Below, one piece after another: positions 1 to 35,015 of a DNA stretch of 35,015 nt. The notes beneath the pieces were generated by a model that worked only from the letters and a program-made list of their open reading frames with translations, was not told the DNA's origin and made no database searches. Within the stretch, counting starts at the first letter, position 1. The number at the start of each line of letters is the position of its first letter. The translations under genes and the position numbers were made by a program. The DNA is from a virus. The stretch lies in the IMG/VR virus record IMGVR_UViG_3300044619_000982, positions 1 to 35,015 of that record, one strand, 5' to 3'.

Positions 1-1657
1 CCTGAAACGCGCTCAATGTCGTGGCCGCATTCGTGTCGTTGTTGTAGGCACCGAATTGCAGGACATTGACCGTATCAAGGTCGAGTTCCCAGATGGTCGC
101 CGCACTGTTCGAGGTGATGCGTGGCGTACCCGCACCAGCAGCTCCTGACGCCACCCGCTTGTACAGCGCCCCGCCACCGTCGCCGGTCGCGTAATAGCCC
201 GCCGTGCGGATGTGATTGATACCTGCGTCAATCGTTGCGCTGTTGACCGCCGACACCGTATCGAACTGGCCGACCATGCCCTGCGCCGTGGCGACGGAGA
301 CAGCCGTCGGAACGGCAGTGGATGATGTGCTGTTGGCGACAAAAGTGCGCGCGCCTTGCGTGGCGAGTTTACTTAAGGCAATCGCGGCGCTGGCATTCAC
401 GTCGCCGTCCACGATGACGCCCGTACCAATCGCCGTCACCCCGGCATTGCTGACTGTCACGTCACCCGTCAGGGCTGTCACGGTCGGGACGTTTGAGGCG
501 TTGCCCAACAGCACGCTGCCGCCCGTCATGCTGGCCAGCTTGCTGTAAGCGATAGCCGCCGAGGCATTCACGTCGCCGTCTACAATGACCCCTGCGCCAA
601 TGGCGGTGGTGAACGACCCCGTGCCCGACCCCGTCACGTCACCCGTGAGGGTTATAGTCTGGTCACCGCTGTTGGTTCCCGTCAGGCCCAAGTCGGTTTT
701 CAGTGTGGCCAGGGTGTTGACCTCAGGCGCACCCGAACCCGCCGTCTTTCTGTAAATCAGGCTTGAGGTGGCCATGTTGGCCATTTGCGATAGACCAACC
801 GCCCCTGCTGCAATCGTCGTGGCAAACGAGCCGGTGCCCGAACCAGTGACGTTGCCGGTAAGCGTGATTGTCTGGTCGCCAGAATTGGTGCCGGTCAGGC
901 CCAAATCAGTCTTGAGCGTTGCCAGCGTCTGGACTTCCGGGTCGCCCGTTCCGGCTGTCTTCCGGTAAATCAGGCTAGCCGTCGCCATGTCGGCCATTTT
1001 GGCCAAGGTCACGGCGTTGTTATCAATCGTCCAGACCGTGCCAGTCCCGGAAACCGTGATGTCGCCATAATCGGCGTCACTGACCGGGCCACCGCCACCG
1101 CCCCCACCACCCGGCGGGGTTGCCCATGTGCCGTCAGCACGCAGGAAATTGCTGGTGCCGCCGCCAGAGGCCGGGGTGATACCCTTCAGCGTGTCGGTGA
1201 AGACGTTCAGGCTCGCGACCGCAGTCGCGTCCAACGTCCACGTTGAACCGGCACTGGAAACGATTACGTCGCCCTTGTCGCCGTCGAGCGCAGTAATCCC
1301 GCCGCCGCTACCAGCCGTTAAAAAAAAAGCGGGGTTTGCCGCGCGAGGCTGGATATAGACCCGGAATTGTTCAGTATCACCCGCCGAAGTCTGCACCCGG
1401 AAATCGACGTGGCCATAACCAGCCAGGCGCTGGGTCAGGCGGGTCGTCGTGTTCGAGGCGTTGGAAATCACCACCCCGGTCGGCGTCCTTGTGACCAAGA
1501 CAATGGTGGCCCCGTCAAGGTAAGCCCCCATATCGACGATATAGGTCAGGTTGTCGTCGTCTTCTTGGTAGGCCAAGAACTCCTGCGGGTTGACGACAGA
1601 CAGACCACGGGTGGCATGGCGCTTGTTCTGGGCCAGCAATATGGTCCGGTCAGCCAT
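1..1657 (-). CDS. Tailspike / tail fibre protein, N-terminal part (runs off left edge)
   Basis: Leftward reading frame open for 552 codons from ATG 1657 to the window edge, so the C-terminus is missing. Residues 1-110 look like a particle-binding adaptor (start MADRTILLAQNKRHATRGL). A glycine run follows (FLRADGTWATPPGGGG...), then two 71-residue repeats containing LGLTGTNSGDQTITLTG, then shorter repeats containing VIVDGDVNASAAIA. Near the cut end the motif WELDLDTVNVLQFGAYNNDT resembles the entry of a pectate-lyase type beta-helix (VNVKQFGA... in many tailspikes), so a receptor-degrading spike is likely but its catalytic part is not in view. It lies downstream of the early leftward operon and a hairpin. 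A nine-T run in codons 110-113 is unusual. Function is inferred from architecture. Confidence 0.8.
   Translation of the reverse strand, partial: MADRTILLAQNKRHATRGLSVVNPQEFLAYQEDDDNLTYIVDMGAYLDGATIVLVTRTPTGVVISNASNTTTRLTQRLAGYGHVDFRVQTSAGDTEQFRVYIQPRAANPAFFLTAGSGGGITALDGDKGDVIVSSAGSTWTLDATAVASLNVFTDTLKGITPASGGGTSNFLRADGTWATPPGGGGGGGGPVSDADYGDITVSGTGTVWTIDNNAVTLAKMADMATASLIYRKTAGTGDPEVQTLATLKTDLGLTGTNSGDQTITLTGNVTGSGTGSFATTIAAGAVGLSQMANMATSSLIYRKTAGSGAPEVNTLATLKTDLGLTGTNSGDQTITLTGDVTGSGTGSFTTAIGAGVIVDGDVNASAAIAYSKLASMTGGSVLLGNASNVPTVTALTGDVTVSNAGVTAIGTGVIVDGDVNASAAIALSKLATQGARTFVANSTSSTAVPTAVSVATAQGMVGQFDTVSAVNSATIDAGINHIRTAGYYATGDGGGALYKRVASGAAGAGTPRITSNSAATIWELDLDTVNVLQFGAYNNDTNAATTLSAFQ
582..1007 (-). 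repeat. Two tandem 213-nt coding repeats in the tailspike
   Basis: Two successive copies, offset by 213 nt (71 residues), encode nearly the same sequence: MA(D/N)MAT(A/S)SLIYRKTAG followed by LATLKTDLGLTGTNSGDQ. The DNA is similar but differs at many third positions, so the duplication is old or kept by selection. Repeats of this kind form the shaft of phage tail fibres. Confidence 0.8.
1320..1328 (-). repeat. Homopolymer T9 (minus strand) inside tailspike codons
   Basis: Nine consecutive A on the plus strand give GCT TTT TTT TTA in the tailspike frame at codons 110-113. Gain or loss of one base brings a stop (TAA or TAG) within a few codons and would leave only the adaptor region. It is a candidate slippage site or a sequencing-sensitive spot. 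Confidence 0.6.
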
Positions 1658-1742
1658 GCACACACCTGAAAAGAACAGGCGCGCGCAAGGCCCGAGGCCC
1701 GCGAACGCCTGTTCAAGTTTGTCGTAACGGAGGAGGAGAAAC

Positions 1743-1779
1743 GGCGGGCAAACGCGAATCAGTACGCAGTTCGCCCGCT
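1743..1779. terminator. Hairpin between early operon end and tailspike
   Basis: The arms CGGGCAAAC (1745-1753) and GTTCGCCCG (1769-1777) pair 8 of 9, with extra outer pairs and an inner GCG/CGC pairing around an AATCAGTA loop. On the plus strand a short T run follows (1784-1787). On the minus strand, the direction of the flanking genes, no clear T tract follows, so it is a weak or factor-dependent terminator or an antitermination target. Confidence 0.45.
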
Positions 1780-1820
1780 AGCCGTTTTCTGAATTAGTTC
1801 TTTTCTGCGTGCAAGCGGAT

Positions 1821-2321
1821 TTATGTCCTGAAGCCGTAGTGCTTGGCCAAGGCGGTTGCCGCATGCCGCAGGAGGTTCAGGGCTTCGTTGGGACTGCCCC
1901 CATTGTGCTGCATCATCCACCGCCCGGCGCTGATACCGGATAGGGCGACCGCGTCCACCAACTGGACCGCATGACGGTGCAGGGTCATGAGGGCCGAGAT
2001 GGCGTGGTCACGGCGGGCTTGGGCGGCAAGGCGGGTATTCGACAGGTCACCCGTCGCCCCGCTGATGGCTTGCTGATAGCTGCCAATGCAGGCGGGCAGA
2101 AGACCCGCCAGGTAGGCGTCGGCGTGCCAACGCTTAAGGGCGTCGGCTTCGTGGGTGTCGATATAGCCCCGACGAAGGTACCAATCCGGCATATCCTGCT
2201 CCACCCTGACACGGCGGGTGGAGCGGTCGCGGGGGTCGGGCTGTTCAAAGACCCAGTGCGCATGGGTTCTGGCTTCGTCGGGGCCGTAGTCAGGGGGCTG
2301 GTCGTCGGGCTGGCGCTTCAT
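1821..2321 (-). CDS. Conserved phage protein, candidate late-gene regulator (DUF6456-like layout)
   Basis: A 166-aa acidic-to-basic soluble protein with no signal or membrane segment. A conserved-looking central part (YIDTHEADALKRWHADAYLAGLLP, residues about 53-76) leads to a C-terminal helical region ending ALNLLRHAATALAKHYGF. This pattern recalls DUF6456-type alphaproteobacterial phage proteins; I place it there only tentatively. It is the last gene of the leftward early operon, overlaps its upstream neighbour by 4 nt, and is followed by a hairpin before the first late-type gene. That is the position of lambda Q, so a late-transcription regulator or antiterminator is a reasonable inference without direct sequence proof. 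Confidence 0.6.
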   Translation of the reverse strand: MKRQPDDQPPDYGPDEARTHAHWVFEQPDPRDRSTRRVRVEQDMPDWYLRRGYIDTHEADALKRWHADAYLAGLLPACIGSYQQAISGATGDLSNTRLAAQARRDHAISALMTLHRHAVQLVDAVALSGISAGRWMMQHNGGSPNEALNLLRHAATALAKHYGFRT

Positions 2322-2560
2322 GGTGCGGCGGCAGCCTCTCGCAATGCACGCTTGAACTGCTCCGCTTCCATTTCGTCGCGCAATCGTTGCACGGCGCTTT
2401 CAATGTCGCGCAAAATGTCCCAAGTATAATCTACTACGTCGCTATTGCCTGACCTGATATTTCCCAAAAACATTTGGAAATCACCAATAGGTGCGATTGC
2501 CCTTTGATTTGCTTCATCCCAGACAATGCGAAATTTCAACTGGTCTAAGAAAGTCGTCAT
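2318..2560 (-). CDS. Small hypothetical protein of the early operon
   Basis: An 80-aa protein not recognised. It is overlapped at both ends by ATGA-type 4-nt junctions (start at 2560 inside the stop of the upstream gene, stop at 2318 inside the start of the next), which supports translation as part of the operon. The sequence is acidic with a C-terminal helix (DILRDIESAVQRLRDEMEAEQFKRALREAAAA) that may form a coiled coil. Local A+T is a little higher here than in neighbouring genes. Confidence 0.65.
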   Translation of the reverse strand: MTTFLDQLKFRIVWDEANQRAIAPIGDFQMFLGNIRSGNSDVVDYTWDILRDIESAVQRLRDEMEAEQFKRALREAAAAP

Positions 2561-2883
2561 GCTACGCCCTCACATTTGTTGTACATTTTTTTAAATTGGA
2601 TGATGTCCTGTTGCATGCGCTCAAAGTCCTCTTCTGTGTGAGAACCCAAGGCAATCAAGTAGGCTTTCAGGAACTCATAAGCTGGTTGCTGGCTACTCTC
2701 ATTGAGTGGCCTGAAGTATCTTCGACCCTCAAATCCAAGCCTCTCGCCCAGTTTCGCTGCCAAGACGTTCAGCCGCTCTTCTGCCGGGATATGTTTCATA
2801 GACGGGTTGCTGTAGTATCTCTCGAACACGTCACTGGCACACGCAATCGTTGCCGCCTTGTAACGGGGTTTAAAACTCGACAT
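2557..2883 (-). CDS. Hypothetical protein of the early operon
   Basis: A 108-aa protein starting MSSFKPRYKAATIACASDVFERYY. I chose ATG 2883 because an AGGAGG sequence lies upstream; an alternative ATG at 2922 adds 13 residues (MQNQLRDTGGLKA) overlapping the upstream gene. No family is recognised. It is rich in aromatic and basic residues and predicted soluble. As with its neighbour, A+T-rich codons stand out against the GC-rich operon, which may mean more recent acquisition. Confidence 0.6.
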   Translation of the reverse strand: MSSFKPRYKAATIACASDVFERYYSNPSMKHIPAEERLNVLAAKLGERLGFEGRRYFRPLNESSQQPAYEFLKAYLIALGSHTEEDFERMQQDIIQFKKMYNKCEGVA

Positions 2884-2888
2884 CGCCT

Positions 2889-3461
2889 TCAAACCTCCTG
2901 TGTCCCGTAATTGGTTCTGCAATTTTGCTGCGAGATGGCACGCTGTGCCGCAACGCTGGCCTTTAGGGCCTCGCTGACGCCCGGAAACTGACTGGCGGGT
3001 GCAGCGCTAGCCGAAGGTGCCTCCCCGCCGTCCACGACCTTCTGAAAGCCACTGTCGGCCTTCCAGCGAAGGACTTGTGCTGCGCGGTGCGCCATCTCTT
3101 CGGCTTCGGTTCGCCCGTCGCGGCAGAAATCTTGCTCAAGCTGAAGATGGCGCGGCAGTCCCGGTGGCGGCATCTGCTCGCGCATGATGTCCACCAGATT
3201 GGCAACCGTTGGCCAGTAGGTCGAGCGGCGGATGTGTTCGGTCAGCGCGGCGTTCAGCCGTTCGGCGGGATAGGCCCCGAGGCTTGCGTGCCATTCCGCC
3301 GCCATCAGCCGCATGTCCGCGCCTCGTCGCTCGCCGTAATTCGCCAAACAGCGGGCCAAGAGCCTGGCAACGTCAGTCGATGACGCGCGCTGCGGCAAAC
3401 CCGTGACGGGCAATGTCGGAAAGCTGTTCGAGTTGCGATTTTCCGCTATTTCGTTGACCAT
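2889..3461 (-). CDS. Candidate helicase loader / replisome organiser
   Basis: A 190-aa protein directly after the replication-initiator gene. Residues about 28-95 (ASSTDVARLLARCLANYGERRGADMRLMAAEWHASLGAYPAERLNAALTEHIRRSTYWPTVANLVDIM) have the helical layout and the YWPTVANL-type motif seen in phage helicase-loader-like proteins (G39P-like), followed by a low-complexity Ala/Ser tail. The start at 3461 overlaps the initiator gene by 89 nt, an unusually long overlap, but GGAG sits at normal distance before this ATG. Role: delivering the host replicative helicase to the origin; inferred from position and general resemblance. Confidence 0.55.
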   Translation of the reverse strand: MVNEIAENRNSNSFPTLPVTGLPQRASSTDVARLLARCLANYGERRGADMRLMAAEWHASLGAYPAERLNAALTEHIRRSTYWPTVANLVDIMREQMPPPGLPRHLQLEQDFCRDGRTEAEEMAHRAAQVLRWKADSGFQKVVDGGEAPSASAAPASQFPGVSEALKASVAAQRAISQQNCRTNYGTQEV

Positions 3462-4194
3462 TTCGCGCTCCGTGGGCGTTCAAGGCCCAGTTAATCCACG
3501 TCCGTTTCCAGTCGATTTTCGTAGCCCCGCCGCCGCTTTTTGCGGCCCAGTAGTTGGCGAATTTCGTGGCCTCGGCGCGCAAGTCGATGGCAGGCAACTG
3601 GCCTTCAATCCGCGCATTTTCGCCGTCTTCCAGCCAATCGTCGGGCACGACCGCGTCGGCCGGCCAGCGGGTTCCGCGAGCTTCGCGGCTTGGTTTTTTC
3701 AAAACGGGCTTGGCAGGGATTTGAGGTTCTGGTGGGTCAGCGCGAACAAGTTCGCGCGCCTCTCTAACTCCTTCCCCTTCCTGTTCCCCTTCCTGTTCCT
3801 GTTCCCCACGGACTTGCACTTGCTCAGGCATGTGCATGCACGTGCTTCCACCTGTTTCGACAGGTGCGGGGATTTCAGACTTGGATTCCCTTACGTTTAC
3901 TTGCTGATGCTTGTGCCAACTTGGAATGTGCGCGAACGTGCGCGCACCGACCTTGTACTTGACAACAAAGCCATATGAGGCGAGCGCCTCAAGCGCGGCA
4001 GCGAAGTCGATAGGGTCGTAAGGCAGCACGTCCAGCTTGATGGCGCGGGGCTTCCACTCAAAGCGCCCTTCCCGGTCGGCAACAGTCCACAGGCCCGCAA
4101 AGATGAGCCGCAGCGGAAAGCCTGAAGCCTGTTCCGCCTCAAACAGTTCTTCGTGGCGAAAGAACCCAGGCTTTATGGTTCTGATGCGCGCCAT
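3373..4194 (-). CDS. Phage replication initiation protein (O-like)
   Basis: A 273-aa protein starting MARIRTIKPGFFRHEELFEAE. Residues 1-100 resemble the N-terminal winged-helix region of phage replication proteins (FAGLWTVADREGRFEWKPRAIKLDVLPYD). A charged Glu/Gln linker (residues about 125-150) leads to a C-terminal part with FANYWAAKSGGGATKIDWKRTWINWAL, the W-rich motif common at the C-terminus of such initiators. ATG 4194 overlaps the stop of the upstream gene (TAATG). The linker DNA is rich in inverted and short direct repeats, as in lambda O where the origin lies inside the gene. Initiator assignment rests on architecture and on the neighbouring loader candidate and DnaA-like protein. 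Confidence 0.65.
   Translation of the reverse strand: MARIRTIKPGFFRHEELFEAEQASGFPLRLIFAGLWTVADREGRFEWKPRAIKLDVLPYDPIDFAAALEALASYGFVVKYKVGARTFAHIPSWHKHQQVNVRESKSEIPAPVETGGSTCMHMPEQVQVRGEQEQEGEQEGEGVREARELVRADPPEPQIPAKPVLKKPSREARGTRWPADAVVPDDWLEDGENARIEGQLPAIDLRAEATKFANYWAAKSGGGATKIDWKRTWINWALNAHGARNGQRNSGKSQLEQLSDIARHGFAAARVID
3740..3866. other. Candidate replication origin: cluster of repeats inside the initiator gene
   Basis: Within about 130 bp lie a perfect inverted repeat GCGCGAAC-AA-GTTCGCGC (3740-3757), iterated TTCC(T/C)GTTCC-like units (about 3768-3806), a palindrome GTGCATGCAC (3832-3841) and a perfect hairpin CACCTGT-TTCG-ACAGGTG (3849-3866). They fall in the low-complexity linker of the initiator gene. 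The repeats are visible; the origin role is inferred from the lambda precedent. Confidence 0.4.
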
Positions 4195-4754
4195 TAAAAC
4201 GCCTCCGCGAGTTGCTTGTTCTGCAAGGCCAGTGGCTTTGCCGTGTTCAAAATGATGCCAGCGTCGTTCAGGTCCGCGATGGGAACGCAGCGCCCCCACG
4301 TGTCGTTCAACTGGTCGCGGCGGCTCTGGGGCTTTTCCTCGTAGCGGTAGAGATTGCCTTCGCTGAAGGCCCACTGCTTCAGGGCGAAGAAATCCAGCGT
4401 GTGCAGTTCGTCCCGGTCGAGGAAGTGGTAGAGAAGAAGGTCAGCCTTCAGCTTGAACATCCAGCCGGGGTTCGACCCGCGTTCGGCGTGGGAATGGCGG
4501 TTGCTGAGATTGCGGTTTGACCACGTTTCAAGAAACAGGTTCCCCGTGTATCGGCTTTCAGCTTTCACCTCGACCGAGCGAAGGAAGCCCTGCTTGTTCG
4601 TGAACAGCATGTCGCCCACGGTTTCCTGCAAGGCCATGGCGAGCGGCCCCTTGTCGTTCCAGACAAGCTGCCCGTCCGTCTTCTCTTTGAGATACGGGCG
4701 CAGGATGGTCATGCTCTCGACTTCGACCATGCGGGCGGATTGGAAGGCTGACAT
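4194..4754 (-). CDS. Possible PD-(D/E)XK nuclease-fold protein
   Basis: A 186-aa protein. ATG 4754 is chosen because it overlaps the upstream stop (TAATG); the open frame extends further upstream but only antisense of that gene. Residues 45-66 contain GD (47-48), a short spacer and a hydrophobic strand ending VEVKAE (E62, K64), the D...ExK layout of PD-(D/E)XK nucleases. WMFKLKADLLLYHFLD follows and resembles the later strand-helix of such folds. No specific family is recognised. It sits between a DUF1064 operon member and the replication initiator, so a DNA-processing role is plausible. The nuclease assignment is an inference from motif spacing. Confidence 0.5.
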   Translation of the reverse strand: MSAFQSARMVEVESMTILRPYLKEKTDGQLVWNDKGPLAMALQETVGDMLFTNKQGFLRSVEVKAESRYTGNLFLETWSNRNLSNRHSHAERGSNPGWMFKLKADLLLYHFLDRDELHTLDFFALKQWAFSEGNLYRYEEKPQSRRDQLNDTWGRCVPIADLNDAGIILNTAKPLALQNKQLAEAF

Positions 4755-4969
4755 TATACCCTCACCGCATTGTTGATTTTGAACCGTGGCACCCCGCCGA
4801 CCATGTCGGAGCGGACGCCGATAACCGTGTGAGCGCTGTCGGTCTTTCCCTGGCTTTCGATTTCCACGTTGACCAGATAGCCACGGTCCGACCAGTAGGC
4901 CGTGATAATGCGGGCGAGCGCCTTTGCGCCCTCCACATTGCACCAGTCGCGTGTCGGCAGTTCCTTCAT
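4754..4969 (-). CDS. Small hypothetical protein of the early operon
   Basis: A 71-aa protein, MKELPTRDWCNVEGAKALARIITAYWSDRG at the N-terminus and a beta-rich C-terminal half (YLVNVEIESQGKTDSAHTVIGVRSDMVGG). The start overlaps the upstream stop by ATGA and its own stop overlaps the next start, so it is clearly part of the operon. The alternating pattern suggests a compact alpha-beta fold. No function is recognised. Confidence 0.65.
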   Translation of the reverse strand: MKELPTRDWCNVEGAKALARIITAYWSDRGYLVNVEIESQGKTDSAHTVIGVRSDMVGGVPRFKINNAVRV

Positions 4970-5277
4970 GCTTCCACCACGTCGATGTTGAGCAGCGCCT
5001 TCATGAGTTTGACCTTGAGGCGATAGGTCGGTAGGCGCACACCCTTCACGTCCAGAACGACGCGGGCCTGCTTTGCCTTGTCAAAGAAGATTTCGTCGGC
5101 CACGTAGTCGCAAATGTGGTGCCCGTTAATTTCCAGCCTGAACCGCACTTGGCGTTCAAGGTGGCTTATCTCCCCCGCCTTCTCGCGCAGCTTGCTTGCG
5201 CACCAATGCTGGTATTCACGCTGGCTGGCGAAGCGGCCCTCTTCGGTCGTCACTGGCTTGGCGCGATATTTGTTCAT
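4966..5277 (-). CDS. DUF1064 family phage nuclease-like protein
   Basis: A 103-aa protein starting MNKYRAKPVT. The pattern KYRAK...F(A)SQREYQHW (E21), LERQVRFRLEI, CDYVADEIFF (D57) and VVLDVKG (D76, K78) matches the DUF1064 family, thought to have a PD-(D/E)XK-like fold related to Holliday junction or VRR-type nucleases. Length is near the usual 100-130 residues and the putative metal-binding residues are kept. ATG 5277 is chosen over the longer open frame because the start overlaps the stop of the small upstream ORF (ATGA) and because the family begins at this KY motif. Likely role: processing of replication or recombination intermediates. Confidence 0.75.
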   Translation of the reverse strand: MNKYRAKPVTTEEGRFASQREYQHWCASKLREKAGEISHLERQVRFRLEINGHHICDYVADEIFFDKAKQARVVLDVKGVRLPTYRLKVKLMKALLNIDVVEA

Positions 5278-5366
5278 GGTTGCGCGGCCCCGGCAGGAGG
5301 GTGAAGCCGGAGCCGCGCGGGCACTGCACCGCCGGGCACGATTAGGCTGTGCAGTGCGTTGTTCAT
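5274..5366 (-). CDS. 30-aa coupled small ORF
   Basis: A 30-codon frame starting MNNALHSLIVPGGAVPARL. Its ATG overlaps the stop of the upstream gene (ATGA) and its stop overlaps the start of the DUF1064 gene (ATGA), so it exactly fills the space between two genes with coupled junctions. It may be a real microprotein or only a bridge that carries ribosomes to the next gene. No function is recognised. Confidence 0.45.
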   Translation of the reverse strand: MNNALHSLIVPGGAVPARLRLHPPAGAAQP

Positions 5367-5647
5367 ATGCCAGCCGCCTTTGTAAGCTGCGCGGCCTTCT
5401 CAGCGGTCGCGCTGGGGGCGGGCTTATCAAGAACCAACGCCGCCGGGTCGCGCACAGGCGTGCCCTTGATTTGCGCAGAGCAAATGCGCCAGTGCGCAAG
5501 CAGACGGTCAACCAAGTGCTGCTTTTTAGACATGGTGCCCAGACCGATAAGCGGGTCGCGGTTCACCTCGTCGATAATCTTGGCGATACTGTCGGCAGTC
5601 ATTTCCTGAATGCCGCTTTCGCGCTTGATAGCTTCAAGCAGTTTCAT
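5363..5647 (-). CDS. Hypothetical protein of the early operon
   Basis: A 94-aa protein, mostly helical (MKLLEAIKRESGIQEMTADSIAKIIDEVNRDPLIGLG...HLVDRLLAHWRICSAQIKG) with an Ala/Pro-rich tail. The start at 5647 lies 14 nt inside the end of the DnaA-domain gene and the stop overlaps the following small ORF. No family is recognised; no membrane segment or metal motif. Confidence 0.65.
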   Translation of the reverse strand: MKLLEAIKRESGIQEMTADSIAKIIDEVNRDPLIGLGTMSKKQHLVDRLLAHWRICSAQIKGTPVRDPAALVLDKPAPSATAEKAAQLTKAAGI

Positions 5648-6182
5648 GCTTCACCTCGTCCGTTTGGGGTTGACCCACCAGTCCCAGTTCAGCCAGTCGT
5701 TTCGCGCTGGCTTTTCTTGTCTGCCATTGGATTTCACGCTGCGTGGGAACGCGCGGGAGCTTCGGCAATCGCGGCGGTCGCGGCAGATTGATTGGCGGGC
5801 ACATGGTCGGCTGTGCCAGGTTGTGCATGACCGTCGTGTGGTCCTTGCCGCCGAAATATTGGCCTATGCGCGGATAGGACCACCCCCGCACTTCGCGGAG
5901 CCGGCGCATGGCGTCACGGCGCGCATAAACATAAGGTCGCTTGCGTTCGTTGCTGCACAAATCGGCAAAGGTGATAGCCGTGTTGTTCAGCGTGTTGTGC
6001 CACCACAGGATTTCTTCGACCAGCGAGCGCGTGTCTTGGCCCGGCGTGCGAATGTCGTCCGCAATCTTGCGCGCGTTCCAAATTGTCGATTCGGGGACAC
6101 GAAGGCGAAACGACGCCGCGCGCGTGCATTCATTGTGAATTGGTAAATTTGCGGTGGCGCATTCTTCCTTCACGATGACCAT
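5634..6182 (-). CDS. DnaA domain IV-like DNA-binding protein
   Basis: A 182-aa protein. Residues about 70-124 match the C-terminal DNA-binding domain of DnaA: ITFADLCSNER, ARRDAMRRLREVRGWSYPRIGQYF, then the signature GGKDHTTVMH (111-120). The AAA+ ATPase domain and domains I-II of full DnaA are absent, so it can bind DnaA-box-like sites but cannot hydrolyse ATP. A proline/basic tail follows. It is the second gene of the leftward early operon, just after the Cro-like regulator, with replication genes downstream. Likely roles: recognition of the phage or host origin, or transcriptional control; the choice is open. Family assignment is firm from the signature. Confidence 0.85.
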   Translation of the reverse strand: MVIVKEECATANLPIHNECTRAASFRLRVPESTIWNARKIADDIRTPGQDTRSLVEEILWWHNTLNNTAITFADLCSNERKRPYVYARRDAMRRLREVRGWSYPRIGQYFGGKDHTTVMHNLAQPTMCPPINLPRPPRLPKLPRVPTQREIQWQTRKASAKRLAELGLVGQPQTDEVKHETA

Positions 6183-6194
6183 GACAGTCTCCCC

Positions 6195-6413
6195 CTATTC
6201 TGCTGCGACGTTCTTTTCGCGATAGACTTGAAGAATGGCCGACGCGGTGACTTCGCCGTTCGTAGCCTCTTCAATGCGGGCCATAAGTTCTGGCCCCGGC
6301 CACTGGTTGCCCGTCTCAATGCGCGAGACGTTGGGCACGTTCGTGCCAATCAATTCGGCCACTTGGGCCTGTGTGAATTCGCGCTGTGTGCGCCAAGTCT
6401 TGAGGTCAATCAT
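6195..6413 (-). CDS. Cro-like HTH_XRE regulator
   Basis: A 72-aa protein starting MIDLKTWRTQREFTQAQVAELIGTNVPNVSRIETG, a classic XRE/lambda-repressor type helix-turn-helix at residues 8-36, with a short C-terminal helix region and no other domain. ATG 6413 is chosen because the HTH begins there; upstream extension would run through the operator. No Shine-Dalgarno sequence precedes it and the promoter -10 region ends only about 8 nt upstream, so its mRNA may be leaderless. It is the first gene of the leftward early operon, divergent from the repressor, as expected for Cro. Confidence 0.8.
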   Translation of the reverse strand: MIDLKTWRTQREFTQAQVAELIGTNVPNVSRIETGNQWPGPELMARIEEATNGEVTASAILQVYREKNVAAE

Positions 6414-6420
6414 GCCGCAA

Positions 6421-6448
6421 TCGTTACACGGGGTGTAATTTGCGTCAA
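6421..6448 (-). promoter_or_regulatory. Left early promoter (P_left)
   Basis: On the minus strand TTGACG (6448-6443) is followed after 16 nt by TAACGA (6426-6421). The -35 box is good and the -10 box weak. The operator 6424-6438 occupies the spacer and -10 region, so a bound repressor would block it. The same arrangement recurs at 6928-6955. Confidence 0.6.
6424..6438. promoter_or_regulatory. Operator O1, TTACAC-GGG-GTGTAA
   Basis: Perfect 6-bp inverted arms with a 3-bp spacer, over the left early promoter. The same motif is found at 6938-6952, and as TTGCAC-CGG-GTGCAA at 6904-6918. Likely bound by the repressor and/or the Cro-like protein. Confidence 0.7.
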
Positions 6449-6457
6449 GGGTAAAAC

Positions 6458-6472
6458 TTACACTGGGACGGC
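6458..6472. promoter_or_regulatory. Operator O2, half-conserved
   Basis: TTACAC is intact but the opposite arm is degenerate (GACGGC). It begins exactly 34 bp from O1, the same spacing as between the two right operators, which supports it as a weaker binding site upstream of P_left. Confidence 0.5.
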
Positions 6473-6506
6473 TGTAGACCGCAGAAGGCTTGTGGACAAT
6501 CAGAAT

Positions 6507-6836
6507 ATGGCCGACCCCGAGCGGAAGCCCCGCAAGACGTTCATCCGCGAATGGCGCAAGCACCACAACTTGACGCTAGAGAAGCTGGTTGACCGACTGG
6601 ACGCCATGTATGGGGTCAAAACCACGACGGCGACCCTGTCACGCACGGAAACCGGGCGGCAGGAATACACGCAGCACCTACTGGAAGCCTTGGCAGACGC
6701 CCTGCAATGCGAGCCTGCCGACCTTCTCATGCGCCCCCCAGGCGCTGACCAAGACATTCGCGTCGTCTGGCAGCAACTCACCCCCGAAGCCCAGCGCAAG
6801 GCCCTGGAGATTATCCGGGTTCTGAAGGCGTCTTAA
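6507..6836 (+). CDS. CI-like repressor, HTH_XRE type, short form
   Basis: A 109-aa protein starting MADPERKPRKTFIREWRKHHNLTLEKLVDRL. The XRE helix-turn-helix spans residues about 11-62 (LSRTETGRQEYT is the recognition region), followed by ADALQCEPADLLMRPP and a C-terminal helix LTPEAQRKALEIIRVLK that may dimerise. There is no S24/LexA-type peptidase domain, so RecA-stimulated self-cleavage is not expected. ATG 6507 starts the domain; a longer frame would cross the operators and the Cro gene antisense. No clear Shine-Dalgarno is present. It is divergent from the Cro-like gene and flanked by matching operators on both sides, hence the repressor call. Confidence 0.75.
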   Translation: MADPERKPRKTFIREWRKHHNLTLEKLVDRLDAMYGVKTTTATLSRTETGRQEYTQHLLEALADALQCEPADLLMRPPGADQDIRVVWQQLTPEAQRKALEIIRVLKAS

Positions 6837-6903
6837 TCCACAGACCATGGCCAAACCTACCGAGCGGTAGCGCACTGCTTTGTGCATTCCCGCGCATAAT
6901 TTG

Positions 6904-6918
6904 TTGCACCGGGTGCAA
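6904..6918. promoter_or_regulatory. Operator O3, TTGCAC-CGG-GTGCAA
   Basis: Perfect palindrome with 3-bp spacer, a one-base variant per arm of O1 and O4. It lies just upstream of the -35 box of the right early promoter and begins 34 bp before O4. Confidence 0.7.
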
Positions 6919-6927
6919 GCTTTACTG

Positions 6928-6955
6928 TTGACGTAACTTACACACGGTGTAACTT
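6928..6955 (+). promoter_or_regulatory. Right early promoter (P_right)
   Basis: TTGACG (6928-6933), 16-nt spacer, TAACTT (6950-6955). The surrounding 41 bp (6913-6953) match the left promoter region (6463-6423, minus strand) at 33 positions. It would start the rightward operon about 20 nt before the GTG start at 6979-6984. Confidence 0.6.
6938..6952. promoter_or_regulatory. Operator O4, TTACAC-ACG-GTGTAA
   Basis: Perfect 6-bp arms with 3-bp spacer lying between the -35 and -10 boxes of P_right, in the same register as O1 in P_left. Confidence 0.7.
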
Positions 6956-6978
6956 CGCCACGTCACAAGGAGGACGAC

Positions 6979-7140
6979 GTGGTGAACGCAGAACGACTTT
7001 CGGCCCTCGCAATCGCGCTGGCCATATTCATGGGGGCGGGTCTGACCGCCTTCAACATAGGGCGCTATGACGCCCAGCAGCGCATTTCGTGCAAGGCGCT
7101 GAAGCCCCTCACCCTTCCAGTGAAGGGGACGCTGCCATGA
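6979..7140 (+). CDS. Small single-pass membrane protein
   Basis: A 53-aa frame with GTG start at 6979 (or GTG 6982). AGGAGG at 6968-6973 is the best ribosome-binding site in this area. The sequence has one hydrophobic segment, ALAIALAIFMGAGLTAFNIG (residues about 9-28), and a short basic C-terminus. The stop overlaps the next start (ATGA). It is the first gene of the rightward operon. Function unknown; superinfection exclusion or a membrane anchor would be guesses. Confidence 0.65.
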   Translation: MVNAERLSALAIALAIFMGAGLTAFNIGRYDAQQRISCKALKPLTLPVKGTLP

Positions 7141-7352
7141 TTAAGACCAGATACGAAATCGAAGAGGTGACTCAGTCACCGGAACTCGTTGCGGCGTCGG
7201 AAGAGTTGAGCGCGGCGAAGCTGGTCAAGGAAGAGCTGGCCTTGACCCGCAATGACAGCGTCTCGCTGTCGATTGCTTACGAACTGGCCCTCACGCAATG
7301 GGCGCGCGCGTCCATGAAGTTTGAGCGCCTGTTGTCGGAGGCGCTGGCATGA
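7137..7352 (+). CDS. Small hypothetical protein, helical
   Basis: A 71-aa protein (MIKTRYEIEEVTQSPELVAASEELSAAKLVKEELALTRND...) with heptad-like helices. ATG 7137 is chosen because it overlaps the upstream stop (ATGA) and has AAGGGG upstream. The stop overlaps the next start in the same way. No family is recognised. It belongs to the block of small genes before the recombination genes. Confidence 0.65.
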   Translation: MIKTRYEIEEVTQSPELVAASEELSAAKLVKEELALTRNDSVSLSIAYELALTQWARASMKFERLLSEALA

Positions 7353-7576
7353 CCAACGTCACGCAAATGTTTCCCGACAGCGAGCGCCTGCACAGTCAGG
7401 ACGCTTTGAAGTCCGCCATCCGCCAGCAACTGGCGGCGGCGATTGGAATCCTGCAGCGCGAGGAAACCCCAGACGCGGACATATTGTTTGTCCTTCGCCG
7501 CATGGAGGAGGCCGCGAACCTTGTTCGCGTCATGTACGAAATGCGCAATCTGAAGGAGGACCTTCGCAATGTATAA
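7349..7576 (+). CDS. Small hypothetical protein, helical
   Basis: A 75-aa protein (MTNVTQMFPDSERLHSQDALKSAIRQQLAAAIGILQREETPDADILFVLRRMEEAANLVRVM) predicted to be nearly all helix. The start overlaps the upstream stop and its end overlaps the next gene by 8 nt. No function is recognised. Confidence 0.65.
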   Translation: MTNVTQMFPDSERLHSQDALKSAIRQQLAAAIGILQREETPDADILFVLRRMEEAANLVRVMYEMRNLKEDLRNV

Positions 7577-7814
7577 GGAATACGTCGGGCCTGACGCTAA
7601 ACTGCTGGACGAGGATGCCGCCGATATCGAAGCGGTCCACCAGCAACTGCGCGCCCTGCAGCGGCTCGTAGCCAAGCTGCAAATGTCCAGCAAGCACGGA
7701 CAACGCTGGCAGCAGGAAATGCAGGACAACATTGACAGCGTCCTGCACGACACCAGCACTGAATGGCTGGTGCAGAAGGGCCGCGACCTGACGGCCATTC
7801 GGGAGCCGTTCTAA
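7569..7814 (+). CDS. Small hypothetical protein, coiled coil
   Basis: An 81-aa protein with a long amphipathic helix (DIEAVHQQLRALQRLVAKLQMSSKHGQRWQQEMQDNIDSVL). GGAGG upstream of ATG 7569 fits a ribosome-binding site. Its TAA overlaps the ATG of the YqaJ gene (TAATG), so the two are coupled and it may work with the exonuclease, although nothing in the sequence shows how. Confidence 0.65.
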   Translation: MYKEYVGPDAKLLDEDAADIEAVHQQLRALQRLVAKLQMSSKHGQRWQQEMQDNIDSVLHDTSTEWLVQKGRDLTAIREPF

Positions 7815-8578
7815 TGGACCGCAAGGGATATATCGGCGGGTCAGACGCAAATATCATTCTGTCGGGCGATGCACAGCGCATTGCCCGGCTGGTCGCGGAG
7901 AAGCGCGGCGAAGTGGAACCGGAAGACCTGTCCCGGTCACTTCCGGTTCAGCTTGGCGTGTGGACTGAAGAGTTCAACAGGCGCTGGTATCACCTTCACA
8001 CTGGCATGGAAGTGACCGGGGTGGACGAAGTCTGGACGCACCCGAAGCATAATTTTATCCGTGCCAGGCTGGACGGATTTGTCGGCGAAGCGGTGTTCGA
8101 GGCAAAGCATGTCAACCCCTTCGGCGATATCGAAGCGGTCGTGCAGCGCTACATGCCGCAGCTGCACCACTACATGACGGTGACGGGCAAGCGCACGGCA
8201 ATACTCAGCGTACTGGTCGGCACCCAGCGCTGGGAATGTTTCACCGTCGATTACGACCCGTTCTATGCCGACTTGCTGCTGAATGCGGAATTGCAGTTCT
8301 GGAACAACGTCCAGAACGGCGGCACGGTCGAGCCAGTGACCGCAGAACCACCAAAGCCCCGCAATGCAAAGCTGAAGGTGGACATGTCGGGGCACAATGA
8401 GTGGGCGTCATGGGCCGACGCTTGGCTATCGACCAACAAGCCCGCGAAGATAAATGCGGGCGCGGCGAAGGAACTGAAAGCCTTGGTGCAGGACGATGCC
8501 GCAGAAGCATCGGGCCACGGGGTTGTCATTAAGCGCGCGGCAAACGGCAACCTGTCAATCCGCGAGGCGCGGTCATGA
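7814..8578 (+). CDS. YqaJ-family viral exonuclease
   Basis: A 254-aa protein. The N-terminus has GGSDA (8-12) and the helix with E52 (GVWTEEFNRRW). The catalytic core is LDG (D87) and FEAKH (E96, K98), the D...ExK motif of the lambda-exonuclease/YqaJ branch of PD-(D/E)XK nucleases. The helix QRYMPQLHHYMTVTGKRTAILSVLVG is the usual YqaJ continuation. It degrades 5' strands at DNA ends to give 3' overhangs for annealing. ATG 7814 is chosen from the TAATG coupling and the GGSDA spacing. It pairs with the ERF annealing protein two genes downstream as a Red-like recombination system, with an HNH nuclease in between. Confidence 0.85.
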   Translation: MDRKGYIGGSDANIILSGDAQRIARLVAEKRGEVEPEDLSRSLPVQLGVWTEEFNRRWYHLHTGMEVTGVDEVWTHPKHNFIRARLDGFVGEAVFEAKHVNPFGDIEAVVQRYMPQLHHYMTVTGKRTAILSVLVGTQRWECFTVDYDPFYADLLLNAELQFWNNVQNGGTVEPVTAEPPKPRNAKLKVDMSGHNEWASWADAWLSTNKPAKINAGAAKELKALVQDDAAEASGHGVVIKRAANGNLSIREARS

Positions 8579-8943
8579 AGCGCCCCGCAATCAGCGCCAG
8601 TATGAAGCTGGAAGCCCTGAAGGCGGGCCAGGTTCAGGCGGCTTGCTATATCTGCAAGCGCGTCTGTCCGTGGGACCAGTTCCACTTCGACCATATTCAG
8701 GCGCTTGTGGATTCCGGCACCCACGAAGCAAGCAATTTAGCGGTGATTTGTGTATGGTGTCACCGGGAAAAGTCGGCGTTCGAACACCAACGCAATTCCA
8801 AATCCAAGCGCCTGAAAGTGGCGCGCGAACTGCACGAAAAGATTGTGTCGGGCGAAATGGACCGCCCGCAAAGCAAACTTAAAGGCCGCAAGTTCAGCGG
8901 CTGGCGGAAGTTTAACGGGGAAGTTCGGAGGACAAACAAATGA
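8575..8943 (+). CDS. HNH endonuclease
   Basis: A 122-aa protein with the zinc-stabilised HNH motif: C24-x2-C27, then FDHIQALVDSGTHEASNLAVIC (D39, H40, N54) and C59-x2-C62-H63. Residues 70-122 are a basic tail that could contact DNA. Overlaps both neighbours by 4 nt and is embedded between the exonuclease and the annealing protein, so it is part of the recombination module and not an inserted homing nuclease. Substrate unknown; nicking or branch cleavage is possible. Confidence 0.85.
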   Translation: MKRPAISASMKLEALKAGQVQAACYICKRVCPWDQFHFDHIQALVDSGTHEASNLAVICVWCHREKSAFEHQRNSKSKRLKVARELHEKIVSGEMDRPQSKLKGRKFSGWRKFNGEVRRTNK

Positions 8944-9599
8944 CAATGCCAAAGGAAATTTCAGACGCCGTGTTGAGCGTCATGCAGGAAGTGGGCTACG
9001 TGCAAAAAACGGGTGAGAACAAGTTTTACGGTTACAAATACGCCAGCATTGAGAACGTGCTGGAGAAGGTGCAGCCCGCGCTTGTGAAGTGCGGCCTGGC
9101 GATTGTGCAGTCGGAAGTGTCCTACAACGTCATAGGTGACAGGGATTTAGTCGCTGCGAACTATGACTTTTTCCTGTCAAGCGGCGGGGCAACAGCGGGA
9201 CCGTATCGCATCACGGGCCTCGCCAGCATGCGCAACACCAAAGGCGGCTTTGACGACAAGTGTTTGAACAAGTGCCACACAGCAGCCCGCAAGTATTTCA
9301 TTCTTGGCTTATTCCAGATTCCGACAGGTGTCGACGCGGACGAAGATGACGACAAGCCGGCTGGCAAGCCGGCAGACAACAGCCGCCAGCCCGACCGCAG
9401 TCAGGCCGCGCGCGCGTTTGTCACCGAAAGCATTAAGGCCATTGGTTCACTGAAGACCGAAACCGCACTGGACGATTGGTATGCGGAGAACGCACCCAAG
9501 CTGGCGAGGCTGAAGGAAAGCTATGCCGACGAAGCCAAAATGATTGCGGGCGCTTTGGCAGAACAGCGCAAGGCGCTGGTCAGGGTGGCGGCTGAATGA
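8940..9599 (+). CDS. erf: ERF-family single-strand annealing protein
   Basis: A 219-aa protein. The N-terminal 130 residues match the ERF superfamily: YVQKTGENKFYGYKYASIENVLEKVQPALVKCGLAIVQ, then GLASMRNTKGGFDDKCLNKCHTAARKYFILGLFQIPTGVD. Residues about 135-155 are an acidic, disordered linker, and the C-terminal part is helical (ALDDWYAENAPKLARLKESYADEAKMIAGALAEQRKAL). It would anneal complementary strands made by the YqaJ exonuclease. Four-nt overlaps with both neighbours. Length is typical of P22 Erf-like proteins. Confidence 0.85.
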   Translation: MTMPKEISDAVLSVMQEVGYVQKTGENKFYGYKYASIENVLEKVQPALVKCGLAIVQSEVSYNVIGDRDLVAANYDFFLSSGGATAGPYRITGLASMRNTKGGFDDKCLNKCHTAARKYFILGLFQIPTGVDADEDDDKPAGKPADNSRQPDRSQAARAFVTESIKAIGSLKTETALDDWYAENAPKLARLKESYADEAKMIAGALAEQRKALVRVAAE

Positions 9600-9919
9600 A
9601 CACGAACAAGCGCCCCCAGTCTGAACTTTACCGCGAAGCCGCCATGAAGTGGGCGGACTTGGATGCTGCCGCGCGCATGCTTGAGGAAGGCAAGAGTGCC
9701 GTCCTAAGCCAGCGCATGACGGCACTGGGGGACATGGCCGTCAGCAAAGCAGAACTGCAAGTAAAGGCCAGCGACTTCTGGTCGGACTATATCAAGAAAA
9801 TGGTGCGCGCCAGGACGTTGGCAAATCAGGCGAAGGTCGAAGTCGAGTTTCTCCGCATGCGCCATTGGGAAGCCACGCAAGACCGCGCGGACCATAGGTA
9901 CGAGGCCCGAATGTCATGA
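9596..9919 (+). CDS. Hypothetical protein next to the annealing gene
   Basis: A 107-aa basic, helical protein (ELYREAAMKWADLDAAARMLEEGKSAVLSQRMTALGDMAVSKAELQVKASDFWSDYIKKMV). Similar small helical proteins commonly sit next to erf in phages, but I cannot name the family. Coupled to both neighbours by ATGA overlaps, so it probably belongs to the recombination module. No catalytic motif is visible. Confidence 0.65.
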   Translation: MNTNKRPQSELYREAAMKWADLDAAARMLEEGKSAVLSQRMTALGDMAVSKAELQVKASDFWSDYIKKMVRARTLANQAKVEVEFLRMRHWEATQDRADHRYEARMS

Positions 9920-10488
9920 CCGAAACGAAGCACATGACACTTTATGACCTTGGCCGGATTTATGACGATGCTTACGAGAACCGGGCGCGTCTGGAGTTTC
10001 CAACCCCTGAAATGAAGCGTGCGATGCACCGCGCAGGTATCCGCGCCGTTGTTGAGGCGCTGCGGGATGAGATGCTCCCCCCGAAACGGAAGGTGAGCGC
10101 CAGTAACACAATCGTGCGGGCGATTATCCTGCAAAAGTTTAACGAAATCCTCGCCAGCGATGGCGTGGACAAGGCGGCGGGTGCGGATACGGCTGCAAAG
10201 CCGGAAGCCATAGAGCGATCTTCACCCGCCGCCGACCGCATTGAAGCCCTTGAGGGTGAGGTTGAGAAGCTGCGTCACGAAGTCGCCGCCGCAACCACGC
10301 TCGCACAACTACTGAACAAATTGTTGGGCGCAGCAGAAGCCCGCGAGGCGCGGCTGCGTGCGGCGCTCAAGGCTATCGCCGTCAGGGCGGGGACGTTCGA
10401 GGGTCGCGGCAGTTACATTGCTTACGTCGAATTGGCTGGTGAGATTGAGAAAATGGCCGACGCCGCGCGGAACGGTGAAGAGCCATGA
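9916..10488 (+). CDS. Hypothetical coiled-coil protein
   Basis: A 190-aa protein. Residues 1-60 are compact (MTLYDLGRIYDDAYENRARLEFPTPEMKRAMHRAGIRAVVEALRDEML). Residues about 105-150 form a coiled coil (RIEALEGEVEKLRHEVAAATTLAQLLNKLLGAAEAREARLRAAL). The DNA of this gene holds the only GATC found in the window (10217-10220). No function is recognised. Coupled by ATGA overlap on both sides. Confidence 0.65.
   Translation: MTETKHMTLYDLGRIYDDAYENRARLEFPTPEMKRAMHRAGIRAVVEALRDEMLPPKRKVSASNTIVRAIILQKFNEILASDGVDKAAGADTAAKPEAIERSSPAADRIEALEGEVEKLRHEVAAATTLAQLLNKLLGAAEAREARLRAALKAIAVRAGTFEGRGSYIAYVELAGEIEKMADAARNGEEP
10217..10220. other. The single GATC tetranucleotide found in the window
   Basis: A hand scan of all 35 kb, including block boundaries, found GATC only here. 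See the finding on GATC depletion. Confidence 0.8.
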
Positions 10489-10613
10489 CCAACCCCACCG
10501 ACCCTTCACGTCTTGAACGCCTGATAGCTGCCCTTCTGGCTTTGCTGGCAGACAGAGAAGCCACGATTAAGGGGCTGCGGCGGGAACTGGACAGGAAGGA
10601 CGAAGAGCCATGA
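10485..10613 (+). CDS. Very small hypothetical protein
   Basis: A 42-aa frame (MTNPTDPSRLERLIAALLALLADREATIKGLRRELDRKDEEP), one amphipathic helix of coiled-coil type. The start overlaps the upstream stop and the stop overlaps the next start (both ATGA), which is good support for translation. No function is recognised. Confidence 0.5.
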   Translation: MTNPTDPSRLERLIAALLALLADREATIKGLRRELDRKDEEP

Positions 10614-10813
10614 CAGCGCACCCCTGCCCCAACTGTCGCGGCACTGGAATTGTCCGTCCGCACCGGAAGCTAACCGACGAACAGGTCGCCGATATGCGCC
10701 GTGACCTGGACGCGGGCGAGGCGTTGGCGTCGGTTGCCGCGCGCTATGGGGTAGCACCCAGCACGGCAGGGGCTATTCGTGACGGGCACTTGAGGAAGGA
10801 ACGAAGGGTATGA
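10610..10813 (+). CDS. Zinc-ribbon/HTH small protein
   Basis: A 67-aa protein. It begins with a CPNCRGTG knuckle (C6-x2-C9, DnaJ-type half zinc finger) followed by a helix-turn-helix of resolvase/homeodomain type, KLTDEQVADMRRDLDAGEALASVAARYGVAPSTAGAIRDGH. It is likely a small DNA-binding protein. It lies directly before the excisionase with ATGA coupling, so it may help control excision or early transcription; that role is inferred from position only. Confidence 0.65.
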   Translation: MTAHPCPNCRGTGIVRPHRKLTDEQVADMRRDLDAGEALASVAARYGVAPSTAGAIRDGHLRKERRV

Positions 10814-11163
10814 CCGTCAGGCCCGCGCGTATCCTGTTTGACATGGAAGAAACGGCGGAAATGCTAGGCATATCCACGCGCACGCTTGTGGCCCATGTCA
10901 ATGCCGGGGACATTCGCTATGTTCTTATCGGCAAGCGCACCCGGAAATTCACGCAAGCCGACATCGACGCTTTCATTGAGGCCCGCAGGCAATGTCCGTC
11001 TATCGCCCCAAAAATTCGCCGTACTGGCACTTTGACTTCGTTGTCAACGGTCGGCGGCTTCATGGCAGCACGGGCACAACGTCTCGCCGCGCGGCGGAAG
11101 CCGTCGAAGCCCGCCTCCGCCTCGACGCAGCCGAAGGCGCAAGCCGACGAAAACCAAGCCTGA
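10810..11163 (+). CDS. Excisionase-like MerR/HTH_17 protein
   Basis: A 117-aa protein. Residues 1-58 are a winged-helix excisionase domain (ILFDMEETAEMLGISTRTLVAHVNAGDIRYVLIGKRTRKFTQADIDAFIEARR). The remaining 57 residues are basic, low-complexity and lie over the integrase gene in another frame, so the fold ends about where the integrase begins. A long overlapping tail of this kind seems usual for excisionase/integrase pairs in alphaproteobacterial phages (from memory). It would bend DNA at attP/attL-attR and steer the integrase toward excision. Confidence 0.7.
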   Translation: MTVRPARILFDMEETAEMLGISTRTLVAHVNAGDIRYVLIGKRTRKFTQADIDAFIEARRQCPSIAPKIRRTGTLTSLSTVGGFMAARAQRLAARRKPSKPASASTQPKAQADENQA

Positions 11164-12083
11164 CACTGGACAAAGCCGCCGAACGCTATTTCTCCGAAGT
11201 CGCCAAGTTTCAGCCCAGTTCGAAAACCACCGAATACCAGCTTGCCAACCTATGCACGGGGCTTGGACTTCAAACGCCGCTGCACGATATCGACGGCCCC
11301 ATGTTGGCGGTCTATATCGCCAAGAGGCGGGCGAAAGTTTCCGACGCTTCGGTGAACCGCGAGCTGGAAGTCCTGCGCCGCATGATGCGCAGGGCCGAGA
11401 AGGTCTGGCAGGCCGACTGCCCCACCATAAACTGGACGGACTTCATGCTGCGCGAGCCGCAAGGGCGCGTGCGGGAATTGACGGCGGGGGAAGAGCAAAG
11501 GCTGTTCGAAGCCTTGCGGCAGGATTTGCACCCATTGGTTCGCTTTGCCCTGATAACGGGGGTAAGGCTCAGGAACGCAATCGAACTGACATGGGGTCAG
11601 GTGGACTTTGACGCGGGCGTCATTCGCCTACTGGTCAAGTCCAAGAAGCCAGGGGGCGAGGTTCACTTCGTACCCCTTATTCCCGAACTGGTCGCCCTGC
11701 TGTCAGCCGAACGGGGAAACCACAAGGAACGGGTCTTCACCTACGAAGTGGTCAGGGGTCGGCAGGGAAGGCGGAAAGGGCAACGGCACCCCTTCACCCA
11801 GACGGGCTGGCGAAGGGCTTGGGAACGGGCCTTGACGCAGGCAGGGATAAGCGACTTCCGGTTTCACGACTTGCGCCACACCGCCGCCACACGGACGCTC
11901 AGGGCCAGCCAGAACCTGAAGGTGGTTCAGAACCTTCTGGGCCACCGGGATATCGCCACCACGGCCCGCTATGCCCACGCGATGATTGACGACGTTCGGG
12001 CTGCGATGGCTGCTGTTGTGTCCCGGAATAGTCCCGAAGGAATTAAGCCGGTGGTCACCAAGCCTATGAAAAACAAGGCTTAA
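10992..12083 (+). CDS. int: Tyrosine-recombinase phage integrase
   Basis: A 363-aa protein. Residues 1-50 are a small N-terminal arm-binding region (MSVYRPKNSPYWHFDFVVNGRRLHGSTG), about 55-145 the SAM-like core-binding domain, and 160-340 the catalytic domain. Catalytic residues: R192 (TGVRLRNAIEL), lysine near 218, H292 and R295 (FHDLRHTAAT), H318 (LLGHRD) and nucleophile Y327 (TTARYAH). All are present, so the enzyme should be active. It starts 172 nt before the end of the excisionase gene. The attP core lies about 20 bp after its stop, and one pair of arm-type repeats lies inside its 3' end. It integrates phage DNA into a tRNA-Pro gene by inference from attP. Confidence 0.95.
   Translation: MSVYRPKNSPYWHFDFVVNGRRLHGSTGTTSRRAAEAVEARLRLDAAEGASRRKPSLTLDKAAERYFSEVAKFQPSSKTTEYQLANLCTGLGLQTPLHDIDGPMLAVYIAKRRAKVSDASVNRELEVLRRMMRRAEKVWQADCPTINWTDFMLREPQGRVRELTAGEEQRLFEALRQDLHPLVRFALITGVRLRNAIELTWGQVDFDAGVIRLLVKSKKPGGEVHFVPLIPELVALLSAERGNHKERVFTYEVVRGRQGRRKGQRHPFTQTGWRRAWERALTQAGISDFRFHDLRHTAATRTLRASQNLKVVQNLLGHRDIATTARYAHAMIDDVRAAMAAVVSRNSPEGIKPVVTKPMKNKA
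12020..12039. promoter_or_regulatory. Integrase arm-type sites, left pair
   Basis: GTCCCGGAA (12020) and GTCCCGAAG (12031), 11 bp apart, inside the 3' end of the integrase gene. The same doublet with the same spacing recurs at 12238-12257 on the other side of the attP core. Candidate arm sites for the integrase N-terminal domain. Confidence 0.5.
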
Positions 12084-12102
12084 CGGGTCAGCAACTTCTT
12101 GC

Positions 12103-12141
12103 TCCCAAACCAGATGCGCTACCAGACTGCGCTACGCCCCG
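12103..12141 (-). other. attP: attP core: 5' half of a tRNA-Pro(UGG) gene
   Basis: Read on the minus strand from 12141, the sequence has the acceptor strand CGGGGCG, TA, a D arm with AGTCTGGTA, the 5' anticodon stem and the loop TTTGGGA with anticodon TGG, as in bacterial tRNA-Pro. Identity stops after the loop; the 3' stem, T arm and acceptor 3' strand are absent. This 39-bp segment next to the integrase gene and between repeat doublets is the expected attP core, and the host attB should be a tRNA-Pro(UGG) gene. Confidence 0.75.
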
Positions 12142-12237
12142 ACGGCTGGAATGGCGCAGTTCTTAGGCTTTTTGGAACATGCACACAAGACGCAAACTTG
12201 CAAAAACGAGAACGAACAGGACACGACCTGCATAGGA

Positions 12238-12257
12238 GTCCCGAAATAGTCCCGAAC
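12238..12257. promoter_or_regulatory. Integrase arm-type sites, right pair
   Basis: GTCCCGAAA (12238) and GTCCCGAAC (12249), 11 bp apart, matching the left doublet at 12020-12039. The two doublets lie about 100 and 118 bp from the centre of the attP core. Apart from these sites and a hairpin at 12314-12349, I see no gene in 12142-12370. Confidence 0.5.
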
Positions 12258-12313
12258 AAGTTTTCCGATTCGTTCACGTCTGGAATGTAGGGTGACAGGG
12301 CTTCAAACGAAGC

Positions 12314-12349
12314 GGGCCGAGCCGGTGCTACCAACACCGAACCCGGCCC
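12314..12349. terminator. Imperfect hairpin after attP
   Basis: GGGCC (12314-12318) pairs with GGCCC (12345-12349), and CGGTG (12323-12327) with CACCG (12335-12339) around a 7-nt loop, with a small internal loop. No T tract follows, so a terminator role for the integrase transcript is only possible. Confidence 0.3.
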
Positions 12350-12370
12350 TAACCCACACATGAGGTAACC

Positions 12371-12490
12371 ATGCGTCAGGCTATTGGCCGCGTAGCACGC
12401 GGCATTGTGATTGTCACCGTATTCGTCTTTGACCTTGCCGCTGCCTTGGCCATTCTGGTCACGGTGTTCATTGCGGTGGGCACGCCATGA
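12371..12490 (+). CDS. Small membrane protein
   Basis: A 39-aa frame, MRQAIGRVARGIVIVTVFVF then DLAAALAILVTVFIAVGTP, consisting of a short basic start and one long hydrophobic segment (residues about 11-36). GAGGT lies 6 nt before the ATG. The stop overlaps the next start (ATGA). It is the first gene after attP, in a region where lysogenic-conversion genes are common. Function unknown. Confidence 0.55.
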   Translation: MRQAIGRVARGIVIVTVFVFDLAAALAILVTVFIAVGTP

Positions 12491-12669
12491 GCCGCCGGGT
12501 CTTGAAGCGCCCGCCGCAGGGCTGGGCGAGAACCCGCGAGGAGCGCCTGGACCACGCCTGCGCCAGCGTCTGGCCGTTCTTTGTCTTCTGGTGCTTTCTG
12601 TGCGCCATGGCCATTTCTAGCTTTGGGGCGACGGTGTCGCTGATTAATCAATGGCTGACGTGGGGGTGA
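12487..12669 (+). CDS. Small membrane protein
   Basis: A 60-aa protein with a basic N-terminus (MSRRVLKRPPQGWARTREER) and one membrane segment, ASVWPFFVFWCFLCAMAISSF (residues about 26-46). Its last 12 codons lie within the first copy of the 37-bp direct repeat. ATGA-coupled to the preceding membrane protein, so the two may act together. No family is recognised. Confidence 0.55.
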   Translation: MSRRVLKRPPQGWARTREERLDHACASVWPFFVFWCFLCAMAISSFGATVSLINQWLTWG

Positions 12670-12670
12670 C
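12634..12670 (+). repeat. 37-bp direct repeat, copy 1
   Basis: Matches 13396-13432 at 36 of 37 positions and includes a near-palindromic CTGATTAATCA(A). It overlaps the 3' end of the 60-aa gene and is followed by the first accessory cassette. Confidence 0.9.
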
Positions 12671-12759
12671 GAAAGAGCTTGTAATGCGCAATGACATGAC
12701 CTATGTGTAGGACATGGCGCAGGGCAATCAGGCCCGCGTTGATTGGCTAGGAGGCCAAA

Positions 12760-12957
12760 ATGATTACATATCACGACGCTACTGTTGACGGTCACAGGCG
12801 TGTTCTGAAAGCGTCATGGCCGCACGCAGGGCACTACTCTGACAGCAAGTTTGGTCCTGAAATTGGTCGCCCAGATGATTTGGACTCCTGGATGATTTAC
12901 GACCGTTTCTGGAAGGACGGAGCGGCCTGCCTTGTGCTCTCAGTCGACGGAGACTAG
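12760..12957 (+). CDS. Hypothetical protein, accessory cassette 1
   Basis: A 65-aa protein, MITYHDATVDGHRRVLKASW ... DDLDSWMIYDRFWKDGAACLVLSVDGD. A strong AGGAGG precedes the ATG. A weak promoter-like TTGTAA...TATGTG lies at 12679-12707, just after the direct repeat. No family is recognised. It is rich in Trp, His and Asp. The cassette position suggests an accessory (moron) gene. Confidence 0.6.
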   Translation: MITYHDATVDGHRRVLKASWPHAGHYSDSKFGPEIGRPDDLDSWMIYDRFWKDGAACLVLSVDGD

Positions 12958-12963
12958 CCCTAA

Positions 12964-13182
12964 ATGGCATACGTCACTTACGTTGTAGACCGCGACGAAA
13001 CAGGCACGGCAATTGCCGCCGCCATGACCGAAGCGGAGGCCCGTCGTGTTGGGACAGTCCGTCTTCTCACGCATATCGGCAAGCTGGGCACGTCTGGCTG
13101 GCTTCAGACCTTGGAGCGCGACCTGACCGAAAGCGAGACGGCCACTATCGACAAGATACTGGCGGAAGCCTTGGAGCAATAA
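12964..13182 (+). CDS. Hypothetical protein, accessory cassette 1
   Basis: A 72-aa protein, MAYVTYVVDRDETGTAIAAAMTEAEARRVGTVRLLTHIGKLG ... ESETATIDKILAEALEQ. An alpha-beta pattern with two terminal helices. It begins 6 nt after the previous gene, and its TAA overlaps the ATG of the HTH gene that follows (TAATG). Function not recognised. Confidence 0.55.
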   Translation: MAYVTYVVDRDETGTAIAAAMTEAEARRVGTVRLLTHIGKLGTSGWLQTLERDLTESETATIDKILAEALEQ

Positions 13183-13409
13183 TGCGAGGCGACCTGATAA
13201 AAGTGGGAGAGGCCCTTTACGGGCCTCTTTTTCAATCCGCGCTGGCCCGTGACTTGGGCGTCAGCGACCGCACCATGCGCCGCTGGGTGGCGGGAACGCA
13301 CGAACCCCCGGAAGGCTTGCAGGACGAGTTGCACGCCCTAGTGCGCGCCCGCATTGCCCTGCTGCAAAAACTGCTTGCGGCCTCAAAGCGCAACCGTGTC
13401 GCTGATTAA
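13182..13409 (+). CDS. Small HTH DNA-binding protein, accessory cassette 1
   Basis: A 75-aa protein with helix-turn-helix QSALARDLGVSDRTMRRWVAG (residues about 18-38), then PPEGLQDELHALVRARIALL and a basic tail. It resembles in outline the HTH gene that ends the second cassette (both have PEG...LHAL after the recognition helix). TAATG-coupled to the upstream gene. The stop lies inside the second copy of the 37-bp repeat. Likely a local transcription regulator. Confidence 0.65.
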   Translation: MRGDLIKVGEALYGPLFQSALARDLGVSDRTMRRWVAGTHEPPEGLQDELHALVRARIALLQKLLAASKRNRVAD

Positions 13410-13432
13410 TCAGTGGCTGACGTGGGGGTGAC
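13396..13432 (+). repeat. 37-bp direct repeat, copy 2
   Basis: Second copy, one mismatch to 12634-12670, with a perfect palindrome CTGATTAATCAG inside. It overlaps the end of the first cassette's HTH gene and stands just before the promoter of the second cassette. Confidence 0.9.
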
Positions 13433-13434
13433 CC

Positions 13435-13463
13435 TTGAAAGATACACTTACAGTGTATACATT
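13435..13463 (+). promoter_or_regulatory. Promoter with internal operator, cassette 2
   Basis: TTGAAA (13435-13440) with TATACA (13456-13461) or TACATT (13458-13463) as -10. The spacer holds the palindrome ATACACT-TAC-AGTGTAT (13442-13458). A protein bound there would cover the promoter. The gene it would serve starts at 13512. Confidence 0.5.
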
Positions 13464-13472
13464 GACTTCAGC

Positions 13473-13493
13473 GCGGGGGGATTGGCCCCCCGC
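13473..13493 (+). promoter_or_regulatory. 8-bp GC hairpin in the leader of cassette 2
   Basis: GCGGGGGG (13473-13480), loop ATTGG, CCCCCCGC (13486-13493), perfectly paired. It lies between the promoter and the ribosome-binding site of the 106-aa gene. No T tract follows, so it more likely affects RNA stability or translation than termination. Confidence 0.5.
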
Positions 13494-13511
13494 AAGAGGT
13501 GGAGACCTAAC

Positions 13512-13832
13512 ATGAAAACCCCCTTTGAAATGAACTCAAAGGGCCGCTTGCACACAGCGGCTGAATACAACCTGTGTGTGAAGCCTGTTGTCGTCGGAAT
13601 TTCCAAGCGCGGCGGCGAAAGCCGCATTGGCGCTGTAAGCCGCGAGTGGATAGTTGAGCGCATGACGGAGGCTGGTCTTGCCCCTGCCTCAAAATTTAGG
13701 GCACGCGTGCTTGCCGAAAACGCTTACTTGTCACGCGGCAACTGCACGGGGGTTGGGCGCATTCTTATCAAGAAGCCGCTTGGCTTCAAAAGCTATCGGC
13801 TTGACCCTGATTGCGGCTGGAGCGCCGTTTGA
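13512..13832 (+). CDS. Hypothetical protein, accessory cassette 2
   Basis: A 106-aa protein starting MKTPFEMNSKGRLHTAAEYN. I chose ATG 13512 because GAGGTGGAG precedes it; a longer frame from 13413 would cover the promoter and hairpin. It has an alpha-beta pattern with SRIGAVSREWIVERMTEAGLAPASKFRARVLAENAYLSRGN, no known motif. It is under the palindrome-bearing promoter and is followed directly by an HTH gene, so it is a candidate regulated accessory protein. Confidence 0.6.
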   Translation: MKTPFEMNSKGRLHTAAEYNLCVKPVVVGISKRGGESRIGAVSREWIVERMTEAGLAPASKFRARVLAENAYLSRGNCTGVGRILIKKPLGFKSYRLDPDCGWSAV

Positions 13833-14239
13833 AAACGCTGTTCGCGTCAATCATTGCGGGCCTTGGACTATCACAGTCCGAGGCCGCAGCCTTTTTGTCC
13901 GTGCGCCCGGATACCGTCAAAAGCTGGGGCAGCGGTCGCAATGCTGTCCCTGAAGGTGTCTGGACGGCCCTGCACGCCTTGGCCGTCGCTCAAGATACAG
14001 CCGCGCGCGAGGTGGCAAAGCAAGCCAAGAAAGCGGTTGCAGGCGGTCATGAAATCGAATTGAGCCTTGCCAATGACAACGCCGAAGCCCAAGCCCTTGG
14101 CTGGCCCTGCGTCGGGGCGCAACTGGCGGCGTTCAGGCGAGCGTGGGAAATGCTGGGGCCAGAGGCACAGATATCAATCGTGGCGCGGGGCAGTACCGAG
14201 GCCAGCCGGTCGGCAATGAAGGCGCGGCAGATAAACTGA
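13829..14239 (+). CDS. HTH DNA-binding protein, accessory cassette 2
   Basis: A 136-aa protein. TTG 13829 is chosen: it overlaps the upstream stop (TTGA) and GGAG lies at good distance. The N-terminal HTH is LGLSQSEAAAFLSVRPDTVKSWGSGRNAVPEGVWTALHALAVAQ (residues about 12-56). The rest is helical, rich in Ala and charged residues, with no recognised domain. It is likely the regulator of the palindrome-containing promoter of its own cassette. It ends only 5 bp from the stop of the convergent late operon. Confidence 0.65.
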   Translation: MKTLFASIIAGLGLSQSEAAAFLSVRPDTVKSWGSGRNAVPEGVWTALHALAVAQDTAAREVAKQAKKAVAGGHEIELSLANDNAEAQALGWPCVGAQLAAFRRAWEMLGPEAQISIVARGSTEASRSAMKARQIN

Positions 14240-14244
14240 ATGCG

Positions 14245-15492
14245 TCACTCGTCAAGGAAGACGTAACCGGCTTGGCTGTTGTTTGCGCCTTCGTTTCCCC
14301 CCTCAAGTCGCCAAGCGTGGCCCTTCTTTGTTATCCTGCCAAACGGGTCGTTCAGTGCGATTTGCTCAGCTTGCTCGCGCGTTATCCCAAGAATTGCCGC
14401 CGCTTCGTCTGGATTGCTGACGTTCGTGGAGAAAGTGCCCCAGTGATTTGATTTCCGCGCATAGGCCGGGCGACCATCGACCATTATTACCTTATACTCG
14501 CTTGACTGCCTGCCATTCCAATTCGGTGACTTATAGACTTTTACAGACGGGGCAGAATTGTAATCGGTCACACTCATGGCCTTGAAATTCAAATCCGTGT
14601 TCTTGTGCATGTTCGAAACTTTGTCGGCATAAAGTTCTGCGGCGGCACGAATGGGAGCCATAGTTTCGCGCCTTGTCATGCGTGCCGCCAACTTGCTGCG
14701 CTCCTCATTGAGTGTGGCGAGTTTTTGCCGCACTAGCTCGTATGGAGCCAAGTTTTCCGGTGCCTGGAATTGAGAACGCCAAGCGGCGCGCGGCACACCG
14801 TCTGGACGTGCGGCGGCGTGCGCGTCAAGTGCTTGCTGATAAGCCTTGCGAAGTGGCTCCGCTTGCGGCGTCAAATCCGCAATCTGCTGCTCGATGGCAG
14901 ACAGTCGCTTTGTGTCTGCGCCCGTCAATCGCGTAACTTTTGCTTGAATACCTCCACCCGCCTCGTCCACTAGCGGCGTCAATGTCGGCCCTGAACCATA
15001 CACATTGGCAGGCTTCCTGAGCGTATACCCCGCCCTATTCGCCATGCCTTCCACCTGGTCTGCTGCCCTTGCAAGGTAAGGACGTGTCACGCCCAAGCCC
15101 TTCACCGCCCCCAACGTCAATCCCGTCATGGCAAGGTCATTGGTAATGTCCGCAGGGTATCCCGTCAGGTCTTCCACGGGCTGGCCGACATAGGTGTTGA
15201 CCGCTTCGCCCACGGGCTGAAGGATTGGGCCTAGCACCGGACTAAGCGCGGCGCTGACAGGTGCGCCCATCCAGCTTGTCCCACCCAAGGCCAAGCGGGG
15301 AATGCCCGTCAGCACGTCGCCGCGTTCGACAATATCGCCCAAGCCCTGCGCGCTGCGTTCGGCCCCGGCCATGAAGTCGTCCCGCACCCGCCCGCCATAG
15401 GCTTGGATTTCGTCGGCTATCTGTTCAAGCCGCGTCTTGCGGCGTTCGGGCATTTTCTTGCCGACTTGTTTGGCCAAAGCATTATCCGCCAT
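14245..15492 (-). CDS. Last gene of the late operon, possible ejected effector protein
   Basis: A 415-aa protein. Residues 1-60 are basic and helical; about 55-140 are Gly/Ala/Pro-rich and hydrophobic (GIPRLALGGTSWMGAPVSAALSPVLGPILQP; DLAMTGLTLGAVKGLG), like the flexible N-terminal parts of podovirus ejection proteins, including the 505-aa one in this window. Residues about 205-285 are coiled coil. The last 110 residues form a separate globular domain (YKVIMVDGRPAYARKSNHWGTFSTN ... GHAWRLEGG) that I do not recognise. It lies after Rz1 at the far end of the late operon, overlapping Rz1 by 11 nt. An injected enzyme or moron-type effector is plausible but unproven. Confidence 0.6.
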   Translation of the reverse strand: MADNALAKQVGKKMPERRKTRLEQIADEIQAYGGRVRDDFMAGAERSAQGLGDIVERGDVLTGIPRLALGGTSWMGAPVSAALSPVLGPILQPVGEAVNTYVGQPVEDLTGYPADITNDLAMTGLTLGAVKGLGVTRPYLARAADQVEGMANRAGYTLRKPANVYGSGPTLTPLVDEAGGGIQAKVTRLTGADTKRLSAIEQQIADLTPQAEPLRKAYQQALDAHAAARPDGVPRAAWRSQFQAPENLAPYELVRQKLATLNEERSKLAARMTRRETMAPIRAAAELYADKVSNMHKNTDLNFKAMSVTDYNSAPSVKVYKSPNWNGRQSSEYKVIMVDGRPAYARKSNHWGTFSTNVSNPDEAAAILGITREQAEQIALNDPFGRITKKGHAWRLEGGNEGANNSQAGYVFLDE

Positions 15493-15751
15493 GCGCGCAT
15501 TCCTTGATATGCCAATCCGCCAATGCGTTGTGCTTCAGGCGCAGTTCTTCAAAGCGCCCGATATCTTCGACATATTGCCCCAGCACTTCGCCTTGCGTGA
15601 CCGCCGGGGCTTCGCCTTTAGTCCCCAGCGGCTTCGCTGGCAGCAGCAGTTCCGCCGGGGGCTGGGGGCATGTCGGCCCCTTCCCGAAGGCGCTGCAACT
15701 GGCCAGCGACAACGTCATTAAGGTCACACTCAGGGTTATTCTGCGGGACAT
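15482..15751 (-). CDS. Rz1-like outer-membrane spanin lipoprotein
   Basis: An 89-aa protein starting MSRRITLSVTLMTLSLASC, a lipoprotein signal with lipobox L16-A17-S18-C19, followed by a proline-rich part (GPTCPQPPAELLLPAKP) typical of Rz1. It begins inside the Rz gene in another frame and extends beyond it, as in many spanin pairs. ATG 15751 is chosen because the signal sequence begins there; an upstream extension has no signal character. With Rz it joins inner and outer membranes and fuses them at the end of lysis, which fits a Gram-negative host. Confidence 0.8.
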   Translation of the reverse strand: MSRRITLSVTLMTLSLASCSAFGKGPTCPQPPAELLLPAKPLGTKGEAPAVTQGEVLGQYVEDIGRFEELRLKHNALADWHIKECAHGG

Positions 15752-15995
15752 ATTTCGTGACAGTCTGTTTGACGATTTTGACTTTTTCGACCACGCGCGC
15801 CTGCGCTGTTGCCAGTTCACGCTGCGCCTTCAGCCGGGCCACGTCGGCAGCGACCCGGCGTTCTAGTTCGTTGCGCAGTTCAAGCCGATAGCCTTCAGCC
15901 GTGGCGGCTTTCAATCGCCAGCCATTGGCCACCCAGCCTGCGTAGACAAGCCCCGCAACGAACGCGGCCCAGAGGCCGAGCCGAAGATAGGTCAC
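15618..15995 (-). CDS. Rz-like inner-membrane spanin
   Basis: A 125-aa protein with an N-terminal membrane segment (LRLGLWAAFVAGLVYAGWVANG, residues 4-25) and a periplasmic coiled coil (LELRNELERRVAADVARLKAQRELATAQARVVEKVKIVKQ). GTG start at 15995 overlaps the upstream stop (GTGA). The Rz1 gene starts within it. This topology and gene overlap identify an i-spanin. Partner: the lipoprotein encoded at 15482-15751. Confidence 0.75.
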   Translation of the reverse strand: MTYLRLGLWAAFVAGLVYAGWVANGWRLKAATAEGYRLELRNELERRVAADVARLKAQRELATAQARVVEKVKIVKQTVTKYVPQNNPECDLNDVVAGQLQRLREGADMPPAPGGTAAASEAAGD

Positions 15996-16231
15996 GGCTT
16001 CGGCACGTTGTTGGGCTGGTTCGCTGCACCCACCGCTGTCAGCGCAATCAGCAGGGCATTCACTTCGTTCAGGTAGGGAATGGTGAAGCCCGCACCGAAC
16101 GCCGACAGGGCCGCACTGGCAGCAACAACCAAGGCGCTGATGACAGACGCAATGGCCGCAACGCGCGTCTTGTAGCCCGGAAAGAAGTTCAGTGCACCAA
16201 TGACAATCTCAATGACAAGTTTCATGTTCAC
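15992..16231 (-). CDS. Small membrane protein, holin-like
   Basis: A 79-aa protein with GTG start at 16231 (AAGGAT upstream) or ATG 16225. Hydrophobic segments lie at about residues 3-15, 25-47 (AAIASVISALVVAASAALSAFGAGF) and 58-68. It is immediately upstream of Rz, a common place for a holin. Another membrane protein with holin features lies at 18387-18608, so one of the two could be an antiholin or accessory holin. Assignment rests on position and hydrophobicity. Confidence 0.55.
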   Translation of the reverse strand: MNMKLVIEIVIGALNFFPGYKTRVAAIASVISALVVAASAALSAFGAGFTIPYLNEVNALLIALTAVGAANQPNNVPKP

Positions 16232-16242
16232 GGCTTATCCTT

Positions 16243-16683
16243 TCACCTTATAAACTTGCGCACACGGCGCGGGACGACCTTGCCGCCATCGGCGACCAGG
16301 CATTGCTTGACGTAAGACCGCATGTCTTCAATCACATGAGCCGGGACCGGAATGCCCTCGCGCCTTAGCGTGGCCAGCGTCCACTGTTCGGCTTCGTATT
16401 CCTGTTGGGCCTCTGTAGGCGCTGCCGCCCCGGCATAAAGCGCCGCCAGTTTAGACGTGCGGGCCTCTTCGGGGTCGAAGTGGCGCAAGTGGAAATGCGC
16501 GCATTCGTGCAGATAGTAGACAAGGGCTTCCAGCGTCACCGGACGCGGGACCAGCATTTCCTCGCGCTGCAGGCAGGCATGCGCAGGCTTGAGGACCAGC
16601 TTGCCATTCTTCCGGCGCTTGAAACGCACCTTGATGAAGGCGGGCGTGTAGCGGCGCGCGATTTCCGCGAACCGCCTGTCCAT
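16243..16683 (-). CDS. Zincin-like protein with HExxH motif
   Basis: A 146-aa protein. YYLHECAHFHLRHF (residues 57-69) carries the zinc-protease motif H59-E60-C-A-H63. A downstream acidic helix QEYEAEQWTLATLRREGI (about 94-111) could give the third ligand, as in ImmA/IrrE-type or other gluzincins. The N-terminus is basic. No signal peptide is seen, so it would act in the cytoplasm or be packaged. It sits in the late operon between hypothetical genes and the holin-like gene. Substrate unknown. The metalloprotease call rests on motif and spacing; no exact family is recognised. Confidence 0.6.
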   Translation of the reverse strand: MDRRFAEIARRYTPAFIKVRFKRRKNGKLVLKPAHACLQREEMLVPRPVTLEALVYYLHECAHFHLRHFDPEEARTSKLAALYAGAAAPTEAQQEYEAEQWTLATLRREGIPVPAHVIEDMRSYVKQCLVADGGKVVPRRVRKFIR

Positions 16684-16684
16684 G

Positions 16685-16891
16685 TCACGTCTCGCCCTGC
16701 ATTAGTTTCGACGCAGTGACGCCAATTTCATAAAGGTGGCTTTCCAGCTCCGTGCCCGACTTGCCCCGCGCGGCAATAAACACTTCGCACGGCACTATCC
16801 ACTCGCCATGTACGTCCTGCGTAAATCCAACTGACACGGCAAAGGGGCCAATCTGGTTGGTAACACAAAAGCGCCTATGCGGCAGGGTCAT
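16685..16891 (-). CDS. Small hypothetical protein of the late operon
   Basis: A 68-aa protein, MTLPHRRFCVTNQIGPFAVSVGFTQDVHGEWIVPCEVFIAARGKSGTELESHLYEIGVTASKLMQ. A beta-rich N-terminal part with a C-terminal helix. ATG 16891 overlaps the upstream stop (ATGA) and it ends 1 nt before the zincin-like gene. Function not recognised. Confidence 0.6.
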   Translation of the reverse strand: MTLPHRRFCVTNQIGPFAVSVGFTQDVHGEWIVPCEVFIAARGKSGTELESHLYEIGVTASKLMQGET

Positions 16892-17121
16892 TTCACCACC
16901 TCGAGCTTCTGCACCCGCTTGCCTTCAAGACGGTCCAGCGCCCGCTCAAAGGCTTGGTCCACGAAGTCAAGCGTCTTGGGTGTAAGCGGTGTTTCTGAAT
17001 GCTGCATGACGGTTTGGAATATCCATATCCACAGGCTGCCGGTGGATTGGTCGCCAAAGAAGAATGGCAACGGTTCAACAACAACCGTGACCGTCTGTGC
17101 GGTTTCTTCAGTCGTGGTCAA
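16888..17121 (-). CDS. Small hypothetical protein of the late operon
   Basis: A 77-aa protein with TTG start at 17121, supported by GGAGG 7 nt upstream inside the end of the phosphoesterase gene. It has an acidic, Thr/Val-rich N-terminus and a C-terminal helix (TLDFVDQAFERALDRLEGKRVQKLEVV). The short segment LWIWIFQTVM is hydrophobic but probably not a membrane helix. No family is recognised. Confidence 0.55.
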   Translation of the reverse strand: MTTTEETAQTVTVVVEPLPFFFGDQSTGSLWIWIFQTVMQHSETPLTPKTLDFVDQAFERALDRLEGKRVQKLEVVK

Positions 17122-18385
17122 CGCGAATCCTCCGAATGGTGGTCAATCCCCATTTGGGATGGGTCCAGAACATTGTTTGCGTCGGCGGCTCTGGCTCCGC
17201 CCTGAGTTCCGACTTTGCGTATTCGGAGAACCCTGCGAGGCACCCGTTGGCAATGCCGTTTGGCAAATCCATGGCAACATGGAAGTGCCCGGTCAGGACG
17301 AAGTTGATGGGCTTGCCCATGCGCGCGAATTGCTGCCGAACCTTCTGGATGCCGCGCGCGATGGTGGCTGCAGGGCCGACGAAGCCTTGGCCCCCACGGC
17401 TGCCAATCCGGTCGCCATGCGTCAGAAGGTAATGAGTATCGAACAGGCTATAATAGGCGTCACCACTGGGCGGGGTCACGAAGCTGATGCGCTTCTCGCC
17501 CTTGGCACTGAAATACTTTTCAATCGTCCAGATGGCCAGCTGGTCATAGGTCAAAGCCACAAACCGCTTGGCCCGTGGCTTGGGTGTGGTGCGGTCGTGA
17601 TTGCCGGGTACGGAATAGACTGTCACCTTCGGAACCGCCTTCAGCAATTCCTCAAGCCCCTTGATTTCTTCTTCAGCGACCAACTGCGTCTGTTCCACGC
17701 TGGTCAGATTTTGCGTTTCCGCCAAGTCCGCGTGTATGTTGCCGCTGATGGCGTCGCCACCACGCAAATAGATAAAGCCCGGATAATTCATGTCAGGGCT
17801 TTCGCGCTGCAGAAGCTTGATGGCAGTGCTTATCAGCCGCCGATAGCGTTCGGAAAACACCGCCGGGCTGTAGTCGTTGGGATACTCCAACTCTTCCGCC
17901 CGAATGACTTCGCCAACCTGAAAGTCGCTGGTGAACAGCGTGGCGATTTCGGGGCGGCTCTTGCCCTTTGCTTTTTGGGATTGCCAATTCGGAATTGCAA
18001 GCCGGTCAGGTGCCAGGCCAAACACCGACTTGCGGATGTCTTCAAGGTCGCCGAGTTTCTTCAGCGCGTCGTTCAGTTGCTTGCGTAAGTCGTGCACCTG
18101 GTTGCGGGTACGAACGATGTCAGGCGGCGCGGGCTGCACTTCGGCGTTCGCCGGGCCTTTATACAGTTTCCAGTTTACTGGTTCATATTTGAGCTGCTGT
18201 GCGCGGGCAATGGTGTTGTGTAGCGTCGTGTGCGAAATGTTCAGCGCCTTGGCAGCGGCCTGAATGGCACCATTTTTGCCGTGGCCTCCCGCTTGTCCAG
18301 CCGGAACGTATCCTGCCTTCAATGCCTCTTCGATTTTTGCTTTTCTGGCCAGCCACACTTCAGGATTCAGACTGGGTGTCGGCAT
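17108..18385 (-). CDS. Metallophosphoesterase with N-terminal HTH
   Basis: A 425-aa protein. Residues about 38-62 are a helix-turn-helix (AIQAAAKALNISHTTLHNTIARA); about 92-120 a coiled coil; 147-400 a calcineurin-like phosphoesterase. Motifs: SDFQVGE (D154), GGDAISG (209-215), GNHD (261-264), LTHGD (321-325) and GHFH (366-369). The usual D-x-H of block I is D-F-Q here, so one metal ligand is replaced. ATG 18385 is chosen because the upstream gene ends 1 nt before it. It acts on a phosphoester, perhaps nucleic acid given the HTH. Position between the holin-like gene and small late genes gives no clear role. Confidence 0.8.
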   Translation of the reverse strand: MPTPSLNPEVWLARKAKIEEALKAGYVPAGQAGGHGKNGAIQAAAKALNISHTTLHNTIARAQQLKYEPVNWKLYKGPANAEVQPAPPDIVRTRNQVHDLRKQLNDALKKLGDLEDIRKSVFGLAPDRLAIPNWQSQKAKGKSRPEIATLFTSDFQVGEVIRAEELEYPNDYSPAVFSERYRRLISTAIKLLQRESPDMNYPGFIYLRGGDAISGNIHADLAETQNLTSVEQTQLVAEEEIKGLEELLKAVPKVTVYSVPGNHDRTTPKPRAKRFVALTYDQLAIWTIEKYFSAKGEKRISFVTPPSGDAYYSLFDTHYLLTHGDRIGSRGGQGFVGPAATIARGIQKVRQQFARMGKPINFVLTGHFHVAMDLPNGIANGCLAGFSEYAKSELRAEPEPPTQTMFWTHPKWGLTTIRRIRVDHD

Positions 18386-18386
18386 G

Positions 18387-18608
18387 TCAGGTTGCCGTCC
18401 ACTTGATGCCAAAGTAAGCTAGCAATCCCGCGACAGCGGCAATCACGGAATATCCAAGGACAATCGCGTAGCGTGCGCCGCGAAGCTCGTGCCGCATGCT
18501 GGTCAGCGTCTGCACTTCTGCCCGCAGCATGGTGACTTCATTGGTCAGGCCAAGAACCTGGCCCTGCAGCTTTCCAACGTCCTGGTGAAGCTCTGCAATC
18601 GTGGTCAT
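18387..18608 (-). CDS. Holin-like membrane protein with coiled coil
   Basis: A 73-aa protein: residues 1-42 are a coiled coil (MTTIAELHQDVGKLQGQVLGLTNEVTMLRAEVQTL), then one membrane segment YAIVLGYSVIAAVAGLLAYFGI (about 48-69). This arrangement resembles XhlA-type small holin-associated proteins. ATG 18608 overlaps the endolysin stop (ATGA); the longer frame upstream is antisense-like within the endolysin gene. It is directly downstream of the endolysin, so a holin or holin partner is likely. Confidence 0.65.
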   Translation of the reverse strand: MTTIAELHQDVGKLQGQVLGLTNEVTMLRAEVQTLTSMRHELRGARYAIVLGYSVIAAVAGLLAYFGIKWTAT

Positions 18609-18979
18609 GGGTAGGATTTCCTGTCGAGTTCGATATGAGGCCCGTCCTTGAAGGTCCGCCAATCGCCGCCCCAGACGATGGGCACCTTGAGTTCCTGCGC
18701 GGCCTTCTTGAACGCGTCCGCCACCGGCTTGAACGCAGGCCACTTCCATGTGATTTGCCCACCGACGACAGGCACGAAGTCAATGGCGTGGCCTGTCAGG
18801 TGGCGCGAGTTCATGGTCTTCGACGCGCCCTTGGCGACCAGTTCTTTCTGGCGTTCGACCGTGCGCAAGCCTTCGGTGATAATGAACGGCGTGGGGCTAA
18901 GTTCAGCGGCGCGCTTGACCACGCGCACAAGGTCACCATGCACGCCTTTCAGCGCGGTGAGGCTTCGGGTGTTGAGCAT
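18605..18979 (-). CDS. Endolysin, M15-family peptidase
   Basis: A 124-aa protein of the VanY/M15 type. ITEGLRTVERQKELVAKG is the usual helix before the active site. Zinc ligands are H60 and D67 in SRHLTGHAIDFVP and H115 in DGPHIEL; WGGDW (103-107) is the conserved aromatic patch. It cuts peptide cross-bridges of peptidoglycan. No signal peptide, so a holin must release it. It is followed by the holin-like gene and preceded by the tail fibre. Length fits the single-domain M15C endolysins. Confidence 0.9.
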   Translation of the reverse strand: MLNTRSLTALKGVHGDLVRVVKRAAELSPTPFIITEGLRTVERQKELVAKGASKTMNSRHLTGHAIDFVPVVGGQITWKWPAFKPVADAFKKAAQELKVPIVWGGDWRTFKDGPHIELDRKSYP

Positions 18980-18982
18980 GGG

Positions 18983-20188
18983 TCACTGGTCGCCCATGAA
19001 GATTGCATGCACCGTTCCAACGTCTTGGGCACTGCCTGCGCTGGCCGATTGGCACAAAATGTTGCACGTTGTCGTCGCCAGCGAATTGCAAGTGACAAGG
19101 ATGTTGCTGCCTATCGTCGTCTGCACCGTACCTACGGCAACGTAGGTTGTGCTGGACATGGCATTTGTGAAGGTCACGATGTAAGTTCCGGCCCCAGAAC
19201 GTGAGACGCCAGTAACATTATGACTGCTGCTTATCGTGCAAGCGCCGTCAGTTCCACGCGCCACAAACGAAACCCATGCCTTGGAAGCACCGGGGTGGAA
19301 CCTTGCGCGGCCTGCTGTTACCAGTGCCGTGGTGGACGAAGCGGCTTCCATGTCCGCTTGCGTTGCAATGAAGTCCGCGTTGTTGACGGGCGAACCGGAA
19401 GCCCGCTGGTAGTTCACGCACCGCCAGTTCGACCCGGTCGCGTCCTGCGCCGCGTCGTTAATGAAGTCCGCCACGTCGCCCGCCACGGTCGTGATATTGA
19501 CCCCACCCGGCAGAATGAAACTGGTGCCGTTGTGTGTCAGTTGCAGCGCCCCGGCAAAGCGCAACGATACGCGCCGCCCGCCCGAGCCTGTCGATATACC
19601 CGTGACCGTGGTCGTGCCCGTGACCGTAAACACCCCGCCCCCCGTCGCCGGGAGCGAAAGCGTGCTGGCCGACGCAATGTCAGTCCCCCGTTGCCAAAGA
19701 CCCGCAAGCGCGTCCGGCGTCACCGCCTTGGTCGCGTCGGTGCCCGTCAGGACTTCAGACACATTGGCAGCATTGATAAGGCTGTCCACCCCGCCTTCAA
19801 GAATCCAGGCGCTGTTGGCTGCATTGCGGCGGTAGACATTCCCGTCCGTCGTGTTGTGATAGCGCAGGAACGGATAGGCGGTCGCAGGCGCACTGGCCAC
19901 GCTGATAATCTGGCTTGTCCCGTCCACCGGGTCTAGCGTGTCAATCGCCACGTCGGCGCTGGTGGTCAAAACTACACGATACCTCCCGGCGACGAGGTAA
20001 ATGTCCCCGAAGCGCCCGTTCGCGTCTGCAACCACAGGGTTTGCATTGACGCTAGTCAATCCTGCGTCGGAATAAGTCGCCTTCGGGGTGGTTGTTCCTG
20101 TTTCATAGAAATAGGCTTTTGCGGCAATATGCGGAGCGCCGTTGCCGTCAGAAAGCTGTTGGCCGGAAAGCCAGAAGAGTTGAGCCAT
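18983..20188 (-). CDS. Tail fibre protein
   Basis: A 401-aa protein. Residues 1-95 match a common tail-fibre N-terminal domain: GNGAPHIAAKAYFYETGTTTPKATYSDAGLTSVNANPVVADANGRFGDIYLVAGRYRVVL. The middle is Thr/Ser/Gly-rich beta repeats (ATGGGVFTVTGTTTVTGISTGSGG; FILPGGVNITTVAGDVADFINDA) and the C-terminus is Cys/Thr-rich and probably receptor-facing. AAGGA precedes ATG 20188. It is a different protein from the tailspike at the left edge, so the virion probably carries two receptor-binding proteins. Confidence 0.8.
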   Translation of the reverse strand: MAQLFWLSGQQLSDGNGAPHIAAKAYFYETGTTTPKATYSDAGLTSVNANPVVADANGRFGDIYLVAGRYRVVLTTSADVAIDTLDPVDGTSQIISVASAPATAYPFLRYHNTTDGNVYRRNAANSAWILEGGVDSLINAANVSEVLTGTDATKAVTPDALAGLWQRGTDIASASTLSLPATGGGVFTVTGTTTVTGISTGSGGRRVSLRFAGALQLTHNGTSFILPGGVNITTVAGDVADFINDAAQDATGSNWRCVNYQRASGSPVNNADFIATQADMEAASSTTALVTAGRARFHPGASKAWVSFVARGTDGACTISSSHNVTGVSRSGAGTYIVTFTNAMSSTTYVAVGTVQTTIGSNILVTCNSLATTTCNILCQSASAGSAQDVGTVHAIFMGDQ

Positions 20189-20203
20189 GTTCTTTCCTTG
20201 GAA

Positions 20204-21721
20204 TTATTGCTTTTGAAGTTGCGCCTGATTTGCTGGGCCAACCGTCGCCACAGCCCCCGGCTCCGCCATCAACTTGGCTCGCCTTGCAAGTTCCTGCACA
20301 ATCTGGGCAGACCGCTGCGAAGCAGTCAGTTGCTGCGCCGCCCCTCCTGCCCGAATGGACTCCGACAGCCTTTGTACATTGCGCGCGTTCATGGCTTCAG
20401 AAACGGCGCGGCCAGCCATTCCCGCAGCCGGAAGAATTGCCATTGACGGGTTCATGGCTGTTGCCCCCAACGTGGCAACCAGTGGGAAAAAGCCCTTGTC
20501 AGGCGACATCGTCCCAATCAGGCGCATGACATTCTGCACTGGCCCTCCCTTTACAACGTCCTGAATCAACTTCAGTTCTTCGCGCGAGAACTGGCGGCGC
20601 TTCTTTGGGCTATCAAGAATGGCGCGAAGGTTTTGGCGAACGGCATTTTCCGTATTACCTCCCGTCCCTGTGCTTGACGCACGGTTTTCCGCTCGCGCAA
20701 CTGCGTCATCAATCACTTCCGCTTTCGAAGCCCGCTTCCACGCATCGCGCGCGGCCCTGAGAGCTTCCGCAGCACCCTGGGCGTCACCAGCTACAACTTC
20801 GGCTGGTGTCAGTGAATCAATCACTTCGTCAATGTGGTCGATGGCAATCTCTGCCATGCGGCGCTCAGTTGCGTCGGCAGTCCCGGTCATTATGTTTCGG
20901 GCAACGCGACGAATACCGTCAAGGTCTTGCAGCGTGACATTTCCTGCCTGCATGGACGTGTCGATTTCGTCCAAAAGCGTGCCAATCTTTGGCTGCAAGG
21001 CAGGCCGATAAGCCATTCGCCCAAGGTCACCACGAATGCGGCGCGCAATGCGGGTGACGCCTGACTGATTGATTACGACTTGCGCGTTATCTGCTTGGTC
21101 GTAGAAGGCCCTGGCAGTGTCTTTAAGTTCTTTTGCGCTGGGGGCTGCGCGGGTTGGCGATGTGACTTGCCCCCTGTAAGCTGACGGGGCGACCCCGCCG
21201 ACGACAGCCCCAACAGCTTCTCCATAACCGCCAGTGAGTTCAGGAGCAACTTGGTCGGCAACGCGGCCAACTTCGGACCCAATAAGCGACGTGCCCGTAG
21301 AAACCATGGCCGACGGGCCAAAGACTGCGCCACTCCCGAAGAACTGACCGCCTTTGTCGGCAAATCTTTCAACGTCACCTTGGGCCGGGGGCAGCTTTCT
21401 TGATGGCAACCCGCCGGGGATGTTTCGGTTTGCAAAGTCTGACCAACCCTTTGCTCCCCACCCTGCAAAATTTGATTGCTCAACCGGAATGCCCTTTGCT
21501 AGTGCCGCGATTTCCACGGGAAGGCCAGGCACGCTAGCCGCCCCTTCCCACACATTAGCGCCAAACCGTATTAAAGGCGACGGCCTGTCTTCTGTTTGCG
21601 TCCCACCACCTTGCCGCAACTGCCTGTAAGCGCTTGCCACGGTTTTGAACTCTGGCGTGTCCTTCTTGTCTTGGTTCTCCACTAACCATTTGGCGTAGGC
21701 GTCTGTGCGGGCGTCGGCCAT
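20204..21721 (-). CDS. Internal virion / DNA ejection protein
   Basis: A 505-aa protein beginning MADARTDAYAKWLVENQDKKDTPEFKTVASAYRQLRQ, a short N-terminal motif frequent in large podovirus internal proteins. It continues with Gly/Ala-rich stretches that may insert in membranes (GAVFGPSAMVSTGTSLIG; YGEAVGAVVGGVAPSAY), long helices (about 190-345) and a hydrophobic part near 415-440. It follows two other candidate ejection proteins, matching the P22 gp7-gp20-gp16 cluster in position. Start overlaps the upstream stop (TAATG). Confidence 0.65.
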   Translation of the reverse strand: MADARTDAYAKWLVENQDKKDTPEFKTVASAYRQLRQGGGTQTEDRPSPLIRFGANVWEGAASVPGLPVEIAALAKGIPVEQSNFAGWGAKGWSDFANRNIPGGLPSRKLPPAQGDVERFADKGGQFFGSGAVFGPSAMVSTGTSLIGSEVGRVADQVAPELTGGYGEAVGAVVGGVAPSAYRGQVTSPTRAAPSAKELKDTARAFYDQADNAQVVINQSGVTRIARRIRGDLGRMAYRPALQPKIGTLLDEIDTSMQAGNVTLQDLDGIRRVARNIMTGTADATERRMAEIAIDHIDEVIDSLTPAEVVAGDAQGAAEALRAARDAWKRASKAEVIDDAVARAENRASSTGTGGNTENAVRQNLRAILDSPKKRRQFSREELKLIQDVVKGGPVQNVMRLIGTMSPDKGFFPLVATLGATAMNPSMAILPAAGMAGRAVSEAMNARNVQRLSESIRAGGAAQQLTASQRSAQIVQELARRAKLMAEPGAVATVGPANQAQLQKQ

Positions 21722-22773
21722 TATCTTTTAATCCCCACGATAGCGTCAGCGATAGATTGCTGGTCAGCGGGTGCAGACGGGTACCCGTTGCCGAGCAAGC
21801 CGCTACCCGTAAACTTAGGTGCAGCCTTTGGCCTGATGATGTCAGTGGTGACACCCAGCGAAAGGTCAGGGGTAACCCGGTCCCTGGAGAAGCCATATTG
21901 GTCAGCAAGTGACCCGTATACCTCGCGCGTTTTGTTGGCAGTATCCAACTGCGTTGAGAACAGTCGGCCAGCGCGGTCAAGAAAGTCACCGCGCGTGTTA
22001 TCTGTCAGTCGCTCGCCCCGCAACGCATTGTTGTATGCAGCCCGCACCCTCTCAGGGACACCAGCGGCATTCTGCGCGTTTGCAAATTCTTGCTCACGAA
22101 CAACGGACCCAGGGTCAAGCATTTTCATGTAGTTAAAGATAAGCGCCAAGTCGCCTGCTGCGCTTGGGTCTTCGGCTGCGGCGGCGACACGACCAAAGGC
22201 GTCACGCACACTGACGAAGTCCTTTAGCTGCCCAGTGTATTCGCCACGAACTTTTGCTTCATTGTCGATTAGTTCATTGCTGACAATTCCACTTGCGCCA
22301 CCACCGCGCCTGCTTGCCGCCGCCGCCGCGTAAGATTGCGCCGCGTTTGCGTTTGACGCCCTTACCTGCGCCATGGTCCGCTTTTCGTCCAGCTTGTAGC
22401 CGCGCTCTTTCCACTGCTGCTCTAGCTGGTCGCCAATCGTCATGGACTCGCTGATAATGCGGTCGCGCTGGTCAAAGCCGGGAACCTCGCCGTCCATGCC
22501 CAATTCGCGCATAACCTGTGGTGCCCCTGCGGCCCACTTCTCAGGGGTATTAAGTGCCATGGCCGCACGCGCGAGCGTTTCCTTGCGCCGCATGGCCTCT
22601 TGCAGTTGGCGGTCGTCCATTTGCCACTGGAACTGCTGTTCCGACATTTGGTCCGAACGGTCCTGCCGCATGCGCTGGCGTTCGGCTTCCTTCTGGGCCT
22701 CCTGGCGCTCAAGGCCAGACTGATAGGCATTCAGGAAGTTGCCGACAATGTTGGGTTGCACGAGTTCTGCCAT
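21721..22773 (-). CDS. Internal virion / ejection protein
   Basis: A 350-aa protein. Residues 1-140 are strongly helical and Gln/Arg/Glu-rich (RMRQDRSDQMSEQQFQWQMDDRQLQEAMRRKE). Residues about 205-265 contain LALIFNYMKMLDPGSVVREQEFANAQNAAGVPERVRAAYNNAL, a motif I recall from several phage internal proteins. ATG 22773 is chosen over a GTG at 22785 because it is TAATG-coupled to the preceding gene and preceded by a purine-rich GGGGGAT. Probably part of the ejected set with its two neighbours. Confidence 0.65.
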   Translation of the reverse strand: MAELVQPNIVGNFLNAYQSGLERQEAQKEAERQRMRQDRSDQMSEQQFQWQMDDRQLQEAMRRKETLARAAMALNTPEKWAAGAPQVMRELGMDGEVPGFDQRDRIISESMTIGDQLEQQWKERGYKLDEKRTMAQVRASNANAAQSYAAAAASRRGGGASGIVSNELIDNEAKVRGEYTGQLKDFVSVRDAFGRVAAAAEDPSAAGDLALIFNYMKMLDPGSVVREQEFANAQNAAGVPERVRAAYNNALRGERLTDNTRGDFLDRAGRLFSTQLDTANKTREVYGSLADQYGFSRDRVTPDLSLGVTTDIIRPKAAPKFTGSGLLGNGYPSAPADQQSIADAIVGIKR

Positions 22774-23435
22774 TAAATCCCCCACATGTAAGGCGTCGAG
22801 CCAGCAGCGGCAGGCGGCTTGTTGAACATGCCGCCCTGATAAGCGCCGTACAACTGCGCGCCCTGACTGAGCGCGTTGTTGATACTGTTGCCCGTGTTGA
22901 TGTAGCCCTGCGCCCGTGCATTGCCCGCAGCCTGATAGGCATTGGCCTGACCAGCGGCGGCGTTCTGTCCGAAGTTGCCCGTCTGCGCGGCGGCGTTCTG
23001 GCCCGTATCCACCATGCCACCCAAGCGACTGAGGTAGTTGTTAAAGTCGCCGAGATAAAGCTGGCCCGTGCGGTCGCCGATTTCCTGCGCGGTCGCGCCC
23101 GAGAACAGGCCACCGCGTGCGGCGCGCGAAGCGTCTACAGCGCCGACCGTGTCCTGTACCATGCGGGCGAGGAACGGGCTTTGCGTGTAGCCCTGAAGGG
23201 CTGCCTGATAGGCGTCCGGCCCCCCCATGCCAAGCAGGTCACCATAGCGGCCCAAGGCGGTAGCACCCGTGTCACGATAGGGTGCAAGGTCGGCGCGTGT
23301 CTGTTCGTACTGCTGGCGCTGAATGTCTGCCGACTGCTGCGCGGCTTTCTTCTGCGCGCTGGCGGCCTTGTTGCCAGAATAAACACTGGCACCCGCGCCG
23401 ACTACGGCACTTCCTACGATTGCACCTACTGGCAT
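22773..23435 (-). CDS. DNA transfer / pilot-like protein
   Basis: A 220-aa protein. A Gly/Ala-rich hydrophobic start (MPVGAIVGSAVVGAGASVYSG) leads to a coiled coil (KAASAQKKAAQQSADIQRQQYEQTRADLAPYRDTG) and then low-complexity Ala/Gln/Gly/Asn-rich sequence to the end (GNARAQGYINTGNSINNALSQGAQLYGAYQGG). This is typical of P22 gp7-like DNA transfer proteins ejected with the genome. The start overlaps the upstream gene by 10 nt. Confidence 0.65.
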   Translation of the reverse strand: MPVGAIVGSAVVGAGASVYSGNKAASAQKKAAQQSADIQRQQYEQTRADLAPYRDTGATALGRYGDLLGMGGPDAYQAALQGYTQSPFLARMVQDTVGAVDASRAARGGLFSGATAQEIGDRTGQLYLGDFNNYLSRLGGMVDTGQNAAAQTGNFGQNAAAGQANAYQAAGNARAQGYINTGNSINNALSQGAQLYGAYQGGMFNKPPAAAGSTPYMWGI

Positions 23436-24184
23436 GGCAACACCTCAAAATCTGTTCGGTCGTCTGTAATCTTCAAGCGGCTTTCGCCCATGTCCAAAAT
23501 CAGCGGGTCGTGGCTTTCAATCAATATCGGCATGTAGCCCGCAAACATGGCCCAGCGATTGTAAAGCAGGCATGCCTTGCCTACTTGCCCCGCCCCTATC
23601 ATGGCGCAGCAAGCGCCCACCCGCTTGTCATGCTCCGCGTCGTCGGCATGCGGGTCATCGCGCTTCGTGCGTGCGTCGAGCCGGTCATGAAACGACTTGC
23701 CCAAATCTTCCAGCCACGTTGCGCGCCTTATCCAGTCTGGATACCGCAGCGCATGGAAGCTGGCCCCGATACGAATGCCCTTGCGCACGAACAAGTCGTC
23801 CCGCCGGAAGTCCTGCACGAAGCCCATGTGCCGGGGCGGATGAGCCAAGGGATTGTCGTCCGGGGCCACCGTCAGGATTTCAAGGCAGTCCGTCTGCACG
23901 AACATGAAGTCCGCCGCGTCATGGGCCGCAAGCAGCGCATGCCGCCCGCGCCCTTCCCTTCGGAAGAACGTATGCAACTGATAAACGCCGGGTTCCTGCC
24001 GGATAAACAGGAAGCCCCCGTGCGGCGTTGTCAGCAATACGTTGCCATTCACGCCCACATGCGGTGCCAGGTCGATTGACGTGGTGCCGTCAAAGGCCAC
24101 CAAGGGCAGGACTTCAGGGTCGTTCAGGACTTCATTGGCAAAGGTGGCGTCGGTCGATAGCTGGACAATGCGCTGTCGCTTCAC
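23426..24184 (-). CDS. GNAT-like structural protein (P22 gp14-type position)
   Basis: A 252-aa protein. Residues about 70-150 (VYQLHTFFRREGRGRHALLAAHDAADFMFVQTDCLEILTVAPDDNPLAHPPRHMGFVQDFRRDD) have the order of an acetyltransferase fold, with GRGRHAL as a possible acetyl-CoA loop and the N after the strand. The C-terminal 100 residues are not recognised. GTG start 24184 overlaps the upstream stop (GTGA). In P22-like phages a GNAT-like protein (gp14, DUF2824) lies next to the ejection genes, as here. Whether it is catalytic is unknown. Confidence 0.55.
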   Translation of the reverse strand: MKRQRIVQLSTDATFANEVLNDPEVLPLVAFDGTTSIDLAPHVGVNGNVLLTTPHGGFLFIRQEPGVYQLHTFFRREGRGRHALLAAHDAADFMFVQTDCLEILTVAPDDNPLAHPPRHMGFVQDFRRDDLFVRKGIRIGASFHALRYPDWIRRATWLEDLGKSFHDRLDARTKRDDPHADDAEHDKRVGACCAMIGAGQVGKACLLYNRWAMFAGYMPILIESHDPLILDMGESRLKITDDRTDFEVLPCQ

Positions 24185-24474
24185 CGCACCCTCACGATAA
24201 AGTCCGGGTCATTGGGAATGGTCACGGTCGTGGCCGTGGTGACATAGGCAGCGTCGGTCTGGGCGTAGTCCCAGAGGTCGGGATAATCCGCCTTGCTGAC
24301 CGTCTGCCCGGTCTTCGTCAGAAAGCGCGCATTGGGCGTGCCTGCGTACTTGATAGACCCGCCCACCGGAATAAGGCTTTCCTCATAGTCCAGAATGGCC
24401 TGAAGAAAGCCCAAGACTTCCCGGTCGTCCCCGTGCAGCTTTGCGGGCACGTTGGGCCTGACGCGGCGCACCAT
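24181..24474 (-). CDS. Small tail-collar-like protein
   Basis: A 97-aa protein. The C-terminal half (LIPVGGSIKYAGTPNARFLTKTGQTVSKADYPDLWDYA ... TVTIPNDPDFIVRVR) resembles a minimal phage tail-collar/fibre-tip domain, where G-x-VS(K/R)-x-x-YP-x-L is characteristic. The N-terminal 40 residues are helical. It lies among neck and tail genes. A small tail component is likely; exact place unknown. Confidence 0.6.
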   Translation of the reverse strand: MVRRVRPNVPAKLHGDDREVLGFLQAILDYEESLIPVGGSIKYAGTPNARFLTKTGQTVSKADYPDLWDYAQTDAAYVTTATTVTIPNDPDFIVRVR

Positions 24475-24478
24475 AAGT

Positions 24479-24904
24479 TCAGTATCCGTCCAGCATGCGT
24501 TGACGGGCCCGCATGCGCGCGGCGTCGTCCATGCGCTGCATGATACGCTGGTTATTCATTGCCATGTTGCCCGCCCTCCCGGCCATGGCCGCGCGGGGGT
24601 CCTGCCCGCGCTCCCGCCCAAACAATGCAAGGAAATTCTGGAAGGGTGACGATTGCGGGCGCGGCATGGGTTGCGTGTTCGGCATGACACCCTGCGCGCG
24701 CGCAATGTAATCACGAATGCTTTCGGGCTGGGGCTGGGCCGCGCCTTGCGGAAGCGACCCCATAAGCGCCTGGCGTTCGGCTTCGCGCTGCTGCTGGTAG
24801 TACGCTTCCAGTTCCGCTTCCTTCTGCATGGCCTTGAGGCGCTGCATGTCATTGACGTTGATACCGCCCTGACCGTTGCCCAGTTTTGAAAGCATGTTCG
24901 GCAT
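24479..24904 (-). CDS. Hypothetical structural-region protein, Gln/Met/Arg-rich
   Basis: A 141-aa protein starting MPNMLSKLGNGQGG at ATG 24904 (TAATG with the upstream gene). It has a helix rich in Gln/Glu (DMQRLKAMQKEAELEAYYQQQREAERQALMG), a proline-rich middle, and a Met/Arg-rich C-terminus (MAMNNQRIMQRMDDAARMRARQRMLDGY). Probably disordered or coiled coil. No family is recognised; it may be a minor virion component. Confidence 0.6.
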   Translation of the reverse strand: MPNMLSKLGNGQGGINVNDMQRLKAMQKEAELEAYYQQQREAERQALMGSLPQGAAQPQPESIRDYIARAQGVMPNTQPMPRPQSSPFQNFLALFGRERGQDPRAAMAGRAGNMAMNNQRIMQRMDDAARMRARQRMLDGY

Positions 24905-26334
24905 TAGTTGGTTCCTACCTGAATGTCTGCCCACGCGCCGAGAAACACGGCCTTCACCGGGTCGGACACGCGAAAGCGAATAATGCGGTGACGATAGCTG
25001 CCGCAGCCAAACCAGACCGCAAGCCATTTTGTTTGCCCCACTGGCCCCATGGACGCAGGGCGCGGGTCAGACCATGTCCGCCCGCCGTCGTCCGAGTAGC
25101 ACACGAGCACTTGAGGATTGGACCCCTGCCCCGTCACCAAACCCACACCGGCTTCGATATCAAGTTCCAGACGTGACATGAATGCACGCCTGCCGTCATG
25201 GTGCAGTTGCAGGCTGGTGGCTTCCCTGACCAGCCCCATGCCCCCTTCGGCATAGCTATCAGCCAGGAGTTCATAAAGGTTCCCGTCGCTCGAGCCGACC
25301 ACCTGGCGCTGGCCGTTCAAGGTCAGGTTGCGCGCGTCCCAGCCGCCCGTTGCGTCCGACCCCATGGGCCAGGTGCCTGACTTCCGGTAGGACCACAGGT
25401 TGGTCGATATGTCCCACGCAAAGGACCATTCGTTGGGTAGCGTCAGCACATAAAACAAATGCCCGCGTTGCTGGTAGGTGAAGGCACTGAGCGCCGAGAG
25501 GTCGGACACCTGTTCCAGATAGTTGTCCACTTCCGGCGGGCTAATCTTGCGCGGCGCGTAGCCTTCGGCGCGATAGACGCTGACCCCGCCCGCCCGTCCG
25601 TCACGCCCCACCCATGTCAGACCACTATCAACGACAACAGCCGTGTCACGAGCAACGCAGCCGATATTGGCCGCAGCCGTTGCGGTCTTGGCGAAGGCAT
25701 TCGCCCCGCTGTCGCCGGTCGGCCCCCACCATTCGACGGAGCGTGAGCCCAGTAGTGCCACGTCATTGGCAACCGCACGAATGGCGACGAGATTGTCGCT
25801 TTCCGCTTCACCCGTGGCGAAGTTGTTGGCCGGGAACGTCGTGTCGTTGATAAGCTTCCAGCGAAAGCGCCCGGAGTTCGCAACCGCAATCAGCGAATAG
25901 CTGGCAATCGACGTGCAGCTTGACGCCTGTTCGAACCCACCCCCTGAATGTTCACTCAAGGCCAAGGTCGGCACGTCAAACTGGTAGGATTTGATTTCGC
26001 CGACGATATCAATCTGCGCGCCGTTGTAGGCCATGTCGACCGGCAGGCTGCCTTCAATGGTACCGAGTGCCGTGGTTGAACCACTTCCGGTCACCGCGTG
26101 CAGGGTCGTCCCGACCACCACGTAATGCTGGTCGCCCGCCGTGATTTGCCCCCGCACTTGCCCCCCGCCAATGGTGGCGAATAGGCTGCGCGTCGGCGTG
26201 CCATAGCAGACAAAGTCGGTGCGCCCTTCGCCTTCGACAGGTTCGCCGTACATGTTGACAAGCGATGTCATGCCAGCCGATTTCGACCGACCGACATTGA
26301 AGGCTCGCCCAAACGGGACACGAATGCGCGGCAT
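24904..26334 (-). CDS. P22 gp10-like packaged-DNA stabilisation / tail hub protein
   Basis: A 476-aa protein starting MPRIRVPFGRAFNVGRSKSAGMTSLVNMYGEPVEGEGRTDFVCYGTPT, the characteristic start of the P22 gp10 family. The length is very close to P22 gp10 (472). The body is beta-rich, with repeated W-containing strands (WKLINDTTFP; VEWWGPTGDSG; WSFAWDISTNLWSYRKSGTWPMGS) as in a propeller. It closes the portal channel and links head to tail. ATG 26334 is chosen: TAATG coupling with the upstream gene. Confidence 0.8.
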   Translation of the reverse strand: MPRIRVPFGRAFNVGRSKSAGMTSLVNMYGEPVEGEGRTDFVCYGTPTRSLFATIGGGQVRGQITAGDQHYVVVGTTLHAVTGSGSTTALGTIEGSLPVDMAYNGAQIDIVGEIKSYQFDVPTLALSEHSGGGFEQASSCTSIASYSLIAVANSGRFRWKLINDTTFPANNFATGEAESDNLVAIRAVANDVALLGSRSVEWWGPTGDSGANAFAKTATAAANIGCVARDTAVVVDSGLTWVGRDGRAGGVSVYRAEGYAPRKISPPEVDNYLEQVSDLSALSAFTYQQRGHLFYVLTLPNEWSFAWDISTNLWSYRKSGTWPMGSDATGGWDARNLTLNGQRQVVGSSDGNLYELLADSYAEGGMGLVREATSLQLHHDGRRAFMSRLELDIEAGVGLVTGQGSNPQVLVCYSDDGGRTWSDPRPASMGPVGQTKWLAVWFGCGSYRHRIIRFRVSDPVKAVFLGAWADIQVGTN

Positions 26335-26681
26335 TAGAAATAATCCGTCACGACAGGTTCTTTGCTGCTGCGCTGGCTGACATGCCGTTCGAGAAGGCGA
26401 TAACCCGTATCGCCCAAGGCATAGGGAATTTCGCTGCCCGGCCCGCGCCCATAGATTTCCGCGCATTGGCCCGCAATCACTTGTGCGTAAGGAAGCGCTG
26501 CCGCGTCGGGAATAACGCTGTCAATCCAGTACACCAGACCCTCTTCAATCAGCCATGCCCGCACCTTGTCGGCCCGCCGTTCAATGCGGTCGCGGTCGTC
26601 TGCCGACAACGCCTGACCCGGACCAATCAGGCCCAGCTCCTCGCCGACCAACTGATAGAGGTCTGTGTTCGTGATTGTCAT
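26334..26681 (-). CDS. Head-tail adaptor (P22 gp4-like position)
   Basis: A 115-aa helical protein: MTITNTDLYQLVGEELGLIGPGQALSADDRDRIERRADKVRAWLIEEGLVYWIDSVIPDAAALPYAQVIAGQCAEIYGRG. The pattern of a substrate-free four-helix adaptor that binds under the portal, and its place directly before the gp10-like gene, match P22 gp4 or related connectors, though P22 gp4 is longer (166). Stop and start overlaps on both sides. Confidence 0.6.
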   Translation of the reverse strand: MTITNTDLYQLVGEELGLIGPGQALSADDRDRIERRADKVRAWLIEEGLVYWIDSVIPDAAALPYAQVIAGQCAEIYGRGPGSEIPYALGDTGYRLLERHVSQRSSKEPVVTDYF

Positions 26682-26935
26682 TCGCCAGCCTCGTCAGCCA
26701 CGACCTTGCGGGGCCGTCCGCGCTTGGGCTTGGGCGCGTCGAAGACGTTCTCGACCATGACCGTGTCGGCCTCTTCGTCCATGGCTTCGAAAAGCGGGTG
26801 CGCCTTCAGCTTGCCAATGGCATGCGCATTATCGACATTGACCCACTGGTTGCGCGGGAAGTTAATCCCGTAAACCGTGGTCTCGTCGGGAAGGTCGGCC
26901 ACGTCCAGCGTGCCGCCTGTGAATCTGATAAGCAT
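26678..26935 (-). CDS. Small hypothetical protein with AT-hook-like tail
   Basis: An 85-aa protein starting MLIRFTGGTLDVADLPDETTVYGINFPRNQWVNVDN. ATG 26935 is chosen because GGAG lies 5-6 nt upstream. The C-terminus KPKRGRPRKVV is an AT-hook-like RGRPRK motif, suggesting DNA binding inside the head. It lies between a capsid-region gene and the adaptor; similar small proteins occur next to connectors in other phages (from memory). Confidence 0.6.
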   Translation of the reverse strand: MLIRFTGGTLDVADLPDETTVYGINFPRNQWVNVDNAHAIGKLKAHPLFEAMDEEADTVMVENVFDAPKPKRGRPRKVVADEAGE

Positions 26936-26995
26936 GGTTTCTCCGTCGCAAAAACGGCCAGGGGCGGACATAAGCCCGCCCCCGTGCCTTCATGA

Positions 26996-27427
26996 TTAGG
27001 ACGGCAGTCCCTGATAGACGCCATACAGTGACAGGATGACGGTTCCCGTCGCACCCGTGGTCACCGTGCCACCAGCTGCGCCCGTGACGATGGTGTCGTC
27101 CGGGTACTGGTAGTGCAGGCCAGCAACTGCCGCCGTGTAGTTGGCAGTTCCCGCCTGCGCCACCGTGGCGGCGTTGAACAGGCGTGTGGACGAACCGCTA
27201 TCACCCACCGAAATGGTGACGCCGGTACCGGCTTCCATGTCGGTGGCTTCAAGCGTTGCACCGAGGATGCGGAACCCCTTTGGCACCTTGCCGAAAGTGA
27301 ACGTATCCGCAGCGGTCAGCGCCGACGTGACGGCGAGTTCAAAAACGAAGCCAATCACGTTGCCGGGATAAGCACCAACACCCGCGTTGGGGTTGTTGGT
27401 GAACTGCCTAGAAGTATATGCAGCCAT
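26996..27427 (-). CDS. Structural protein, probable head decoration
   Basis: A 143-aa beta-rich protein following the capsid gene: ELAVTSALTAADTFTFGKVPKGFRILGATLEATDMEAGTGVTISVGDSG and a Thr/Gly-rich C-terminus. The high Thr, Ala and Gly content, lack of charged clusters and place directly after the major capsid gene suggest a capsid decoration or head fibre protein. A purine-rich AGGAAAGGA lies upstream of ATG 27427. Not assigned to a family. Confidence 0.55.
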   Translation of the reverse strand: MAAYTSRQFTNNPNAGVGAYPGNVIGFVFELAVTSALTAADTFTFGKVPKGFRILGATLEATDMEAGTGVTISVGDSGSSTRLFNAATVAQAGTANYTAAVAGLHYQYPDDTIVTGAAGGTVTTGATGTVILSLYGVYQGLPS

Positions 27428-27446
27428 TGGTTCAGTCCTTTCCTAA

Positions 27447-28601
27447 TTAATCGCCAGTGCCCGAGGTATAGACGGTCACAATCCCGTGCTGCTTCGACGC
27501 CGAGCTTGCGCCCGTCGCAAAGTGCAGCTTGGAAATGCCCCGCAGTTCCTCGATTGCAACGCCAGGACGGAACTTGTAGTCGCCCGTCGTGTCGGTAATC
27601 GGCGTTGGCTCCTGACCCCACGCAACCGCCATGGCCTGCTGGCCACAGAGGAAGTTGGGCTCGACCGAAATCGAGCTGGCCCCCGCCGCCACGAAGGTGG
27701 ACGACGTGGTAATCAGCGTCGAGATTTCCTCAATCTGACGGACGATGACGCCGTCATAAATGAGGTCGCCGTCCTGAAACAGCGGGTTTGAGTTCATGCC
27801 GCCACCTTCACGCGCACGCGCGTCACGGTTGGCATTTATCATGACGCTGTCGTTCTTCAGGTCGCGGAACGAGCGAGCGCCCGCGAACATGACGAAGTAT
27901 TCGCGCCCGTCTTCCAGACGGAACGGACGAATGGCAGGGCTTGCAGCCTTGGCCATGCGCTTGGCAAGCGAAACCACCGAAGCGGTCAGCTTGTCGTTCG
28001 TCGAGTCAACGGCACCCAGACCCGTGGCATGCGTTGCACTGTAGTTCGACAGGGCCGACCCGTAGAGGATACGGTCCTGGTTGGCAGCCGACCACGTATT
28101 GTAGTTCGCAGCCGTCGCGCCCGTCACCACGACGTTGCCGTCGCTGTCCACGATATCCGTCGCCGGAACCGAAGACGTGGTGACCGTCGGGCCTGCCATG
28201 TACTTAATCATGTCAGCCCGCAGCGTGTCCGAAGACCACAGCTTGAGCATGTCACGACCGGCATTCAGCAGGTCGATTTCGGTCTTGTACTGCGTGCTTT
28301 TGGGGACTTTCACTGCGTTCCTGAGCCAGTCAACGCTGATTCCGCAGTTAAAATTCCCCAACTGCTCTTCCTTGCCGTCGAGAACGCCCGAACCACGCAC
28401 ACCGGCAGCGGTGAGTTTCGTCACCAGCGGGATGTTGATGGTCTTGCCGTTTTCCGAAGCAAGTTCGTACTTGGTCATGATGATGGAAGAAGACTTGCGG
28501 CCCATGTAAGGCAGGAAGCCGCTCTCCCGGACATATTCAGCCAAATATTCGCTTGACCACTTTTGCTTTTCCAAAGCGGACGAAAGAAGTGTCTCTGCCA
28601 T
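27447..28601 (-). CDS. Major capsid protein, N4-gp56-like
   Basis: A 384-aa protein with the features of the N4-gp56 family of HK97-fold capsid proteins: LGNFNCGISVDWLRNAVKVPKSTQYKTEIDLLNAGRDMLKLWSSDTLRADMIKYMAG, then RPFRLEDGREYFVMFAGARSFRDLKNDSVMINANRDARAREGGGMNSNPLFQDGDLIYDGVIVRQIEEI and a final CGQQAMAVAWGQEPTP. Length fits. It is preceded by the scaffold gene and followed by the decoration candidate. The combination with a P22-type portal and tail is notable but not unique. Confidence 0.85.
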   Translation of the reverse strand: MAETLLSSALEKQKWSSEYLAEYVRESGFLPYMGRKSSSIIMTKYELASENGKTINIPLVTKLTAAGVRGSGVLDGKEEQLGNFNCGISVDWLRNAVKVPKSTQYKTEIDLLNAGRDMLKLWSSDTLRADMIKYMAGPTVTTSSVPATDIVDSDGNVVVTGATAANYNTWSAANQDRILYGSALSNYSATHATGLGAVDSTNDKLTASVVSLAKRMAKAASPAIRPFRLEDGREYFVMFAGARSFRDLKNDSVMINANRDARAREGGGMNSNPLFQDGDLIYDGVIVRQIEEISTLITTSSTFVAAGASSISVEPNFLCGQQAMAVAWGQEPTPITDTTGDYKFRPGVAIEELRGISKLHFATGASSASKQHGIVTVYTSGTGD

Positions 28602-28613
28602 GGCAGATGTTCC

Positions 28614-29399
28614 TTATGAACGGAACACCGCGTTAAACGCCTCCCCCGGCCCGACGGGCACGTTGGGGCCTTTGCCGCCCGCACTGGGTGCAGACGCCAA
28701 GCTAGGGCGTGGTAGCGGTGTCGATTGCGGGGACGGTGCAGATGTCCCGGCGTTCACCGCTTGTGTCTGGGGTTTGACATAGCCATTCGCTTCGGCCCAT
28801 TTCTGTGCCCAGGCTTCAGGGTCGTCGTCGCCAATCTTCGACAAGCGCATGGAACGCTGGTGCTGCTGCACCACGAAGTCATAAGGGTCGACCTGACGTT
28901 GGACGGTGGTCCAGAGATGCGGATTGGACTGCAGTTCGCCTGCAAGCCATTCCTCCGCAGCCTTGACCTTTTCAGCCCCATGCTGGCGCGAGGCCGTGGC
29001 ATGGCTGATGGACGTGATGATTTCCCAGCGGTCCCTGGCCCGTTGCGTTTCCAGTTGGCGGTTGAAGCCGTCCGGGTCTGCAATCGGGTCAATCAACTGT
29101 TGGGGCTTCTCAGCCGCTTCCACCTTTCGGCGATACTCTTCGAGTTCGCGCTCGAGGCGTTGGCGCTTTTCGCGTTCGTCCAGAACAGCGGCCATGGGTA
29201 TGTATCCGGGCGGTGGCTGTACGGGCGCACCAACCGGCTGAACCGGGGCTATGGTCTGGCTTTCCAGAGCGGGCGCTGGGGGCGGCGGCTCAGGGTTGGC
29301 AGGCGGCGCGGAATTGGCTTCCGGCGCGGGCTGCGTGTCTTCTTTCGGCGCGAAACGTCCTTGCTCGTCCCGTAAGAACGAGAGCTTGTCGTCTGTCAT
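28614..29399 (-). CDS. Scaffolding protein
   Basis: A 261-aa protein starting MTDDKLSFLRDEQGRFAPKE. A proline/alanine-rich N-terminal third (about 18-75) is followed by a long charged helix (AAVLDEREKRQRLERELEEYRRKVEAAEK), a helical middle and a basic low-complexity C-terminus (PLPRPSLASAPSAGGKGP). High helix content, low hydrophobicity and the place directly before the capsid gene are the hallmarks of a scaffold. AAGGGA lies before ATG 29399, which is preferred over the longer frame at 29438. Confidence 0.75.
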   Translation of the reverse strand: MTDDKLSFLRDEQGRFAPKEDTQPAPEANSAPPANPEPPPPAPALESQTIAPVQPVGAPVQPPPGYIPMAAVLDEREKRQRLERELEEYRRKVEAAEKPQQLIDPIADPDGFNRQLETQRARDRWEIITSISHATASRQHGAEKVKAAEEWLAGELQSNPHLWTTVQRQVDPYDFVVQQHQRSMRLSKIGDDDPEAWAQKWAEANGYVKPQTQAVNAGTSAPSPQSTPLPRPSLASAPSAGGKGPNVPVGPGEAFNAVFRS

Positions 29400-29479
29400 G
29401 TTTTCCCTTGGGTGTACGCCCGTCAAAGTCGGCGGCACTTCAAAACGCCCGTTCCTACGGCGGCGGCCCGTGTCTGCTG

Positions 29480-30148
29480 TCAGTGCAACAGCAACATGTC
29501 TTCGTCTTCGTCTTCGTCCGCTTCGCGCGCCAGGCGCACACGTTCACGGACGAGCCGATAAAATTCGTTGATTTCGTCCAATGCCTGCACAAGAGACGCG
29601 CGGGCGTCGGTATCAAGGCCGGTCGGCGCAAGGGCAAGCACTTCGCGTGCGGCCTGCTTGGCTTCTTCAGCCTGTTCGATAATCTCAGGCGGGGCGTCTT
29701 CAAGGTCGCGCCCCAGAATGTCCGCCATGAACTGGCGAACGTCTTCAATCTTGTCCCGCCGCTTGTTCCGGCGCTTGTAGGCGTAAGGGTCAAAGCCACC
29801 CTTGGAGCCGCCTTCGTCAACCGGCGTGCCCGACAGCGTGCCCGTGGCCGATAGCGTCAACAGCCCAAGCGTGGCCGACAGGCTTCCCGATAGCCCGCCG
29901 CCCGATACCGTGCCGTCCGACACAAGGGTCAGCGTGCCCAAGGTCTTCGATAGCGTGCCGGTCAGGCCCGCCGCCAAGGTGCCCGAGGCGGACAGCGTGG
30001 CCGTGCCCAGCGTGGCCGTCAGCGTGCCCGTCAGGCCATTGGCCAGCGTGCCGGAACCCGAAAGCGTCACCGCCCCCAAGGTCTTCGACAGCGAGCCGTT
30101 GATATCGCTTCCCGCTGCCTGCGGTCCAAGCAGCGTGAGAAGCGTCAT
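29480..30148 (-). CDS. Structural-region protein with four 23-residue repeats
   Basis: A 222-aa protein in two parts. Residues about 18-107 hold four repeats of about 23 residues with consensus GLTGTLxxTLGxxTLSxxGTLA, predicted beta and probably a shaft or adhesin-like stalk. Residues about 118-222 are charged and helical (YAYKRRNKRRDKIEDVRQFMADILGRDLEDAPPEIIEQAEEAKQAAREVL) and end in an acidic run (EADEDEDEDMLLLH). It lies between the portal-associated structural genes and the scaffold. Possible head fibre or scaffold-associated protein; not recognised. Confidence 0.6.
   Translation of the reverse strand: MTLLTLLGPQAAGSDINGSLSKTLGAVTLSGSGTLANGLTGTLTATLGTATLSASGTLAAGLTGTLSKTLGTLTLVSDGTVSGGGLSGSLSATLGLLTLSATGTLSGTPVDEGGSKGGFDPYAYKRRNKRRDKIEDVRQFMADILGRDLEDAPPEIIEQAEEAKQAAREVLALAPTGLDTDARASLVQALDEINEFYRLVRERVRLAREADEDEDEDMLLLH
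29828..30097 (-). repeat. Tandem ~69-bp coding repeats (4 units)
   Basis: The DNA behind the four 23-24-residue repeats of the 222-aa protein. Units begin at residues 18, 41, 64 and 88. They are diverged at the DNA level but share GTL...TLG...TLS...GTL codons, so unit number could change by recombination. Confidence 0.75.
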
Positions 30149-30161
30149 GGAAGCCTAGCCT

Positions 30162-30326
30162 TCAGACGAGCGTCAGAAGCTGGTTGAGCGTGGCCTGCGT
30201 CTCGTCAATCCGGTTGTCGATGTCCGCGATTTGCTCCACGTCGCCGAGCGACACAGCCGAGGTGCGAAGCTGCGTGAGGTGCGCAAGCCGGGACCGGCAG
30301 AGGTCAATCAACTGTTGCACGCTCAT
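30162..30326 (-). CDS. Small helical protein
   Basis: A 54-aa protein, MSVQQLIDLCRSRLAHLTQLRTSAVSLGDVEQIADIDNRIDETQATLNQLLTLV, probably a helical hairpin. It starts 1 nt after the stop of the preceding 479-aa gene and ends 13 nt before the repeat protein gene, so it fills the gap in the operon. No function is recognised. Confidence 0.6.
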   Translation of the reverse strand: MSVQQLIDLCRSRLAHLTQLRTSAVSLGDVEQIADIDNRIDETQATLNQLLTLV

Positions 30327-30327
30327 G

Positions 30328-31767
30328 TCAAATCACCATCTGCCGAAGCATGACGTTGGACGTGTTCAGCACCATGTAGATATAGTCGATTTCCGTGGCC
30401 CCGTCCTTGTAGGTCACGTCGAATGCCGTGTCGCCCAGAACCGCAGCGCCGTTCGGGTACAGCATGGTGTTCCAACCGTCCATCGATGACTGCGCAAAAT
30501 CGTACCTGAACCAGCGGCCCGTCGCGTCCTTATGAATGTAGAGACAGTCATTGTTGTAGACGTACTTGGTTCCAGTCGTGAAAGTTTCGACGGCAGGGCT
30601 GTATGTGATGGCACTCCAGCTATTCGCTGCAATATCGTAGCGGTCAAGCAAAGCGCCAGCCGCCCCTCTGAACGAGTAGATGTAGCGACCGTTCAGGATG
30701 GCGTTTTCGGTGTTCCAATCGCTCGCCGACACACTGTGAACCCACTGACCTGACATGCCAACACCCGGTGCGCCACCGCGAGCAACGCCTGGCGTCAGCG
30801 TGGTCCAAGTGCCACCACTGATGCTATAGCGGTACAGAGTGACGGCGTTAGACCCCATGTAGTAGATGAAGTCGTCATTGCCCTCGATGCTGTAGGCCGA
30901 GTCGGTGCTCGGCTGCGTCGTCCATGCAGTGCCCGTTGTGATGACAGTCGCTGTGTTGCTGGCAATCGTGCGTATCTGCCCGGCACCCGTCCCGCTGACA
31001 ATTCGAATCTGAGAGTTTGTCCACTGGTTGGTGGCCCAGTTCTTGGCGCTGTTGGTCAGCGTGGAAGCGCCGCCTGCCGTGGCAGTGCCCGTGGCAAATG
31101 CCTTGTATCCGTCGTCAATCCAAGATGGCGTTGCGACGAGGCGACTGTCTGTTCCGATGACTGCCGCCGGGGCTACGCCGTCCGTTGCTCCAGTTTCGGC
31201 AGATGTCCATACGTTCGTGGCAAAATCGTAAAACCTGAATATGTTGGCTGTCGTCGTGCCCGCAGAGGCAACAGCATTCAAGATATACCAGCGTGGGGTA
31301 AGAAGTCGGTAAGTGGTGGAGGCGCTGAACGCGCTGGCTTGTGCTGCGACAGTGATTGTTGCGTTGGTGCCGATTGTGTTGCTGACAATGGCCAGCGTCA
31401 CACCGGCATTAGGTCCACCAGTGATGTGAATGCTGTAACCACGCAAGTCCCGCGCCAGCGTCAGGTTCGTGACGATGGTCGATGTGGTGCCGCTGGTTGC
31501 TGTGCCAGAGGGACCGATTGCAGTTCCAGTTCCACATGCTCCGGCAGCGAAGGCACCACCAAGGGCGGGTGAAGGAAGCGCCACCCACCCGTCCTCATTC
31601 GGATTGTACATCTGCGCGCCTGTGGCAGATGTAACCAGCATCTGCTGCTGCCGATAATGACGCGACGACACAATGAAGTGCGCAGCTGCCGTGGCCTGCG
31701 GGGCCGGGGTGCAGAACTCCCACCGCTTCAGGTCGAGAATTTTCCGATTGCCATTGGTCGTGGCCAT
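30328..31767 (-). CDS. Large beta-rich virion protein
   Basis: A 479-aa protein starting MATTNGNRKILDLKRWEFCTPAPQATAAAHFIVSS. The body is Thr/Ala/Gly/Ser-rich with repeated W-containing strands (RFYDFATNVWTSAETG; YRYSISGGTWTTLTPG; DRYDIAANSWSAITYSP; FRYDFAQSSMDGWN) in the spacing of Kelch-like propeller blades, interrupted by AGQIRTIASNTATVITT-type beta repeats. It is located between portal and scaffold genes. Likely a large head-associated fibre or portal-side structural protein; a propeller fold is my inference. Confidence 0.65.
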   Translation of the reverse strand: MATTNGNRKILDLKRWEFCTPAPQATAAAHFIVSSRHYRQQQMLVTSATGAQMYNPNEDGWVALPSPALGGAFAAGACGTGTAIGPSGTATSGTTSTIVTNLTLARDLRGYSIHITGGPNAGVTLAIVSNTIGTNATITVAAQASAFSASTTYRLLTPRWYILNAVASAGTTTANIFRFYDFATNVWTSAETGATDGVAPAAVIGTDSRLVATPSWIDDGYKAFATGTATAGGASTLTNSAKNWATNQWTNSQIRIVSGTGAGQIRTIASNTATVITTGTAWTTQPSTDSAYSIEGNDDFIYYMGSNAVTLYRYSISGGTWTTLTPGVARGGAPGVGMSGQWVHSVSASDWNTENAILNGRYIYSFRGAAGALLDRYDIAANSWSAITYSPAVETFTTGTKYVYNNDCLYIHKDATGRWFRYDFAQSSMDGWNTMLYPNGAAVLGDTAFDVTYKDGATEIDYIYMVLNTSNVMLRQMVI

Positions 31768-32207
31768 TACGTCACCGCTATGTTTCTACGCAGGCTGTCT
31801 GCCTGCAAATGCATGAGGGCAGGAATGTGGTCCTGCATGGCGAAGGTTCCCGCCTGGGACTGGTTGGTCACCGTTGAAACTGTCGTGACGGTTCCAGAAC
31901 CAATCGTTGCGGTCACGTTGAGGTTGGCCGCTGTCGGGTTTTCAGCCAGCACACGCAGCCTGCCCGCCGTATCCGGCATGGCCATGCCTTGCGTGCGGGT
32001 CAGGGACTGCACCGCCATGCGCAGGGCTTCGATGGCCTCCAACAGTTCGCCGCGCTCTTCGGTCGGAAGCGGATTTCCGTTGGACGTTTCGTGCGCAATA
32101 CCGTCCGCGCCGTGAGTTATCTTGACGCGCTGGTAAAGCACACCGCCAATGTCGTCGGCAGCAATGGTCGCGCCACTGCCGGGGGTATATCCTACGTTAT
32201 CAGCCAT
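31767..32207 (-). CDS. Structural protein
   Basis: A 146-aa protein starting MADNVGYTPGSGATIAADDIGGVLYQRVKITHGADGIAHETSNGNPLPT, a motif frequent in phage virion proteins near the portal gene. A helical middle (ELLEAIEALRMAVQSLTR) and a Thr/Val beta segment follow (NLNVTATIGSGTVTTVSTVTN). ATG 32207 is chosen from TAATG coupling with the upstream gene. Confidence 0.65.
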   Translation of the reverse strand: MADNVGYTPGSGATIAADDIGGVLYQRVKITHGADGIAHETSNGNPLPTEERGELLEAIEALRMAVQSLTRTQGMAMPDTAGRLRVLAENPTAANLNVTATIGSGTVTTVSTVTNQSQAGTFAMQDHIPALMHLQADSLRRNIAVT

Positions 32208-32614
32208 TAGGCGTTCCCGTCTGTAAGCGTGAACGTATTGATAGTGAAAGACTGCCCCGCCGTGAAGGACGTGCTGCTGACTTCCATGTCCCCGCCACCA
32301 CCCGTCGCCGTGACCGTGCCTTGCAAGTGGCAAGTCGTTCCCGCGCTGTCGTAAAGCCGGAAATGCGCCGCCGTGCCCGTGTTGTTGGCCGACAGGTCTT
32401 GCCAGCTTCCGGCCAAGGCTTTCGTGCCGCCCGACGCATTGGCCATCCAGTCACTAGGCAGTGTCAGTTCCGCCAGGATGGTCCCGCTGTCAGCGGTTCC
32501 GCAGTTGGCAGGGGCAGCCCCCGTGCGAATGCGGATGATGGCACTTGTCCCCACCGTGGTTTCAATCGCGTCAAGGCGCGCGTTGCGCACCGCTGTCGAT
32601 AGCTGAATGGCCAT
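32207..32614 (-). CDS. Structural protein
   Basis: A 135-aa protein, MAIQLSTAVRNARLDAIETTVGTSAIIRIRTGAAPANCGTADSGTILAELTLPSDWM..., beta-rich with a C-terminal Thr-rich tail. Proteins with this start are found beside portal genes in several phages (from memory). It is coupled by TAATG to the portal gene. Probably a minor head protein. Confidence 0.65.
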   Translation of the reverse strand: MAIQLSTAVRNARLDAIETTVGTSAIIRIRTGAAPANCGTADSGTILAELTLPSDWMANASGGTKALAGSWQDLSANNTGTAAHFRLYDSAGTTCHLQGTVTATGGGGDMEVSSTSFTAGQSFTINTFTLTDGNA

Positions 32615-34794
32615 TAGTTGATTGACCCCGTCACAATTTCCACCCGCTTCTCACCCGTGCGCGGGTCTTTGACCAAACGCTTCGGCGCGGCCATGACACC
32701 GGCCACTTGTGCAATCGCCTGCGCTGCCTGCCCGATACCGTCCGCCGCCTGGGCCATGACCTGTGCGTTCTGCGCCATGACTTCCGCCGTCTGGGCCTGC
32801 ACCGCGATAATGGCCTGCGCCGTCTGCTGCTGTGCCGCCACCATGGCTTCCTCGCCCGGTGTCAGGTAGCTGATGCTGGGCCCTTCCATGTCGTCGCCTT
32901 CCATGGGCTCTGCCGTGGCACGGGCGCGAATGCTCGACTTCATGCTGGCCTCGCGCATGGTGTTGACGTGGCCCTGCCGGTCGGACACGAACTTGAACTG
33001 CGCCAACTGCATGTCACGCTGATGCTTCATGTCTTCGGCTTGCTGCTGGCGGACCATTTGCTGCTGCTGGGCTTCGGCGTCCATGGCCATTTGCTCCCGC
33101 TTGGCCATGAGGATGAGCGCCTGCTTTTCCTTCTCCGCCTCAATCTGCACCATGGCGGGATTGGGCTGCTGCTGGGCCATTTGCGCCTGCTGTTCCTGCG
33201 CCTGCTTCAGCTTGTCCAGAAGCAAGCGTTTCTTTGGCAGGCTCGAGGCTTCAATAAGCACATCAGGCGGTATGGGCATGCCCGCTTGCACCAGTTCAGC
33301 CAAACGCTGGAACTGCTCTTCCTGAATGACTGCCGTGTCCGGGGTCGAGTCGATGACAATGTCCACGTCCATGTCGGCGGGCGCGTTCTGCATCTGCATG
33401 GCAGGCTGGCCCGTCATGGGGTCAATCTGGGGCATGCCCGTCATGGGGTCCATGGCAGGCTGGGGCACGTTCAAGCCCACGAAGCGCGGGGCATTCTCGT
33501 CGTCGGTCACCCGTATCCACTTCGGCTCGTTCCAAAACTGCTTGATGGCGTCCCAGAAGGCCCGATAGCACCTGAGCGTCCAGTCGTCGAACTGCGCCAG
33601 AAGCGGGGCCTGTTCGGTGAGGCCAGCCTGCTGTTCGGCCAAGATAGCGCGGCCCGATTGGCTGGCCCCCTGCCGACCGACAATGCCAGGTGTCGGGCTT
33701 TGACGGCGCATTTCTTCCTTGGCGTCCCGCAAGAGTTCTAGATGACCGGGAGCCAGGTTCCGGTCGCCCAGCTCCTCAATCTGCCCCTCGCGTGCTTCGA
33801 TAATCCCGTCCGGCTTCGCCCACTGCTGCCTGACCGTATCAATGTCGATGACGCCGGGGTCAACCCTGAGCTTGGCCACGTTCAGGATATGCACGGCCTT
33901 CGAACGCGCCTTGTTGATGGCGTCCTGCGGCCCAAGCATGTCCCTGACAATGCCATAGCGGCAGTTGTCGATGTCCACGTAAGCCGACTGCGCAAGGATG
34001 GCACACCGCGGGCGTCCGGTCTTGCTGTCGAGGAAGGGGCTGGGGCCGCTTTCCAGAATGCCGCCTGAGACGAACACACACTTCTCCCAGTCGCCGCCTT
34101 TGCGCTTGTACATCTCAAAGCACATGATGCGGCGCGCTCGGCTGTCCACCCACGCCCAGCCGTCCTTCGGTCGGTCGCGGTAGGTGTCGGAAGCGCTCTG
34201 GTCGTAATTGAACGATGTGCGGATGGTTTCGGCTTGGTCAGGGTAGAGGTCGATGATGTCCTGCTCGTCCATCCACTTGGCGATGCCCATGTACCTTGCG
34301 TCACCAAAGTCCGTGTCGCGGGAATATGGGTCATAGAAGAACTCTTCGGGCCGGATGCGGCGCAGGCCAATCTCAGCCCCCTCGCCCATTTCCGTCACGC
34401 CCGCACAAATGCCCCAGACCAGAAAGTCCTTCAGGCAATCGCGGCGCTTTGATTGGAACCGCGTCACGTCCGCCACATAGCGCAGCCCGTCCGTGGCGAC
34501 TTCGGCGCTATCTTGGTCCTTCGGCGTGCGGCCCCAGCCCTTCGGGTCGGTTCTTCCGCGCTCCACAATGCCGATGATGGCGTTGACGGCAGGCTTCACA
34601 TGATTGAACGCAAGGGCGGGCTGGCCACGCGCCTCGAGCGTGCGGCGTTCGGCGTCGGTCCACTGGATACCGTCATAGTAGTTCTGCCAGACCTGAGCGT
34701 CCCGGCGCGCGCGGTCCAGCATATCCATGGCGACCGTCGCTTTGCGCTTGAGGTCGGCAAGATAGGCGTCCGCTTCTTTCTGGTCATAAGCCAT
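32614..34794 (-). CDS. Portal protein, P22 gp1-like
   Basis: A 726-aa protein; P22 portal has 725. N-terminal helices (AVMDMLDRARRDAQVWQNYYDGIQWTDAERRTLEARGQPALAFNHVKPAVNAIIGI; KP-x-VN-x-I-x-G is typical) are followed by the wing and stem region (EEFFYDPYSRDTDFGDARYMGIAKWMDEQDI), the clip/stem with PTPGIVGRQGASQSGRAILAEQQAGLTE, and a C-terminal Gln/Ala/Met-rich coiled-coil barrel (about 560-700) as in P22. Twelve copies form the DNA channel at the packaging vertex. Follows the terminase by TAATG. Confidence 0.9.
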   Translation of the reverse strand: MAYDQKEADAYLADLKRKATVAMDMLDRARRDAQVWQNYYDGIQWTDAERRTLEARGQPALAFNHVKPAVNAIIGIVERGRTDPKGWGRTPKDQDSAEVATDGLRYVADVTRFQSKRRDCLKDFLVWGICAGVTEMGEGAEIGLRRIRPEEFFYDPYSRDTDFGDARYMGIAKWMDEQDIIDLYPDQAETIRTSFNYDQSASDTYRDRPKDGWAWVDSRARRIMCFEMYKRKGGDWEKCVFVSGGILESGPSPFLDSKTGRPRCAILAQSAYVDIDNCRYGIVRDMLGPQDAINKARSKAVHILNVAKLRVDPGVIDIDTVRQQWAKPDGIIEAREGQIEELGDRNLAPGHLELLRDAKEEMRRQSPTPGIVGRQGASQSGRAILAEQQAGLTEQAPLLAQFDDWTLRCYRAFWDAIKQFWNEPKWIRVTDDENAPRFVGLNVPQPAMDPMTGMPQIDPMTGQPAMQMQNAPADMDVDIVIDSTPDTAVIQEEQFQRLAELVQAGMPIPPDVLIEASSLPKKRLLLDKLKQAQEQQAQMAQQQPNPAMVQIEAEKEKQALILMAKREQMAMDAEAQQQQMVRQQQAEDMKHQRDMQLAQFKFVSDRQGHVNTMREASMKSSIRARATAEPMEGDDMEGPSISYLTPGEEAMVAAQQQTAQAIIAVQAQTAEVMAQNAQVMAQAADGIGQAAQAIAQVAGVMAAPKRLVKDPRTGEKRVEIVTGSIN

Positions 34795-35015
34795 TATGCT
34801 GTCTTCCAGTTCTGCTGTGCCGCCAAGGACCGCGTGCGGGCGTAGCGGTCTTCACCCTTGGGAGGGGCCGCCAGCCTGTAAACGGCACTCGACGTGTCAG
34901 CGACCGCGCGCCCGATGAGGCTGCAGGCGTCCACTGCGTCGTCATGCTTGCCAGCCGGAAACCGCACCAACTGGTCAATGATGTCATTCGCCCACGGGGC
35001 TTTCGGAAACGCTAC
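34794..35015 (-). CDS. Terminase large subunit, C-terminal end (runs off right edge)
   Basis: Last 73 codons of a leftward gene whose start is outside the window. AFPKAPWANDIIDQLVRFPAGKHDDAVDACSLIGRAV carries the nuclease-domain motif L-x-x-FP-x-GK-HDD-x-VDA, which is diagnostic of TerL C-termini. Its TAA overlaps the portal ATG. The ATPase domain and the small subunit are not in view. It packages phage DNA into proheads and cuts it. Confidence 0.85.
   Translation of the reverse strand, partial: VAFPKAPWANDIIDQLVRFPAGKHDDAVDACSLIGRAVADTSSAVYRLAAPPKGEDRYARTRSLAAQQNWKTA

Follow-up and report, generated by a model that had tools for sequence, protein, structure and literature searches.

Which circuit is built from the two near-duplicate promoter modules that flank a short repressor gene in this viral genome, and which proteins would read them? 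The window analysed here is the whole virus record, 35,015 bases in length. Throughout this record the palindrome TTRCACnnnGTGYAA has exact matches at three positions only (6424, 6904 and 6938), and the random scatter named in the preliminary description as evidence against operators was not seen. Dinucleotide shuffles gave a chance expectation of 0.01 sites on average, none of 100 shuffles reached three, and no additional sites were found in the record even with two mismatches allowed. The features of the region are as follows.

6195-6413, minus strand: Cro-like HTH protein P0002, 72 aa (HTH_3, E=9.9e-10), heading the leftward replication operon
6421-6448, minus strand: predicted leftward early promoter (-35 TTGACG at 6448-6443, weak -10 TAACGA at 6426-6421, 16-bp spacer)
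6424-6438: left primary operator TTACACGGGGTGTAA, exact motif match in the spacer/-10 region of the leftward promoter
6458-6472: left upstream half-site TTACACTGGGACGGC, 34 bp from the left primary operator
6507-6836, plus strand: CI-like repressor P0001, 109 aa, XRE HTH (HTH_31/HTH_3; phrog_2967, transcriptional regulator)
6904-6918: right upstream operator TTGCACCGGGTGCAA, exact motif match, 34 bp from the right primary operator
6928-6955, plus strand: predicted rightward early promoter (-35 TTGACG at 6928-6933, weak -10 TAACTT at 6950-6955, 16-bp spacer)
6938-6952: right primary operator TTACACACGGTGTAA, exact motif match in the spacer of the rightward promoter

The XRE/CI-type repressor gene sits between two predicted promoters that point outwards, and the shared operator palindromes are present at both. 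Comparison of positions 6463-6423 (minus) with 6913-6953 (plus) gave 33 identities out of 41, as had been claimed before; TTGACG occurs in both modules, and the palindrome, TTACACnnnGTGTAA, covers the spacer and the first part of the -10 in both cases. The preliminary description had also placed a second operator exactly 34 bp upstream on either side. On the right this is correct (6904 versus 6938, exact), but on the left only the spacing holds: the site at 6458-6472 is a half-site, with the proximal TTACAC kept and the distal half, GACGGC, degenerate (position weight matrix scores of 8.3 and -9.0, respectively). The distance of 34 bp, equated earlier with about three helical turns, corresponds to a computed 3.2 turns and so is not an exact three. 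A simple scan passed no promoter of the sigma-70 consensus type (both -10 hexamers are weak), and the search for the repressor gene's own promoter gave no confident identification.

The operons on both sides comprise:

3373-6182, minus strand: remainder of the leftward operon, counterpart of the lambda pR operon
3373-4374, minus strand: replication initiation protein
4966-5511, minus strand: RusA-like/DUF1064 protein
5634-6182, minus strand: DnaA_C-like HTH protein (PF08299, E=3e-15)
6979-12083, plus strand: rightward operon, counterpart of the lambda pL operon, small ORFs first
7763-8578, plus strand: YqaJ-type exonuclease
8575-8943, plus strand: HNH
8940-9599, plus strand: Erf
10810-11163, plus strand: Xis-like protein (HTH_17, excisionase-like)
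ending at 12083, plus strand: integrase

The region is a temperate-phage immunity region whose layout mirrors that of lambda: the repressor gene runs with the exonuclease/Erf/xis/int operon, and the divergent cro-like gene opens the replication operon. The lambda record places cI, N, gam, bet, exo, xis and int on the minus strand and cro, cII, O and P on the plus strand; there too, the repressor gene is flanked by outward early promoters that share operators, cro is the first gene of the replication operon and cI is co-directional with the recombination/xis/int operon. The earlier statement that the window is unlike lambda in having the repressor gene and one early operon in the same direction was therefore wrong, since cI also runs with the pL operon. 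There are, however, clear differences: lambda has three operators per promoter and the window phage two, their spacing is 20-24 bp in lambda (from coordinates in its record) and 34 bp here, and rexAB is absent between the repressor gene and the second promoter. The DnaA_C-like protein of the leftward operon lacks the rest of DnaA; the origin of the phage may contain DnaA boxes to which it binds.

The repressor itself is also unlike lambda CI in its small size (109 aa) and in lacking the CI C-terminal domain. Its AlphaFold model (pLDDT 88) consists of an HTH domain and two short helices; Foldseek matches include P22 c2, TP901-1 CI and 434 Cro, and profile and fold searches match P22 c2, 434, TP901-1 CI and other XRE domains. 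The likeness to the P22 c2 and 434 repressors concerns their N-terminal HTH domains; unlike these repressors, P0001 has just a short helical tail after this domain. A domain search detected no C-terminal peptidase family, the part of lambda CI that serves oligomerisation and self-cleavage. P0001 is not classed as a cleavable CI-type repressor, and would be CI-like in its work at operators only. Since the model shows just two short helices besides the HTH domain, and no peptidase domain was detected, induction through RecA-stimulated self-cleavage, as in lambda CI, is unlikely. The sole LexA-type GTTC-N7-GTTC match in the window (at 4470) is at chance level as an indication of SOS control. Literature searches returned no paper on the P0001-type repressor family.

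The same layout is annotated in Rhizobium phage 16-3 (PL, OL1/OL2, c, Pc, OR1/OR2 and PR), which has a pair of operators for each outward promoter, as in the window. In both phages one operator lies in the spacer/-10 region and the other at or upstream of the -35, and the 16-3 c gene is co-directional with xis/int, like the repressor gene of the window. The operators of 16-3 differ in sequence and are spaced 17 and 26 bp centre to centre (record coordinates), compared with 34 bp in the window. P0001 was considered as a homologue of 16-3 C and rejected: C has 263 aa and shows no detectable similarity (BLASTP E=22). In a recent survey of S. meliloti prophages, operators of lambda and 16-3 were sought and none was found, which left different operators possible (PMC12429752).

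An exact search for two full palindromes of the window motif 34 bp apart matched nothing in viral contigs, and this route to relatives was dropped. Since the operators diverge too fast for exact searches, the repressor protein was used instead to trace relatives: it and a five-member alignment, taken as queries, yielded about 80 viral loci and one Mesorhizobium contig. Loci with short flanks were discarded, as were those with identical repressors, which left 67 for comparison, among them the window; most of these encode repressors of about 100-120 aa. As a control, left flanks were paired with right flanks of other loci. The palindrome score shared between left and right flanks within a locus exceeded the 95th percentile of this cross-locus control in 19 of the 67 loci and the 99th in six; a plain ungapped left/right match did so in 20 and 11 loci, respectively. 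The left palindrome is located 81-89 bp before the repressor start (about -85) in 21/67 loci, and a CTTGAC- or CTTGC-type -35 adjoins it in most relatives. The operator sequence is group-specific (e.g., TGTGCAC, TGTTAG, TTTTAG, TGTACG and TTACAC). The same double module with its own operator sequence is clearly present in about a third of the loci (approximately 20/67); the remaining relatives may have non-palindromic or more diverged sites. Two loci, L005 and L094, carry on both repressor flanks an extra CTACTAGTGYAAC element besides the GTGYAAC-type sites, and this subgroup may use an asymmetric operator.

For the second sites, a position weight matrix was built for each locus from its own primary operators, and the best additional site within 60 bp was recorded. 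Among 18 non-redundant loci this site was 33-36 bp away in 11 on the left (p=2.5e-11) and in 14 on the right (p=3e-12); both p-values treat loci as independent and are optimistic, as the loci share ancestry. This spacing, 34 bp in the window, is consistent with cooperative binding. Left second sites scored lower than right ones (median 4.8 vs 14.2 bits, p=3e-4), and on the left it is the promoter-proximal half that is kept (8.7 vs -4.2 bits, Wilcoxon p=1.9e-5, 18 loci); the right second site showed no half-site bias. Because the same left asymmetry recurs across the 18 loci, the half-site at 6458 is a family trait and not decay in the window phage. The half turned towards the repressor gene is the degenerate one, an orientation suggesting that the weak left upstream site is shaped by the repressor's own promoter.

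We compared the similarity of operator half-sites between loci with that of the proteins by Mantel tests (17 loci). For the repressor, the correlation with the operator was r=0.62 for helix 3 and 0.30 for the rest of the protein; for the cro-like protein, these values were 0.60 and 0.40. Both helices stay significant when the other protein is controlled for (p=1e-4 and 3e-4), and in a scan of all 7-residue windows the best-predicting ones fall on helix 3 in both proteins. Restricted to 11 loci with repressor identity below 50%, the analysis gave r=0.53 for helix 3 against 0.01 for the rest of the repressor, and 0.70 against 0.17 for the cro-like protein. In 46 loci outside the operator definition, helix-3 similarity predicted the match of the trained operator to the flanks (r=0.33, p=0.0002), a value unchanged after controlling for the rest of the protein. 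In some loci the two helices are near-identical, e.g., THGAISQ and THGAVSQ in L038. The helices of the repressor and the cro-like protein also co-vary mutually (r=0.43), and part of each protein's operator signal could come from the other. The operator co-varies with both helices much more closely than with the remainder of each protein; this is strong indirect support, and the strongest in the analysis, for the view that the two proteins read the same sites, like CI and Cro.

The earlier proposal, in which shared operators silence both outward early promoters, is supported in its core: the anatomy recurs in relatives with different operators, and the operator sequence tracks helix 3 of both HTH proteins. 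We estimate a probability of about 0.9 that the region is a mirrored, lambda-wired temperate-phage immunity region with the following repressor/Cro-like switch. In the lysogen, dimers of the 109-aa repressor would occupy the operator inside each early promoter, blocking RNA polymerase, as well as the second site about 34 bp upstream; the leftward cro/replication and rightward recombination/integration operons would be silenced together. Once the repressor is lost, the 72-aa Cro-like protein would compete for the same operators and lock in lytic growth. On the left, the upstream site, weak and half-degenerate, lies toward the repressor's own promoter and would probably tune repressor synthesis, a form of autoregulation.

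The 72-aa protein might be assigned another part, as its Cro function comes from position and fold alone and its Pfam matches are for the most part to HTH families of a generic kind; the 109-aa repressor could be the sole binder and P0002 a CII-like activator or a regulator acting elsewhere. This is improbable, because helix 3 of the Cro-like protein is no worse a predictor of the operator than that of the repressor, and an independent one, and positional equivalents of P0002 in relatives match HTH_3 and, in some cases, YdaS and P22_Cro. The palindrome at 6904-6918 was listed as terminator-like by a simple scan and might be taken for the terminator of the repressor gene; its stem, however, has only 6 bp and no real T run follows, whereas the site is an exact match to the operator motif at 34-bp spacing and relatives have their own operator variant at the equivalent position, which makes an operator by far the better reading and a terminator very improbable.

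Many bacterial regulators commonly bind inverted repeats as long as these, and a host regulator that binds the palindromes would place the phage promoters under host control. Operators that differ phage by phage, tracking helix 3 of the phages' own proteins, leave this only a very slight chance. The identity of 33/41 positions over 41 bp might also be the functionless by-product of a recent duplication, but unrelated operators are each doubled across the repressor in many relatives and the pairing is thus maintained while the sequence changes; of the explanations weighed here, a mere duplication is barely credible.

A further departure from lambda concerns the start of the cro-like gene in the mirrored switch that we favour. 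The ATG of P0002 is 18 nt from the centre of the left operator, and the ATG of the cro-like gene falls 15-19 nt past this centre in the 20 loci whose left gene could be identified (in three of the 20 an upstream TTG at 9 nt was read first, with the in-frame ATG at 18). As the -10 overlaps the operator, a transcript would begin at or beside the ATG; the cro-like mRNA is predicted to be leaderless, unlike that of lambda, and the Cro-like protein would probably be translated from it.

With this analysis, a family of short, uncharacterised phage repressors gains operator coordinates. It is conceivable, at somewhat less than even odds, that a large, experimentally uncharacterised phage group uses a minimal two-operator switch of this kind, with dimers of an approximately 110-aa repressor at sites fixed 33-36 bp apart and a helix-3 specificity code. 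If so, the spacing would be about one helical turn beyond the 24 bp of lambda, and a repressor of this length without a C-terminal domain, at such wider spacing, would either cooperate through some other contact or lack cooperativity altogether. Two features, the fixed spacing and the weakness of the left half-site, are targets for asking if a repressor can bind cooperatively when it has no CI-type C-terminal domain. In the same case, the helices 3 of the repressor and the Cro-like protein would together form a readable code; the rule that they predict the operator is testable and would allow immunity groups to be assigned by sequence.

Two observations concern other parts of the genome. Just past the integrase stop, a stretch of about 40 bp (12100-12142) corresponds to the 5' half of a gene for tRNA-Pro(TGG); it is 93-97.5% identical to the tRNA-Pro genes found in rhizobial phages. 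This segment is probably the attP core, which would imply integration into the tRNA-Pro gene of a Rhizobiales-like host. A P22-like portal protein (32614-34794, minus strand; PF16510, E=2e-96) suggests a podovirus-like head module.
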